The notes beneath the pieces are model-generated. The model was not told where the DNA came from, did not search any database, and was given only the letters and a program-made list of their open reading frames with translations. 59,141 nt of DNA. Source: Opitutales bacterium. GTDB taxonomy: Bacteria > Verrucomicrobiota > Verrucomicrobiia > Opitutales > T3Sed10-336. The position numbers and the translations under genes were made by a program. The first letter of the stretch is position 1. Each line of letters starts with the position of its first letter. The stretch is from NCBI GenBank assembly GCA_007130045.1, contig SLTG01000081.1:1-59141 (forward strand). Reading direction: 5' to 3'. Shown one piece after another: positions 1-59,141 of the stretch.

Positions 1-43
1 ATCGTTTCACCTCGGGAGTGATTTCGGAACTCGTACTCACAAC

Positions 44-81
44 AAAAAAGAGAAAACCCGTAAACGATTTCGTCCACGGGT
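44..81 (-). terminator. Rho-independent terminator after tRNA-Pro
   Basis: On the minus strand ACCCGT (plus 76-81) pairs with ACGGGT (plus 56-61) and is followed by a T-rich tract (complement of plus 44-55). It lies 14 bases beyond the 3' end of tRNA-Pro and would end its transcript. The inner arms pair partially. Confidence 0.6.
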
Positions 82-94
82 ATTTCAAAACCGG

Positions 95-168
95 TCGGGC
101 CGGAGAGATTCGAACTCTCGACCTCTTGCACCCCATGCAAGCGCGCTACCAGGCTGCGCCACGGCCCG
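95..168 (-). tRNA. tRNA-Pro (anticodon GGG)
   Basis: The minus strand gives a full cloverleaf. The acceptor arm CGGGCCG (plus 162-168) pairs with CGGCCCG (plus 96-102). The T-arm is GAGAG-TTCGAAT-CTCTC, and the D-loop holds AGCCTGGTAGCGC. The anticodon stem CTTGC/GCAAG closes the loop ATGGGGT, so the anticodon is GGG, reading CCC/CCU proline codons. The discriminator is A at 95. CCA is not encoded, so it must be added after transcription. A terminator follows directly. Confidence 0.95.
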
Positions 169-268
169 AATTCATCGACCGGAAACAACGAATAAAGTAC
201 GGATCCCATTCGGGAAGCAAGCCTGTTTTCGGAAATTCTCCGCTGGGCCGGCCCGGAATCGACCGGGA

Positions 269-964
269 TCAGCCCGGCGGCGCTTCCGGCGACTCGAACC
301 GGCCGAGTTTCAAAACGACTTCCCGGTCCGTGCGTTTCGCGTGACTCTTGTTGTGTGTCACCAGCACCAGCGACGCGCCGTGTTCACGGCAGATGCTCAG
401 CAGCAAGTCCATCATCCGGTTACCCGTGATTTCGTCGAGATTGCCGGTCGGCTCGTCCGCCAGAATGACCGCCGGACGGTTCATCAGCGCGCGGGCGACG
501 GCGACCCGCTGTTTCTCGCCGCCGGAAAGCTGGCTGGGAAGGTGGTCCGTTCGCTCGCCGAGCCCGACGCGATCCATCAGTTCCCGCGCCCGCTTCCTGG
601 CCGTGTTATCCAGCCTTCCGACCATTCGCCCCGCCATCAGCACGTTGTCCAATGCGTTCATTTCGGGAATCAAATAAAAGGACTGGAAAACCATGCCGAG
701 AAACCCCGCTCGGTCCCGCGCGAGGGACGCGCGCCTGCGACCCTTGACGGGTTTGCCCCTCCAGCACAATTCCCCGGAGTCGAATCCCTCCAGGCCGGCC
801 AGGATGTGAACGAAGGTCGTTTTGCCCGACCCCGATTCTCCCCGGATACTGATGCTTTCCCCGGGGTGAAGCGAAAGATCCACCCCCCGCAGCACTTCGA
901 TGACCTTTTCCCCGCTGCGAAAACTCTTCTCGATCCCGACAACCTGTACAACTGGGTCACTCAT
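269..964 (-). CDS. lolD: Lipoprotein-releasing ABC transporter ATP-binding protein LolD
   Basis: 231-residue ABC ATPase of the MacB/LolD family. It powers LolC/E-type permeases that extract lipoproteins from the inner membrane for the LolA chaperone. Visible motifs are Walker [10 protein letters not shown] near residue 42, the Q-loop [18 protein letters not shown], the signature [15 protein letters not shown] and Walker [13 protein letters not shown]. Length is typical. Its start overlaps the 3' end of the permease gene by 8 bases, indicating translational coupling in the lysS-lolC-lolD operon. A MacB-type export role cannot be excluded from the ATPase alone, but the permease topology favours Lol. 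Confidence 0.92.
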
Positions 965-2192
965 TTCGAAAGGCTTCCGTCGGTTTGAGGCGCGCGGCGC
1001 GCAGGGCCGGTATCATTCCCGCTAGGGTCGAAATGATTATCGAACAGGTAATGATCACGATGAAGTCCCGCATCGCGTAATGCAGGGGAATGTAGGCGAA
1101 TTCATAGTACCGCCTGAGCGCTTCCTCGCTTTGGGTCAGACTCGCGAACGCGTAGATAATGTCATTGCGAAAGTGCAGCAGGATCACCGCCGAAACGATT
1201 CCAAGCAACGTTCCCGCGACCCCGATAAAGAATCCCTGGAAACAGAAGCACGAGGCAATCTGCCCGGGACGCCCCCCGAGCGCGCCCAATAGGCCGATTT
1301 CCTTCGTCTTGCGCACCACGGTGATCAACAGCGAGCTGGTAATGGCGAAAGCGGCCACCACCACAATGAAAATCAGCAGGAAGAACAGCACGTTCTTCTC
1401 CAATTGAAGTATCCACAGAAAGTCACGGTTCAGGTCCATCCAGGACACCGCACGCACGTCGCCGCCGATCTCGCGGTTCAGCATGGCGGTCACCACATCG
1501 ACGTCGTGTCCCTCGTGCAGGCGGACCGTGATCCCCTGTGCTCCGCTCCCCAGCCCGAAGAGATCCTGCATCAACCGCAACGTCACCACCATCGTGCTTT
1601 CATCGACCTGGTGCCAACCGGTTTCGAAGATCCCCACGACCTCCAGCTCCCGCGGCAACAACACTTCGTCACGCGTTATCCGTTCCAGCATCAGCGGCGT
1701 GTACACGTCGATCACCGACCCGATGCGCGCGCCGACCGCCGCGGCAAGCCCCGAGCTGATAAAAACCCCGTCATCGTACAAGTCGTCGAAGTCCGCCCCG
1801 ACTATGTATTCCTCGATGGCAATCACCTCGCCCTCGCGCAACGGGTCGATGCCACGAACCGCGGGAAGCGCGGGCCGCCGGTCGCTCTGCACCATGACGA
1901 TACCCTCCGCATAGGGCGTGGCCGCCTTGACCTCCTCGAATTCCTCAAGACGTTCGGTCAGTTCACGGAAGTCGTACATGACGTCGCCGTCGGCCATGAC
2001 CAGCCGGATGTGGCCTCCGGTATCGACGATCTTGCTTCGGAGTTCCTCCCCGAAGCCGTTCATCACGCTCTGAACGATGATCAGAAGCGCCACCCCCAGC
2101 GTGACCCCGCAAGCCGACACGACGGTGAAAAAGGAAATGATTTTTCCCGACGGGAAAAGCTGCTTGAGCGCAAGATAAAGGTACCAGGGCAT
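957..2192 (-). CDS. lolC: Lipoprotein-releasing ABC transporter permease (LolC/LolE family)
   Basis: 411 residues with the LolC/E/FtsX layout. There is one N-terminal membrane helix (about residues 20-45), a large periplasmic MacB-like domain (about 46-265), and three helices in the C-terminal third ending in the family-typical [17 protein letters not shown]. The segment KTKEIGLLGALGGRPGQI is the coupling region that contacts the ATPase. Only one permease gene is present, so a homodimeric or LolF-like arrangement is possible. It lies 10 bp downstream of lysS and overlaps lolD. Confidence 0.9.
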   Translation of the reverse strand: MPWYLYLALKQLFPSGKIISFFTVVSACGVTLGVALLIIVQSVMNGFGEELRSKIVDTGGHIRLVMADGDVMYDFRELTERLEEFEEVKAATPYAEGIVMVQSDRRPALPAVRGIDPLREGEVIAIEEYIVGADFDDLYDDGVFISSGLAAAVGARIGSVIDVYTPLMLERITRDEVLLPRELEVVGIFETGWHQVDESTMVVTLRLMQDLFGLGSGAQGITVRLHEGHDVDVVTAMLNREIGGDVRAVSWMDLNRDFLWILQLEKNVLFFLLIFIVVVAAFAITSSLLITVVRKTKEIGLLGALGGRPGQIASCFCFQGFFIGVAGTLLGIVSAVILLHFRNDIIYAFASLTQSEEALRRYYEFAYIPLHYAMRDFIVIITCSIIISTLAGMIPALRAARLKPTEAFRNE

Positions 2193-2202
2193 TCCGATCT
2201 CC

Positions 2203-3663
2203 CTACCTCAACTGCGGGAACAGGATCACTTCGCGAATATTCTCGGCGCCGGTCAGCATGATCAGAAGCCGGTCGATTCCCACTCCCATGCCGCCGGCCG
2301 GCGGCATTCCGTGTTCGAGCGCGGTCAGGAAGTCCTCGTCCATCTTCTGTATGTCTTCTCCCACCTGCGCCTCGAACATCTCCCGCTGCACGAGCGGGTC
2401 ATTCTGTTCCGAATACGCCGGCGCGATCTCCTGGCCGTTCACGCAAAGCTCGAAAACGTCGATGGTCGTCGGATCGTCCGAAGTGATCTTCGCCAGCGGG
2501 CAAAGCTCCTTCGGCAAATGGGTGACGTAAGTCGGCTGGATCAGCGTCGGTTCCACACGCTTTTCAAACACGTCGTTCGTGATCTCGTAGTCCTCCAGGT
2601 TCGGATCGATTTCGATCCCCATTCCGCGGGCCTTTTCAAGCTTCTCGCCCCGGCTGCGCGAAAACCAGTCGGGATCGCCGGTCGCCTCACGGATGAGGTC
2701 CTTGTATTTCGCTTCGCGCCACTCGCCACCCAGGTGAATGACCGTGCCGTCCGGTCTCTCGATTTCCTTCGTCCCAAGCACATCGTCGCAGATGCGCTGG
2801 ATCATGTCGTGGATCAGACGCATCATCCCGCGAAAATCCGTGTATGCCTGGTAAACCTCCAACATCGTGAATTCGGGATTGTGGCGGCGGGAAAGGCCCT
2901 CGTTTCGAAAATTCTTTCCGATCTCAAACACTCGGTCGAATCCGCCCACCAACAACCTCTTCAGATAGAGTTCCAACGCAATCCGCAGGTAAAAATCCTT
3001 CCCGAGCGCCTTGTAGTGCGTGACAAACGGCCTGGCTGCCGCGCCCCCGGGAACCGACTGCAGAACCGGGGTCTCGACTTCCAGGAAGTCGCGCTCCTCC
3101 AAAAACCTCCGGATGCACCCGACGATCCGGCTCCGGGTGCGGAAACGGTTCCGCGACGCCTCGTTCATGACGAGATCGAGGTACCGCTGGCGGTAGATCC
3201 GCTCGTTGTCGGTCAGTCCGTGCCACTTCTCCGGCAGGGGCCGCAGCGACTTGGAAACAAGCTTGAAATCCTGTAGCCGAACCGTGATTTCACCCGTTTT
3301 CGTCTTAAATAAACGGCCCTCGCCGCCGAGGATGTCCCCTATATCCAGCTTCTTGAACGCCGCGAACCGATCCTCGCCCAACTCTTCCTTCCTGGCGTAA
3401 AGCTGAATCCGTCCGGCACGGTCCTGGATCATGGAAAAAACGCTTTTACCCATCACCCGGTGCGCCATCAGGCGCCCGGCGACCGTGACGACCTCGCCGT
3501 TCTCCTCGTCCTCCCGGTAACGCCCGCGCGCCTCCTCCGAAGTGAAGGCCGGCTCAAACTCCGTGCGAAACGGGTCGATTCCCGCATCGCGCATCCGCTC
3601 CAGTTTTCCCAAGCGAACCTTGTAAAGATCGTGCGTATTCTCGTTGGCGGATGATTCATCCAT
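2203..3663 (-). CDS. lysS: Lysine--tRNA ligase, class II
   Basis: Charges tRNA-Lys in the cytoplasm. The N-terminal OB-fold anticodon-binding domain covers about residues 45-160 (VTVAGRLMAHRVMGK). Class II motif 2 is seen as RNEGLSRRHNPEFTMLE and motif 3 as GGMGVGIDRLLIMLTG. The substrate-binding stretch CVNGQEIAPAYSEQNDP is present. 486 residues is normal for bacterial LysRS. ATG at 3663 (MDESSANENTHDLYK) was chosen because the frame open upstream to 3708 adds non-conserved sequence and a non-ATG start. First of a lysS-lolC-lolD run, which pairs translation with lipoprotein export, as in many PVC and Bacteroidetes genomes. Confidence 0.95.
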   Translation of the reverse strand: MDESSANENTHDLYKVRLGKLERMRDAGIDPFRTEFEPAFTSEEARGRYREDEENGEVVTVAGRLMAHRVMGKSVFSMIQDRAGRIQLYARKEELGEDRFAAFKKLDIGDILGGEGRLFKTKTGEITVRLQDFKLVSKSLRPLPEKWHGLTDNERIYRQRYLDLVMNEASRNRFRTRSRIVGCIRRFLEERDFLEVETPVLQSVPGGAAARPFVTHYKALGKDFYLRIALELYLKRLLVGGFDRVFEIGKNFRNEGLSRRHNPEFTMLEVYQAYTDFRGMMRLIHDMIQRICDDVLGTKEIERPDGTVIHLGGEWREAKYKDLIREATGDPDWFSRSRGEKLEKARGMGIEIDPNLEDYEITNDVFEKRVEPTLIQPTYVTHLPKELCPLAKITSDDPTTIDVFELCVNGQEIAPAYSEQNDPLVQREMFEAQVGEDIQKMDEDFLTALEHGMPPAGGMGVGIDRLLIMLTGAENIREVILFPQLR

Positions 3664-3708
3664 AAGCCGGCCAAAATACCGTTCCCGAAGCAAGAAACTC
3701 AACACCAA

Positions 3709-4779
3709 TCACCTGAAATCGAAAACCTGCTTGCTGGACGCGGTATCGGGGCTTCCGGCATTGCGGGACAGGACCTCCAGACTTTCCGCCACCAGTTCTC
3801 CCATGGTTGTGCAGTCGTCGAATGCGGTGCTCTCATAGTGTTCCCCCAGGGACGCCCCCAATGACTTCACGTTCTCGCCCGGAGCGATCTCGTCGTCGCC
3901 CATCACCGCGAGCAGCCGTTGAAGGCGATCCCGGCTGATCTGGACGCGCCGGTAAATCAGCGACTGTTCCTCCCGCTGATACTGGAGAGCGGTCGTGCGG
4001 TTGAGGCGCTCCATGCAGAACACCGCAAGGCTGCTGTTCTCCCGGAAGAACTGCGGAAGGTAGAAATTCTTTCTCCCGTCATAGGATTGCTGGTCGAAAT
4101 CCATACTCCGAATACGCACCTGCACGCCTTCGAAGTCGGGGGTCACATCCACGACGAAATTGTACGAGCGCATATCCCCGAGAAGCCGAATGAAACACCG
4201 TTCGTTGAATTTGACCAGTTCCTTGGCAACGCGAACCGGGTTGAGGCGGGCGCTGTTCAACCACTCGTCGATAAACACGTCGCCGGGAATCCCGCTGATG
4301 TGTTCCTCGACGAGATTCGTTCCGCGGGTCAGGTAGTTGATGCGGTTCGGGGAAAGAAGGTGCTCCAGTTCCAGACCGTAAACCCGGGAGGCATCCGCCT
4401 TCTTGACGTAATAATAGTCCTGGTTGTCGTTGTAGGAGTTCACGATCCTGATCCGGAACGGGTGGGAATTGCCGAAGGTGCAGAAATCAACCCGGTCCAC
4501 ATACAGGTGCTGCATCACACTGAGGTCGCCGTCCACTTTGAGTACCGCGTATATTTCGGTAAGGTCCCGGTTGAGACGGCGCATCTCCTCGGGATCGTAA
4601 ATCACCGTCTCCCACAGGGTGTCACTCCCATTCGGGTCCCGCAGCGGGATTGATTCACGAAAGCCCTTTAAGTCCTCATAAACCAACGGCAACTCGGTTT
4701 CCCGGTTGTAAGCCGTCAGATAATCCCGCAATTCCGGGATGATCGGATAAGTCGGTTTACGCTTCGTTATCGGATTCAT
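3709..4779 (-). CDS. Conserved protein of unknown function (Bacteroidetes/PVC family)
   Basis: 356 residues with no signal peptide or membrane segment. I recognise the sequence type from uncharacterised Bacteroidetes proteins. Conserved-looking blocks are NPITKRKPTYPIIPELRDYL at the start, VDFCTFGNSHPFRIRI, YGLELEHLLSPNRINYL, EEHISGIPGDVFI, KFNERCFIRLLGDMRSYNF and RSMDFDQQSYDG. The His/Asp-rich GDMRSYNF...MDFDQQ arrangement vaguely recalls a kinase-like catalytic core, but this is not established. ATG at 4779 was preferred to the in-frame TTG at 4785. It ends 45 bp before the lysS start and may be the first gene of that operon. Confidence 0.85.
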   Translation of the reverse strand: MNPITKRKPTYPIIPELRDYLTAYNRETELPLVYEDLKGFRESIPLRDPNGSDTLWETVIYDPEEMRRLNRDLTEIYAVLKVDGDLSVMQHLYVDRVDFCTFGNSHPFRIRIVNSYNDNQDYYYVKKADASRVYGLELEHLLSPNRINYLTRGTNLVEEHISGIPGDVFIDEWLNSARLNPVRVAKELVKFNERCFIRLLGDMRSYNFVVDVTPDFEGVQVRIRSMDFDQQSYDGRKNFYLPQFFRENSSLAVFCMERLNRTTALQYQREEQSLIYRRVQISRDRLQRLLAVMGDDEIAPGENVKSLGASLGEHYESTAFDDCTTMGELVAESLEVLSRNAGSPDTASSKQVFDFR

Positions 4780-4985
4780 TCTCAATAATCATGACGCATC
4801 GGTTCTTTCCAAGCCACTTCAAAATACCACACCCCCCCTCAATGACAAATCAAGGGCAACGCCCGGCCAAACACCCCGAATTCCTCGACCGGACCCCGCC
4901 CGAAGCGGACCCCCGCCCGCCGCGCCCTGCGAGGCCAGGGAGCGAAGCCGGGTAAGGACAGAGTCCATATCTTCCCAGGCAGGAA

Positions 4986-4999
4986 TGTCCGTCAGGACA
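4986..4999. repeat. Short hairpin repeat, copy 1
   Basis: TGTCCGTCAGGACA forms a short stem. With flanks it reads ATGTCC-N4-GGACAGGGCCT. A second copy in opposite orientation lies at 52718-52731, where the minus strand reads ATGTCC-N4-GGACAGGCCT. Both are in intergenic DNA, as expected of REP-like elements. The surrounding 4780-5062 otherwise shows no gene. Confidence 0.45.
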
Positions 5000-5062
5000 G
5001 GGCCTTCCCCTCACGGCGACCAACACCTGCCGTCACACGGCTTGACCCGCCCGACAAAGCCG

Positions 5063-5773
5063 ATGAGATTAATCCGAATGTGCCACGTTCGCTCATCGTC
5101 AGACGCCGCTCGGCCCGGGAACACCGCCGATCGCGATTGTCCGGGCATCACCGTCGACTGGGGACGCACCCCCTACCGCGACGCCTGGGACCGGCAGAAC
5201 GAACAGGTTCGTCTCCGGCAGGAGGGAGCGGTTCCCGACACCCTGATCTTCACCGAACACGACCCGGTCTACACCGTCGGAAAGCGCATCGGCGCGCAAA
5301 AACACCTGGTCTGGTCCGCAGCCGAAAGATCGGTTCACAACATCGACGTGGTCGAAACCAACCGCGGCGGGGACATCACCTATCACGGCCCGGGACAGAT
5401 TGTGGGGTATCCGATCGTCAGCCTCGAAGGGAAACGCGACCTCCACCTCTACCTGAGAATGCTCGAGCAGGTGCTCATCAACGCCGTCGGCTCCCTCGGC
5501 CTCGCCGCCTCGCGAAGCGAAGGCAAAACCGGAATCTGGCTCCACGACCGCAAACTCGCCGCAATCGGCGTCGCGGTCAAACGGTGGGTCACCCAGCACG
5601 GCTTCGCCATCAACCTCGATCCCGATCTTTCCCATTTTGCCGGCATCGTTCCCTGCGGCATCACCGACGGCTCGGTCACCTCCATGCGAAAAGAACTCGG
5701 CTGCGCCCCAGACCCGGAAGAAGTGAAAGCCCTCCTCTCCACCGAGTTCTGGCGTCTGTTCAAGCGACTCTAA
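5063..5773 (+). CDS. lipB: Octanoyl-[acyl-carrier-protein]:protein N-octanoyltransferase
   Basis: Transfers octanoate from ACP to the lipoyl domains of 2-oxoacid dehydrogenases and GcvH, the first step of lipoate assembly. The family signature TNRGGDITYHGPGQIVGYP is intact. The catalytic lysine is in DRKLAAIGVAVKRW, and the catalytic cysteine is in IVPCGITDGSVTSM. Length is about 236 residues from ATG 5063; ATG 5078 (MCHVRSSS) is equally possible. The frame stays open upstream to 4985, but that part looks non-coding. No lipA is visible nearby. Confidence 0.9.
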   Translation: MRLIRMCHVRSSSDAARPGNTADRDCPGITVDWGRTPYRDAWDRQNEQVRLRQEGAVPDTLIFTEHDPVYTVGKRIGAQKHLVWSAAERSVHNIDVVETNRGGDITYHGPGQIVGYPIVSLEGKRDLHLYLRMLEQVLINAVGSLGLAASRSEGKTGIWLHDRKLAAIGVAVKRWVTQHGFAINLDPDLSHFAGIVPCGITDGSVTSMRKELGCAPDPEEVKALLSTEFWRLFKRL

Positions 5774-5942
5774 ACCAGCGCCCTTCGCCACCTCCCGCCA
5801 ACGCCACGCCCGCTTATGTCTTGAGGCCCATACCGATTCGGCCGGCTGGCGTCCGGGCACGCCGGGATGCCGGAAGCGGTGGCAGGAGTGGAACGAATCG
5901 GTCGAGGCTATTGACAGAAGAGAAAGAACCGGATTTGATCGT

Positions 5943-7241
5943 ATGATGCCGAATAAGCATTTTACTCGCAGACACTTTCTCAAAACATCGGCCTTCGCTG
6001 CTTCAATGCCATTCATTCTCCCGTCGTCGGCTTGGGCGGCGGAAACAAAGGCGAATGATCGCATTACCCTCGGCATTATCGGAACCGGGAGGATCGGGCG
6101 CGTCCTGCTCCGCAACTTCTTGCACAACGAGAACACCCAGGTGGTTGCCGTTTGTGACGTGGATACGACCCGCCGGGAGCACGAACAGAAGAACGCCAAC
6201 GATTTTTACGCCGATGCGACGGGGCGGGGTGACTACAACGGGGTCGGGGCGTACTCCGATTTTCGTGATTTATTGGCCCGGGATGATATCGACGGGGTGG
6301 TGATTGCGACGCCCGACCATTGGCACGCCCTCATCGCGATCGCGGCGGCCGAAGCGGGCAAAGATATTTATTGCGAAAAACCGCTCTGCCAGACCGTCAA
6401 TGAAGCGCTGACTTTGGTCGATTTGATTCGGAAGCACGAACGTGTTTTTCAAACCGGGAGTCAGCAGCGTTCGATGATCCGATTCCGGCTCGCCTGTGAG
6501 TGGATCCGGAATGGCAGAATCGGGCGGATCCAGCGGGTCAACGTCGCCCTGCCTCCGGGGATCGCCACCTGGTGCGACCTTCCGGAAGAGAACGCTCCGA
6601 CTGGATTGGATTGGAACTTATGGTTGGGACCGGCTCCGGAGCGTGGCTGGAACGAAGTGCTCAGCCCCGTTGGCGTGCATAATCACTTCCCGGACTGGCG
6701 GAATTATCGTGAATACGGGGGCGGAATGATCACCGATTGGGGCGCCCATCATTTCGACATCGTTCAGTGGGCTCTGGACATGGATCGCAGCGGCCCGGTG
6801 GAAGTGATTCCTCCGGCTGAGGACACTGCAATAAGCGGCGCCAGATTGATTTACCGAAACGGCGTCGAAATGACCCATACCCACGGCAACGGTATCACGT
6901 TTTTCGGGAGCGAGGGGAAGATATTCGTGAACAGGGATATCATCGAGATCAGTCCCGAATACAAACGAAGGGAACAACTTCCCGACGACGCCATCCGCGT
7001 GTACGAAAGCAACGATCACCAGCAGGACTGGCTCGACTGCATGGCAAGCCGCCAAAAGCCGATCTCCGACGTGGCGATCGGGGCTCGCAGCGCGATAGTG
7101 TGTCATCTGACAAACATGGCGTACTGGCACCGCGAAGGTTTTGCCTGGGATCCCGACCGGAATCAGTTTTTCGGGAGCGGCGGAAACGAGGAGTGGTTGG
7201 GGACTTCCTATCGTTCCCCGTGGGATGCGGCAGGAGTATGA
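5943..7241 (+). CDS. Tat-exported Gfo/Idh/MocA family oxidoreductase
   Basis: 432 residues. The N-terminus carries a twin-arginine signal (TRRHFLKTSAF followed by a hydrophobic stretch and SAWAA), so export to the periplasm is expected. The Rossmann motif IGTGRIGRVLL follows at about residues 45-55. The family's catalytic block is EKPLCQTVNEA, and the C-terminal substrate domain includes DWGAHHFDIVQWALD. Relatives act on sugars, inositols or their derivatives with NAD(P). The substrate cannot be read from sequence. A second family member starts 63 bp downstream. Confidence 0.9.
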   Translation: MMPNKHFTRRHFLKTSAFAASMPFILPSSAWAAETKANDRITLGIIGTGRIGRVLLRNFLHNENTQVVAVCDVDTTRREHEQKNANDFYADATGRGDYNGVGAYSDFRDLLARDDIDGVVIATPDHWHALIAIAAAEAGKDIYCEKPLCQTVNEALTLVDLIRKHERVFQTGSQQRSMIRFRLACEWIRNGRIGRIQRVNVALPPGIATWCDLPEENAPTGLDWNLWLGPAPERGWNEVLSPVGVHNHFPDWRNYREYGGGMITDWGAHHFDIVQWALDMDRSGPVEVIPPAEDTAISGARLIYRNGVEMTHTHGNGITFFGSEGKIFVNRDIIEISPEYKRREQLPDDAIRVYESNDHQQDWLDCMASRQKPISDVAIGARSAIVCHLTNMAYWHREGFAWDPDRNQFFGSGGNEEWLGTSYRSPWDAAGV

Positions 7242-7304
7242 TACGCAAACGACAGGCGGAGCATCGGTATCCTAACGATAACTCACTCCATCCATACTAC
7301 ACCT

Positions 7305-8486
7305 ATGAAAGAAATTAATGTAGCAATGATTGGCCAGGGATTCATGGGCCGCTCTCATTCCAACGCCTGGAGCCAGGTGGCCAAATTCTTTGAGCCGCCA
7401 ATCCATCCGGTAATGCACACCGTTTTCGGGCAACCCGCAGAAAAACCGGAGTTATTCGCCAAGAAATGGGGCTGGCGGAACGCCGCGACCGATTGGGAGT
7501 CGTTGGTCCGATCACCCGCCATCGGCCTGGTCGATATTGTCACGCCTAATTTCATGCATTCCCCGCCCGCCAGGGCAGCAATAGCGGCCGGCAAGCCGGT
7601 GTCCTGCGAAAAACCGATCGCCGGGACGCTGGACGAGGCCCGCGAGATGGCACAAGCAGCTAAAAAAGCCGGGGTCAAAACGGCAGTCTGGTTCTGCTAT
7701 CGGCGCTGCCCAGCCGTCGCTTTGGCTCATCAAATGGTCAAGGCCGGGGAGATCGGCGACATCCGACACGTCCGCGCCCACTATTTGCAGGACTGGGCGG
7801 ACGAATCCGTGCCGCTCGTCTGGCGCTTCGATAAAAGCCTGGCCGGCTCCGGCGCACACGGTGATTTGAACGCCCACATCATCGATTTGATCCGCTTTGT
7901 CACCGGACAGGAAATCGCCGAAATTTGCGGCTCGATTGCCGAAACCTTCATTAAGCAGAGGAAAAAGATGACCGGCGGAAGCGGCGGCGGCATCGGCGGC
8001 ACCCAAGAGGGATCCGACGAAATGGGCGAAGTTACCGTGGACGACGCGGTTCTGTTCCTCGCCCGCTTGTCCGGCGGAGCCATCGGCAGCTTCGAAGCAG
8101 CCCGCCAAGCCACCGGAAATCAGAACCGCAACTTCTTTGAAATCAATGGAACCAAAGGGGCGATCAAGTTCGACTTCGAGCGGATGAATGAGCTTGAGTA
8201 TTACGATGCTCGTTCCCAGCGCCGCACCCAGGGATGGACCACCATCATGTGCACTCACGGCTCCGACCATCCCTACGTCGCCAACTGGTGGCCGGACGCC
8301 CACCTGATCGGATACGAACACACCTTTACGAACCAGGCCTATGACTTCCTCCTCGACATCGCCGGTAAGACACCGGTCGTACCGGTTCCGACTTTCGAGG
8401 ACGGATATCAAACGCAGCGCGTTCTCGAAGCCGCTCTACTCTCGGCCGAGGAAAGGCGATTCATCAATCTTGATGACGTGACTTGA
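7305..8486 (+). CDS. Gfo/Idh/MocA family oxidoreductase (cytoplasmic)
   Basis: 393 residues, no signal peptide. The NAD(P)-binding segment VAMIGQGFMGRSHSNAW is at the N-terminus, followed by the family EKP motif in SCEKPIAGTLDEA. The C-terminal half has GDLNAHIIDLIRFVTGQ, with the usual catalytic-region histidine and aspartate. A glycine-rich insert (GGSGGGIGGTQEGSDE) sits in the C-terminal domain. It probably forms an operon with the Tat-exported paralogue just upstream, suggesting stepwise oxidation of one carbohydrate across compartments. Substrate unknown. Confidence 0.9.
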   Translation: MKEINVAMIGQGFMGRSHSNAWSQVAKFFEPPIHPVMHTVFGQPAEKPELFAKKWGWRNAATDWESLVRSPAIGLVDIVTPNFMHSPPARAAIAAGKPVSCEKPIAGTLDEAREMAQAAKKAGVKTAVWFCYRRCPAVALAHQMVKAGEIGDIRHVRAHYLQDWADESVPLVWRFDKSLAGSGAHGDLNAHIIDLIRFVTGQEIAEICGSIAETFIKQRKKMTGGSGGGIGGTQEGSDEMGEVTVDDAVLFLARLSGGAIGSFEAARQATGNQNRNFFEINGTKGAIKFDFERMNELEYYDARSQRRTQGWTTIMCTHGSDHPYVANWWPDAHLIGYEHTFTNQAYDFLLDIAGKTPVVPVPTFEDGYQTQRVLEAALLSAEERRFINLDDVT

Positions 8487-8602
8487 TGGAAGCGTCCGCG
8501 CAGATGCCCAGGAAACCCTGCCGGCAATTCAACATAGAGATCTTACGGATTTTTGGCGGGCTCCCGTTGCCAATATCAAAGTGATCCCTCCTCATCCCGA
8601 TC

Positions 8603-9553
8603 TCAGCTCTGCTTCGCCGGACGCCCGAGCATCGAGAGGATTGCTTTCTGGACATGAAGGCGGTTCTCGGCTTGATCGAAAATGATGGACCGCGGACTGT
8701 CGAGCACTTCCTGGGTGACTTCTTTGTTGACGTATGCCGGGAGGCAATGCATGAACAAAGCGTCTTTTTTCGCAGCGTTGAAAAGATCGAGCGTCACCGC
8801 ATAAGGCATCAATTCGGCGATCCGTTCATGCATTTCATCCTCTTTTCCCATACTCACCCAGACGTCCGTGTACACGGCGTCGGCGCCTTTCACGGCCTCC
8901 ATCGGATCCTCGAAAAACTCGAAGGGGACGTCGTGCCCTTCACGACTTGACAGAGCCTGAATCTCCTCACCCGGCGTGTAGGATTTCGGACCCGAAAGGC
9001 AAATCTTCATTCCGAAAAGATTCGCCGTAAGAATCCAGGAGTTCGCCACGTTACAGGCACAGTCTCCAAGGAACGCAATCTTTCGCCCTTTCAACGACGC
9101 CAGGTAGTCTCCGTTCCGGCCGGCCCATCTTTCGGCAAGAGTAAACGCGTCGGCATAGGTCTGGCAGGGATGCAAAAAATCCGTGAGCGCGTTCACTACG
9201 GGTACACTTCCCGACCGCGCCAGCTCTTCCAGATCGGAATGTTCGAAGGTCCGCACGATAAGCCCGTGGACGTATCGACTTAATACCCTGGCCGTATCTG
9301 CAATCGACTCGCCTCGACCCAGCTGAATATCATTTTGGTTCAGAAAGATGGGATACCCGCCCAATTCACGAATCCCCACTTCGAATGAAACACGCGTGCG
9401 CGTGCTCGACTTGGAAAAAATCAGGGCCCAAGTCCGCCCCTCGAGTGCGAGAGGCACATGACGCCCCCGTTGCTCTTTCATATTTCGGGCAAGGGCGAAA
9501 ATCTCCGGAATTTCGTTCAGCGCAAAATCGGTATCCTTGATGAAATGTTTCAT
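8603..9553 (-). CDS. argF: Ornithine carbamoyltransferase
   Basis: Makes citrulline from ornithine and carbamoyl phosphate in arginine synthesis. The carbamoyl-phosphate loop SKSSTRTRVSFE is complete. HPCQ (in TDFLHPCQTYAD), the ornithine-side D-x-x-x-SMG loop (YTDVWVSMGKEDE) and the FMHCLPAY motif are all present. 316 residues is typical. ATG at 9553 lies close to the family start. No other arg genes are visible in the window, so the pathway is scattered. Confidence 0.95.
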   Translation of the reverse strand: MKHFIKDTDFALNEIPEIFALARNMKEQRGRHVPLALEGRTWALIFSKSSTRTRVSFEVGIRELGGYPIFLNQNDIQLGRGESIADTARVLSRYVHGLIVRTFEHSDLEELARSGSVPVVNALTDFLHPCQTYADAFTLAERWAGRNGDYLASLKGRKIAFLGDCACNVANSWILTANLFGMKICLSGPKSYTPGEEIQALSSREGHDVPFEFFEDPMEAVKGADAVYTDVWVSMGKEDEMHERIAELMPYAVTLDLFNAAKKDALFMHCLPAYVNKEVTQEVLDSPRSIIFDQAENRLHVQKAILSMLGRPAKQS

Positions 9554-9734
9554 AGTCGCGGGGACTCTCTTCAGGTCGATTGGATTCCTGGATTGAAAAA
9601 TGAAAACCTTCTAATTTGCCAACTCGACCGGATAAGGCAAGTGCAACTGACAAAAGAGGCTTCCCTGTTTACAGGGATTCCAGGGCGTGTATCAGCGTCA
9701 TCTCGTTCGGCCCCTATTGTGTGCCACTGACCGT

Positions 9735-11993
9735 TCAACACGCCGCAGCCGGAATAACCCGCCGGAGGCTCCGCTCAAGGCCTTCGAGACTGAATGGTTT
9801 CTCAATAAATCCGTCTGGCTTCTGCCCGTCGAAACGGCTGGAGGCAGCGGATTCCGAGTAACCACTCATCAATAGCACCACGCTCTCGGGACGAATCCTG
9901 CGGATCTCGGCCAAAGCCTCGACTCCACCCATCTCCGGCATTGTCATATCCAGGATCACCGCGTCGATTTCAGAGTGCCGCGCGCGATAAACTTCGACGC
10001 ATTCGGTCCCGTCGCTTGCGGTAAGCACGGAAAATCCAATGGTTTCCAGCATCTCCTTCGCGACCTGTCGAATTCCCGGTTCATCGTCCACAACCAAAAC
10101 AAATCCCCCGCCGTCCCTGCCTTCCGAAACAAGCGGTTCACTGGCGGCCGCGGTTTCGAGTTTCCCGGAAACCGGCGGAAGCAGGATTCTCAACGTCGTT
10201 CCCTTTCCCTGCTCGGTAAGAATTTCGCATCCCCCTTTATAGGTATTGACGATTCCCTGGACAGCCGCCAACCCCAATCCGCGACCCGTAAATTTGGTTG
10301 TGAAAAAAGGATCGAACGCACGTTGCCGGGCATCCGGAGACATTCCGCCTCCATTGTCCGACACCTCAAGATAAACTGCGTTGCCGGGAGCCAATTCAGA
10401 CGGAAAAGCAAATTTCCTGATCGCGGCTGTCCCGACCCTCTTAACCCCGCTTTTGATTCGAATCTCACCCGCCTTTTCCCCGATCGCCTCGGCGGCGTTG
10501 ATCGCGAGATTCATGATCATCTGCTCGAGCTGCGAGGGTTCCGCGTTTACCAGAGGAAGGCCGTCACCGAGTTCCAGCTTGAGCGCAATAGTCGAAGCGA
10601 TGGAAATACGGAGGAGGTGGTGCATTTGCTTGAGAACCTGGTTCAAATCCACCTCGTGACGTTCCAGGTTCTGTTGCCCCGCGTAAGCGAGCATCTTCTT
10701 GCACAATGCGGCCGCTTCCATCGACGCGTTTTCAATATTCTCAAAGTACGTTCGGACAGGCGAGTTCTCGCCCAACTGCGTTATCCCGAGATTCGCGTTT
10801 CCCAGGATGCCGGTGAGGATGTTGTTGAAATCGTGTGCGATCCCGCCGGCCAGAATGCTGAGCCCTTCCAGTTTCTGCGTATCCAACATTCGCCTTTCCA
10901 GATCACGGCGTTCCTGCTCCGCTTGCTTTCGCTCGGTAATATCCCGGAAGATTGTCAGGCACAGTGCCTTCCCTTCGCTTGTCCGCGTCTCGATCAACGA
11001 TGATGAAAGATCAAAATGCCGAACCTTCCCGTTCCAAAGGCGAATCGTGCGTTCGTAATGGGCTTCCATTTCCCCATCCCGGAATCGATCGAGGTAATCG
11101 TGCAGCGCCTCCTTGGACCCATTATCCGGTGAAAATATCACCGTTAACGGGTTGCCGAGCAACTCGTCCTCCCTGAGTTCCACCATTCGACAGAACGCCG
11201 GGTTCACAGCCACAATGCCCCCCCGTTCATCGATCAGGCGCATCCCGTCGGCCGATTCGCGCCAAATCGAGAAAAACCGCTCCTCCGAATCCCGCAATGC
11301 GGCTTCCGTCCGCTTGCGTTCGGACACCTCGGCCTGCAGATCTCTGACGGTGCGGGCTAGATCGCGGGTTTTTTCGGCAACGAGCTTCTCCTGCTCGGCT
11401 CCCGAGCGTCGCAACTGTTCCACCAAACGCTGACGGGAAAAAAGATGCCCGAGGGAAGATGCATAAAGCGTTATCAAATGAATCTCGATTTCCGTAAACG
11501 GTCGCCCGGTTAACAGGTTGTCGACCCCCAGAAACCCGATAATCCCCTTCTGACTCCTCATCGCAGCGAATACCGAGTTCACGTTTCCAAGCTTTTCTCC
11601 CGTACGCCAGCTATGAACTTCATTGTCCACCAAAACGGCGGGCTTATCCCGCTTCGCCTTCTCGAGAGCGATCTTCAAGTATTCTCCGATCTTCGGGGGG
11701 ACGTTTCCCGATACATTGCCATTCGGATCGAGCGGCAGGCTACAATCCCTTTCATCCCGAATTCTGCCCGCCGAGTCCGTCCCGTAGCTGCCCCGGAAGC
11801 ATGCCTCCTCCCGATCATAGAACCAGATGCCCAAGCGGTCAAAGGAGAGCCTATCGCGCCCAAACTCCACTCCCAGGCGGCAAAGCGCATCGACTGACTC
11901 GGAATCCGATAACTCGGTGATTACCTCGACGAGTGAAGTGAGCCGGACCCCGTACTCATGATCCGTTGTTGATTCATCGCTTTCTGTTAACAT
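9735..11993 (-). CDS. Hybrid sensor histidine kinase/response regulator (GAF-PAS-HisKA-HATPase-REC)
   Basis: 752 residues from ATG 11993; an in-frame TTG lies at 12017. There is no transmembrane segment, so this is a cytosolic sensor. Order: GAF domain (about 20-190), coiled coil starting EKLVAEKTRDLARTVRDLQ, PAS domain (about 235-355), H-box GGIAHDFNNILTGILGN with the phospho-accepting His, ATPase N-box NLAINAAEAIGE and G-boxes DNGGGMSPDARQ and GRGLGLAAVQGIV, and a C-terminal receiver domain with phospho-Asp in AVILDMTMPEMGG. There is no HPt domain or DNA-binding partner nearby, so the output is unknown. Possible ligands of the GAF/PAS parts cannot be read off. Confidence 0.92.
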   Translation of the reverse strand: MLTESDESTTDHEYGVRLTSLVEVITELSDSESVDALCRLGVEFGRDRLSFDRLGIWFYDREEACFRGSYGTDSAGRIRDERDCSLPLDPNGNVSGNVPPKIGEYLKIALEKAKRDKPAVLVDNEVHSWRTGEKLGNVNSVFAAMRSQKGIIGFLGVDNLLTGRPFTEIEIHLITLYASSLGHLFSRQRLVEQLRRSGAEQEKLVAEKTRDLARTVRDLQAEVSERKRTEAALRDSEERFFSIWRESADGMRLIDERGGIVAVNPAFCRMVELREDELLGNPLTVIFSPDNGSKEALHDYLDRFRDGEMEAHYERTIRLWNGKVRHFDLSSSLIETRTSEGKALCLTIFRDITERKQAEQERRDLERRMLDTQKLEGLSILAGGIAHDFNNILTGILGNANLGITQLGENSPVRTYFENIENASMEAAALCKKMLAYAGQQNLERHEVDLNQVLKQMHHLLRISIASTIALKLELGDGLPLVNAEPSQLEQMIMNLAINAAEAIGEKAGEIRIKSGVKRVGTAAIRKFAFPSELAPGNAVYLEVSDNGGGMSPDARQRAFDPFFTTKFTGRGLGLAAVQGIVNTYKGGCEILTEQGKGTTLRILLPPVSGKLETAAASEPLVSEGRDGGGFVLVVDDEPGIRQVAKEMLETIGFSVLTASDGTECVEVYRARHSEIDAVILDMTMPEMGGVEALAEIRRIRPESVVLLMSGYSESAASSRFDGQKPDGFIEKPFSLEGLERSLRRVIPAAAC

Positions 11994-12148
11994 TGGCAAA
12001 TATCCACCCGAGTCCAATGGCTACGAAGCCATCAAACGGCTCAGCGTAGGAAAAACTGAAGGAAATCCAACCAAATTCGACTGATTTTCCGGTCTGCAAC
12101 ACATTTTAGAGCTGACATTTACATGTTTTTTGACTGGCGTGATTCCCT

Positions 12149-12523
12149 ATGCCGAAATTCCTTCACACACGAATCCGGGTCAGCGACCTTGAAAAATCCA
12201 TCTCCTATTACGAACTCCTGGGGTTCGAATGCACCCGCAGGACCGATCGGTCACCGGCGGGGAACCAACTCGCGTTCCTTGAGATGGAGGGCAACGAGCA
12301 CTTCCTGGAACTCTGTTATTCCCCGGACTACAAGGTGGCCGTTCCGGAAGACCTGATGCACACCGCGATCGGCTATCCCGACCTGATCGAGAAATGCGAC
12401 GAACTGGAAAAAAAGGGTATCGAAATCTGGCCGGAAGGCTGGAGGCAAAAGTTTCCCTCCGGCAGGAAAATGGCCTTTGTGACCGACCCGGACGGCTACG
12501 AAGTGGAGCTGCTCGAGAAATAG
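12149..12523 (+). CDS. Glyoxalase I-like VOC family protein
   Basis: 124 residues with the lactoylglutathione-lyase fold. Candidate metal ligands are H in FLHTRIRVSDL, E in GNEHFLEL, H in DLMHTAIGYPD and E in GYEVELLE, matching the His-Glu-His-Glu set of GloA. The stretch FVTDPDGYEVEL is the usual C-terminal motif. It would detoxify methylglyoxal, although other VOC reactions are possible. Transcribed divergently from the histidine kinase; the 155-bp gap shows no obvious operator. Confidence 0.8.
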   Translation: MPKFLHTRIRVSDLEKSISYYELLGFECTRRTDRSPAGNQLAFLEMEGNEHFLELCYSPDYKVAVPEDLMHTAIGYPDLIEKCDELEKKGIEIWPEGWRQKFPSGRKMAFVTDPDGYEVELLEK

Positions 12524-12609
12524 CCGGCAGCGCCGCCGCGCACGTAGAGGTACCGGATTACCGCGATCTCGCGGATCGATGTTGGCGCGATCCGGCCCTA
12601 TCCGGGTTC

Positions 12610-13197
12610 TCATCGCTTCAATTTGGTCACGCCTTGGAGGATCTCCAACATGACTTGTGCGGGTGGCTGAGCGGCATCGATACCGAAAACGATGTTCTTA
12701 TCGTAGTAATCCAGGAGCGGCTTCGACTCATTTTCGTACGTCTTCAATCGCTTCCGGATCACCCTCTCGTTCGCGTCATCGTACCGGTTGTCTTTAAGCG
12801 CGCGATGCTTCAGGCGCGAGACCAACTCCTCCCTGTCCGGACAAGTCAGATGAAAAACCGCTTTAACCGCAATTTTTTCCTCCATGAGTCGGGCCTGATT
12901 GACGTCACGCGGAATTCCGTCGAGCACCAGGTAATCGAGATTCGGCCGAAAATCCCTCGATTCCACGGCCTGTTTGATTCGTCCTGTCCAAAGTTTAATC
13001 GCTATCTCGTCGGGAACGAGATCGCCTTTGCTGGAGTATTCCAGAAATGCTTTGCCGATTTCGGTCGTCGTGTCCAGGGAACGAAACACATCACCGCAGG
13101 CAAAATGGAAAAATCCGGGGAGCATGCCCAGCGCTTTTCCCTGGGTTCCTTTTCCACTGCCCGGAGCCCCGATTATCAGGATTGCTTGGTATTTCAT
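12610..13197 (-). CDS. adk: Adenylate kinase family nucleoside monophosphate kinase, short type
   Basis: 195 residues. The P-loop is GAPGSGKGTQGK, the NMP-binding motif is LDGIPRDVNQA (usually DGFPR), and the C-terminal RVIRKRLKTYENESKPLLDYY is the usual helix before the adenine pocket. The LID region is short and without cysteines, so it is the non-zinc short form. It interconverts AMP, ATP and ADP. A UMP/CMP-type specificity is not excluded, because the NMP loop has several substitutions. Confidence 0.85.
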   Translation of the reverse strand: MKYQAILIIGAPGSGKGTQGKALGMLPGFFHFACGDVFRSLDTTTEIGKAFLEYSSKGDLVPDEIAIKLWTGRIKQAVESRDFRPNLDYLVLDGIPRDVNQARLMEEKIAVKAVFHLTCPDREELVSRLKHRALKDNRYDDANERVIRKRLKTYENESKPLLDYYDKNIVFGIDAAQPPAQVMLEILQGVTKLKR

Positions 13198-13286
13198 TTG
13201 ATTGTCGAACGGATTTCGAACTTACGCGAAAATTCTTCGACAAGCAAGATCTCTAAACCGGAAACGCGTCATCCGTCCGATTCCTC

Positions 13287-14195
13287 ATGAATGAAACCTG
13301 TTCGCCCGGCACCGGAATTACCGCCGGACGCCGCCCCAATTCGAATCGAATGTCATTTCGTAAATCAGACTGTTTAATCACCGCAATCCTCGTGGCCGCG
13401 ACCGGGTTCCTCTTTCAGCCGGTCTTCGCCTGGATCGCCAGGGAAACGCTCGCCCACGAACAACTGCGGCAGTCCCTTTCCCTGATGCTGTTCGCGGCGA
13501 TCTTCGTTGTCTTCGACAAATGGGGCAAACTCAAACCGGCGTTCGAACTTTCGAACGCCAACCTGGCGTTCCTCCTCCTGTCGTTTATCCTTGCAACGAG
13601 CACCTTTCTCTTTCGAAGTCCATACATCATCCTTGCGGCGCTTGGCCTTGCCGTTCTCGCCCTGTCACGGATCGTTTTCGGGTCCCGGGCTCTGCCAATT
13701 TACCTGCCGTTCGCGATAACCTTCGGCGCCTTCCTGCTCTTCATCCTTTTCTTTCCTGTTGCCGACTGGCCCCTCCGCGTGCTTGCCGGCAGATATGCGA
13801 GCCAAATCCTGGAACAAATCGGGGTCGGCGCCACCCTCGCCATGCTCGACATACCGGCCCCGGTCCTTCTTATGCTCGTCGAAGAACAAACCTTTGAAGT
13901 CGCCGCCGAATGCAACGGTTTCGGCGTAATCAGCACGTCCCTTCTCCTCTCGCTGCTTCTAACCGTTTCCCGTAACATGCCGTTATGGTGGAAAGCCGCA
14001 GGGGTTGCTCTCGCCGGAGGCGTTGGATTCGGGTTCAATATCGCGCGAATCATCTGCATCGTCCTTCTCGCTCCGTATTTCCCCGATCACTACGATGTCA
14101 TGCACGAAACCGTCGGCCTGATCGCCCTCTTCGGTGCGCTTGGCGCCGTGTGGCTCCTTATCGGCGGTGGAGAAATCCGGAAGAAACCGAAATAA
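13287..14195 (+). CDS. Exosortase/archaeosortase family protein
   Basis: Multi-pass membrane protein, about 8 helices, of the exosortase family, which cleaves and anchors PEP-CTERM-type exported proteins, often alongside exopolysaccharide. The catalytic set is visible: Cys209 in AECNGFGVIS, Arg254 in FNIARI and His273 in VMHETVG (numbered from 13287). The start may instead be ATG 13350 (MSFRKSDCLI), since the first 21 residues are not hydrophobic. I see no PEP-CTERM-like C-terminus on any protein in the window, so the substrates must lie elsewhere. Convergent with ruvC, 6 bp apart. Confidence 0.87.
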   Translation: MNETCSPGTGITAGRRPNSNRMSFRKSDCLITAILVAATGFLFQPVFAWIARETLAHEQLRQSLSLMLFAAIFVVFDKWGKLKPAFELSNANLAFLLLSFILATSTFLFRSPYIILAALGLAVLALSRIVFGSRALPIYLPFAITFGAFLLFILFFPVADWPLRVLAGRYASQILEQIGVGATLAMLDIPAPVLLMLVEEQTFEVAAECNGFGVISTSLLLSLLLTVSRNMPLWWKAAGVALAGGVGFGFNIARIICIVLLAPYFPDHYDVMHETVGLIALFGALGAVWLLIGGGEIRKKPK

Positions 14196-14201
14196 CCTTC
14201 C

Positions 14202-14795
14202 TTACTCTACTTTGGCGCGATAAGTGAATGCGTGACAAAGCGCCACACCCGCGGCATCGGCTTCATCCGCGGCCAGCATGGCTCCGTGACCCAACAATCC
14301 CATGACCGTTTTCGCAACCTGCGCTTTGCTGGCGCGTCCGACTCCGACGACCGCCTGTTTGACACGCAAAGGGGCGTATTCAAAAACCGGTTTCTCCGCA
14401 ACCGAAGCCGCTGCAATAGCCGCCCCCCGGGCCGCCCCGAGAACCTGCGCCGTCTGGAAGTTTTGCACGTAGATCGTCTGCTCCAATGAGACGTGCAATA
14501 CATCGAATTGCCCGCAGCACGACGCGACCGCACGGTAAATGCCCCCGAGGCAGTCGGCCATGGTGGCCGACTTCGCCATTCGCACCGTTTCGCTGTGCAG
14601 CAACACTCCCCGGTCGTCACCGGCAAATTCGACAACAGCCAGACCGGTGCCCCTCAGACTCGAATCGATTCCCAGGACAGTCCCGCGAAACTTCCGGCGG
14701 CGGCCGTCGCGCTCCCAATCCGCTCCAAGAACCTCCTTCGCAAGTGAGCCCTCCAGTTTCGCCTTCCACAATGCCCGTACGGAACTCTTCCCCAT
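14202..14795 (-). CDS. ruvC: Crossover junction endodeoxyribonuclease RuvC
   Basis: Resolves Holliday junctions with RuvAB. The first catalytic Asp is in [12 protein letters not shown], the Glu in [14 protein letters not shown], and the last Asp pair in [16 protein letters not shown]. The stretch [18 protein letters not shown] is typical of the family. 197 residues is about 30 longer than most RuvC proteins because of a basic N-terminal extension ([18 protein letters not shown]) before the RNase H-like fold. ruvA and ruvB are not in the window. Confidence 0.88.
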
Positions 14796-14846
14796 GATTG
14801 ACCGAGTGTGAACGGAATCACCACCTCGAACAAGGCGAATCCGGCA

Positions 14847-16748
14847 TCATTCGGAGGGAGTAAGCTCCTGCGCGCTCTCCATGACCAGCCCGTCACGGGT
14901 AACGAACGTCTGGCTCACACCCGCGCCAAAGGCTTCCTCGAATGCATCGGGATCCAGAATCCGGTTCAGCCATTCGATTGTTTCATCTGAAGGCGAGCCT
15001 GCGCTGTCCTGCGTCGCCGCCTCCAGAAGCGCCTTAAATGTGCGGGCGAGATCGCCCATCTGGCGCCCCGAATCCTGAATCTCCCAATGGAGCCCCGGAC
15101 GCGAATCAATCAACGCCCGGGCATTGCGATAGAGTTCGCTTCCGGCAAGTGAATGCTCTCCTTCAGGCGGACTCCGGAGTCCGGCCAGGATCTCCTCAAG
15201 TGTACCCGCCCCCATTCCCAACACAAGGAACCCCTGCCCAAGAAACAGACCTCCTTCGAAGCCTTCCGCATCCATACGCCACCCTGTAAAACCCTGTTCC
15301 TCCGCTTGCTGCAGGGCGCCCCCCATCATCGGCGCGAACATCCCGATCGATTGCATGATCCTCTGCCAGACCTGCTCGTTGCGGGGAGCCCAGACAAACG
15401 CGATTCGGTCGGAGAAGAAATTGTCCGCAAAACTGTCGGAAGTGAAATCGATCGCCGCTTCGCTCGGAAGGATTACCAGACTGTGCTGGTGACCGAGAGA
15501 GGACAACGTCGCAGCCACACCCTCGCCGGTCAATCCTTCAACCTGCATCTCCATCATGGCGAATCCCTGCGCGGCTTCCTCGCCCGCGACGTCCGTCACC
15601 ACTTGTCTGATACGCGTGTAGAGCTCCCCGAAATCCAGGCTGAAATGCGTATAATCGACGACGCCGGAAGGCACCCAGGCCGGCGGCCGCGGCTGAAGCT
15701 CCTGCTGATCCAGCAACGTCTCCACGACCCCCCGTCGAGGCGAAGGCGCCGACATCATTCCTCCCCAACGCATCACCTTATCCAGCATCGCCCCCCTGAA
15801 CGCCATCATGCCGAGATCCAGAAAGCCGAACGCTTCGGCCATTCGTTCAATATCCGGATCGTCACTCGCGGACAAAATTCCGAAAAGCGGTTCCGGGTTC
15901 AGGGCGATTTCCAGGCCGGCAGTCCCGGCGGGCAGGGATTCATCCATCCCGCTCGTCGAACGCAAGGACCGGTAGAATCCTCCGTCTTCGCCTTCATGGC
16001 CTTGGAGGAAACGCGCGAAGAGGCCGAGCAGCTCTTCACTCGGCTCGGGATCGGGCTCCGGGATACCGCCCTCGTCTTCGAACGCCTGATACACTTCCAT
16101 TGAATCCGGTCCGCTGAACAACGTCAACGCCCCGAGGATACGCCCGTCGATACGGGTGAGAAGATTGTGGGCGTTGTGAGTGACCACCTGGCTGCCATCC
16201 GGAGCGCGCGCTGTCTGCGGAGCGGCGAGGTGAACGATATCGCGGCCGGCGAGTGAAAAGTCCACGCGGACCGGCGGGTGTTCGGCCTCCGACTCTTCAA
16301 CGGCCGCGAGCAATCCGGCCAGAACGCGCTCACCAAGCTCCTCCCCGGGATTCATCCAAAACAGCGCGAACAGGCGAATGTCGCTGAAATCTCCCTCTCC
16401 GGATGGATTCAAGACGAGCGCTAGTCCTGACTCGCCGCGAAAAATATTCGGAAGCTCATCCGGTTCCAGACCAAATTCGCCGAGTTTCCGTTGAAACGCT
16501 CTCCAATCCTCCCCCAACTCGGCCTGAAGGATTTCAATGGCTTCATTGATGCGTTCCTCGCTCAACAGGTGGCTGCCCAGAAGCGTCCCCCGCATTTCGG
16601 AAAGAAACCCGACCCCGTCGGGAATGCGTATACCCAAAGCCGTTTCCGAAGGCAGGCATTGCCAACTCGGTTTCAGGGAATCGGCCGCCAGGAGCACCGG
16701 AAGAAGGAATATGGCGGCGATGAGCGAGGTCAGGGTTGTTTTCTGCAT
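14847..16748 (-). CDS. Exported protein of unknown function, 633 residues
   Basis: It begins with a classical signal peptide (MQKTTLTSLIAAIFLLPVLLAADS). The rest is soluble and acidic, with repeated amphipathic segments, and the C-terminus ends in VTRDGLVMESAQELTPSE. The general pattern (long alternating beta/alpha stretches, many FALFWMNP- and RIDGRILGALTLF-like edges) resembles DUF3352-type exported proteins, but I cannot assign a family. It is followed upstream by a DegP-type protease and an FG-GAP protein on the same strand and may belong to an envelope quality-control set. Confidence 0.8.
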   Translation of the reverse strand: MQKTTLTSLIAAIFLLPVLLAADSLKPSWQCLPSETALGIRIPDGVGFLSEMRGTLLGSHLLSEERINEAIEILQAELGEDWRAFQRKLGEFGLEPDELPNIFRGESGLALVLNPSGEGDFSDIRLFALFWMNPGEELGERVLAGLLAAVEESEAEHPPVRVDFSLAGRDIVHLAAPQTARAPDGSQVVTHNAHNLLTRIDGRILGALTLFSGPDSMEVYQAFEDEGGIPEPDPEPSEELLGLFARFLQGHEGEDGGFYRSLRSTSGMDESLPAGTAGLEIALNPEPLFGILSASDDPDIERMAEAFGFLDLGMMAFRGAMLDKVMRWGGMMSAPSPRRGVVETLLDQQELQPRPPAWVPSGVVDYTHFSLDFGELYTRIRQVVTDVAGEEAAQGFAMMEMQVEGLTGEGVAATLSSLGHQHSLVILPSEAAIDFTSDSFADNFFSDRIAFVWAPRNEQVWQRIMQSIGMFAPMMGGALQQAEEQGFTGWRMDAEGFEGGLFLGQGFLVLGMGAGTLEEILAGLRSPPEGEHSLAGSELYRNARALIDSRPGLHWEIQDSGRQMGDLARTFKALLEAATQDSAGSPSDETIEWLNRILDPDAFEEAFGAGVSQTFVTRDGLVMESAQELTPSE

Positions 16749-16952
16749 GATCGTACGGGTTGATAATTCTAAACGTTACCGTTGAACCCTGGAGAATGCA
16801 GACCCAATAGGCGAGGCAAAATTTTCACGAGTTCACAACACCGGTGCGGAACCCCCCAATAATCTCGAAACGAAAACACACCAATCCTCAATCCCGTCTT
16901 CGAAGCAGAAAACGAAACCGAGCCCGATTGCAGTTGATCAGGCCCCGAGCGC

Positions 16953-17978
16953 CTACTCCAACCCCTGCAACGCATTTTCGTTCTCCGAGCGAAACGGGGG
17001 CGGCAAATACGTAATGCTGTTTTGCGGCTGCGACGGATCGTAGAGATACGCGTCCCAGTTATCGAGAAAATCGATCAGGTCCGTGGCGGGGATGCCGAAA
17101 GCAAGCCCCTGAAAAAAGGTCGCCCCCGCACACACCACGCCGACGACCTCGCCCCGCGCGTTAAAGATCGGGCCGCCGCTGTTGCCGGGATTGATCGAAG
17201 CGTCGGTCTGAAGGAAACGCAGGTGGCCGATGGTACGCGTTGTGGAACTGACAATTCCCTGTGTCACCGACCGTTCCAGTCCGAGCGGGTTTCCGATCGC
17301 GAAAACCGCTTCCCCCACGCGGACATCCCTGTCCGAAGAAATCACCAGCGGCGATATTTCGTGCGCGCCGAGTTCCTCCCGGTCGATCTGGAGCAATGCA
17401 AGATCCCGCAATGGGTGCATCGCGAGAATTCGCACCCTTTTCAATTCCCTCCGCTCATAACCCTGCCCAGTCGGAATAAAGAGCGTCACGGTAATATTGG
17501 TCTGACCCTCGACAACATGGTAGTTGGTGATCAGGTGCCCCTCTTCGCTGATAAAAAACCCGCTGCCGAGTCCCGCGGGAGTCCGCACCATGAACACTGA
17601 ATCCCCATGGCGCCCCACCAATTCTGAAACCGGTGCGGCTTCAAGGCGGCCAACCGAAAAGATTCCCGCCGTCGCATCAAGTTCAAGCGTTTCTTCATCC
17701 GCGTGGCTCCGCATGTCGAGAATGCGGCCGGCCGGAATCGAGATTATATCATGACCGAGATCAAGGATCACGCGATCGTCCGTACGGCGCAGGAGTTCCG
17801 CATCGATCCGGGCGCCGCCGGAAAGGGTCACGGTCACTTTCCCCGCCGGTTCTTCCGCGGACAAAGCGGGTCCCTCCATGCACGGAATCGCAAGTACGCA
17901 CGCCGCAAAGACGCCGGCAAGACGCTTCACGCGGCGGCCCGACCGATTTGATTGATGATTCCGCAGTCTTCTACTCAT
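16953..17978 (-). CDS. Periplasmic trypsin-like serine protease (HtrA/DegP-type, no PDZ)
   Basis: About 341 residues from ATG 17978. A signal peptide (LAGVFAACVLAIPCMEG... ALSAEE) leads into a small beta-rich domain (about 45-95), then an S1C protease domain. The catalytic triad is clear: His in LITNYHVVEGQT, Asp in HPLRDLALLQI and Ser in INPGNSGGPIF. The protein ends soon after the protease domain, so the PDZ domains of DegP/DegS are missing. Its start overlaps the stop of the FG-GAP gene by 8 bases, so the two are co-expressed. Likely role: proteolysis of exported proteins. Confidence 0.88.
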   Translation of the reverse strand: MSRRLRNHQSNRSGRRVKRLAGVFAACVLAIPCMEGPALSAEEPAGKVTVTLSGGARIDAELLRRTDDRVILDLGHDIISIPAGRILDMRSHADEETLELDATAGIFSVGRLEAAPVSELVGRHGDSVFMVRTPAGLGSGFFISEEGHLITNYHVVEGQTNITVTLFIPTGQGYERRELKRVRILAMHPLRDLALLQIDREELGAHEISPLVISSDRDVRVGEAVFAIGNPLGLERSVTQGIVSSTTRTIGHLRFLQTDASINPGNSGGPIFNARGEVVGVVCAGATFFQGLAFGIPATDLIDFLDNWDAYLYDPSQPQNSITYLPPPFRSENENALQGLE

Positions 17979-20169
17979 CGCTGTCCTCTTCTCTCGCCAG
18001 ATAAACAACCAAACGGTCATGACTCAACATCGCAAGGTCCCGGCGCCCGTCGCCATTGATATCCAATCCGACGATCGCGCGGGGTTCGTCCTGAAGTTGA
18101 CGGGTGGCCGCCATTCCATACGGGTAGGAAAGATCCTCGAAAACCTGCCAGGAAATCATCGCCTCCAGGCCCGTCCCCGTGAGTTTGAGCGCGGTAAGCT
18201 GATGACGACGGTCGTCGGAAAAAATCACTTCATTGCGCCCGTCGCCGGTCAAATCGGTCGTGAAGATTCGGTGTATCGTCGCCTCCCTGACACCCGTCGG
18301 CCTCCCGACGCGGCTGTCGATGCTTTCCACCAGCGCAAGATGCCAGGGCTCTCCGGGCGCGAGCCGGACAACTTGATCGTCGCTGTGAAGAAGCAGCCCC
18401 AGGTGGGGATCCTCGACCAGCCCGCTTCCGCCGGGCAGCGCGAAACGGTCCTCCGCGCGCGGAATCCCCGCTTCATCCGGCCGCATCCTGTACAGGTGGC
18501 GTCCTCCTTGTTCCAACACCCAGGCCTCGCCATCGGCAAGCGGAACGTAGGCCGCCATCCGGAGGCCCTCGGGAAGCATGATCTGATCCTCGGCATGAAG
18601 ATCCTCGCCCAGCCACTGCCAGACACCGTCGGCCAGTCTCCCCACCTTTGCTTCGCCGTTCAGCACCAGGGGAAAAAATTCCTCCAACCGCGCCCCGCGA
18701 AGGCGCGAGGGCTCGCTCAGCGCGGCTGTTCCGTTCTCCTGGAGCACGGCCACCTTGGGATTGCGCGCGTACTGCTCCATCAGGAGCACCCGGTCCTCCG
18801 CCAGCCGGTTCACCCCGGCAATATTGCCGCCGACACCGGAAAAGCCCGTCCGAACCGGCTCCGCGGTATCGGCGGGCCAATAGTACACATCGAGGTCATC
18901 CCCGACCGACTGCGCCCACCAGACCGAGTCGGCGTTCCGCGAAAGCGCCACGATTCGCCTCTCGTCAACCTCCTGTGACTGCGGCATCGGAACGGGATAG
19001 GTCAGCCGCTCGTTCTCCCATCGACTGATGTAAAGATCCTGCGCGTCCTCGGCCCAGATCAGCAAGGTTCCCGGCGCGGCGACAGGCGACGCGAGGCTCC
19101 TCATGCCCCGCACGGACGGATAACTCCCGCGCCCGATCCAGCCTTCGTCGCCGAAGGCGAATACCTCCATACGCGGCTGTTCGGAATTTGCAGCCACCAG
19201 CACGGGCTCTCCGTCCAGAAGGAAGCCCGACCAGCTTGCGCGCCCGCTCAAGCTCAATACCTGCTGGCTTCCCACCGGGCTTGCATCGTCGCGTTCGATC
19301 CGGTAGCGCCGCAGGATTCCGTCCCGGGCGCCTCCGAGCAACAGGATCTGATCGGGCCGGTCTCGCAGCGAAAGCACTTCCACTGCCTGGAAGCTCCGCT
19401 CACTCAAGCCGCGAGCGGGGAGCAACTCGCCGCCCATCGACTGGTACCATCGAAGTGTCTGCCGCTGCTGGCGGACCCATTCGACCAACTCCGGCTCGCC
19501 ATCTCCCGAAAAATCGGCCAGCCACCAATCGCGACGGTTCAAGCGTTCTCTGGGTTGAAACCATCGAACGCGGCTCCCGGGCTCAAGAAGCAGCCTCTGG
19601 ACACCTTCCTCGAAACTCATGAACAACTCCGCCGGCTCCGAATCGGTTCCGGGCCGCAGTAACAGGGGCTTAGAGGAACTGATCGTACCGGGAAGCAGGT
19701 CCCACGACGCGATCTCTTCCCATCCGGATTCCTCCGCATCCGATTCGCGGTACTGCAACACTCGATTCGGAGACGCGCCCAGGACGAGAATGTCGCGCCC
19801 GGGATGCCCTTCCCGTTCGAGAAGGAGCGCGTCGCGCGGCAACTCCTCCAACGGCAGTTCAAGGATTTCAATCTCCGGCGCCATCGGCAATTCATTCGGA
19901 CGGTCCGGATCAATCTCACCCGGCCCCGCCCGGCGTTCCTTCGGCAGCCAGCGGTAAACGTCCAGACGCGACTGCCTGGTATTCACCGCGACCAGTTCAT
20001 CGCGCCCATCCCCGTAAATATCACCGGCCCGGAGGATTTGAGGCCGACCGTCAAGGTGAATGACCCGCATCCCCTCCCAGCCGCGAAACTCTTCTGATTC
20101 AGCGAACAGGACGTTTGTGAAAAGCGGCAACGTTAAGACGAAAGCAATGGAACGAAGAGTGAAATTCAT
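17971..20169 (-). CDS. Exported FG-GAP/VCBS beta-propeller repeat protein
   Basis: 732 residues from ATG 20169 (MNFTLRSIAFVLTLPLFTNVLF), chosen because it gives a clean signal peptide; the open frame upstream to 20415 does not look coding. Calcium-binding FG-GAP-type loops recur: DIYGDGRDELVAV, DFSGDGEPELVEW, DLTGDGRNEVIFS and DINGDGRRDLAML. The repeats suggest a seven-bladed propeller acting in the periplasm or at the surface. Coupled to the serine protease gene downstream, suggesting a scaffold or substrate relationship (inference). Confidence 0.82.
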   Translation of the reverse strand: MNFTLRSIAFVLTLPLFTNVLFAESEEFRGWEGMRVIHLDGRPQILRAGDIYGDGRDELVAVNTRQSRLDVYRWLPKERRAGPGEIDPDRPNELPMAPEIEILELPLEELPRDALLLEREGHPGRDILVLGASPNRVLQYRESDAEESGWEEIASWDLLPGTISSSKPLLLRPGTDSEPAELFMSFEEGVQRLLLEPGSRVRWFQPRERLNRRDWWLADFSGDGEPELVEWVRQQRQTLRWYQSMGGELLPARGLSERSFQAVEVLSLRDRPDQILLLGGARDGILRRYRIERDDASPVGSQQVLSLSGRASWSGFLLDGEPVLVAANSEQPRMEVFAFGDEGWIGRGSYPSVRGMRSLASPVAAPGTLLIWAEDAQDLYISRWENERLTYPVPMPQSQEVDERRIVALSRNADSVWWAQSVGDDLDVYYWPADTAEPVRTGFSGVGGNIAGVNRLAEDRVLLMEQYARNPKVAVLQENGTAALSEPSRLRGARLEEFFPLVLNGEAKVGRLADGVWQWLGEDLHAEDQIMLPEGLRMAAYVPLADGEAWVLEQGGRHLYRMRPDEAGIPRAEDRFALPGGSGLVEDPHLGLLLHSDDQVVRLAPGEPWHLALVESIDSRVGRPTGVREATIHRIFTTDLTGDGRNEVIFSDDRRHQLTALKLTGTGLEAMISWQVFEDLSYPYGMAATRQLQDEPRAIVGLDINGDGRRDLAMLSHDRLVVYLAREEDSDE

Positions 20170-20399
20170 ACCTATGGAAATCAGGTTCTCCGGCTCAACC
20201 GATCGAAAGCAAGGAACGCCGGGCATAGATTCTAATCGAGACAAGTCTGGTCGGGCGTCGAGTCCGTGTCGATGCCGAAGTTGAAAATCGGTTTCCCGGC
20301 AAAGCCCCCCCATGGCTCGCGTTGACGGGAAATACTTTGACCGGAACGGGTTGTCCGGTTTGCATACCCGATTCCCGCCGCTACACTCTCGAACCACCG

Positions 20400-21353
20400 A
20401 TGGAAGGCACCGCAAATACGAGCGCAGGCGAATCCGTAATCGAATGCCAAGGTCTCACCAAGGTTTTCGGAAACATCGAAGCCGTGAGCGGCACCGATTT
20501 CTCGCTTCGTCGCGGCGAGTGCTTCGGACTTCTCGGACCCAATGGGGCCGGAAAATCGACGGTCATTCGTATTATCTACGGAGCGACTCCAAGAACCGGC
20601 GGAAGCCTTCGGGTGCTCGGGTACGACCCGGCCATCGACGCCCGTGCCATCAAGAAACATCTCGGCGTGGTGACTCAAAACAACGCCCTCGACGAGGACA
20701 TGGCGTTGCGCGACAACATGCTCATGTACGCCCGCTGTGTCGGAATCGCCCGGCGGGATCGAGCCGGCCGGGTGGACGAACTCCTGGACTCCCTCAGTCT
20801 CGCTCACCGCGCAACCGCGAGGATTCGCCAACTCTCCGGCGGCATGCAGCGCCGAGTCGTGTTTGTCCGCGCGCTGCTCCGCCGGCCCCGGCTCCTCATT
20901 CTGGACGAACCGACCACCGGACTCGATCCCGCCGTGCGCCTTCACCTGTGGGAACGGGTTCGCGCGCTCAAGGCCGACGGCTCCAGCATACTGCTCACCA
21001 CCCATTACATGGACGAGGCGGAACGCCTGTGCGACCGCATCGTGATCATGGATCGCGGCAGGATCCGGGCGGAAGGGTCGCCCCGCGCATTGATCGAACG
21101 GCACTGCCCGGGCACGATCGCCGTGTTTCCCCCTGACCCCGGTCTTCGCCGGAGGGTTGCCCAAGTCGCGGACGCTACACCGGAGTTTACGTGGTTTGAG
21201 GACAGGGCCGGCGTGAACGTCCGCGGACCGGATCTCCGGTCGGTTGAAGAATTCCTCTTCAAGCGCGGACTCGTCCCGCTGATGCTTCGGCCAAGCAACC
21301 TGGAAGACGTCTTCCTTGAGATCACCGGAAGGGAACTGGGCGACGATGCTTGA
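20400..21353 (+). CDS. ABC-2 type exporter ATP-binding protein (NodI-like)
   Basis: 317 residues from ATG 20400; the open frame extends upstream to 20322 without conserved sequence. Walker A is GPNGAGKSTVIR, the signature is LSGGMQRRVVFVRAL and Walker B is LLILDEPTTGLDP, with the switch His in LLTTHYMDEAERL. A C-terminal extension of about 85 residues matches NodI/DrrA-type exporters. It overlaps the permease start by 8 bases. The exported substrate is unknown: NodI/J export lipo-oligosaccharides, and others export drugs or lipids. Confidence 0.9.
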   Translation: MEGTANTSAGESVIECQGLTKVFGNIEAVSGTDFSLRRGECFGLLGPNGAGKSTVIRIIYGATPRTGGSLRVLGYDPAIDARAIKKHLGVVTQNNALDEDMALRDNMLMYARCVGIARRDRAGRVDELLDSLSLAHRATARIRQLSGGMQRRVVFVRALLRRPRLLILDEPTTGLDPAVRLHLWERVRALKADGSSILLTTHYMDEAERLCDRIVIMDRGRIRAEGSPRALIERHCPGTIAVFPPDPGLRRRVAQVADATPEFTWFEDRAGVNVRGPDLRSVEEFLFKRGLVPLMLRPSNLEDVFLEITGRELGDDA

Positions 21354-22113
21354 GACACTGCAACTGGCCTGGCGGGTTACGATGCGCCACTGGGATGTCT
21401 ACCGGCAGAATCTCATTGCGAACATGTCGCCGACGATTTCCGATCCGGTCTTCATCATTCTCGCTCTGGGCATCGGGCTCGGCGCCTACGTCTCGGACAT
21501 GGACGGGCGCACTTACCTGATGTACCTCGCCCCCGGCCTGGCGATTTCCACCGCGCTTTGGACCGCGTTCTTCGAGACCAGTTACGGGTTTTTCATCCGG
21601 CACACCTACGAGCACGTCTACGAAGCAATGCTGACCACCCCGATCGGTCCGCACGAAATCATCCTCGGTGAATTCATCTGGGTGGCGCTGAAAGGCGCCG
21701 GTATGTCGCTCGTCGTGACACTTGTCCTGCTGATCTTCCAGGTCGGCGCCTGGCCCCTGGCGTGGGTGCTTCCCTTCGTCGCCGCGATGGTGGCGATTTC
21801 CTGCGGGGCGATCGGTTTCATTTCCAGTTCGTTCGTTCGCAATATCAACCAGTTTCAAACGGTGTACGCCTTTCTGATCAACCCGCTCTTCTTTTTTTCG
21901 GGGATCTTTTTTCCGCTCGACCAGACGCCGATCGCGATCCGGTCAATCTGCTACATCTCTCCCCTCTTCCACGGCGTCCGCATCGGGCAGGCGGCCCTGT
22001 GGAACGAGGACCTTGTCGCCACGCTGCTCCACCATGGACCGCTCCTCGTCGGCCTCACCGCGATCCTGGTGCCCGCCGCCTGGCTCCGCATCCATCCGAA
22101 ACTCTACCGTTAG
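21346..22113 (+). CDS. ABC-2 type exporter permease (NodJ-like)
   Basis: 255 residues with six predicted membrane helices. Typical features are the N-terminal RVTMRHWDVYRQN before helix 1, SPTISDPVFIILALGIGLG, the conserved YEAMLTTPIGPHEIILGE coupling loop, and NPLFFFSGIFFPLDQTP near helix 5. ATG at 21346 overlaps the ATPase stop (ATGCTTGA), showing tight coupling. It forms the channel of the exporter with the preceding ATPase. Confidence 0.9.
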   Translation: MLETLQLAWRVTMRHWDVYRQNLIANMSPTISDPVFIILALGIGLGAYVSDMDGRTYLMYLAPGLAISTALWTAFFETSYGFFIRHTYEHVYEAMLTTPIGPHEIILGEFIWVALKGAGMSLVVTLVLLIFQVGAWPLAWVLPFVAAMVAISCGAIGFISSSFVRNINQFQTVYAFLINPLFFFSGIFFPLDQTPIAIRSICYISPLFHGVRIGQAALWNEDLVATLLHHGPLLVGLTAILVPAAWLRIHPKLYR

Positions 22114-22208
22114 CCCGAAATGAACTACCCGCGTACGCCGCGGACATCCCCGCATTTTTCACACGACCCGCTTGCCGGTCGCACGCCGGCGGCGTAGGAT
22201 TCATCGGA

Positions 22209-23021
22209 ATGTTTATCTTCAGGTTGATCAAATGGATCATGCTCACGGGCGTTTTCGCGGCGATTCTGGTCGCCGCCCTGATCGCCGTGTATTTCCACCT
22301 CGACCGCATCGCTCTGGAAGCGATCGAACGCGGAGGAGGTTACGCCACCGGCGTGCCCACTCATCTCGACTCCGCGAACCTCAGCCTCTGGCGCAGCGAG
22401 CTGGGATTGACCCGCCTGGCAATCGAGAACCCCGAGGGATTCACCGCCCCGTCCTTCCTGGAGATGCAGACCGGAACCGTGGCATTCGACCTGCGATCCT
22501 TTTTCCGCAAACGGGTGGTCGTGCCGCGGATCAATCTCGAAGGGCTGGTCCTCAACCTTGAAGAGCGGTCCGGCGGCTCGAACTACTCCGTGATTATGGA
22601 AAGCATCAACCGACTGAAGAGGGGACCGGACGACCCGCCGCTCGTCGAGAAGACCTACCTGATCGAAGAGATTCTCATTCGCGATATCACGGTTCACGCC
22701 GGTACCCGCCGCCTCGCTTTTCTCCGTCCGTTGACGGTAACGATTGAAGAGATCCGGTTGACCGACGTCGGCTCCGACACCGAGAACGGACTTCTTCTGG
22801 AACAGGTCAAAGGAGTCATCATCGAAGCGATCCTGAACGCCGTCGCGAGAAACGCGGCGGAAATCCTTGCCATCGACACGATTTCCCTTCGGGAATCGGG
22901 CTCCGGACCCACATCACGCGTCCAGGGATTCAAAGTCGAAGGACTGAGCACGGGCGATCTTCTCAATGCGCCTTTGAGGGGATTGGAACGGCTTTTCCGG
23001 GGCGGCGAATCGAACGATTGA
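22209..23021 (+). CDS. AsmA-like membrane-anchored protein
   Basis: 270 residues from ATG 22209. One N-terminal helix (LIKWIMLTGVFAAILVAALIAVYFH) anchors a periplasmic domain that starts HLDRIALEAIERGGGYATGV and continues with VAFDLRSFFRKRVVVPRINL, the pattern of AsmA/DUF748-type proteins that line lipid paths between membranes. It is shorter than true AsmA. It follows the ABC exporter by 95 bp on the same strand, so a link to lipid or glycolipid traffic is plausible. Confidence 0.75.
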   Translation: MFIFRLIKWIMLTGVFAAILVAALIAVYFHLDRIALEAIERGGGYATGVPTHLDSANLSLWRSELGLTRLAIENPEGFTAPSFLEMQTGTVAFDLRSFFRKRVVVPRINLEGLVLNLEERSGGSNYSVIMESINRLKRGPDDPPLVEKTYLIEEILIRDITVHAGTRRLAFLRPLTVTIEEIRLTDVGSDTENGLLLEQVKGVIIEAILNAVARNAAEILAIDTISLRESGSGPTSRVQGFKVEGLSTGDLLNAPLRGLERLFRGGESND

Positions 23022-23076
23022 CCGACGGCGGCGTTCGGATTCCCGGTTCAGGCGAGCGGACGACGATTCAGCGTTT

Positions 23077-23322
23077 TCAGAAACGTTCGCTGTACGGCGA
23101 CTTTTCAAGCACGCAAAACGAATACGAATAGGCGCGGGCGCGGAGGACATCGTCGGGAAGATTCTTCAACTTCACTTTCAGGCTCGTGCAAATCGGGCGG
23201 ATTCGGGCGATCCTCCAGCCTTCGGACCGCAACTGATCGAACTCGTTCTTCTGCGTGTCGTGGATGATGAACACGCCCGGAGAACTGTTGATCAGCACAA
23301 ATCCTTTTTGGTGAGGCTTCAT
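23077..23322 (-). CDS. Small hypothetical protein coupled to zincin gene
   Basis: 81 residues (MKPHQKGFVLINSSPGVFII...), no membrane segment and no recognised family. Its ATG (23322-23320) shares one base with the TGA stop of the zincin gene (TGATG), the same stop-start overlap used by hom/lysC in this operon, which argues it is translated. Basic and hydrophobic residues alternate, and the C-terminus is YSFCVLEKSPYSERF. Function unknown. Confidence 0.55.
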   Translation of the reverse strand: MKPHQKGFVLINSSPGVFIIHDTQKNEFDQLRSEGWRIARIRPICTSLKVKLKNLPDDVLRARAYSYSFCVLEKSPYSERF

Positions 23323-23699
23323 CAGTCTATATCTCTCAACACCATATCGTCCTCGTCCCAACCCAGGTAATGCCCCAGTTCGTGAAGGTAGGTGATGCGG
23401 ACTTCCTCTCGAAACACTCCCTCCGCACCCTCGGCGTAATCCCATAATTTTTCAAGGAAAAGGAGGATTTGGGCCGGCATCGGATCCAGGGTCGCCCCCC
23501 GGTCGGCAAGCGGTTCGCCCACGAACAGCCCGAGAATATCCTCGTCGATGTCCGGGCCGATCATCTCGTCCGTCGGACGCATCTCGCAGACCACCGGAAC
23601 CGATTCCGCCTCCCGGCGGATCTCCTCCGGCAACTCCCCGACCGCCCTCTCCACCTCCCGGTCCGCAATACGCTTCAGCCTGTCCTCGAACCCGCTCAT
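23322..23699 (-). CDS. Metallopeptidase-like zincin family protein
   Basis: About 125 residues from ATG 23699 (MSGFEDRLKRI); the frame is open up to 23735. The family-defining zinc site HELGHYLGWDEDD (HExxH plus downstream acidic residues) is near the C-terminus, following EVRITYLHEL. It matches the short Possibl_zincin/metallopeptidase family found widely in bacteria. Its real substrate is not known. It lies 43 bp downstream of thrC, at the end of the serA-thrC operon. Confidence 0.82.
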   Translation of the reverse strand: MSGFEDRLKRIADREVERAVGELPEEIRREAESVPVVCEMRPTDEMIGPDIDEDILGLFVGEPLADRGATLDPMPAQILLFLEKLWDYAEGAEGVFREEVRITYLHELGHYLGWDEDDMVLRDID

Positions 23700-23742
23700 C
23701 CCTCCTACCATGAGGGCCACCCCCGCCCCCGACAAGCCCGGA

Positions 23743-25113
23743 TCACGCCGGCCCTTCGGCGGCGTTGGCGGTGATGAATCGCATGATTTCGGATTTGTCG
23801 CCTTTTATGGGGTATTTCACTTCCGGGCGAGTCTTCAGTGCTTCGAGGGATTCATGTTTCGGGTGGATACCGGTCGCGCGGGTGATGGTATCGGGAAACT
23901 TCGCGGGGCTCGCGGTCGCCAGAACGACCTCGGTACGCGACGGATCCGGGTCCTTGAAGGCGCACGCGGTGTGCGGATCGATCAAATATCCAAACTTTTC
24001 ATACACCGATTTGATGATCTCGACGATCTCCTCGTCCTCCGTTCGGGAAGCTGAAAATACGTCCTTGTCGAAATTCTCAAAGCGAAATCGTCCCTTGTCC
24101 TTCAACGCGGTCATGATCTCGCGAACGCGTCCGCCGTCCTCTCCGACGGAGTAGTACAGAAAACGTTCGAAGTTGGAGGCAACCTGGATATCCATCGACG
24201 GCGCGAGACTGGGATTGACCTCGCCCACACGGTAGTCGCCGGTTGAGAACAGGCGGTGAAGAATGTCATTCCTGTTTGTTGCGATCCGAAACCCGCGGAC
24301 CGCAAGCCCCATTCGGCGCGCCATCCATCCCGCCAGAACGTTCCCGAAGTTTCCGGTGGGAACGACGAACTCGCAGCGTTCGCGCTTCTTCTCCGGCAAG
24401 CGAAACCAGGCGTGGATGTAATAAACGCATTGTGCCAGCACCCGGGCGAGGTTGATGGAATTCACGGCGGAAACTCGGTACCGCTCCTTGAACTCGCTTT
24501 CGGCAAACACTTCTTTCAGGGCCGCCTGAGCGTCGTCGAAATTCCCCTGTATAGCGAGCGGAAATACGTTGTCCGCACCGGTACACACCATTTGCCGCTC
24601 CTGAAGGGGCGAGACGCGCCCGTCGGGATAGAGAATGAACACCGACACCCCCTCCTTGCCGAGCAGCCCGTGAATGGCGGCCGCGCCGGTATCGCCGGAC
24701 GTGGCGCCCAGGACGTTGATTCCCCTGCCGGTCCGCGCGATCTGGTCGGCGTAGAGGTTCCCGAGGAACTGAAGGGCGAAATCCTTGAACGCGAGCGTCG
24801 GCCCGTGAAAGAGCTCCAGCACAAAAAGGTTTTCATCGAGCCGCACGAGCGGGGCGGTCTCGGCGTGGTCAAATTTTCGATACGAAGCATCGACGATCTC
24901 CCGGAGCCGGGTCTCCGCGATATCCGTTGCAAACAGCCGGAGAAATTCGTAGCATAGATCCGGATACGAAAGCGATTCCCAACCGTCCAGGCGGCCGCGG
25001 ATGTCAGGCAGCGACTCGGGCAGAAACAACCCTCCGTCGGGCGCGAGGCCGACGGCCACCGCCTCGGCAAAGCTATGGGGCCGGGTTTGCCCGCGAGTGC
25101 TGACGTAGCGCAT
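23743..25113 (-). CDS. thrC: Threonine synthase
   Basis: 456 residues, PLP-dependent. It converts O-phosphohomoserine to threonine. The N-terminal MRYVSTRGQ...SFAEAVAVGLAPDGGLFLPE is the long-type ThrC signature. The PLP-binding Lys is in GPTLAFKDFALQFLG, and the phosphate-binding stretch is ATSGDTGAAAIHGL. It starts 1 bp after the lysC stop. Last biosynthetic gene of hom-lysC-thrC, which together carry aspartate to threonine apart from homoserine kinase and Asd, neither of which is seen here. Confidence 0.95.
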   Translation of the reverse strand: MRYVSTRGQTRPHSFAEAVAVGLAPDGGLFLPESLPDIRGRLDGWESLSYPDLCYEFLRLFATDIAETRLREIVDASYRKFDHAETAPLVRLDENLFVLELFHGPTLAFKDFALQFLGNLYADQIARTGRGINVLGATSGDTGAAAIHGLLGKEGVSVFILYPDGRVSPLQERQMVCTGADNVFPLAIQGNFDDAQAALKEVFAESEFKERYRVSAVNSINLARVLAQCVYYIHAWFRLPEKKRERCEFVVPTGNFGNVLAGWMARRMGLAVRGFRIATNRNDILHRLFSTGDYRVGEVNPSLAPSMDIQVASNFERFLYYSVGEDGGRVREIMTALKDKGRFRFENFDKDVFSASRTEDEEIVEIIKSVYEKFGYLIDPHTACAFKDPDPSRTEVVLATASPAKFPDTITRATGIHPKHESLEALKTRPEVKYPIKGDKSEIMRFITANAAEGPA

Positions 25114-25114
25114 C

Positions 25115-26335
25115 CTACGCCTCCTTTGCCAGGCCGAAGGCTTCGTGAACCGCGCGCGCGGCCTCGTCCGCGCGCGCGAGATCGATCACGACCGAAATCT
25201 TGATCTCGGAAGTGCTGATCAACTGAATATTCACGTTGTTCTCGGAAAGCGCGGTGAAGAGGGTCGAGGCGACCCCGGAATGAGTCCGCATTCCGACACC
25301 GACCACCGACAGTTTCGCGACCTCATTGGTGACGGCGACGGTCCCCCCGCCGATCTCGCCAAGCACAACTTCGACGGCTTTCTTTGCGCGATCGGCATCA
25401 TCGCGCGGAACGGTAAAGGTCAGATTGGCGCGCCCGCCGCGACCGACGTTCTGGACGATCATGTCCACGACCACTTCCGCATCGGCAAGGGTATGAAAGA
25501 CCCGTGCGGCCGTTCCCGGACGGTCGGAGATGTTATTGACGGTGACTTTCACCTGGCTTTTGTCGACGGCGACTCCGCGCACGACCACGTCTTCCATTGA
25601 AACGACTTCTTCTTTCACGATGGTTCCCGGGTTTTCGTTGAAACTTGAACGCACTTCAAAAACAACACGATATTTTTTGGCGAATTCCACAGCGCGCGCC
25701 TGCATGACCTTGGAGCCCATGCTCGCGAGTTCGAGCATTTCGTCGTAGCTGATTTCGACGAGTTTCCTCGCATCCGGAACGATTCGCGGATCGGCCGTGT
25801 AAACCCCTTCGACGTCGGTGAAGATCTGGCACAGGTCCGCCTTGACCGCGCTCGCGACGGCGATGGCGCTCAGATCCGATCCGCCGCGCCCCAGCGTGGT
25901 GATCTGTCCCTCGGCGTTGACCCCTTGGAAACCCGCGACGATAACGATGTTTCGATCCTTGAGCGCAGCCTCGATATTCTCGGCGTTAATGCTCACGATA
26001 CGCGCGCGCGTGTGGGCCGGATCCGTAAGGATTCCCGCCTGCCCGCCCGTTCGCGATACGGCCGGTGCGCCGAGTGCGTGAAGCGCCATCGCGGTCAACG
26101 CGATCGTCTCCTGCTCGCCGACGGCGAGCAGCATGTCCATCTCGCGATCATTGGGCGACGGATTGAGGAAGCGGGCTTTGCCGATCAGCTCGTTGGTGAC
26201 GCCGGAACGCGCGGAAACCACGACGACAACGTCATTTTTCTCGTCATAGCTCTTCTTGATCCGGGCGGCAATGCTCCGGATCCTTTCCACATCGGCCACC
26301 GAAGTGCCCCCGTATTTTTGAACGATTCTCGCCAT
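25115..26335 (-). CDS. lysC: Aspartate kinase (monofunctional)
   Basis: 406 residues from ATG 26335; a GTG sits one codon earlier. The N-terminal IVQKYGGTSVADVERI and GRGGSDLSAIAVA are kinase motifs, and two C-terminal ACT domains (about 265-405: VTVNNISDRPG and LSVVGVGMRTHSG) are where lysine/threonine feedback binds. It phosphorylates aspartate, the entry to Lys, Thr and Met. The ATG overlaps the hom TGA by one base (TGATG), so translation is coupled. Confidence 0.95.
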   Translation of the reverse strand: MARIVQKYGGTSVADVERIRSIAARIKKSYDEKNDVVVVVSARSGVTNELIGKARFLNPSPNDREMDMLLAVGEQETIALTAMALHALGAPAVSRTGGQAGILTDPAHTRARIVSINAENIEAALKDRNIVIVAGFQGVNAEGQITTLGRGGSDLSAIAVASAVKADLCQIFTDVEGVYTADPRIVPDARKLVEISYDEMLELASMGSKVMQARAVEFAKKYRVVFEVRSSFNENPGTIVKEEVVSMEDVVVRGVAVDKSQVKVTVNNISDRPGTAARVFHTLADAEVVVDMIVQNVGRGGRANLTFTVPRDDADRAKKAVEVVLGEIGGGTVAVTNEVAKLSVVGVGMRTHSGVASTLFTALSENNVNIQLISTSEIKISVVIDLARADEAARAVHEAFGLAKEA

Positions 26336-27666
26336 CACTCTTCGAAGTCGGCAATCCGCATAAGAAAAGGCTCTTCGATCGTACTGTCGAGTTCGCCCAG
26401 TTCGGTCACGGCGTTGCGAACGTCCTTTTCATTACTTTGATGGGTTGTCAAAATCAGCGAAGCGCCCTTCGACAACGGCAGCTCGTGCTGGAGGACGCTT
26501 GCGATGCTCACGTCGTTTCCGGCCATCACGGAGGCGACACGAGCGAGAACACCCGGTTCGTCCTTGACCGTCAGGCGCAGGTAATAGAGGGAATGGACTT
26601 CCTCCAACGGCAGGAGCCCGCACGGCCTGGAGCTTTCCTCGTGAACGCTCGCCGCTTCGTCCGGCAGGAGGAGTTTGTGCGACCCCTTGATCACGAGAGC
26701 CGCGTCGGCGATGTCGCTGATCACCGCGCTTGATGTCGCGTCCTGCCCCGCGCCCCGGCCGATGTAAAACGTGGTGCCGACGATGTCGCCCGAAAGGCAG
26801 ATCCCGTTGTAGGCGCCGGTAAGATTCGCCAGAACGTGGCTGCGGGGCACCAGTGCCGGATGGACGCCAATAAACATCCTGTCGGTTTCGAAATCCCGGG
26901 TAATCACGGCGAGGAGCTTGATGCTGTATCCGAGCATTGCAGCCTGTCGAATGTCTTCCTGGGTCACGCGTCGAATTCCTTCGACGAGCATTTCGTCCAT
27001 CGAAACCCATCGCCCATGGGCGAGGAACCCAAGAACGGCCGCTTTATGGGCCGTGTCGATCCCGTCGAGGTCGAGCGATTCGTCCGCCTCCATGTACCCG
27101 AGCTTGCGGGCCCGCTTCAACAATTCTTCAAATGAAAGGCCCTCGGCCTCCATCCTCGTGAGGATGTAGTTGCACGTGCCGTTAAGCACGCCGTAGATAA
27201 GTTTGAAGCGATTGGCGACAAGCCCTTCGCGAAGGGCCTTGATAATGGGAATGCCGCCGCCGACACTCGCTTCGAAGAAGTAGTGCCCTCCCCCGGTCCG
27301 AGCCGCCTTGAAGATCTCGCGTCCGTGGTCGCAAATGAGGGCCTTGTTGGCGCTGACGACCACCTTTCCCGCTTTCAGGGCGGCGAGGGTAAAGTCGCGG
27401 GCGAGATCCGTGCCTCCCATCAATTCGCAAACAATCTGAAGCCCGGGATCCGTCGCAAGCGACATGACGTCATCCGTGAGACGATTGTCCGGGATTTTGA
27501 CGGAACGGCTTTTATCGAGACTGCGAACGGCGGCGCGCGTCAAATCGAGTTTGACGCCAATCCGGGACTCCAGGAGTTTCCGGTTCCGTTGCAGGTGTTT
27601 CCAGACGCCCTGCCCCACGACCCCCAGGCCGCAGATTCCAATCTTGATCACGGTGGAATCAGCCAT
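26335..27666 (-). CDS. hom: Homoserine dehydrogenase
   Basis: About 443 residues from ATG 27666 (MADSTVIKIGICGLG); ATG 27684 is also possible. The Rossmann motif GICGLGVVGQGVWKHL is at the N-terminus. The catalytic-domain stretch GVLNGTCNYILTRME and GYMEADESLDLDGIDTAHK are diagnostic. A C-terminal ACT domain (LRLTVKDEPGVLARVASVM) should give threonine feedback. It reduces aspartate semialdehyde to homoserine. Its start overlaps the end of plsY by 8 bases. Confidence 0.94.
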   Translation of the reverse strand: MADSTVIKIGICGLGVVGQGVWKHLQRNRKLLESRIGVKLDLTRAAVRSLDKSRSVKIPDNRLTDDVMSLATDPGLQIVCELMGGTDLARDFTLAALKAGKVVVSANKALICDHGREIFKAARTGGGHYFFEASVGGGIPIIKALREGLVANRFKLIYGVLNGTCNYILTRMEAEGLSFEELLKRARKLGYMEADESLDLDGIDTAHKAAVLGFLAHGRWVSMDEMLVEGIRRVTQEDIRQAAMLGYSIKLLAVITRDFETDRMFIGVHPALVPRSHVLANLTGAYNGICLSGDIVGTTFYIGRGAGQDATSSAVISDIADAALVIKGSHKLLLPDEAASVHEESSRPCGLLPLEEVHSLYYLRLTVKDEPGVLARVASVMAGNDVSIASVLQHELPLSKGASLILTTHQSNEKDVRNAVTELGELDSTIEEPFLMRIADFEE

Positions 27667-28312
27667 TTTCGTTATTCTTTTCATCAGCGCTCTCGCTTCG
27701 GTCCTTTCCAAAGCGGTTCTCTTTGCCCGCAAGCAAACTCTGAATATTGCTCCGATGACGATAAAAAATCAGTACGGCAACCGCGAGGCTGAAATAGAAC
27801 AGCAGCGACCCTGCCTCCCGCGAAACGATTTGCACCGAAACCGGCAAACTCGCGGCAAACAGAAGGGACGCGAGTGACACGTAACGAAACAGGACAAAGG
27901 CGACGACCCAGACCGCGATTCCTATCGCCAGGACGATCGGCATGATGGCCGCCAGCCCGCCCATGGTCGTTGCCACGCCCTTGCCGCCGCGAAACTTCAG
28001 AAATACCGAACAACTGTGCCCCAGCACCGCCGCAGCCAGGCCGGCGATCGCCGCAACCAGGGCCGTACTCTCGTCGCCGGCAGCGAAGCGCGGCCACAGC
28101 GCCGCCACGAGGCCCTTCAGGAAATCGAGCACGAACACCGCGTTGCCCGCGCGTTTGCCGAGCGCGCGCCGGACATTCGTCGCTCCCGGATTTCCGCTTC
28201 CGACCCTGAAAATGTCCGCCCCGCGGCTGCGCGCCACCCAATACGCGAACGGCAACGCTCCGCACACGTAGCCTGCAACGACAGCGGCGGCGATAAGGAC
28301 GGGATCCGGCAT
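27659..28312 (-). CDS. plsY: Glycerol-3-phosphate acyltransferase PlsY
   Basis: 217-residue, five-helix membrane protein that acylates glycerol-3-phosphate from acyl-phosphate, the first phospholipid step. The three family loops are visible: VGSGNPGATNVRRALGKRAG, KFRGGKGVATTMGGL and FYRHRSNIQSLLAGKENRFG near the C-terminus. It lies 9 bp after serA and overlaps hom. Pairing membrane-lipid entry with serine and threonine genes is unusual and could match phosphatidylserine demand (inference). Confidence 0.94.
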   Translation of the reverse strand: MPDPVLIAAAVVAGYVCGALPFAYWVARSRGADIFRVGSGNPGATNVRRALGKRAGNAVFVLDFLKGLVAALWPRFAAGDESTALVAAIAGLAAAVLGHSCSVFLKFRGGKGVATTMGGLAAIMPIVLAIGIAVWVVAFVLFRYVSLASLLFAASLPVSVQIVSREAGSLLFYFSLAVAVLIFYRHRSNIQSLLAGKENRFGKDRSESADEKNNENG

Positions 28313-28321
28313 TCGGATGCC

Positions 28322-29911
28322 TCACGCCTTGACCAGCATCACGTTGCTGATGGCCGAGTGGGTGCTGATTTCCTCCAACGTCTCCTTGCCGGGTTCGCTG
28401 TCGAGCGCGAGGACGGTCAATGCCTTCCCGCCGATTTCGTTCCGGCTGAGGGACATCGCGGCTATGTTCACCTCTACGCGTCCGAGGATTTGGCCCAGTG
28501 TGCCCACGATTCCGGGGACGTCCTGGTTCTCCAGAATGAGCAGGATGCCATCGGGAGTCGCTTCGACGTCCCGCCCGTTGAGTTCGACAATCCGCGGCAT
28601 GTGGGTCTTGCCGATCACGGTCCCGGAAACGCTGTAGGTCTTGCCGCTTCCGTTGATCGCCTCCAACTGAATCAATTCGGTGTAGTCGCTTTCGACATTG
28701 GACTTGGTGACTTCCACCTCGATGCCGAGACTCTTGATCAGGAGGGGCGCATTGACGTGATTGACGTTCTCGCCGCTGATTCCCTGAAGGTAGCCGTACA
28801 TGACGCTTCGGGTCACCGGGTTCGCGTCGAGATCGACGAGTTTGCCCCAGTAGGTGACTTTGAGCTTTTCAATCGACTCCGGGGAAACCTGTTGAACGAC
28901 GGTTCCGAGCTTCGCCGCAAGGTCGAGGTACGGTTTGAGGGTTTCGAGAGTCTTCTTGTCAACCGAAGGCATGTTGACGGCGTTCATGATGACTCCGCCC
29001 GCCAGCGCTTCGAGAATCGCCTCGGCGACTTCGACACCGACATTCTCCTGGGCCTCCTGGGTGGAAGCGCCGAGGTGGGGCGTGAGCACGACATTCGGCA
29101 ATTTTCGCAACTCGCTGTCCTCCGCCAACGGCTCGCCCTCGAACACGTCGAGCCCGGCGGCGGCCACCTTCCCCGACTTCAAGGCGCTCACCAGGGCCGC
29201 CTCGTTGATCAATCCGCCCCGGGCACAGTTGAAAATCCGGACTCCGTCCTTCATTTTCTCAAAGGCGGCTTCGTCGATAAGATTCGCCGTGCGCTCGGTC
29301 TTGGGCATATGGACGGTGATGTAATCGGCTTCACTGATGAGCTGATCCAGTTCAACGGGCTCGATATCAAGCGACTTGGCGCGGCTTGGCGCAAGGTAGG
29401 GATCGTACGCGAGGACCTTCATCCCGAACGCCTGGGCGCGGCGCGCGACTTCCCCGCCGATCCGGCCGACCCCGCAGATACCGAGGGTCTTGCGAAAGAG
29501 TTCCGTTCCGGAAAACTTCTTGCGATCCCACTTCCCCTCGCGCATCGAGGCGGCCGCCTGGGCAACCGGACGAGCGCCGCACAGCAGGTGCGTGAACGTC
29601 AACTCCGCGGTGGCCACCGTGTTGCCGCCCGGTGTGTTCATGACGATTATTCCACGATTGGTCGCAGCCTCGACGTCGATGTTGTCGACTCCGACGCCGG
29701 CGCGGCCAACCGCCTTCAGGGAAGGCGCGGCCTCAATCACCTCCTTGGTGATCTTTGTCTCGCTGCGGACGATAACCGCGTCCACATCCCCGACTAATTC
29801 GAGGATCTTTTCCTGCGACGACCCGTAGGCCTCGACGACCTCGATTTCCGGCTGCTTTCGCAGATATTCGACTCCGCTTGGTGAAATTTTATCGGCTACT
29901 AGTACTTTCAT
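28322..29911 (-). CDS. serA: D-3-phosphoglycerate dehydrogenase
   Basis: 529 residues, the long SerA type. There is a substrate/NAD domain (about 1-310), an intervening allosteric-substrate-binding domain (about 315-450) and a C-terminal ACT domain (GILLILENQDVPGIVGTLGQ). The NAD site is GVGRIGGEVARRAQAF, and the catalytic His is in VVLTPHLGASTQEAQ. It opens the serine pathway. First gene of the serA-plsY-hom-lysC-thrC run. The 226-bp leader before it has no evident riboswitch. Confidence 0.95.
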   Translation of the reverse strand: MKVLVADKISPSGVEYLRKQPEIEVVEAYGSSQEKILELVGDVDAVIVRSETKITKEVIEAAPSLKAVGRAGVGVDNIDVEAATNRGIIVMNTPGGNTVATAELTFTHLLCGARPVAQAAASMREGKWDRKKFSGTELFRKTLGICGVGRIGGEVARRAQAFGMKVLAYDPYLAPSRAKSLDIEPVELDQLISEADYITVHMPKTERTANLIDEAAFEKMKDGVRIFNCARGGLINEAALVSALKSGKVAAAGLDVFEGEPLAEDSELRKLPNVVLTPHLGASTQEAQENVGVEVAEAILEALAGGVIMNAVNMPSVDKKTLETLKPYLDLAAKLGTVVQQVSPESIEKLKVTYWGKLVDLDANPVTRSVMYGYLQGISGENVNHVNAPLLIKSLGIEVEVTKSNVESDYTELIQLEAINGSGKTYSVSGTVIGKTHMPRIVELNGRDVEATPDGILLILENQDVPGIVGTLGQILGRVEVNIAAMSLSRNEIGGKALTVLALDSEPGKETLEEISTHSAISNVMLVKA

Positions 29912-30137
29912 GATAGGTGTGTGGTAAAGGGATCACTCATACAAAGCGGAAAAAAATTGGCAACGAAAGAAATCAGGGGATGCGGCGGGACGGCGGGAAA
30001 ACCTTGAAATTGCGGTTGAAACCCCGTTAATCCGCGCTCATTGAAGAGAATATGAACGAGCTTCTCCGGAAGTCCGTTTCCAGCCGGTGGGATCCGAACC
30101 GTTCCCTCGCGCCCTCGTCCAACAACCGGTAATCGAT

Positions 30138-31454
30138 TCAAAACGCTTCGCGGACGAAATCGATCACACGGGCGGCGGGGACTTCCTGTTCGGTGCGGTC
30201 CGCGAGATTGCGCGCCTTCACCGTTTCGTTGGCGAGTTCCTCGGACCCGTAAATGAGCGCCAGGCGGGCCCCGCTTGACGCGGCGAGCTTGAATTGTTTA
30301 CCGAAGGCAACCGGTTTCAAGGAATATTCGACGCGAAACCCGGCCTCCCTCAATCGCCCGATATCGCGAAACGCCGCCTCGCGCTCGGCCTCGCCGCCGG
30401 TCACCACAAAAATGTCGGCCGCATCGACGTACCTGGGGAGCAATTTCCTGGCGGTCAGGAGTTCCCAGAGCGTGGCGTCGCCCACGCCTAAACCCGCGGC
30501 CGCCATTTGCGGACCGGAGAGCTTTTCGATCAGGTGATCGTAGCGGCCGCCGCCCGCAAGGGCGCGAAACTTTCCATCCCGGTCGAACGCCTCGAAGACA
30601 AACCCGGTGTAGTAGGCGAGACCGCGCACGATGCTCAAATTCACCTCGATAAATCCGCCGAGCCCCATCGCGTTCAACCCGGAGACAAGCGTCCGCCACT
30701 CGGCGACCCGTTTCTCGACAGCGACGCGCGCTTCTCCTTCCATGCTGTGGGCGAGGAGGAACTCCTCCATTTCCTCAAGCGAAGACACCTCGCGAAGCAT
30801 CGATATCTTCGCGAGAAAGTGGGACGCTCTCGCCCCGAAATACGGTTTGAGTTTCTCCAGGGTCTTCTCTTCGGACTCGCGCCCCATTTTGTCGATGACC
30901 GACAACACTCCCCCGCACCCATCGTCGTCCAGACCCATCCCCTGGAGATAGAAAAACCACAAGTCCCTGTCGCTCAGGCGAACCACAATATCATCCTCGG
31001 TCAAACCAAAAGCCGTAAACAGGTGAATGAGAAGAGCGATCAGTTCGATCTCCGCTTCCGGTCCCGGCTCGCCGAGAATATCGGCGTTAAACTGATAAAA
31101 AGACCGCAGGCGCCCCCGCTGCTGGCGTTCGTAGCGATACTGTTCGCCGATGCTGAACCATTTAACGGGCTTTCTGAGGGAATGGGCGCGGGCGCCGGCA
31201 AGTCTCGCCAGACTCGGGGTCATCTCCGGCCGCAACGCCACCTCCCGCCCGCCCCGATCCGTGAAACTGAACAGTTGTTCCACGATCTCGTCGCCGGATT
31301 TCGCGCGAAAAAGGTCCAGCGATTCCAGCGCGGGCGCATCGTACTCCGCAAATCCGAACCGGCGCGCACTCGAACGCCAGTTGCGAAAGAGATGATTGCG
31401 CACAGCGCATTCCTCGGGATAAAAATCCCTGAACCCAGGCAAACGGTCAAACAT
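30138..31454 (-). CDS. hisS: Histidine--tRNA ligase / HisZ-like class II synthetase
   Basis: 438 residues from ATG 31454. Class II motif 2 is FSIGEQYRYERQQRGRLRSF, and the histidine-specific block YYTGFVFEAFDRD is followed by LAGGGRYDHLI. The C-terminal anticodon-binding domain (about 340-438) includes LALIYGSEELANETVKARNL, typical of true HisRS rather than the regulatory subunit HisZ, which lacks it. It follows the IHF-like gene by 12 bp, so the two are co-transcribed. Confidence 0.93.
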   Translation of the reverse strand: MFDRLPGFRDFYPEECAVRNHLFRNWRSSARRFGFAEYDAPALESLDLFRAKSGDEIVEQLFSFTDRGGREVALRPEMTPSLARLAGARAHSLRKPVKWFSIGEQYRYERQQRGRLRSFYQFNADILGEPGPEAEIELIALLIHLFTAFGLTEDDIVVRLSDRDLWFFYLQGMGLDDDGCGGVLSVIDKMGRESEEKTLEKLKPYFGARASHFLAKISMLREVSSLEEMEEFLLAHSMEGEARVAVEKRVAEWRTLVSGLNAMGLGGFIEVNLSIVRGLAYYTGFVFEAFDRDGKFRALAGGGRYDHLIEKLSGPQMAAAGLGVGDATLWELLTARKLLPRYVDAADIFVVTGGEAEREAAFRDIGRLREAGFRVEYSLKPVAFGKQFKLAASSGARLALIYGSEELANETVKARNLADRTEQEVPAARVIDFVREAF

Positions 31455-31466
31455 CAACGGCTGCGG

Positions 31467-31781
31467 TCAATGCTCGAGCTTCGACAAGTCGAGCGTCTTC
31501 AACCTTGTTTTCAGGACTTTGCCCGCTTTGAATTTGACGACCGCCCGAGTCGGAATGATCACGTCTTTATCCGGCTTGTTCGGGTTCCGTCCCACGCGCG
31601 CCTTGCGCTTCTGCACTTCAAACACGCCGAAGTTGCGAAGTTCAACGTTGCGTCCGTCGCTCAGCGCGTCGGCAATGGTATCCAGGGTCATTTGAACCGT
31701 ATCCCGGACTTCCTTCTGGGAATATCCCGTTTTCTGGTATATCTTCAGAACGATATCGCGTTTTGTTAGATTCTCAGCCAT
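31467..31781 (-). CDS. HU/IHF family DNA-bending protein
   Basis: 104 residues. The dimer core is TKRDIVLKIYQKTGYSQKEV, and the DNA-binding arm FEVQKRKARVGRNPNKPDKD carries the proline that intercalates DNA in HU/IHF. It is longer than HU (about 90) owing to a basic C-terminal tail. IHF-alpha-like by sequence feel, but HU is possible. Its promoter region is shared with the divergent ClpX paralogue and contains an inverted repeat. Confidence 0.9.
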   Translation of the reverse strand: MAENLTKRDIVLKIYQKTGYSQKEVRDTVQMTLDTIADALSDGRNVELRNFGVFEVQKRKARVGRNPNKPDKDVIIPTRAVVKFKAGKVLKTRLKTLDLSKLEH

Positions 31782-31814
31782 GTTAACTCCTCACCGTATA
31801 AATTACCGATTAAC

Positions 31815-31830
31815 ATCATCAATTGGTGAT
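31815..31830. promoter_or_regulatory. Imperfect palindrome between IHF-like gene and ClpX paralogue
   Basis: ATCATCAATTGGTGAT is a 16-base near-perfect inverted repeat, with one mismatched pair. It is placed mid-way in the 101-bp divergent promoter gap, in AT-rich DNA. It could be an operator for either gene or an IHF-autoregulation site. Inference only. Confidence 0.35.
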
Positions 31831-31882
31831 TTTCGATAAATCTCTCATATTCTAGAGATTGCGTCAATATCAATCGAATTTT

Positions 31883-33511
31883 ATGTCACACGAGTTTATG
31901 AGCGACAAAGACGACAAAAATCCCCTGGAGGAGATGCAGAAGCAATTCCAGGAAATGTTGCGGAATCAGGGCTCCGGAGCGTTTTTCACTCAGCCCCCGC
32001 CGGGGAAAAGCCCGGGCGCCTCCGCGGGCTCGGGAACGGAGGAAAACACCTCCGAAAAGCAACGCGAAATCATCAAGCGCATTCGTGATTTCAATCTTAA
32101 ACCCCGGGAGGTCAAAGACTACCTCGACCGGTTCGTCATTCAGCAGAACGAGGCGAAAAAGGTGCTTTCGGTCGCAATCTGCGATCACTACAACCACGTC
32201 CGCCAATGCCTGGAAACGCCGTCTCTCACCGAAAAAGAGTACGCCAAGCAGAACATTCTTCTGCTGGGTCCGACGGGTGTCGGAAAAACCTACCTGATGC
32301 GCTGCATCGCCCGGTTGATCGGGGTGCCTTTCGTTAAGGCCGACGCCACGAAATTTTCGGAAACCGGCTACGTCGGGCACGACGTGGAGGATCTTGTCCG
32401 GGACCTCGTCAAGGCCGCCGACGGCAACGTGGACCTCGCCGAATACGGGATTATCTACATCGATGAGATCGACAAGATCGCCGCCCAGGGCCAGCAGGGA
32501 ACCCGCGACGTTTCCGGCCGGGGAGTGCAGATCAATCTTCTCAAGTTGATGGAGGAGAGCGAGGTCAACCGTAACAGCCAGACCGACATCATGGGCCAGA
32601 TGCAGGCGATGATGGAAATGCAGCGCGGGGGGCGGCCCGGCAAACGGACGATCAACACGCGCCACATTCTCTTCATCGTCAGCGGAGCCTTCGGCACGTT
32701 GGGCGAAAACGTCAAGAAACGCCTCGAAAGCTCGCGGATCGGTTTCGCCCAGGCCGGCGGATCGACCGAGAAAACTGCCGTCGAATATCTTCCGCAAGCC
32801 GAAACCACAGACTTCATCGACTTCGGTTTCGAACCCGAATTCGTCGGACGCCTGCCGGTCCGGGTCGCCTGTTCTCCCCTCACCAGGAGCGATCTCGAAG
32901 AAATCCTGACCCAGTCGGAAGGCAGCATTCTCGACCAGTACAAGACCGACTTCCGCGGCTTCGGCATCGAATGCGAAATCACCCATGACGCCGTTTCCGA
33001 GATCGCCGCGCGCGCGGACAGCGAGAAGACCGGCGCCCGCGGGCTGATGACGGTCCTCGAAAAGATCTTCCGAAACTACAAATACGAGCTTCCCTCGACC
33101 TCGATCAAGAAGGTCATCATCACCGGCGAAGCGGTAAAATCCCCCGAGGACGCGCTCCAGGCGCTCCTTGCCGACAACCAGTCCTCCCAGAGAGACCTCC
33201 TCGCCGGGGAGATCAGGCAGTTCGCGGAACGTTTTTACCGGGCCCACGGGATGGAGCTTGCGTTCGAAGACGACGCGATCGCCGCGCTCGTGGGGGAAAG
33301 CCTCAAGACGGACAAGACGATGCGCGCGCTCTGTGAAAGTCGCTTCCGCGACTTCCAGCACGGACTCAAGCTCATCGCCCGCAACACCGGCCAGACCCGC
33401 TTCTCGATCAGCGCGAAAACCGCGAAAAACCCCGACGCCGAACTCTCCCAATGGGTTCTGCAGAGTTACCGGCGTTCGGGAAGCGAGAAGGCGAAGGAGT
33501 CCGGCTCCTGA
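31883..33511 (+). CDS. ClpX-related AAA+ unfoldase without zinc-binding domain
   Basis: About 542 residues from ATG 31883; ATG 31898 is also possible. The AAA+ core is ClpX-type: Walker A GPTGVGKTYLMR, Walker B IIYIDEIDKIA, pore loop SETGYVGHDVED, sensor-2 region KTGARGLMTVLEK, and an IGF motif in SSRIGFAQAGG where ClpX docks ClpP. Missing is the N-terminal four-cysteine zinc domain; instead there is a low-complexity N-terminus with two PPPGKSPG-like turns. The RKH pore-entrance loop is replaced by QRGGRPGKRTIN. A C-terminal extension of about 100 residues (after EALQALL) is extra. No clpP or lon adjoins it. Confidence 0.85.
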   Translation: MSHEFMSDKDDKNPLEEMQKQFQEMLRNQGSGAFFTQPPPGKSPGASAGSGTEENTSEKQREIIKRIRDFNLKPREVKDYLDRFVIQQNEAKKVLSVAICDHYNHVRQCLETPSLTEKEYAKQNILLLGPTGVGKTYLMRCIARLIGVPFVKADATKFSETGYVGHDVEDLVRDLVKAADGNVDLAEYGIIYIDEIDKIAAQGQQGTRDVSGRGVQINLLKLMEESEVNRNSQTDIMGQMQAMMEMQRGGRPGKRTINTRHILFIVSGAFGTLGENVKKRLESSRIGFAQAGGSTEKTAVEYLPQAETTDFIDFGFEPEFVGRLPVRVACSPLTRSDLEEILTQSEGSILDQYKTDFRGFGIECEITHDAVSEIAARADSEKTGARGLMTVLEKIFRNYKYELPSTSIKKVIITGEAVKSPEDALQALLADNQSSQRDLLAGEIRQFAERFYRAHGMELAFEDDAIAALVGESLKTDKTMRALCESRFRDFQHGLKLIARNTGQTRFSISAKTAKNPDAELSQWVLQSYRRSGSEKAKESGS

Positions 33512-33528
33512 ACGCCCGCCAGGACGCT

Positions 33529-34266
33529 GTGGACGAAAAATCCTCGACACGACCGGGAAACCCGCCTCCGCCCGATCCCGAAGAGGTCAGCCGGATGTTC
33601 GGGCGCATCGCCGGTCGCTACGACCTGGTAAACCACCTCCTGACCGGCGGAATCGACGTTCGCTGGCGGAACCGGATGGTTCGGGCTGTCGCGGGAACAA
33701 GACCCGCGCGTGTCGTCGATCTGGCGACCGGGAGCGGCGACGTCGCCTTTGCGCTGAGGCGCGCTCTCCCGGATCACGTCGAGATCACCGGACTCGACTT
33801 CTGCCGTCCGATGCTCGAAGAAGCGGAAAGGAAGAAGGCCGCACGCAGACACTGCCCGAACCTCAAGTTCGCATTCGGGGACATTCTCCAGCTTCCGCTC
33901 GACGACGGCGCCGCGGACGCGGTCACGATTTCCTTCGGACTTCGCAACCTCGCCGATCGCGCGCGCGGCCTCCGTGAAATGCGCCGCATCCTGAAGAAGG
34001 AAAGCGGCCGGCTATTCATCCTCGAATTCACGCAACCCGCGCGCTGGATGCGACCGTTTTATTTTCCCTACCTCCGTCACGTCCTGCCCAGGCTCGCCGG
34101 GTGCATCAGCGGGGACGTTTCAGCCTACCGCTACCTCAACACCTCGATCGAGGGATTCCCTCCGAAGGAACAAATCACAGAAGAAATCGAAACCGCGGGT
34201 TTTCAGGACGTCCGCGCTCACCCGATGACCGGAAGTATCGTGACCCTTCACGAAGCACGGGCGTAG
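33529..34266 (+). CDS. ubiE: Demethylmenaquinone methyltransferase (UbiE/MenG)
   Basis: About 245 residues. It makes menaquinone (or ubiquinone) by C-methylation with SAM. The N-terminal VSRMFGRIAGRYDLVNHLL and the SAM motif VVDLATGSGDVAF are classic, and SFGLRNLADRARGLREM and FILEFTQPA follow. GTG at 33529 with AGGA just upstream is preferred. The ATG at 33451 would overlap the ClpX paralogue by 61 bases. It supplies the quinone that the respiratory complex at 45-52 kb would need. Confidence 0.88.
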   Translation: MDEKSSTRPGNPPPPDPEEVSRMFGRIAGRYDLVNHLLTGGIDVRWRNRMVRAVAGTRPARVVDLATGSGDVAFALRRALPDHVEITGLDFCRPMLEEAERKKAARRHCPNLKFAFGDILQLPLDDGAADAVTISFGLRNLADRARGLREMRRILKKESGRLFILEFTQPARWMRPFYFPYLRHVLPRLAGCISGDVSAYRYLNTSIEGFPPKEQITEEIETAGFQDVRAHPMTGSIVTLHEARA

Positions 34267-34300
34267 CCCGCCGAGCGGATTGCAAACTATGTCACAGGGG
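34263..34300 (+). repeat. Dispersed repeat, copy A
   Basis: GTAGCCCGCCGAGCGGATTG, continuing as CAAACTATGTCACAG, matches 45141-45178 with about four differences. Both copies sit immediately after a plus-strand stop codon, this one after ubiE. Confidence 0.6.
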
Positions 34301-34319
34301 AAAACCAACAACACACCCC

Positions 34320-35525
34320 TCACCCCAGCACCGAATACAGGACGCCCTGGGTCCATCCGTTGGATTGGGAGATTGTGCGTCCGTCGGTGATTTCCGCGGT
34401 TTTCAGGATCTCCCGCACCGATTCCGGCGCGTCCCCGGTGTACCAGTAAAACCAATACGGGAAAAGTCCCTGCTCTCCGCCGGCCGCGGCCAGCGGCAGA
34501 AAGCCGTCGCAAACGAGCGTCGTAAAACGCGTGCCCGGAACCGCGCCCGCGGCGACGAACTCCGCCAGGCGGCGGTGCCGGAGAGGCAGTTCGTAATCCC
34601 GGCGGAACGCCGGAGCGAGCTCCAGTAAAGCCTCGGTATCGCCGGGCGCCTCGTCGATCCCGGGCCAGCCGGCGATTTCCTCCGCGAGCCGCCCGGGCCA
34701 CGCCGGTCGGTGCTTCACCCAGTTCAAGTACTGTTCGAGCCGCACGACGGGGTGATTCGCCGGACGCAGGCCATCGCGCGCCCACGTGTCGGGCACGGCT
34801 CCGACGAGAGATTCCGCCCGCGGCCGTTCCTCCACGAGCCGTTGCAGGGGAAAACGGGCCGCTACAGCGAGCATCGGGCCGCGATTGGCGCGATAGCCGA
34901 GCCCTTCCATTGCGGTCTGGTGACAGGCCTCGTCCCATTCGAGCTTTTCGAGACGCATTCGCGCGAAATACACCTTCTGTGCCCAACGCTTGCAGGCCTG
35001 CGCGACGAGTCTTTCCCGCCGCTCGCGCAGCGGTTGTTCAAGCAGCGATTCCAACAACCTGCCGCGCCTCTCATCGAAGGCGGCGGACAAAAGATCGTCC
35101 ATCGCATACTCCTCGAGATCGTGATAAAGCCGATCCAGGAGAACCACGCACGGAATCTCATTCCCATCGATGGTTTTCGCCGGCGCGTCGTCCTGCTTCG
35201 GCGGAAACAGGACCACGTGGAGGACCACCTTGCGATAGGCCTCGTCCTCGCCGTGCCCGTGCCTGAACCAGTCCTCCTGGCGGAAATGCACCTCCACGTC
35301 CCCGGAGACATCCTTTCCGTCGATCACCAGGCGGGCCCGCTTAAAATCAGGGCCGCCGATCCGGTTCCACTCTCCGGGATGGCGCACCTGCACGCGCCTT
35401 GCGTCAGCCGTTGTCAAGCCGTCCTGCTGGAACAGGCCGCGCATCCAGATTTTCTGAACCAGAATCTCCGATACCGTGTACGGCCCGTAGAGCCCTTGAA
35501 ATTCCGCGACTTCCGCTTCAGCCAT
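34320..35525 (-). CDS. DUF2851 family protein
   Basis: 401 residues from ATG 35525 (MAEAEVAEFQGLYGPYTVSE). Recognised by VRHPGEWNRIGGPDFKRARL, DVEVHFRQEDWFRHGHGED and the C-terminal VCDGFLPLAAAGGEQGLF(P)YWFYWYTGDAP, all characteristic of this family from Bacteroidetes and PVC bacteria. Function is not known. The DVEVH and acidic motifs in the first third suggest a nuclease-like or metal-binding site, which is unproven. It follows the YacP/NYN gene by 41 bp, so the two may share an RNA-related role. Confidence 0.85.
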   Translation of the reverse strand: MAEAEVAEFQGLYGPYTVSEILVQKIWMRGLFQQDGLTTADARRVQVRHPGEWNRIGGPDFKRARLVIDGKDVSGDVEVHFRQEDWFRHGHGEDEAYRKVVLHVVLFPPKQDDAPAKTIDGNEIPCVVLLDRLYHDLEEYAMDDLLSAAFDERRGRLLESLLEQPLRERRERLVAQACKRWAQKVYFARMRLEKLEWDEACHQTAMEGLGYRANRGPMLAVAARFPLQRLVEERPRAESLVGAVPDTWARDGLRPANHPVVRLEQYLNWVKHRPAWPGRLAEEIAGWPGIDEAPGDTEALLELAPAFRRDYELPLRHRRLAEFVAAGAVPGTRFTTLVCDGFLPLAAAGGEQGLFPYWFYWYTGDAPESVREILKTAEITDGRTISQSNGWTQGVLYSVLG

Positions 35526-35566
35526 AACCGGCGAACCTATCCCAAAACCGGGCGCCGGAGGCAATC

Positions 35567-36043
35567 TTATTCACGACGGCGCCACGCCCGATCCGCTCGC
35601 GCCTTTCTCCGCCGGAGTTCGAGCGCCAGTCGCGTTTCGCACCGGCTCACCCAATCCGCGAGATCCTGCGGGCTCAACGACGATGCACCCAGTGCCTCGA
35701 CCGTCTCGCGTTCGAGATTATCGCGCGTGGCGACCTGAACGTTTTCCGGGTGCTCGGAAACTCCGACCAACTGTTCGATCACACCGTCGGCCGACATTCC
35801 CTTCGGCGAATAAATCACCGAAAAGGACAAGTCGCCCGAAGGGCGTTCGATCTCGATATCGTCCCCTTTCCCGTCAAACACGATCGTCACCCGGATCTTC
35901 TCGACGTCATGAATCACCTGCACCGCATTCACCAGGCGTGCGCGCGCAACCTCGCCGCCTTCCCGAAGCTCTTTTTTAAGGTGCGGCCAGTGGTGAATGA
36001 CATTGTATCCGTCGATAAGCAGATGGCGGCCGGGCGCTGTCAT
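35567..36043 (-). CDS. NYN domain (YacP/Rae1-like) ribonuclease
   Basis: 158 residues from ATG 36043. PIN-like nuclease fold with acidic residues in LLIDGYNVIHHWP, TIVFDGKGDDIEI, MSADGVIEQL and VATRDNLERETV, matching the YacP family; Bacillus Rae1 cuts mRNA on the ribosome. The C-terminus is basic (RRRKARADRAWRRRE), as expected for RNA binding. The upstream in-frame extension to 36193 crosses the GSMT terminator and is not coding. Confidence 0.82.
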   Translation of the reverse strand: MTAPGRHLLIDGYNVIHHWPHLKKELREGGEVARARLVNAVQVIHDVEKIRVTIVFDGKGDDIEIERPSGDLSFSVIYSPKGMSADGVIEQLVGVSEHPENVQVATRDNLERETVEALGASSLSPQDLADWVSRCETRLALELRRRKARADRAWRRRE

Positions 36044-36126
36044 GGGCGGTTGATGTTGCGTATTGCGAAAGCAATTCCTGCGAGGCGCAGCATCGGACCA
36101 AGGGCCTGATTCTTGTTCTTTTTCAC

Positions 36127-36155
36127 AAAAAAGTCCCCGCCGTTGCGACGGGGAC
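36127..36155 (-). terminator. Rho-independent terminator of GSMT-SDMT
   Basis: On the minus strand GTCCCCGTCG, loop CAA and CGGCGGGGAC form a 10-base stem with one mismatch (plus 36133-36155), followed by TTTTTT (plus 36127-36132). It lies 54 bases past the methyltransferase stop. Confidence 0.85.
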
Positions 36156-36208
36156 CAATTAACAATGCCATCCGGCCCCCGATGTTCCAACACATCAGGG
36201 TGGACGGG

Positions 36209-37870
36209 CTACTTCTTCCGGAAAACCAGGATGCCCCACTTGAGACTGCCGTTCTTCCCGCTGTCGATCCAGTGGGCGAGGCCTTTCTCCATGTTTTCAA
36301 CGTATTCGACTCCGCATTTTTCAAGAAGTTCGTCCCGGTTCTTCTCCAGTTCCTTGAGCACCGCGCCGTAGTGATTCACAATTTGATCCGAAAGATCGAC
36401 CACCTCAACCTCTTCGAGCCCGAAGTCTTTCGCCGCCTTGCGATAGAACTCGATGGAGCCGAGCGAGTCGAGCTTGATGCGTTCGAGCACGGGCCGCAGC
36501 GCCTCTTTGTCCGCGTCCTCGCTCTGCATCGGGTCGGTAAAGATAAACGTGCCGCCCTTTTTGAGCACGCGCGCGGCCTGGTGGATCGCCTTGCGCCGGT
36601 CTCCGCTGTGAAGGAACGAATCCTGCGACCAGACGATATCGAAGCTTTCGTCGCTGTAGGGCACGTACTCGAAATCGCCTTCATCGACCGCAATCTTGTG
36701 CAGCAACCCCGCATTCGCATTGAGACGTCGATTACGGCTGTTCTGCACCCCGCTGAGGTTGAGGCAGGTCACGTGGCAACCGTATTTTCGGACCAGGAAC
36801 CGGGCGGAACCGCCGTATCCGGCCCCGAGGTCAAGAACGTTGGTGTCGGTACCCACCGGCGAAGGAACGAGCGACGCCATCTTTTCAAGAGTCCGCTGGC
36901 TGGCTTCGGCGATGGACTCGCCCTCGTTTTCGTAAATGCCCACGTGGATATCCTCGCCGCCCCAGATCGTGGCGTAAAAGGAATCGGCCGCCTTGCTGTC
37001 GTAATAGTCCCGGCTGAGCGAAACCACCTCGGATGTCCGGGGCGATTCCTCCAGGAGTGTCTCGGGCTCCCGGTACTTCTTTTCGGCGACGTGGATGTAA
37101 AAATCCGGATCCTCCTCGGAAAAAGTCTCCTCAAAGTCCCCGTAGGTCTTGATCCGCTGGAATCCGACCTCGCGCATCAAACGCGTGGTATAATCCTTCC
37201 GCAACGGAAACATGTTCAGATGGAAGACCGACTTGTCCGGAAACTCGTACCTGAACCGGGCGAGACCCGGATCGACGTGTTCCGGCTCGGCCTTCACGTT
37301 GTTCCCGCAGTAGTAGTACGTGTGCTTGGACGAGAATCCGTGGTCGAGCATGCTGTCGTAATTGCGCTGGTCGAGAATCAGAACGCCGTCATGATTGAGC
37401 ACGGCATAGAATTCCGCCAGCGTCTTCCGCCGGTCGTGCTCGGAATGGAGGTGCGTGAAGGAATTCCCAAGACAGATCACCGCGTCGAATTTTCCGTGAA
37501 TGTCGCGATTCAGCCAGCGCCAGTCCGCGTTGACCGTGCGAAGAATAAATCCTCGCTCCCTGGCATTGGTGAAGGCCTTGGCGAGCATCTCCGGACTTCC
37601 GTCGGCGCTCACAACTTCGAATCCCGCCCGCAGCAGACGCACCGAATGAAATCCCGTGCCGGTTGCCGCATCGAGAATCTTCCTGGCGCCGCGCCGTTTC
37701 AGCTCGTTGATAAAGAACGTGCCTTCGCTGGATTCACGGGCGTCCCAATCGATGAGCTCGTCCCATTTATCCACGAATTTGTGGACGTACTCCGCCTTAT
37801 AGTGGTCCGTATCGCGAACCTCTATTGGATTACTTCCGTATTCCTGTTCGTTCTGTACTTTCGTTTCCAT
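36209..37870 (-). CDS. Fused glycine/sarcosine and dimethylglycine N-methyltransferase
   Basis: 553 residues from ATG 37870. Two SAM methyltransferases are joined. The GSMT half (about 20-270) has DAATGTGFHSVRLLRAG and LDQRNYDSMLDHG; the SDMT half (about 290-553) has DLGAGYGGSARFLVRKYG, SQDSFLHSGDR and FTDPMQSEDAD. Together they methylate glycine through sarcosine and dimethylglycine to glycine betaine, an osmolyte. Separate genes are usual in halophilic phototrophs, and fusions are less common. The signature suggests a saline or osmotically variable habitat. A terminator follows, and no betaine transporter adjoins. Confidence 0.92.
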   Translation of the reverse strand: METKVQNEQEYGSNPIEVRDTDHYKAEYVHKFVDKWDELIDWDARESSEGTFFINELKRRGARKILDAATGTGFHSVRLLRAGFEVVSADGSPEMLAKAFTNARERGFILRTVNADWRWLNRDIHGKFDAVICLGNSFTHLHSEHDRRKTLAEFYAVLNHDGVLILDQRNYDSMLDHGFSSKHTYYYCGNNVKAEPEHVDPGLARFRYEFPDKSVFHLNMFPLRKDYTTRLMREVGFQRIKTYGDFEETFSEEDPDFYIHVAEKKYREPETLLEESPRTSEVVSLSRDYYDSKAADSFYATIWGGEDIHVGIYENEGESIAEASQRTLEKMASLVPSPVGTDTNVLDLGAGYGGSARFLVRKYGCHVTCLNLSGVQNSRNRRLNANAGLLHKIAVDEGDFEYVPYSDESFDIVWSQDSFLHSGDRRKAIHQAARVLKKGGTFIFTDPMQSEDADKEALRPVLERIKLDSLGSIEFYRKAAKDFGLEEVEVVDLSDQIVNHYGAVLKELEKNRDELLEKCGVEYVENMEKGLAHWIDSGKNGSLKWGILVFRKK

Positions 37871-38202
37871 ATTTATTCGTTCTCCAACGGCGCGCGCCCT
37901 CCCGGCGCCCGCATGGTTATTCAAGTTAACTTCCTCGTGCCTGTTGAAAGCTGAAACGATCCCTCAGTGGGCTGCGCCAACGGTAATATTTCCGCACGCA
38001 AGCCCTGAATCATTCCGTTCATCCAGGGAAAAACCATATGTACCACAGATCGAGGGGATGTGAAGCACCAATTTGCACCGGAGTAACTAAATACCTGATG
38101 CAAACGGTCTTCCGGAATTCTCTCCTTGACTGCACCGACCGTTCGGAGTAGGACAAAACCGCGAGCCGATTCCCGCTCCGCAGAACTCGTTTTTATTCCA
38201 TT
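37871..38202. other. Intergenic region between GSMT-SDMT and cls
   Basis: No protein or RNA gene is seen. On the plus strand TTGACT (38126-38131), a 17-base spacer and TAGGAC (38149-38154) could be the promoter of the downstream cls gene. It is weak at the -10. Confidence 0.3.
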
Positions 38203-39663
38203 TTGAACGCTATCCTCAATTTCCTGGCCGGCCTGTGGCCGCTGTTCGCCGCTGCGATGACTCTCGTGATGTCGCTGATCGCCTCGGCGCACGCGATTCT
38301 CACCAAACGCGAAACCAGCGCCGCCGTCGGATGGGTGGGCGTCATCTGGCTCGCCCCTTTTGTCGGCGCCGTCCTCTACCTCATTCTCGGGATCAACAGG
38401 ATCAGCCGCCGTGCGACCCTGCGCCGGGGCGGCGCTCCCTCGCTGCCGGCGACGTCCCGGATCGCGCCCTGCCCCATAGAATCCCTCGAAGAGGCGATCC
38501 CGCCAGAGAAAAAACATTTCACCTCGCTCGCCCGCCTGGTAAACAACCTGACCAGCCGCCCGCTGGCGACGGGAAACAGCCTTGTCCCGCTAGTCTGCGG
38601 CGACGAGGCCTACCCGCAAATGCTCGGCGCGATCAAGGATGCGCGTCATTCGATCGCGCTTACCACCTACATCTTCGCGAACGACAAGACCGGCCGCGAG
38701 TTCGTCGAGGCACTGGGGCGCGCCGTCAAACGGGGAGTCGAAGTTCGCGTGCTGATCGATTCGGTCGGCGCACGGTATTCCTTCCCCACAATTCTCCACC
38801 GCATGCGCCGCGCGGGAATCACCTATTCCCGCTTCATGCCGTCTATCGTCCCGTGGCAGATGGCCTACCTCAACCTTCGAAGTCACCGCAAAATCCTCGT
38901 CGTCGATGGGAAAACCGGCTTCACGGGCGGCATGAACATCGCCATCGGCAACGGGCTCAAGGAAAATTCATCCCATGCGATTCAGGATCTTCATTTCCGT
39001 GTTCTCGGCCCGGTCGTCTGCGAACTTCAGGAGGCCTTCGCGGAGGACTGGGCGTTCAGCCGCGGCGAAATTCTCGATGGTGACAAATGGTTTCCCGAAC
39101 TCGAACCCTCCGGCAATGTGATCGCCAGGGGAATCACCGACGGCCCCGACGAAAGCTTCGACCGTCTGCGTCTCACCCTCCACGGCGCCCTTTCCACCGC
39201 TCGAAAATCGATCCGTATTGCCACCCCGTACTTCCTGCCCGACAATTCCCTCATCAGCGCCATCAACACCGCTTCCATGCGCGGCGTCGAAGTGGACATC
39301 CTGCTCCCTGAGAAAAACAATCTTCGCTTCGTCGATTGGGCCTGTCTCGCCCAGATCAACCAACTCCTCAGGTGGGGATGCCGGGTATGGCGCACACCGC
39401 CGCCGTTCGATCACACGAAAATGATGGTCGTCGACGATTTCTGGTCGCTGATCGGCTCGGCGAACTGGGATCCGCGCAGCCTCATGCTCAACTTCGAGTT
39501 CAACGTCGAATGTTACGAACGGGACCTCGCTTTGAAACTCGAAGACATTTTTCATGGAAAAATGGCCCGCGCGCGGCGGCTGACCCTGGAAGACATCGAA
39601 CAGCGCCCGTTCCCCGTCAAACTCCGCGACGGCGTGGCACGGCTCCTCTCTCCCTACCTGTAA
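38203..39663 (+). CDS. cls: Cardiolipin synthase (phospholipase D family)
   Basis: 486 residues. Two N-terminal helices (about 5-30 and 38-60) precede two HKD catalytic motifs, SHRKILVVDGKTGFTGGMN and DHTKMMVVDDFWSLIGSANW, which join two phosphatidylglycerols into cardiolipin. The start is TTG at 38203 (MNAILNFLAGL), needed to include the first helix. No other lipid gene adjoins. Confidence 0.92.
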   Translation: MNAILNFLAGLWPLFAAAMTLVMSLIASAHAILTKRETSAAVGWVGVIWLAPFVGAVLYLILGINRISRRATLRRGGAPSLPATSRIAPCPIESLEEAIPPEKKHFTSLARLVNNLTSRPLATGNSLVPLVCGDEAYPQMLGAIKDARHSIALTTYIFANDKTGREFVEALGRAVKRGVEVRVLIDSVGARYSFPTILHRMRRAGITYSRFMPSIVPWQMAYLNLRSHRKILVVDGKTGFTGGMNIAIGNGLKENSSHAIQDLHFRVLGPVVCELQEAFAEDWAFSRGEILDGDKWFPELEPSGNVIARGITDGPDESFDRLRLTLHGALSTARKSIRIATPYFLPDNSLISAINTASMRGVEVDILLPEKNNLRFVDWACLAQINQLLRWGCRVWRTPPPFDHTKMMVVDDFWSLIGSANWDPRSLMLNFEFNVECYERDLALKLEDIFHGKMARARRLTLEDIEQRPFPVKLRDGVARLLSPYL

Positions 39664-39742
39664 CGGGTTTCCGGATTGAACGTTCGCGAAGCGATAATGG
39701 TGTTTATCGAATCCCAAAACATCGATCTTTGCCTTACAGACA

Positions 39743-39775
39743 GGCCTACAGCACAACCCCTCCCCCCTGTAGGCC
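39743..39775. repeat. Inverted repeat between cls and ACT gene
   Basis: GGCCTACAG (39743-39751) and CTGTAGGCC (39767-39775) form a perfect 9-bp stem with a 15-base loop. There is no T-run, so it is a weak terminator candidate in either direction, or a protein-binding site. Confidence 0.45.
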
Positions 39776-39870
39776 GTTGCGTGAGCACCGGGCATCTCCG
39801 AACGTCACATATCCCGAAACACCCCGATTTTTTCCGTGTCATCCCGAAAAAGTTATCCTAGCATCCGACC

Positions 39871-40323
39871 ATGACACAAACGCTTGAAGCCCGGCACGAG
39901 CCCATAACACAGTTTTCCGTCTTCATGGAGAACAAGTTGGGCCGGCTTCACGACCTGATTCGTGTTTTCTCTCAGAACAACGTTCACGTAATGGCGATGA
40001 CGATCCTCGACACGACCGACAGCGCAATCCTGCGAATAATCGTCGATGACCACGAACGGGCGGGTTCGATCCTTAAGAAACACGGGTTTCTCTACAGCGA
40101 AACCCCCGTGCTGGTCCTCGAAATGAATTCCGGCAACGACATTCATCGAGCGCTTTGCGCGCTGCTCGAAGCCGAGATCAATATTCACTACACCTACTCG
40201 TTCATCACCCGCCCGCGCGACCGGTGCGCGCTTGCGCTCAGCCTTGAAGATCCCGATGTCGCCGCCCACGCACTCCAGCACAGCGGATTTCACATACTCA
40301 CCCGCGGTGACATCACACGGTAG
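39871..40323 (+). CDS. Tandem ACT domain protein
   Basis: 150 residues. The first ACT-like module (about 10-85) contains ENKLGRLHDLIRVFSQNNV, and the second (about 90-150) contains NDIHRALCALLEAEINIHY. Stand-alone double ACT proteins usually sense amino acids and regulate enzymes, but no partner is adjacent. It is followed by ileS 206 bp later, so the effector may be an amino acid in the branched-chain pathway (speculative). Confidence 0.8.
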   Translation: MTQTLEARHEPITQFSVFMENKLGRLHDLIRVFSQNNVHVMAMTILDTTDSAILRIIVDDHERAGSILKKHGFLYSETPVLVLEMNSGNDIHRALCALLEAEINIHYTYSFITRPRDRCALALSLEDPDVAAHALQHSGFHILTRGDITR

Positions 40324-40529
40324 CCCGAAAACAGGCCGAATCCCCTGCAAACCCGCGGGTGCGAAAAGCCGGCGAAACGACGTGTTCGCTCTCGTCGGCA
40401 TCGAAAGTTTCCCGGAAAAGAGTTTGATTCTCCGCGCCGTTCCTGTACTCTTTGCCCTTTTTATTGGAAGCCAATGCACCGCCCTCCAGCGCCCGATCAC
40501 AACGTGATGAACCAAGGTAGAACTCTTTG

Positions 40530-43346
40530 ATGGTGAAAGACCTGAAGGAAACGCTCAACCTGCCCAAAACCGACTTCCCCATGCGGGCCCGGCTCGTTGA
40601 ACGCGAGCCCGCACGATTGGCTCACTGGAATTCCATCGGCCTGTACGACGCGATCCAGGAGAAGAACGCCGGCGGTTCGCTCTTTGTACTTCACGACGGC
40701 CCTCCCTACGCGAACGGCAACATCCACATGGGTCACACCCTCAACAAGGTCCTCAAGGACCTGATCCTCCGCTACAAATCCATGCGGGGGTACCGGACTC
40801 CCTATGTTCCCGGCTGGGACTGCCACGGTCTTCCCATCGAACAGCAAGTCCTTCGGGAAATCGGCGACAAAATCCATCAGATGGAACCGGCGGCGCTTCG
40901 CCGCCTTTGTCACGACTATGCCGCCAAGTGGGTCGACATCCAGCGCAAACAGTTTCAGCGCCTCGGCATCCTCGGCGACTGGGACCGCCCGTACCAGACC
41001 TTTGACTCCTCCTACGAAGCCGGCATCCTCCAAACGCTCCTCGAACTGGTCCGTCGCGACCTCGTGCACAGGGGACACAAAGCCGTTCACTGGGACACGG
41101 TCTTCCGGACCGCCCTTGCCGAGGCTGAAATCGAATACCACACCCACGAATCGCCGTCGATCCACGTGGCGATGGAATTGCTCGATCACGGCCAATACCC
41201 GTCGCTGGCCGGTCTGGACAACGCTTTCTTCGTCATCTGGACGACGACGCCCTGGACAATCCCGGCCAACCTCGGGATCAGCCTGCATCCGGAATTGGAC
41301 TACGTCGCGCTCCAGGTTCCCGAAGGACGCAATTACATTGTCGCCCGCGGGCTCGCCGAGGCGTTTCGCACGGCCTGTGGTCTTGAGAACACACGGGAAG
41401 TCGCCGCGTTCCGCGCGGGCGGGCTCGATCGCGCCCGCGCCCGGCACCCGATTTTCCCCGACCGCGAGAGCCTCATCATGCTTGGCGATCACGTCACCCT
41501 CGAACAGGGAACCGGTTGCGTCCACACTGCTCCCGGCCACGGCGCCGACGACTTCGCGATCGGAGTCCGATACGGATTGCCGGTTTTTGTGCCGGTCGAT
41601 GAGAAAGGGTGCTTCACGGCCGACTACCCGGAAATGGAAGGCGTTTTCGTCTTCGACGCCAACCCGGCCATCGTGGAGAAGCTGCGCGACTCCGGGCATT
41701 TGCTCGCCCACGCCACCGTACGGCACGAGTACCCGTACAGTTGGCGCAGCAAAAAACCCATCATCTTCCGCGCCACCGAGCAGTGGTTTATGGATCTGAC
41801 CGGTAAAGGCGTTCGCGAAAAAGCACTCGAAGCGATCGACCACGCCGTTCAATGGATCCCGAAATGGGGCTGCGAACGGATTCGATCCATGGTCGAACGG
41901 CGACCGGAATGGTGTTTGAGCCGCCAGCGCCACTGGGGAGTCCCCATCCCCGCCTTTCGCTCCCGCCGGTCGGAGCACTCAATCCTCGACGCCCGAGTTC
42001 TGGAACGTTTCATCGAGATCGTGAAATCCGAAGGCACGGACGCATGGTACACCCGTCCGCTCGCCGACTTTCTCCCGGATGATTTTCGCTGCGAGGAAAC
42101 CGGCGAATACAGAGCCGAGGATTTCGAAAAGGAATTCGATATCCTCGACGTATGGTTCGACTCCGGTGCAAGCCACATCGCCGTGCTCGAACAGGACGAG
42201 CGTCTGGAGGCGCCCGCCGACCTCTACCTTGAGGGAAGCGATCAGCACCGCGGATGGTTCCAGAGTTCGCTGCTCACCTCAATCGGAGCCCGCGACCGCG
42301 CACCCTTTCGCACCGTGCTCACCCACGGTTTCATTGTGGATGCCGGGGGACGCGCCATGTCCAAATCCGCCGGCAACGTCATTTCCCCGCTCGCGCTGAT
42401 CAAGTCTTACGGCGCCGACATCCTCCGCCTGTGGGTGGCGAGCCTGGATTACAGAAACGACGCCGCGATATCCGATGAAATTCTGCGGCATGTCGCCGAC
42501 TCCTATAGGGGGCTCCGGAACACCCTGCGATTCCAGATCTCCAATCTCTACGATTTCGATCCGGAACGAAATCGCGTCCCCTACGCCTCGCTCGATGCGA
42601 TCGACAAGTGGGCGCTCGCCAGGACCGCCGAACTGTCCCGGCAGGTCACGGCGGCCTATGAAGCTTATGAGTTCCAGCGCGTTTACCAGCTCTGCAACCA
42701 GTTCTGCACGGTGACGCTTTCCGCCACCTACCACGACATCCTGAAGGACCGCCTCTACACACTCGGAGCCGACGATCCGCTGCGTCGATCTTCCCAGACG
42801 GCCGTCCACGACATCTTCGGATGCCTGGTTCGAATGGTGGCCCCGATACTGACATTCACCGCCGACGAGGCCTGGTCCCACTCGTACGGTAACAAGGATT
42901 TCTCCGACGAACCCGTTCACCTGCAACAATGGCCGGAGGTCCCGCGGGATTGGGACAATTCGAGCGTCGCCGAGGAAATCGAGCAACTCCTCAAATTCCG
43001 GGGTCAGGTTTTCGAGCAGCTGGAAGGCGCCCGCCAAAGGAAAACGATTGGCAAATCCCTCGAAGCCGCGGTTTCGATTCGGGTGCCGAAAGGCTCTTCG
43101 CAAAGTGACCTCCTGGCGAAGTACGATTCGTTTTTACCCGAACTTTTCATTGTTTCAGCGGTCTTCACGAGTTTTGGAGAATTTGACGGGATCGAAATAA
43201 ACGTTAAACACGCAGACGGAATCCGGTGCCCGCGCTGTTGGCGCTGGGTTTCGGAATTGACTCAAAGCGCGGACGGAACTGAGACGTGTCCGCGCTGCAA
43301 GGACGCAATTCACGCATTTCACCCAACCACCAGGATAGAGCAATGA
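40530..43346 (+). CDS. ileS: Isoleucine--tRNA ligase
   Basis: 938 residues from ATG 40530; a TTG just before it was rejected. HIGH motif DGPPYANGNIHMGHTLNKV, KMSKS-type motif GGRAMSKSAGNVISP, CP1 editing domain (around 190-400, with the threonine-rich VIWTTTPWTIPANLG), and a C-terminal zinc site in CPRCWRWVSEL...CPRCKDAI. All match bacterial IleRS. The TGA stop overlaps the ATG of the next gene (ATGA). Confidence 0.96.
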   Translation: MVKDLKETLNLPKTDFPMRARLVEREPARLAHWNSIGLYDAIQEKNAGGSLFVLHDGPPYANGNIHMGHTLNKVLKDLILRYKSMRGYRTPYVPGWDCHGLPIEQQVLREIGDKIHQMEPAALRRLCHDYAAKWVDIQRKQFQRLGILGDWDRPYQTFDSSYEAGILQTLLELVRRDLVHRGHKAVHWDTVFRTALAEAEIEYHTHESPSIHVAMELLDHGQYPSLAGLDNAFFVIWTTTPWTIPANLGISLHPELDYVALQVPEGRNYIVARGLAEAFRTACGLENTREVAAFRAGGLDRARARHPIFPDRESLIMLGDHVTLEQGTGCVHTAPGHGADDFAIGVRYGLPVFVPVDEKGCFTADYPEMEGVFVFDANPAIVEKLRDSGHLLAHATVRHEYPYSWRSKKPIIFRATEQWFMDLTGKGVREKALEAIDHAVQWIPKWGCERIRSMVERRPEWCLSRQRHWGVPIPAFRSRRSEHSILDARVLERFIEIVKSEGTDAWYTRPLADFLPDDFRCEETGEYRAEDFEKEFDILDVWFDSGASHIAVLEQDERLEAPADLYLEGSDQHRGWFQSSLLTSIGARDRAPFRTVLTHGFIVDAGGRAMSKSAGNVISPLALIKSYGADILRLWVASLDYRNDAAISDEILRHVADSYRGLRNTLRFQISNLYDFDPERNRVPYASLDAIDKWALARTAELSRQVTAAYEAYEFQRVYQLCNQFCTVTLSATYHDILKDRLYTLGADDPLRRSSQTAVHDIFGCLVRMVAPILTFTADEAWSHSYGNKDFSDEPVHLQQWPEVPRDWDNSSVAEEIEQLLKFRGQVFEQLEGARQRKTIGKSLEAAVSIRVPKGSSQSDLLAKYDSFLPELFIVSAVFTSFGEFDGIEINVKHADGIRCPRCWRWVSELTQSADGTETCPRCKDAIHAFHPTTRIEQ

Positions 43347-44476
43347 CGAAGAAATCAGAGAAGAAATCCTCCGCCGGCAAAAAAAACGCGACCAAGAGGT
43401 CGCCGGCCAGGAAGGCTTCCGCAGGGAAAAAAGCGGTCGAACGCACCGCGAAAAAGTCAGTTTCAACCACATCCGCCAAAGCCAGGCAAGAAACGGCGGC
43501 AGGAAAGGCTTCGACCGGAAAAGCCACAACAAAAAAGAAAGCATCTTTTGTGAAGAAAGCGAAATCAGTGTCCTCGAGTTCAGCGAAGAAAAAAACTGCA
43601 AAGAAGTCCGTGTCCAAAGCCGCGGGCGCCCCTAAAAAACCGAAAAAAGAGGCCGCGCCCGGGAAGTCCTCCGCCACGAAGAAGGCGGGCGGTAAGAAGC
43701 AGCGCGCCGAGAAGGCGACGAAGAGCACTGCGGATACCGGAGGCAAGAAAAACAGTCCCGCGGCTGCGGAAGCCGCCACCTCCAAAGCGCCGCCCAAAGG
43801 ACGCCCGGTTGCGTTTTCGCTGGAAGAGGCCCGGGAGGTCGCGCGAACCCGTTCGCAACGACCCGCGGAGCTGCCGAAGAAGACCGCCACGGCCCGGAAA
43901 TCGCCCGAACCGAAAGACGAACCCAAGCCCGAGGCCCGGGTTCTGGGTGCGGCTTCGCTCTCGGATATTCTCGGACGCAATCCCAAGACCACCAAGAGCC
44001 CGATCGACGTTCAGAAGAAGGAGGTACCGAAGAAGTTTATCCGGTACTTCAACCTGCTGATCGACTTGCGCAACCATGTGGTTTCCGAACTCGACCTGCA
44101 CACCAAAGACACTCTGAAACGCTCCAGCAAGGAAGATTCCGGAAACCTTTCAGGTTACAGCCAGCATATTGCCGACGCCGGCACGGATTCCTTCGACCGA
44201 GACTTCGCCCTCAGCCTGGTGTCGACCGAACAGGAAGCCCTCTCGGAGATCGAAGCCGCAATCGAACGGATTCACAAAGGCACGTACGGCGTTTGTGAAA
44301 TCACCGGCAAACCCATCAGCCGGGAACGCCTCCTCGCTGTTCCGTTTGCCCGTTACTCCGTCGAAGGCCAGGCCGAATACGAAAAGACTCTCAAACGTCC
44401 GGCGCAGCGGGGCGGAGCGTACATGGATTCGTCCGACAATGACGCCGAGTTCTTTACGGAAAACTCCGACGAGTAA
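43343..44476 (+). CDS. Histone H1-like / TraR-DksA fusion protein
   Basis: 377 residues; ATG 43343 overlaps the ileS stop. Residues 1 to about 150 are almost all K, A, S, P and T (for example KKKTAKKSVSKAAGAPKK), like eukaryotic H1 tails, and should bind DNA. The C-terminal 130 residues are a DksA/TraR module (ESDFDRDFALSLVSTEQ-like coiled coil, then KGTYGVCEITGKPISRERLL). The zinc finger keeps only the first Cys; the partners are T, Y and G, so zinc binding is lost. Related Lys-rich DksA proteins are known in PVC bacteria. It likely acts on nucleoid or RNA polymerase. Confidence 0.87.
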   Translation: MTKKSEKKSSAGKKNATKRSPARKASAGKKAVERTAKKSVSTTSAKARQETAAGKASTGKATTKKKASFVKKAKSVSSSSAKKKTAKKSVSKAAGAPKKPKKEAAPGKSSATKKAGGKKQRAEKATKSTADTGGKKNSPAAAEAATSKAPPKGRPVAFSLEEAREVARTRSQRPAELPKKTATARKSPEPKDEPKPEARVLGAASLSDILGRNPKTTKSPIDVQKKEVPKKFIRYFNLLIDLRNHVVSELDLHTKDTLKRSSKEDSGNLSGYSQHIADAGTDSFDRDFALSLVSTEQEALSEIEAAIERIHKGTYGVCEITGKPISRERLLAVPFARYSVEGQAEYEKTLKRPAQRGGAYMDSSDNDAEFFTENSDE

Positions 44477-44656
44477 TCATTATATGAACGGGCCCAACTC
44501 GGCGGTACCGGGTTCCGGCGTCTCCCGGTTGCGGCGCGCTGCAATCCCTTCTCGATCGGGATGCTCCCGCCCGCGACCTCCAGAAATGTCGATTCGATTG
44601 CAGTGAGATTTCCCCGATACTTCATTCCAACCCGCGCCGGCTGGATCATCAACAGG

Positions 44657-45139
44657 ATGAACAGATACAAATATTTGTATCTGATCGCCATGACAGTGTT
44701 CATCCTCGACCAGGTCACCAAGGCGTGGATTTTCACCGCCGTCGAATTCGAAGTCGATCGAATCGCGGTCATTCCCGGTTTCTTCTACATCGTTCATTGG
44801 GGAAACACCGGCGCCGCATGGGGTATCTTACAGGGCATGAGCACTTGGCTCGCCCTTCTTGCAATCGTCGCCCTCGTCGCCATCTACAAGCTGCGCCACC
44901 ATCTCGCCCTGCGCGCCAATCCCGCCCAGATCAGCTTCGGCCTTCTTTGCGGAGGAATCCTCGGGAACCTTGTCGACCGCCTTCTCCACGGCTATGTAAT
45001 CGACTTTCTCGACTTCCGCTTCGGCAATTTCGCCTGGCCCGCCTTCAACGTCGCGGACAGCGCAATCTGCATCGGCGTCGCCATATACCTTTTCTACTCC
45101 TTCTTCAAACCCGAACACCTCGAACCCACGACTTACTAG
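44657..45139 (+). CDS. lspA: Lipoprotein signal peptidase
   Basis: 160 residues from ATG 44657 (MNRYKYLYLIAMTVFILDQ); the frame is open to 44561. Four membrane helices and the catalytic aspartates are seen in GILGNLVDRLLHG and FNVADSAICIGV, with NTGAAWGIL before helix 2. It cleaves prolipoproteins at the modified cysteine, the step before LolCDE export (those genes are at 0.3-2.2 kb). It directly follows the DksA-like gene, as in many ileS-dksA-lspA arrangements. Confidence 0.92.
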   Translation: MNRYKYLYLIAMTVFILDQVTKAWIFTAVEFEVDRIAVIPGFFYIVHWGNTGAAWGILQGMSTWLALLAIVALVAIYKLRHHLALRANPAQISFGLLCGGILGNLVDRLLHGYVIDFLDFRFGNFAWPAFNVADSAICIGVAIYLFYSFFKPEHLEPTTY

Positions 45140-45140
45140 T

Positions 45141-45178
45141 GTAGCCCGCCAAGCGGATTGTAAGCTATGCCACAGCGG
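45141..45178 (+). repeat. Dispersed repeat, copy B
   Basis: GTAGCCCGCCAAGCGGATTG, continuing as TAAGCTATGCCACAG, matches 34263-34300 with about four differences and follows the lspA stop. The rest of the 45140-45327 gap holds no gene. Confidence 0.6.
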
Positions 45179-45327
45179 GAAGAGGAGGTCTCCGCGAAGG
45201 GGGGGGAATTCCTGTGGCGTATTCTGCCTGTCCCGGCATGCCGTGGCTCGCAGACGCTTTCCGGATCGCGCGGGCCGAGCGCTTGCAAGCAAGCACGCCA
45301 CATAGGGGGGACGTCGCAGAGCAGGTA

Positions 45328-47517
45328 TCAGTGCAATTGGAAGCCCTCGCCGTCGAATAGAACCACGCGACGATCTCCCGGGGAAAGTTCGAAGGTTTCC
45401 TCCCATTCGAACGGCCAGGCGTCCGGATCGGCGGTATCGTTGATCCGCACATGAACGCGGTACGTTCCTTCGGGTAGCTCCAGGTTCTCCAGCGCCGTAC
45501 TGGGTCCGTCGCGCCGGAGGCCGCGAGGACGGTACTCTCGCTCAAGAAGAACGTCCCCGTCAATGGACAGCCGCAATCGGACCGGCGCACGGCTCCCTCC
45601 CGAACCGGTCTCGGCGCGCATGTGTACGGGCAACCGTTCCAGTTCTTCATCGGTCAGCCGCCGCGCTTCCTCCAACGGTTCGCCCAAATGACTGAATGAA
45701 ACATACAGTTCGGGAGTTTGCGAGGGACCCCGGTACGGAGCATCGCTCGCCGCCCATGTCACAAACGCAGACAATCCCGCCAGCAAAACGCCGACCCCGA
45801 TCGCAACCAGGCGATTTCGCTTCGACGGGACGGTCTTCGCCATATTCTCCTTGAAAGCGGCGGCGGCACGACTCACCTCGTCCATCCGCATCCGATCGGT
45901 TCGCAAGAAGAGAACCCGGTTCCTGTCGGCCTTTCCCGGACGGAGAATCGGTTTGCGTTTGCCGTCAAGCCGCTGCTCCAGCCAGTCGGCGCCTTCACGG
46001 TACACGGCTTCGCCCGAACAACACCCGACGATCAATACGCCCGGCGCTCCCGCCTGAATAGCGTGCTCGATCAGGGCCGCGCTTACCCATCCCGCGCACG
46101 GGACCATCATCACACGGTAACCCGGCAATGCCGGCGATTCAAGAGTCACCGGATTCACTGCCAACACGTCGCCCCCGGATTGTCCGCAAACGTATGCAAG
46201 GAAGACCTCCTCTCCGTTCGCCTGTCTCCTCCGTATCCAATGATCAATAGACGCCTTCTCCTCGGCCACCGCAAGCCCTGGAAGCGCGATCGCATCCGAA
46301 TCACAGGCTCCGGTACAAATGCCGCACGATACGCATCGATTCGGATCGACCTGCGCCATCAGCTTCGGGCCTTTCCCTTCGCTATCCCGGGAGACCATGC
46401 GGATTGCATCGAACGGACAATCCTTCGAACACAGCGTGCAGCCCTGGCAGGTGTCGGAATTGACGCGTGCGGGCCCAATGATCGTTTCGCTGCGTTTGAC
46501 CATCATTCGGGGAACCGCGCACAACACAATCGTTCCGACAAAGAACAACGCCCAAAGCGCGCCTCCGCCGAACCGGTCGGTCAAGACGAGCGGCCAAAGA
46601 TACCACCAGTCCATCCCGAATCCATCGGGTTTAACGGCAAGGTCCGCCCGTCCGGCGCTCTCCGCCGGAACGACCAGCGACAATACAACCAGCGAAACAA
46701 GGATCCACCCGGTCAACCAATGTCCCGTAAACAGTTTCGGACGGCTTATCCGCGACAAGTGCAGCCACAGCATCACGACGATCCCCAGGGGGAGGAGCAT
46801 GTGGACGAAGAAAACAAGGAAGAAAAAGAGTGAAGGGACAAGCTCATTGGTCAGGAAGGACCGGGAGAGCGGATCCCCGAATATCGGCAGCACGTCGAAC
46901 AGCTTGGCGCTGCCCAGGGCGACCTGCTGTGCGCGCTCGTCCCATACCAGCCAATACCCCGTCCAGCCGATCACCCACAAAATCCCCACTATGAATATTC
47001 CCGTAATCCACGCGAGCGATCGGGCGCCGGTGAACTTGCGCGCAACGAACACCCGAACGACGTGCAGCAGAATGAAAAGCATGCACGCGTCGGAACTGTA
47101 CCGGTGCAAGGACCGCATGAGCTGTCCGAGGAAAGATCCCTCGCGAAGCGCTTCGAGAGAATCGTACGCCTTGTATACGCTCGGTGAATACCAAAAGAGC
47201 AGAACGACCCCCGTCGCCGCCGCGATCAGAAAACAGGTGTTGGCAATCGCCCCCGTCCGCGCCAGGGGATTCATGTGGTCCGGAATAAACCGGTCCAGAG
47301 CCCGGTCGAAACGGGCGAACCCCGATTCCATTCGGCGCAACACCGACTCCCCGCGAACGGCGGGACCGGCGTGAGCCGAAGCCGGCGCGGGACCTGGCAC
47401 GGGCGGTTTCGACGTTTCGCTCATCGCATTGTCACTTTCCGCCCGGGCCTCTTCCCGGGCGAACCGCGGGCCGCATGCGCTCGGTGCATCCTCAAGATCC
47501 GTGGAACCGCGGTTCAT
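45328..47517 (-). CDS. Cytochrome b / diferredoxin / MvhD-like fusion protein
   Basis: 729 residues. Residues 85-340 are a cytochrome b N-terminal domain with two His pairs each 14 apart (138/152 and 239/253) for two b hemes. Residues 357-367 and 395-405 are CxxCxxCxxxC clusters for two [4Fe-4S]. Residues 438-545 are MvhD-like, with cysteines in YVCGQSG, VPCAGW and GCCSGEA. One more helix (about 570-592) leads to a beta-rich periplasmic tail. ATG 47517 overlaps the SCO stop (ATGA), supporting this start; ATG 47424 is the alternative. It probably moves electrons between quinone, low-potential donors and the oxidase-like subunits. Confidence 0.85.
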   Translation of the reverse strand: MNRGSTDLEDAPSACGPRFAREEARAESDNAMSETSKPPVPGPAPASAHAGPAVRGESVLRRMESGFARFDRALDRFIPDHMNPLARTGAIANTCFLIAAATGVVLLFWYSPSVYKAYDSLEALREGSFLGQLMRSLHRYSSDACMLFILLHVVRVFVARKFTGARSLAWITGIFIVGILWVIGWTGYWLVWDERAQQVALGSAKLFDVLPIFGDPLSRSFLTNELVPSLFFFLVFFVHMLLPLGIVVMLWLHLSRISRPKLFTGHWLTGWILVSLVVLSLVVPAESAGRADLAVKPDGFGMDWWYLWPLVLTDRFGGGALWALFFVGTIVLCAVPRMMVKRSETIIGPARVNSDTCQGCTLCSKDCPFDAIRMVSRDSEGKGPKLMAQVDPNRCVSCGICTGACDSDAIALPGLAVAEEKASIDHWIRRRQANGEEVFLAYVCGQSGGDVLAVNPVTLESPALPGYRVMMVPCAGWVSAALIEHAIQAGAPGVLIVGCCSGEAVYREGADWLEQRLDGKRKPILRPGKADRNRVLFLRTDRMRMDEVSRAAAAFKENMAKTVPSKRNRLVAIGVGVLLAGLSAFVTWAASDAPYRGPSQTPELYVSFSHLGEPLEEARRLTDEELERLPVHMRAETGSGGSRAPVRLRLSIDGDVLLEREYRPRGLRRDGPSTALENLELPEGTYRVHVRINDTADPDAWPFEWEETFELSPGDRRVVLFDGEGFQLH

Positions 47518-48479
47518 TCCGGCGCGCGCGCCACTTCGCTCCCCGCCACGCGTTCTTCAGCAAGGAGGCGCAACGCTTCAATCAGCCAGCTTTCGTGCCG
47601 CTGGCTCAGATTGAAACGATAGGCTATTGTCCCGGAACGGTCGATCAGGAAGAATAGGTTGGCATGATCGATTTCACCGGTTTTTTCATTCGGCAGTCTC
47701 GCCACCTGAAGGCGGTCGAGCACCCGATTGACTTCGTCGGGCTCGCCGTTAAGGAAATGAAACTGCGGCGTGCTCATTCCATACGCCTCGGCGGCACGGG
47801 CCATCTTCTCCATAGAATCCCCTTCCGGGTCGAGCGAAACCGCGAGAATCGTAATCTCGTCACGGAGCTCTTCCGGCAGAGTTTCGATGCTCCGCCGCGC
47901 CTGCAATGCAATCATTGGGCACGCGGTCGGACAGGTGGCGTAAATCGCCGTCAGAAGCACGACGCTCCCCCGGTAATCGGAAAGGGCAACCGCCTCACCG
48001 TCCTGATTCTTCAGCGTGAACTCCGGCGGCACGAGTTCGGTGCGGATTCTCTCCGCCGGAAACGGGGTCGCCTCGGTTACCGGTGACTCAAAGGTCAAAG
48101 CGAGCAGCCCGCCGCCCAAAAACACCGCCGAAGACAACCCCGCGGCCCCAGGCGTGACAAAGCCCGCCTTTCGATCAACCCACATCTCCGCCAGCGGCGC
48201 CCGCCAGAACCACAGGGCAATTCCAAGCAGGAGCAGCGGCTGGGTAAGCATTATCCAAACCCAGCTCCACTTCATCGTTCCGCCGTCGGGATCGTATCCA
48301 AAACACCAGATACGGAAATCCGTTGCGAAATTTCCCAACGCCCCCTCGCTTGACGGCCAAAAGACGGCTGCGGCAAGAAAACCCAGGTAAAGAAGCGTCG
48401 CGGACACCAGGAAGACCGGAAATCCCGCGCCTCCGAAGAAACGGCACACCCAATCGATTACATTTTCAGTCCGTTTCAT
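47514..48479 (-). CDS. SCO1/SenC copper chaperone with N-terminal membrane helices
   Basis: 321 residues. Three hydrophobic segments (about 20-40, 70-92 and 110-130) precede a thioredoxin-fold SCO domain with the copper ligands CPTACP and the later His in IDHANLFFL. SCO proteins load CuA in subunit II. The gene follows subunit I, starting 119 bases after its stop, as in SenC-linked heme-copper clusters, with AAGGAACTGAGCT before its ATG. The added membrane helices are longer than in most SCO proteins. Confidence 0.88.
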   Translation of the reverse strand: MKRTENVIDWVCRFFGGAGFPVFLVSATLLYLGFLAAAVFWPSSEGALGNFATDFRIWCFGYDPDGGTMKWSWVWIMLTQPLLLLGIALWFWRAPLAEMWVDRKAGFVTPGAAGLSSAVFLGGGLLALTFESPVTEATPFPAERIRTELVPPEFTLKNQDGEAVALSDYRGSVVLLTAIYATCPTACPMIALQARRSIETLPEELRDEITILAVSLDPEGDSMEKMARAAEAYGMSTPQFHFLNGEPDEVNRVLDRLQVARLPNEKTGEIDHANLFFLIDRSGTIAYRFNLSQRHESWLIEALRLLAEERVAGSEVARAPE

Positions 48480-48598
48480 AGCTCAGTTCCTTCGTTCTTG
48501 CAGGACGTCGCCTTGCTTGATCCCTTCCAGGTTCGATTTTGAATGAAATCGTGGATTTGGACTCCTAACTTTTAACTTTTCCCTTTTAACCTTTAAAC

Positions 48599-50386
48599 TC
48601 ATCTCACCGGCCAGACATCGGCCAGGGCGGTCCAGTTCGCGAAGTAGTACACAGCGAACGCGATAAGGAAGATGCCCACCAAAATCACCGTTCCCGGCGT
48701 CTTGTGTTCCTCTTCACCGCCGCTCGAAGGCGTATCGTGACGTCCCAGGTCAACCGGTTTGCCCCAGCATTCCATCGGACGCCCGGCGTTCGATTTGCCG
48801 ATCAGCAACGTGCCGACGGTCAGAAGTACGAAGAGGAGCAACCCGAGAAACGCAAGCACGCCTCCGACTCCCAGCATTCCGAGAAATACGTGAACGGCGG
48901 CCCCATAAGCCTCGGCGGCCGGTTCGATGTCCGAGGTGCGCCGGGCGACGCCCATCGATCCGGCAAACGATTTGCCGACCGACATCAGCGTGATCCCCCC
49001 TGCGAAGAGCCATGGCTGAATTCGTGCCAGCCGTTTCAAGATATAGTCCTTCCGGAACAACAACGGCACCACGTAGTAGGTAAGCCCCATGAAGGCAAGC
49101 GTCGTTCCGCCGACGACCGTCGCGTGGAAGTGTCCGGGGATCCGCAGGGTGTTGTGCGCGATAATGTTGATCTGCTGAGTGCCGAGCGTCACACCGGTGA
49201 TTCCCCCAATGAAGCCGAAGATCACCACCGAGAGGACAATCGCCGAAAACGCCGGATTGCGCCAGGGCGCGGCGGTCAGCCAACCGAAAATGCCCTTGAT
49301 GTGACCGTTCCTTCTCATGGCCACCTCGACCGAAGCCGGAACAGTGAATCCGTGTATCATCGAGGCCAGTACGGCAAGGTACATTGCGTAGGAGGTGTTC
49401 CAGATCTTCCAGGTCGCGCCGACGCCCGGGTCAACGAGAAGGTGGTGCGCCGAAGCAATGTTGATGAACAGGATGTACAGGACAAAGGCCCCCCGGCAGA
49501 CCGTTTCATTCAACGGCTTCGCGCCGGTTGTCAGCGTCGCTACCATGTACCATATTGCCACCATCGCCGCGACATTGACCTGCTGCGACTGGTGACCGAG
49601 CCCCCACCAGATCATCCGGTACCACATCGGGTCCGGCTGGCCGACCCATCCCATGGAGTACATGAAAGTGGGGATCATCACGATCGCGCCGTGCAAGAGG
49701 GCCACAACCGCAATGATCGCAGCCGCGGTGGCGCCGAAAGTCACAAGCGGCACCGACCCGATGTAGGTTCTGTACCTGCGCGCCATGTAAAGGGTGGCAA
49801 AGAAGTTGAATACCCCGACCAGAGTTCCCACGGCCACCAGAATAATCCCCAGGTAAAAGGCCGGGTGGGCGAGAAGAGGAAGGTACGACGTCAAAAGGAC
49901 GTCCGCCTGACCCTGGAAAATCACGGTGTTCACCATGCCCGCGCCGACCGCCATCATTCCAAACGAGACCCAAGCCACTTTTCGCGAAAACAACTTCGCG
50001 TTAAGCAACGTCGTACAGGCGAAATACAGGACCGCAATCTCGAAGAACAGTATCCAGAATATCAACATGTTCAGCCCGTGAAGGGTAAGCATGCGGTAAA
50101 ACCAGTCGCTTGGGAGCAGGTTTACGGTCTCCCACCGGGTCAACGCCAGGAGAATGGCCGCGATGCCGCCGATCAGCAGAAAGATCACCGCGAAAACCGC
50201 ATTGATCCGTATAAAAAATTGCGCGTCCAGGCAAACCGGAAGGCCCGTCGAATCGCACTTGCGCCAGCCGCTCGCCAGCGTTCGCAGGCTCCAGCGATTG
50301 GAGCTCTCGGTTGTATCCGCGCCTAGCGTACATTCACGAACGTCGCTTGCCACGTCGCTCATCTCATTTTCCGCTTCAGATTTCAT
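48599..50386 (-). CDS. Heme-copper oxidoreductase subunit I lacking the active-site tyrosine
   Basis: 595 residues, about 12 helices. All six canonical histidines are present: low-spin heme H103 (LHGLNMLIFW) and H421, high-spin heme H419 (PGHFHATVVGG), CuB H265, H314 and H315 (SAHHLLVDPG). The cross-linked Tyr of HPEVY is replaced by Gln269 (GLGHQSQQVN), and the cbb3-type helix-VII position holds Glu by spacing. Loss of this Tyr is a hallmark of nitric oxide reductases among heme-copper enzymes, so NO reduction is more likely than O2 reduction. AAGGAG lies before ATG 50386. Confidence 0.85.
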   Translation of the reverse strand: MKSEAENEMSDVASDVRECTLGADTTESSNRWSLRTLASGWRKCDSTGLPVCLDAQFFIRINAVFAVIFLLIGGIAAILLALTRWETVNLLPSDWFYRMLTLHGLNMLIFWILFFEIAVLYFACTTLLNAKLFSRKVAWVSFGMMAVGAGMVNTVIFQGQADVLLTSYLPLLAHPAFYLGIILVAVGTLVGVFNFFATLYMARRYRTYIGSVPLVTFGATAAAIIAVVALLHGAIVMIPTFMYSMGWVGQPDPMWYRMIWWGLGHQSQQVNVAAMVAIWYMVATLTTGAKPLNETVCRGAFVLYILFINIASAHHLLVDPGVGATWKIWNTSYAMYLAVLASMIHGFTVPASVEVAMRRNGHIKGIFGWLTAAPWRNPAFSAIVLSVVIFGFIGGITGVTLGTQQINIIAHNTLRIPGHFHATVVGGTTLAFMGLTYYVVPLLFRKDYILKRLARIQPWLFAGGITLMSVGKSFAGSMGVARRTSDIEPAAEAYGAAVHVFLGMLGVGGVLAFLGLLLFVLLTVGTLLIGKSNAGRPMECWGKPVDLGRHDTPSSGGEEEHKTPGTVILVGIFLIAFAVYYFANWTALADVWPVR

Positions 50387-50398
50387 AACAAATTCTCC

Positions 50399-50923
50399 TT
50401 ACTCCACAATAAGTTTGCCGACCATCAGCGAGTGACCGATTCCGCAGAACTCGTTGCACACGATCGTGTACTCTCCTGCCGAGGTCGGTGTGATTGTCAG
50501 GACGTGGTCGTATCCTGGAAGGACCTGGAAGTTCATGTTCATCGGCAGCAGCGAAATGCCGTGCTGCAGGTCCAGCGACGAAATGTGCAAACGGTAGGTT
50601 TCTCCGGCTCGGAGCTTCAGCACGGGATACCAGCTCCACATTCTGGCGAGCAGGTACGCCTCGCCGCCGGGAGCCGGCTCGACTACTGGAACTCCGTCCA
50701 GTTCGCCGACCTGATTGGCTTCGACAAATTGATTGACCCGTTCTTCAAACTGACGGGGCTCCACCTTGTAGGCTTCTCCCGTACTGTTCTGCTTTCCAAA
50801 CAAGTGCCAGTACGGCATCATGAGAAACATGACGAGGCACCACGCGAGGGCGATGCCTATCCAAACGCGCTCGGTGCCTTTCGGCGATTTAAACCAGTCT
50901 TTTTCCGGTGATTCCAAACTCAT
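50399..50923 (-). CDS. Heme-copper oxidoreductase subunit II with CuA site
   Basis: 174 residues. One N-terminal helix (about 20-38) precedes a cupredoxin domain. The CuA ligands are complete: H121 (DLQHGISL), C156, E158, C160, H164 and M167 (CNEFCGIGHSLM). CuA takes electrons from a soluble cytochrome c or cupredoxin. The shortness resembles subunit II of ba3-like and NOR-like enzymes. TAAGGAG precedes ATG 50923, partly from the stop of the 53-residue gene upstream. Confidence 0.9.
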   Translation of the reverse strand: MSLESPEKDWFKSPKGTERVWIGIALAWCLVMFLMMPYWHLFGKQNSTGEAYKVEPRQFEERVNQFVEANQVGELDGVPVVEPAPGGEAYLLARMWSWYPVLKLRAGETYRLHISSLDLQHGISLLPMNMNFQVLPGYDHVLTITPTSAGEYTIVCNEFCGIGHSLMVGKLIVE

Positions 50924-50936
50924 GGCTTTGTTCTCC

Positions 50937-51098
50937 TTATGGCAGCGGCGCGGGCGGCACCCTTAAGAGTTCGATCCATCCCCACAACGTGTAGGACAGC
51001 AACGGAATGACGACTCCGAGGACCAGCAACGCCCAAGGGTTGTCCATCAACCGTTGAAGGATGTGTGTTTTTTCTTGTTCGTTCATAGCTTTTTCCAT
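50937..51098 (-). CDS. Small single-helix membrane protein of the oxidase operon
   Basis: 53 residues (MEKAMNEQEKTHILQRLMDN...LRVPPAPLP). A helix of about 22 hydrophobic residues, PWALLVLGVVIPLLSYTLWG, follows a charged N-terminus. The gene fits in the gap exactly: 8 bp after the second subunit-I-like gene, and 13 bp before the CuA gene, whose AGGAG overlaps its TAA stop. Start ATG 51098; ATG 51086 is possible. It likely is a structural subunit like CcoQ/CtaF. It was too short for ordinary gene listings. Confidence 0.8.
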   Translation of the reverse strand: MEKAMNEQEKTHILQRLMDNPWALLVLGVVIPLLSYTLWGWIELLRVPPAPLP

Positions 51099-51106
51099 TG
51101 TGCGAG

Positions 51107-52609
51107 TTACAAATCTGCGTTCGCTTGCGTCGTGCGCGCACCGCGATCCCTTCCGAGGTAAGCCGCTCCGATCAAAGCGAGGAAAAGCACCCCCCCGGCA
51201 ACGGCGACAAGCCCCCCGATCCCCATCATGGCGATACCTGCGTACTCACCGCCCGAATACAATTCCTGCTCGGCGCCGTACACCTTCCGGTCTAGGCCGA
51301 ACGCCCCGCCGACGGCAAAACCGAGCGCAAACAGAAGCTGCCCTCCTCCGAAGAGCAAAAGCTGCCACGGCGCCCAGCGCCCGACCATGGCGACGCACCC
51401 GGCTTTTCCATGGCGTTCGGCCATCATAAACGCCGCGGCCATGAACGCCACGGTGACGGCGCCGATCGACGCGTGGTAGTGGGCGGGTATCATCGTTGTG
51501 GAACCGCGTATCATCGCCCCAAGGGCAAAGCCGACCACCGTCATCAAGATGCTGAGCCCCAATCCAACGGTTCGAAAATCGCGCCAGAAGGCCGCCGGAA
51601 GCCGCTTCTCCCGGCGAGCGGCGGCCAGCCTCAGGCCACAGAGAAGGATGAAAACGGTAACCACGGGAAATATCCCGAACTGCATGAGCCGGGTGAACCC
51701 GGTGTGATAAAGCGGGGTAACGGTCCCCTGGATTGTGAGCAACGGTCCGGCGAGGTGCGGAAGCACAAGAAGGCCGAACAGGACTCCCGCCGTGCGCGGG
51801 GCGGTCACCCGCCTCTTAACCAATGCGCCGGCAAGGATCAGCCAAACCGCTACCATTGCCGCAACGTTCGCGACCTGCAAAACGTGCCCGCCGCCCCAGG
51901 CAACGAATTCGTAGTACGCGGCAGGCTCAAGATCGCCCGGCGTGGCCGCCCATGAGGCGACGAAGGTGGACACCGCCGCCAAAAAGGCGAGTGCGGCGGC
52001 ACGAACTCCGGCAGCGGCGTCGGCAGGAAGCGCGTCCGTCGCGGACACCGGTTCCGTCCCCGACGCACTCCCGGCACGCCGCACGATCGGGCCGCCGAGA
52101 TAAAAAGACGTCAAACCCGCAAAAAACACGATCAGGCCGACGGAAAAAAGAGGATGATCGATGAAGGGGATGTAATTCGAAAGCACCGGGTCGCTTCCCG
52201 GAATGAAGGCGGACAATGCCATCATTGCCGTGCCGGACGCGGCCAATGAAAAACCCGCTGCCTGGAACGCCGTGCTGCGCGCTCCGGGAAGCTGCGCAAA
52301 CAGGGATGCGGCGAACGCACTGAACCATACGAGCAGCGACAGGTTCACATGACTCACAAGGCAGCGGCGAAAGAAGTCCGGGTCGCTGATCCAGTGGGAG
52401 AAAGGCGGAACCCGCCCCACCACAAGCAATAACGCAAAAAGTCCGGACACCAGAAGGCTGCCGACTGCGAGGTACATCCAGGCATGAGTGCCCCGGAACG
52501 CGAAACGCTCCTTCAGTCCCCACGTGTCGGGAACGGAGATCCGCAACGGCTCCGCATCGAACCCGTATGGCGTCTCCGCCGGCCTGAAATCTGCCTGCAC
52601 CAATTTCAT
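51107..52609 (-). CDS. Heme-copper oxidase-like membrane protein with incomplete CuB site
   Basis: 500 residues, about 12 helices. It shares the block H-x-x-Q-x-x-NVAAMVA (H242, Q245, N248) with subunit I (H265, Q268, N271), so the two are paralogues. The low-spin heme His is H87 (RCLVSHVNLSLL), and the HxH pair is H377/H379 (IPAHYHASIG). Helix VII has only H285 (LPHLAGP) where two CuB histidines are expected, and there is no Tyr at H242+4 (Val246). It may be a heme-only electron-transfer subunit, or a divergent catalytic one. First gene of the operon, behind the FNR box. Confidence 0.82.
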   Translation of the reverse strand: MKLVQADFRPAETPYGFDAEPLRISVPDTWGLKERFAFRGTHAWMYLAVGSLLVSGLFALLLVVGRVPPFSHWISDPDFFRRCLVSHVNLSLLVWFSAFAASLFAQLPGARSTAFQAAGFSLAASGTAMMALSAFIPGSDPVLSNYIPFIDHPLFSVGLIVFFAGLTSFYLGGPIVRRAGSASGTEPVSATDALPADAAAGVRAAALAFLAAVSTFVASWAATPGDLEPAAYYEFVAWGGGHVLQVANVAAMVAVWLILAGALVKRRVTAPRTAGVLFGLLVLPHLAGPLLTIQGTVTPLYHTGFTRLMQFGIFPVVTVFILLCGLRLAAARREKRLPAAFWRDFRTVGLGLSILMTVVGFALGAMIRGSTTMIPAHYHASIGAVTVAFMAAAFMMAERHGKAGCVAMVGRWAPWQLLLFGGGQLLFALGFAVGGAFGLDRKVYGAEQELYSGGEYAGIAMMGIGGLVAVAGGVLFLALIGAAYLGRDRGARTTQANADL

Positions 52610-52620
52610 CGATGCGGGGG

Positions 52621-52661
52621 AGTATAGCCCGTTCCCGATCGAGAAAATTGATTCAGATCAA
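52621..52661 (-). promoter_or_regulatory. FNR/NNR-type operator and -10 box of the respiratory operon
   Basis: TTGATTCAGATCAA (plus 52648-52661) is a perfect TTGAT-N4-ATCAA CRP/FNR-family site. A TATACT -10 box on the minus strand (52626-52621) predicts transcription start near 52614, which puts the site centre about 40.5-41.5 bp upstream, the class II activator position. The start ATG follows 5 bases later, so the leader is almost absent. It should respond to low oxygen or NO. Confidence 0.75.
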
Positions 52662-52717
52662 GTTTCCCCAGGAAAACCGAATCGATATCCGCCTTCCCGA
52701 GTTCTCTCCCGCAGGCC

Positions 52718-52731
52718 TGTCCGTAAGGACA
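52718..52731. repeat. Short hairpin repeat, copy 2
   Basis: TGTCCGTAAGGACA with flanks; the minus strand reads ATGTCC-N4-GGACAGGCCT, matching 4986-4999 in opposite orientation. It lies upstream of the respiratory operon promoter. Confidence 0.45.
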
Positions 52732-52983
52732 TGGAATCCGCGCCGCTTCGGTGATTCGCACGACAAGCGAGGCGACTGCGTGCAAGTCGATGTCAGCGAA
52801 ACGGACGTGTTGAGCTACTCGCTGCGCAGAAATAAACGTAAATGTCCGGACAACCACCCCCTGTACAGGCACGCCCGGTCGAGGGTAAGCCGGGGGGCAT
52901 GGAAACGCAGTTTGAATCGTCAGAAGAAAAGAGCCAAGGAACGTCTGCGGGCAGGGGTGGCATATTCGATTCTTGATCCCATG

Positions 52984-53012
52984 AAAAAGCCCGGGACTCT
53001 TGAGTCCCGGGC
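52984..53012 (-). terminator. Terminator of the candidate RNA
   Basis: Perfect 10-bp stem (52989-52998 with 53003-53012, loop 52999-53002) followed on the minus strand by TTTTT (52988-52984). It has no coding gene behind it, which points to the RNA. Confidence 0.8.
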
Positions 53013-53315
53013 TTCCGTGATTGAGTGCCGAAAAACGGCCTCAACGGCTTCATAAAATACAGGCAGTTTGACCTTGTGAAGCTTGCAAGTGTCGGGCTGG
53101 CATCACCACCCTCGTCTTTCAAGATGGAGCCTCTGATACCCGCTTGGTTTGCCTCACGAAACCGTGAGATTGCGCAGGCGGGAAGCTCCCTGGACCGGCC
53201 CGGTTAATTTATTGTCACCAACATGGGCCCGCGTCCATCCGCCGTTCCTCCGAAGAGGCTGGGCGGATCTCAATTGACTCAGGTGAATCTTGCGCTGCCG
53301 ACAGCGCCAAGAGCT
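52984..53315 (-). ncRNA. Candidate structured non-coding RNA, about 330 nt
   Basis: No protein frame fits here, yet the minus strand folds well. From 5': GCGCTG-UCGG-CAGCGC (53307-53292), ATCCGCC/GGCGGAT capped by CCUC-UUCG-GAGG (53268-53237), a GGAGC..CCCGC long arm around CUCACG-GUUU-CGUGAG (near 53160), GCCG-UUUUU-CGGC, and a 10-bp terminator (GCCCGGGACT/AGTCCCGGGC with U-run). A TATAAT box lies upstream at 53327-53322. I checked for tmRNA, RNase P, SRP and 6S signatures and found no clear match. Function unknown. Confidence 0.6.
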
Positions 53316-53321
53316 GCGTTA

Positions 53322-53327
53322 ATTATA
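53322..53327 (-). promoter_or_regulatory. Candidate -10 box (TATAAT) of the RNA
   Basis: Exact TATAAT on the minus strand in an AT-rich stretch; start predicted near 53315. The -35 region is weak. An FNR-like half-matched site, TTGAC-TCAG-GTGAA, lies at 53274-53287, inside the proposed transcript. Confidence 0.45.
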
Positions 53328-53643
53328 TGGGATTGATTTAAAATTACTTTTCTATGCATGGGCCTCCTTTGTTTGATGGTTATCACTGCTGGTGACTCGG
53401 TTGAGTCGTGGAAAGAAAAAGCAACTTTCGAATATCCTACATCCCTGCCGGCGGATTTGCAAGGGGAGAATTCAAATCCCGCTTATCGCCGAAAATTCAT
53501 GGATCGCACGCCGCCACGATCTCCCGGAAGGTCAATCGTGGCCGAGGTGACACCGTCTCCCTCGGATGGACCCGTGAGAACGAGAGTGTGGAACGGTTCG
53601 TTGAGGTCCGATTTCCATCCGCTTCCATCACGGGATTTTTGAT

Positions 53644-53669
53644 TTGACATTTAACTTTGCATTGCAAAG
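53644..53669 (+). promoter_or_regulatory. Palindromic operator and -35 box before the DUF4173 operon
   Basis: TTGACA (53644-53649) is followed by CTTTGC-ATT-GCAAAG (53655-53669), a perfect 6-bp palindrome sitting between -35 and start codon at 53679. A repressor there would block transcription. The winged-helix regulator at the end of the same operon is the natural candidate. 53316-53643 holds no other supported feature. Confidence 0.45.
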
Positions 53670-53678
53670 CTTAGTCCC

Positions 53679-55232
53679 ATGACTGCACCTGAACATTCCC
53701 CCGGCGCGAATTCCGGAACGTCGGTCGCGGAACCTGATTTCGCTGAAGTGACTCCCGCGCGGCTGGCCTTATCGGTCTTTCTGATCGCGCTCGCGGCGGA
53801 TTGGCTGCTTTATCACGCGCACGCTCCGGGGTTGGCATTGTCGATTTTCGTCGTCGTCCTCGGCGCGGTCATCCTGTGGAACCGCCCCGCATGGACAAAC
53901 GACCGCGGGTTGTGTTACGCGGCGCCGATCGCCTTTCTGGCAGTGATCCAGACGGCAGTTGCTTTTTCGTGGATCAATCTTCTGGTCCTCGTTACTCTTT
54001 TAATCTTCCTGTCCGGAACGCGCTTCAGGCTTCCATGGTCGCAACGCTGGCCGGGATGGTTCGAGGCGATGGCGGCATGGCTTAAAGCGCCGGCGCGGTG
54101 GGGATGGGCCTTGTCCGTTCTCCGCAACAGAAGGAGGGCGACCGGGGATGCCCTTTATCTCCGGAAGTCGCTCCGCGCCGGCCAGATCCTGCTACCGGGT
54201 CTCGTATTACTGTTTCTGTTCGGAATCCTTCTTGGGGCCGGAAACGCGCTCGCCGGCAAGTACCTGGTACAGGCATGGGAGGTCCTTGAGGAGAGCGTTC
54301 GCGCGCTGGCCCGGGTTTCCCCATTGCGTCTCGCCTTCTGGGCCGCAATGGGGACCGCAGCCCTCGCGCTCTGCTATCCGGCGCGCTGCCAGTTAATGTC
54401 CAGGGCGAGCACCGCGCCCTGGCCCCGCGTTTCTCTGTCGGCCGACCACCGCGTCGCCCTGTGGCAGACATGGATCAGCCTTGCCGTGGTGAACGCGCTG
54501 TTCCTTTTTGTGAACACACTGGACGTATTCTATCTCTGGATGCAAACGGAGCTGCCCGAGGGAGTGGGTTACAGCTCGTTCGTCCATGAAGGGGTGTACG
54601 CATTGATCGCCTCAACCGTGCTGGCCGGCGCGGTGCTGGCTTTTTTCTTTCAACAATCGACGGACGTCACCCGATCGAAGCTTGCCCGCGCGCTCGCAAT
54701 CGCCTGGATCGCGCAGAACCTGCTGTTGTTAAGCGGGGTCGCGCTCCGGCTTCACCTGTATATCGACGCATTCGGATGGAGCGTCTTGCGCTTCCACGTC
54801 GGAAGTTTCCTTCTCCTCACCGCGATCGGATTTGGATTGCTCGCTGTGTACATTATCAAGGGCATGACTTTGCGCCGGCTTATCCTTTCGAACCTGACCG
54901 CTGTTTTCTGCCTGTTTTATCTTCTTCAATTTGCCAATGTTCACGGATGGGTGGCCCGCTGGAATGTCGAACGCTGGATGGCCGGCGAGGGTCCCGAGCT
55001 CGATGTCGCCTATATCGAATCTCTGGACCCGCCCGCCTGGCCGGCATTGCTTGCCGTGGCCGAGACGGGCGATCGCCCGGAAGCACGGTGCGCACGGGAG
55101 GCGATCGCACGGGCACGGACCGCGGCAATCGCCGCCCGGGAGGACCGGACGTGGCGATCGTGGCAATGGCGGCGCGAGCAATGGGAAAATAGGTTGCTCG
55201 CGAGCCAATCGCAGGGTATTCCCAACCGATAG
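53679..55232 (+). CDS. DUF4153/DUF4173-family membrane protein
   Basis: 517 residues with about 11-12 helices. The segments GYSSFVHEGVYALIASTVLAG, LYIDAFGWSVLRFH and NVERW are family marks. An arginine-rich C-terminal tail is cytoplasmic. Family members are often found next to winged-helix regulators, and this gene leads such an operon. Function unknown, probably envelope or transport related. Confidence 0.85.
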   Translation: MTAPEHSPGANSGTSVAEPDFAEVTPARLALSVFLIALAADWLLYHAHAPGLALSIFVVVLGAVILWNRPAWTNDRGLCYAAPIAFLAVIQTAVAFSWINLLVLVTLLIFLSGTRFRLPWSQRWPGWFEAMAAWLKAPARWGWALSVLRNRRRATGDALYLRKSLRAGQILLPGLVLLFLFGILLGAGNALAGKYLVQAWEVLEESVRALARVSPLRLAFWAAMGTAALALCYPARCQLMSRASTAPWPRVSLSADHRVALWQTWISLAVVNALFLFVNTLDVFYLWMQTELPEGVGYSSFVHEGVYALIASTVLAGAVLAFFFQQSTDVTRSKLARALAIAWIAQNLLLLSGVALRLHLYIDAFGWSVLRFHVGSFLLLTAIGFGLLAVYIIKGMTLRRLILSNLTAVFCLFYLLQFANVHGWVARWNVERWMAGEGPELDVAYIESLDPPAWPALLAVAETGDRPEARCAREAIARARTAAIAAREDRTWRSWQWRREQWENRLLASQSQGIPNR

Positions 55233-55251
55233 GAAAATCCGCCCGTCATTC

Positions 55252-55911
55252 ATGTTTCAGCACATTCACCAGGCGCTCTCCGAAGTCCGTGAACTCCGCC
55301 GGCGCATTCTCGACAAACAACGCTTCAAGGGGTACTCCGGCCGCGCCCGCGCGATCTCGGGATGCCTCGCCCTTATCGGCGCCGCGGTCATCGGACTCGA
55401 TTTCGTGCCGAGGTCCGACCTTTCAATCCTCGCCGTCTGGACGGCCGTTTGCATTGCCGCGGTCGGGCTCAACTACGGCGCGGTGCTCTACTGGTTTTTA
55501 TACAACGATGAGGCGAGCCGGGACCCGCGCAGGTTGAAGCCGTTGGGGGATGTGGCTCCGGCATTTCTGTTGGGAGCGGCGTTGACGGCGGTATTGGTCT
55601 GGCGCGGAGACTTCAGCTATCTTTACGGAACCTGGATGGGCCTCTTCGGCCTGGCGAACTTCGCCTCACGGCACTCACTGCCACCCGCGATCGTTTGGGT
55701 AGGTTGGTTTTACCTGATGGCAGGAATCATCTGTCTTGCGGCCCCCGCGTTGGATTTCCACAATCCATGGATGATGGGACTGGTGTTTTTCGCCGGAGAG
55801 TGGTTCGGGGGTTTTCTTCTTCACTTCGACGAACGCAAGGGTCTCCGCGGGTGGGCATCGTTTTTTGGCGTCGGGGGGGCTGAAAATCAATATGAGCGCG
55901 AATTCGAATAG
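55252..55911 (+). CDS. Hypothetical membrane protein
   Basis: 219 residues from ATG 55252. Six hydrophobic segments: starts include ARAISGCLALIGAAVIG, LSILAVWTAVCIAAVGL, VAPAFLLGAALTAVLVW and MGLVFFAGEWFGGFLL. The N-terminal HIHQALSEVRELRRRIL and C-terminal ends are charged. No family assigned with confidence. The gene lies 19 bp after the DUF4173 gene and overlaps the regulator by 20 bases, so the three are one operon. Confidence 0.8.
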   Translation: MFQHIHQALSEVRELRRRILDKQRFKGYSGRARAISGCLALIGAAVIGLDFVPRSDLSILAVWTAVCIAAVGLNYGAVLYWFLYNDEASRDPRRLKPLGDVAPAFLLGAALTAVLVWRGDFSYLYGTWMGLFGLANFASRHSLPPAIVWVGWFYLMAGIICLAAPALDFHNPWMMGLVFFAGEWFGGFLLHFDERKGLRGWASFFGVGGAENQYEREFE

Positions 55912-56284
55912 TCCGTTTTCCGGTCTGGATCGGGCGTTTCATGAACCGAAACGCCTCGCAATCCTTTCATCACTCTCGGCCCGAGGCTCCACAGGCGCGC
56001 CATTCACGGATTTGAAGGACGAATGTGCCCTGACCGACGGCAATCTCAATCGCCACTTAAAGGTCCTCGCAGATTCGGGTGCGGTGAAGCTTAAAAAGGT
56101 CGACCGCAAGGGCGCACGCCCGCGCACGGTCGTCCATCTCACCGCGAAAGGGCGCGAACATTTCATTCGATACCTGGATTCCCTCGAACGCGCCCTGGCC
56201 AACGCCGCTAAAGCTATCGGCCGGCCGGCCAAAGAACACGCCGTGCGGACAGTGTCATCCCGCGGGAAAGCGGCGGCTGGATAG
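55892..56284 (+). CDS. Winged-helix transcriptional regulator (HTH_34-like)
   Basis: 130 residues from ATG 55892. The helix-turn-helix spans LAILSSLSARGSTGAPFTDL and LTDGNLNRHLKVLADSG, followed by the wing LKKVDRKGARPRTVVHLT. The fold and length match PF13601-type regulators. It overlaps the membrane protein gene by 20 bases, so its level follows the operon. It may bind the palindrome at 53655-53669 (inference). Confidence 0.85.
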   Translation: MSANSNSPFSGLDRAFHEPKRLAILSSLSARGSTGAPFTDLKDECALTDGNLNRHLKVLADSGAVKLKKVDRKGARPRTVVHLTAKGREHFIRYLDSLERALANAAKAIGRPAKEHAVRTVSSRGKAAAG

Positions 56285-56403
56285 TCGTTTGCGTGGAGGG
56301 TACAGGTCACGAGGCACAAGGACAGGCCGAGTATTCAGATATCTTCACAAGGCACTTCTCCTAAAGGCATTCTTTTGAGCGCTCACGCCGATAAAGGATC
56401 ATT

Positions 56404-56775
56404 TGGCGCCTTGCCTTTCGCGGGTGGCCCATGGAGGGCCAAGCGAACAAAGACATGCACCCGCTGCCCGGCAAACCGGTTGAAGCAGTTCGAAAACACC
56501 GACTGCAATTACTCCATCCCGGCGGCCAGGTTCGCCCTCCGCGTCTCGAACGCCAGATTTAGATGATCGCTCATTCCCACATAGGCGTGCAGTTACCCAC
56601 CCATACCGTGCGAACGTCGCGTAGAGCGCATCCCCAAAGTTCTCACAAGTAACGATGCCCCGCGAATGAGGTGTCGTCTGTAATTTCCGCGGTTGAGTAC
56701 ATGATAGCGCGCTTCCTCCACTGGCAGACTTCGCCGGGCTCGGTTCAACTCTCGGACTTCTCGACACACATCCAT
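56404..56775 (-). pseudogene. Degraded Y1/REP-associated tyrosine transposase
   Basis: Three frames of the minus strand together restore a transposase. Frame 1: EEARYHVLNRGNYRR (near 56710). Frame 2: CENFGDALYATFARYGW (near 56630). Frame 3: LHAYVGMSDHLNLAFETRR and NLAAGME-stop-LQSVFSNCFNRF, then QRVHVF (near 56480). The stop falls where the family has W, and the NHxH of the HUH site is changed to SDHLN. At least two frameshifts and a stop make it dead. It marks the start of the accessory segment. Confidence 0.8.
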
Positions 56776-56834
56776 CCTTCTACGGTCCTTTCAGGCTTTC
56801 AATATCTATTTACTCAGCGTGACCCCTGCTATAC

Positions 56835-57602
56835 CTATTTGTCTGGTTGCAGTTTCTCGATTAGTTCCAAGTCTTTTGATTCGGATTCATATGCTCGCTG
56901 GAAGACACCACCCATAGCCGGCACAGCCATAGCCAAGAAGGTCCATCCTCCCCAATTCATGGGGTGAAACCTCTCAAAGTCCTTCTCCAATTCACCACTC
57001 AGCTTCAACATAGACTCCCAGTCCTGTAGTCTTGAAAACGCGATTTGTTCTTCGATATACCTGCTATAAATATTGAGTGTGAAGTTCCTCCTGAACAGTA
57101 AATGCGCTAGACCGCCTTTTCCTTCGGAAATAATTTCATCCAAGGCAATCGCAGCCATGCAGTATTCCGAATACAATGCGTTTTCAACAGCCCCAGGGAG
57201 ATCCATAGGCTGCGAATAGGCGGTTACGATTCTTTGCATTTCATCCGGTTGCAGGTGGGAAGCAACTACTGAAATCGTGTCACGAATCCCATCCAACATC
57301 ACAATGCCAATCATACAATGTGTTAAAGTTCGAGTGTTAGGAATCCATTTCAATGCAATCGTTCGAATCTGAAGAAGCTCGTCCAAATTCTTTTCACTTG
57401 AGTTTTCGATATACGACAACTCAGTATTAAAGCATATGGCCTCAAGCATGTATCTTATGGATCTAAAATCTACTATATCGCTACCGTAATTCCTGCTATT
57501 ATCACCGATTTCATCGAAGTCATTGAGTGGATCCAAATCATTCAGAACATTCCCGGCCAACGCGAAATTCCGGATTATCAAATTACGGTTTTCGATCAGC
57601 AA
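56835..57602 (-). CDS. Hypothetical protein, 255 residues
   Basis: Start is TTG at 57602, or further upstream: the frame stays open to a stop at 57659, and AAGGAG lies at about 57616-57621. No signal, one possible helix near FLAMAVPAMGG. Mostly helical, with CMIGIVMLDGIRDTISVV and FRRNFTLNIYSRYIEEQ. AT-richer than the core genes, suggesting transfer. I do not recognise it. Confidence 0.65.
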   Translation of the reverse strand: MLIENRNLIIRNFALAGNVLNDLDPLNDFDEIGDNSRNYGSDIVDFRSIRYMLEAICFNTELSYIENSSEKNLDELLQIRTIALKWIPNTRTLTHCMIGIVMLDGIRDTISVVASHLQPDEMQRIVTAYSQPMDLPGAVENALYSEYCMAAIALDEIISEGKGGLAHLLFRRNFTLNIYSRYIEEQIAFSRLQDWESMLKLSGELEKDFERFHPMNWGGWTFLAMAVPAMGGVFQRAYESESKDLELIEKLQPDK

Positions 57603-57656
57603 TTCCCGGTAACCATCTCCTTCCTTATTCTTTCTACTCAGGCTACGTGGAACTTC

Positions 57657-57848
57657 TTAATAGGGAACGTCCTGCTTGAATGCCTCTAAAAGTATCTTGA
57701 AACTTTCTTCGCTTCCTTCGGGCTGGATTGTGTAATCGTCAATATTGGTCGAAACGAAAACCTCTGCTTCGTCACGACAAAGCAACAAGAACATCAATAT
57801 CGAAGTTATGACGGCACATATTAAAGGGCTCAGTGCTCTCTTTTTCAT
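57657..57848 (-). CDS. Small membrane protein
   Basis: 63 residues from ATG 57848 (MKKRALSPLICAVITSILMF...). One helix near the N-terminus, then an acidic tail ending FKQDVPY. No family. It lies 42 bp after the MORN-like gene and 55 bp before the 255-residue gene, same strand, so one operon is likely. Confidence 0.6.
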   Translation of the reverse strand: MKKRALSPLICAVITSILMFLLLCRDEAEVFVSTNIDDYTIQPEGSEESFKILLEAFKQDVPY

Positions 57849-57890
57849 TTCTACAACGCGAACCGGATCGGCGAATGGCCGCGTCAACGG

Positions 57891-58292
57891 TCACTCGTTC
57901 CCTCCCGCGATTCGTTGTGCCGTGGCGTAGGCCGGATGTTCGTGAAGGTTCCTATTCACCGATTCAATCAAGCGCCCTGAATCATACGCGCTAATGCGAG
58001 AAAGTGTCCCATCGCTATTCCATGCAAACCGACGTCCATGATGTTGCCCCTCTCGAAAGTGTCCATATGCTATAAGAACGCTGTTTGAATTCCATTTGTG
58101 CCATACCCCGTCTTTTACGAATGAATCGGTCTGCGCGTCAACAAAATTCTCATAAGACGCCAATGGTTCACCATTGGCAAAAGAGACCGACCGGGTGTAG
58201 GTCTCGTTCTTTTCCTCCGCAGGCATTTCCAATCTTGTAAACTCTAAACGTCCTGCATGCGAGGGTCCGTAAAATTGCTCAAACAATGACAT
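57891..58292 (-). CDS. MORN/YwqK-like repeat protein
   Basis: 133 residues from ATG 58292. Repeats of the pattern DGVWHKWNSN..IAYGHFREG and HHGRRFAWNSDGTLSRISAYDSG resemble MORN-type units of the YwqK antitoxin-like family. No signal. First of the accessory trio. A role as an antitoxin is possible but not shown. The gap 58317-58504 holds nothing I can support. Confidence 0.6.
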   Translation of the reverse strand: MSLFEQFYGPSHAGRLEFTRLEMPAEEKNETYTRSVSFANGEPLASYENFVDAQTDSFVKDGVWHKWNSNSVLIAYGHFREGQHHGRRFAWNSDGTLSRISAYDSGRLIESVNRNLHEHPAYATAQRIAGGNE

Positions 58293-58504
58293 GCGATAAA
58301 CTCCGCACTTCCGCAATTATACGGATCTCGGGGCTCAGTAGCACCCCTGCACTCTCGTTCCACGCAGCTACGATCACGTTCGGTTGCCCTCACGCAAGTG
58401 CGCTTCGCTTCGACATGAGGTGACGAAACTCTTTGTGGGTCGGATTAGCCATTGCTTGCGCCTCGGCTCACCGACTGGACTATGATGACAGATTTCATGA
58501 GTTT

Positions 58505-58906
58505 TCACTCATTCCCAATGTCCTGAGCTCTTTCGGCACGAACCCCGGCTTGTTGGCTGCTCGATTCCACTCGCTCGATCATCGCTAAGAGCAACTTTGC
58601 CTCCGTCCGTGGCTGCAGAAATCTAAGCAAGCAATATCCACACGCCAGAAGATTTACCGTTAAGATCAAAAGATGCAACGTGATTGGAATACTTCCCTGA
58701 ATTGCAGACCAACGAATCCATTCCGGTGAAGCATCAGAGGCAAGCTGCCACTCGGCGATCATTTCAATACTTCTCTCAGAACGGACAAAAGTCACGAACG
58801 ATGTCACACCGAAGAATACGATCAGGACCGGCCATACGATAAATCGGTTTCGCAGATCCCGGCGAAGCTTCCGGGCCAACGCAGGAATATCATCTTTCTG
58901 GCTCAT
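58505..58906 (-). CDS. Hypothetical two-helix membrane protein
   Basis: 133 residues from ATG 58906 (MSQKDDIPALARKLRRDL). Two helices (VWPVLIVFFGVTSFVTFV and ITLHLLILTVNLLACGYCLL) and a coiled C-terminus (LLLAMIERVESSSQQAG). No family recognised. AT-richer than the core genes. Confidence 0.6.
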   Translation of the reverse strand: MSQKDDIPALARKLRRDLRNRFIVWPVLIVFFGVTSFVTFVRSERSIEMIAEWQLASDASPEWIRWSAIQGSIPITLHLLILTVNLLACGYCLLRFLQPRTEAKLLLAMIERVESSSQQAGVRAERAQDIGNE

Positions 58907-59021
58907 CAATATTTCTTCAGCCAACGTACCGGACACACATCCGGGCCTGTGGTGGTTGAAGTCTAATGGTCTCGATTTGCGGCGCGCGTTAATCCGGTTG
59001 CATGCGCCGACTGGTTGGCTG

Positions 59022-59141
59022 TCAGTCGTCGTAGTGCGTCCACATTTTCAGAACATGAACGATCCTTCTATCCTCAAAGACTTCGTAGACCAAGCGGTGC
59101 TGGATGTTGATCCTTCGGGATAAGCAACCTTTAAGATCACC
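59022..59141 (-). CDS. YoeB/Txe-type toxin, C-terminal 39 residues (partial)
   Basis: The window edge cuts a minus-strand gene. The remaining 39 residues start GDLKGCLSRRINIQHRLVYE and end VLKMWTHYDD, which is the typical end of Txe/YoeB RelE-fold mRNA interferases: G-D-L-x-G, the S-R-R-I stretch, H-R-L-V-Y-x-V, and the terminal aromatic residues near MWTHY. Stop at 59022. Its antitoxin should lie beyond 59141. Confidence 0.8.
   Translation of the reverse strand, partial: GDLKGCLSRRINIQHRLVYEVFEDRRIVHVLKMWTHYDD

Follow-up and report, generated by a model that had tools for sequence, protein, structure and literature searches.

A putative eNOR-type nitric oxide reductase operon of Verrucomicrobiota whose first gene encodes a probable CuB-less heme-copper paralogue

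The eNOR family of nitric oxide reductases reportedly goes back to Hemp and Gennis (2008), and the Rhodothermus marinus enzyme is said to be the subject of Murali et al. (2024). The core of this family resembles the locus described here in that Gln replaces the active-site Tyr, the ligands of CuB and the hemes are all present, a gene for a CuA-containing subunit II lies directly upstream and the ancestry is that of the B family, whereas the core here lies in a conserved six-gene block together with a CuB-less heme-copper paralogue (HCO2) and a cytochrome b/2[4Fe-4S]/FlpD fusion. The sNOR of ammonia oxidisers (norSY-senC) likewise has a two-subunit NOR-like pair followed by SCO/SenC, but it carries Asn at the Tyr position instead of Gln, and the cytochrome b and HCO2 genes are extra in the present locus. 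The ba3-type oxygen reductases (e.g., Thermus 1EHK) share the fold, the IIa-II-I gene order and CuA with the present enzyme (29% identity in the structure alignment), whereas they retain the active-site Tyr. Genes encoding eNOR mostly carry annotations as oxygen-reducing cytochrome oxidases, and N2O-producing capacity in soils, sediments and soda lakes is overlooked as a result. The residue at the Tyr position is Tyr in the oxygen reductases, Glu in cNOR and qNOR, Asn in sNOR and CuANor, Asp in gNOR and Gln in eNOR (PMC8756737).

The window, the whole stretch of 59,141 nucleotides that was analysed, contains six consecutive genes, all on the minus strand, and the gene content proposed in an earlier note on this DNA was borne out by Pfam matches and motifs. 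The source genome is that of a soda-lake-type member of the Verrucomicrobiota. The first gene (51107..52609) encodes HCO2, a heme-copper-fold paralogue of 500 aa that keeps His87, His242, His377 and His379 and is without the CuB His-His pair. The third and fourth genes (50399..50923 and 48599..50386) encode subunit II with a CuA site (partial match to TIGR02866, conserved CuA ligands) and an eNOR-type subunit I (PF00115, 227 bits), respectively. The fifth gene (47514..48479) encodes an SCO/SenC copper chaperone with a membrane region at its N-terminus (PF02630, 78 bits), and the sixth (45328..47517) encodes the cytochrome b/2[4Fe-4S]/FlpD fusion, with Pfam matches to Cytochrome_B, two Fer4 and FlpD. 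The second gene (50937..51098) encodes a 53-aa protein with a single TM helix, placed by its gene position as the counterpart of subunit IIa of B-family oxidases; cbaD/IIa occupies the same position (PMC3128077). The intergenic gaps from the first to the last gene are 8, 13, 12, 119 and -4 bp. We infer that the operon very probably encodes a respiratory eNOR-type nitric oxide reductase, an enzyme built like the oxidases of oxygen respiration that most likely converts nitric oxide, which is toxic, to nitrous oxide, a greenhouse gas.

An FNR/DNR-type palindrome, TTGATCTGAATCAA (52648..52661, minus strand), is located 39 bp ahead of the start codon of the first gene, and the TTGATNNNNATCAA box has its one perfect match in the window at this distance from HCO2. 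Boxes with 0-1 mismatch were found upstream of the operon in 27 of 89 relatives (window counted), compared with 2.7% of random 400-bp stretches. A -10-like TATACT is present at 52621-52626, and the box, with its centre near -41, appears to be in a class II arrangement. A scan for sigma-70 promoters gave no relevant match; an activator-dependent promoter would be expected to behave in this way.

Subunit I carries the full set of six metal-ligand histidines that the earlier note had reported; a residue check identified them as His103, His265, His314, His315, His419 and His421, and the Gln that the note had placed four residues after His265 is Gln269, read directly as a CAG codon (49580..49582, minus strand). 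His265, Gln269 and Asn271 are invariant in 94/94 subunit I homologues, and the H-x-x-Q-Q-x-N motif does not vary among these 94 relatives. The motif reads GHQSQQVN in the window and GHxxQQ[VI]N in plasmid homologues of Defluviimonas, Thermus and Thermomicrobium, compared with GHxxVYFW in the B family, where all 8 references have Tyr at His+4. The Glu found at this position in cNOR and qNOR is replaced by Gln269, and the Asn of sNOR is found in none of the 94 sequences. Since the literature gives Gln at the Tyr position as the mark of eNOR, the enzyme is placed nearest to eNOR and not to norSY-senC, which the earlier note had brought in through the SCO gene; sNOR as a candidate based on that link was ruled out. 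The assignment to eNOR also agrees with the six ligand histidines, the CuA subunit II gene directly upstream, the B-family derivation seen in ba3 as the nearest PDB relative, and the separation from O2-reducing B-family enzymes. In a maximum-likelihood tree, which took a 32-sequence subset of the Q-type subunit I and contained no sNOR, gNOR, bNOR or characterised eNOR sequence, the Q-type sequences group together in a single clade (95/89), apart from a second clade made up of the Tyr-type B-family sequences (100/99). The tree placement that had been set as a check thus puts subunit I outside the O2-reducing clade.

A Tyr supplied by another helix was also looked for, and neither known cross-link position has one, the residues being Gln269 (A and B families) and Ile308 (C family, HH-6; invariant in 47 aligned sequences). 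Tyr304, conserved in 94/94 sequences, lies by sequence position about one helical turn beyond the C-family position on helix VII, and this candidate was provisionally rejected. The eNOR-specific invariant residues include Glu116, Tyr304 and His345. Among the putative residues of the single proton channel expected of an eNOR, Tyr280, Ser342 and Thr348 are conserved, and His345 is the invariant equivalent of Thr312 in the K-like channel of the Thermus ba3 enzyme. The ba3-type enzymes further differ in Tyr244, which is Val276 here, and in a helix VII Phe, which is Tyr304 here. A PDB search found ba3-type B-family oxidases as the closest solved structures, and the AlphaFold model of subunit I (pLDDT 82.5) superposes on heme-copper oxidases with Z of about 38-40. 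The last TM helix of subunit I, fused in the window, is a separate small open reading frame in many Myxococcota and Planctomycetota (loci L080, L082, L084, L099, L101, L104-L106, L108, L113 and L116).

The CuA motif of subunit II is complete (H121; C156-NEF-C160-GIG-H164-SL-M167), and H121, C156, E158, C160, H164 and M167 are kept in 98-100% of 92 subunit II sequences; the COX2/cupredoxin Pfam match of the protein is weak. The SCO protein keeps C183xxxC187 and H272, these three residues being invariant in 75-76 relatives. In the proposed mechanism, a cupredoxin or cytochrome c of the periplasm would deliver electrons to subunit II at its CuA site. Subunit I would hold a low-spin heme on His103/His421 and a site composed of a high-spin heme (His419) and CuB (His265/314/315), which, with Gln269 in place of the redox-active Tyr, would reduce 2 NO to N2O rather than split O2. 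SCO would load copper, and the 53-aa protein would serve as a IIa-like helix. With less certainty, HCO2 and the cytochrome b/FeS/FlpD protein may be membrane electron-transfer partners that feed or support the enzyme.

Several genes related to NO metabolism are found near the operon in relatives. Within 9 kb at 103 loci, CtaB was found 37 times, Rrf2 27 times, nirK 15 times, ric 13 times, nirS 6 times and a nirK-like gene 4 times; the identities of nirS, Rrf2, ric and CtaB were verified by domains. In a 289-genome sample of the phylum, NirK above the curated cut-off was present in 5/5 module-bearing Verrucomicrobiota (window genome excluded) compared with 13/283 without the module, a difference with p of about 5e-7 that is uncorrected for relatedness and rests on phylogenetically non-independent counts. 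The background genomes of this comparison were screened with HCO2 as the query, a search that could miss eNORs lacking HCO2. NirK is encoded in 26 of 50 module-bearing genomes. The window genome itself yielded no NirS and no standard NirK, only a divergent nirK-like multicopper protein (contig C92, L135:886-2850) with a C-terminal cupredoxin domain, an adjoining azurin-like gene and, 38 bp upstream, an FNR-type box that is almost perfect. Aligned by eye, this protein is without two residues (Asp98, His255) that we take to be catalytic. Its homologues are found beside eNOR in L033, L070, L044 and L046. The five PF00115 matches of the window genome include distinct oxidases of the A and C types, and none besides the present subunit I is NOR-like. 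A CcoN-like COX1-family protein on contig C1 (L005), in which several heme/CuB ligand histidines are changed to Tyr or Gln, is a degenerate C-family paralogue. The soda-lake isolate Verruconatronum alginivorum (Verrucomicrobiota), which possesses NirK and whose NO reductase is an eNor homologue, converts nitrite to N2O, and its yield is doubled with nitrite (PMC13274419).

The view of the earlier note that the complex reduces NO rather than O2 is supported by the separate clade, the absence of Tyr from the known positions, the nirK/nirS/ric/Rrf2 neighbours, the co-occurrence with NirK and the FNR/DNR-type box. A B-family oxygen reductase that works without a cross-linked Tyr, for example in high-affinity oxygen scavenging, with the NO genes as incidental neighbours, would fit the B-family fold with ba3 as the nearest solved relative, the CuA, SCO and CtaB genes that are typical of oxidases too, and the annotation of such genes as oxidases in public records. 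This explanation is nevertheless very improbable given the Gln invariant in 94 sequences of a separate clade, the NO-related neighbours and FNR-type box, and the other oxidases of the genome. Within the eNOR reading, the enzyme might serve detoxification only, uncoupled from growth and proton pumping; the nearby Rrf2 and ric (YtfE-like) genes are suggestive of NO stress, and the window genome is without standard NirK/NirS. We regard this variant as unlikely, as nirK/nirS are co-located with the operon in relatives, V. alginivorum gains yield from nitrite (PMC13274419), and the channel-like residues Tyr280, Ser342, His345 and Thr348 are conserved. Points against the eNOR reading itself are the lack of a standard NirK or NirS in the window genome and the presence of FlpD and cytochrome b domains, which are not usual in an enzyme fed through CuA and would allow more than one electron route.

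A scan of named genomes yielded 80 relatives, of which 51 had enough flanking sequence for gene-order counts. The IIa-like gene and subunit II were present in all 51 of these, the former directly upstream of the latter in 51/51, and SCO, the cytochrome b gene and HCO2 were present in 50, 50 and 42, respectively. The six-gene order was identical in 37; with 42 of 51 loci carrying the HCO-like gene, this shows that the feature is not due to chance. Loci bearing HCO2 belong to Verrucomicrobiota, Myxococcota, Spirochaetota, Balneolota, Calditrichota, Planctomycetota, Nitrospirota, Bdellovibrionota and Rokubacteria, and the pairing of eNOR with HCO2 thus extends over at least nine bacterial phyla. 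The conserved module is a simple genomic marker. The eNOR-like plasmid operons of Thermus, Thermomicrobium and Defluviimonas share the Q-type motif with the window, and that of Defluviimonas also contains SCO and a cytochrome b/FeS/FlpD gene, but these operons are without HCO2, which was found on no plasmid. The Thermus thermophilus plasmids (L044, L046) have Lys at the position of the low-spin heme ligand His421 of the window, which would be an unusual axial ligand if real.

The new part of the finding is the first gene, HCO2. The window protein alone had no match in Pfam, NCBIfam or PDB sequence searches, while in a Pfam scan 31 of 53 family members matched PF00115 (best 7.1e-18) and none matched NnrS, so that an NnrS-type protein was rejected. 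The family profile matches ba3 oxidase at 1.7e-10 with the heme-ligand His columns aligned, and the AF2 model (pLDDT 90.1) gives Z of 28-30 to heme-copper oxidases. The superfamily fold is recognizable from its 12 helices, of which II and X carry the ligands of the low-spin heme, and His87, His242, His377 and His379 are invariant in 67/67 sequences. The three CuB histidines of a catalytic heme-copper oxidase are not all present: in members aligned to subunit I and ba3, the His-His pair of helix VII is replaced and only the helix-VI His is kept. HCO2 therefore cannot be a normal catalytic subunit. Because the heme-ligand histidines are kept without the copper site, it is tentatively read as a two-heme protein, a CuB-less member of the fold that probably has one site for a low-spin heme and another for a second heme. 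HCO2 sequences form their own clade with long branches in the maximum-likelihood tree. No relevant paper on CuB-less heme-copper paralogues turned up in the collection of literature searched, although such work may well exist elsewhere.

HCO2 is not essential to the enzyme, since it is absent from 9 of the 51 loci and occurs without eNOR subunits in some Balneolales genomes (L156:5745-7268, L157:6138-7556, L158:6869-8275). This separability would also suit an assembly factor or an NO/O2-binding sensor built on the heme-copper fold instead of a redox partner, and the one remaining CuB-type His (His242, 67/67), together with a heme whose face is open, would be compatible with the binding of a ligand. 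We give such a role a probability somewhat short of even; against it, HCO2 is the first gene of a structural operon bearing an FNR box in most lineages, and its low-spin heme site is fully conserved. A bolder proposal, which we hold only tentatively and consider improbable as a whole, is that HCO2 represents a superfamily branch not described before, in which CuB was lost and the protein turned into a two-heme subunit for membrane electron transfer (or NO handling). In a supercomplex with the cytochrome b/2[4Fe-4S]/FlpD protein, it would pass electrons to eNOR straight from quinol or from low-potential carriers of the cytoplasm, so that complex III is not needed. HCO2 would offer a good opportunity to learn what the heme-copper fold can do once the copper site is gone.

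In the fusion protein of the sixth gene, the N-terminal half of a cytochrome b (H138/H152, H239/H253) is combined with two [4Fe-4S] motifs, an FlpD/MvhD part, a TM helix and a C-terminal domain that is probably periplasmic. The four heme histidines (two H-x13-H pairs) and eight cysteines are invariant in 82/82 relatives, and the FlpD cysteines are mostly kept. This partner raises the question of whether NO reduction can use electrons other than those of complex III. In Defluviimonas and Gemmatimonadota, the cytochrome b/FeS/FlpD part is encoded without the C-terminal domain. The pair His632-Met633 of this domain (45619-45624) is 97-99% conserved and is a possible metal site.
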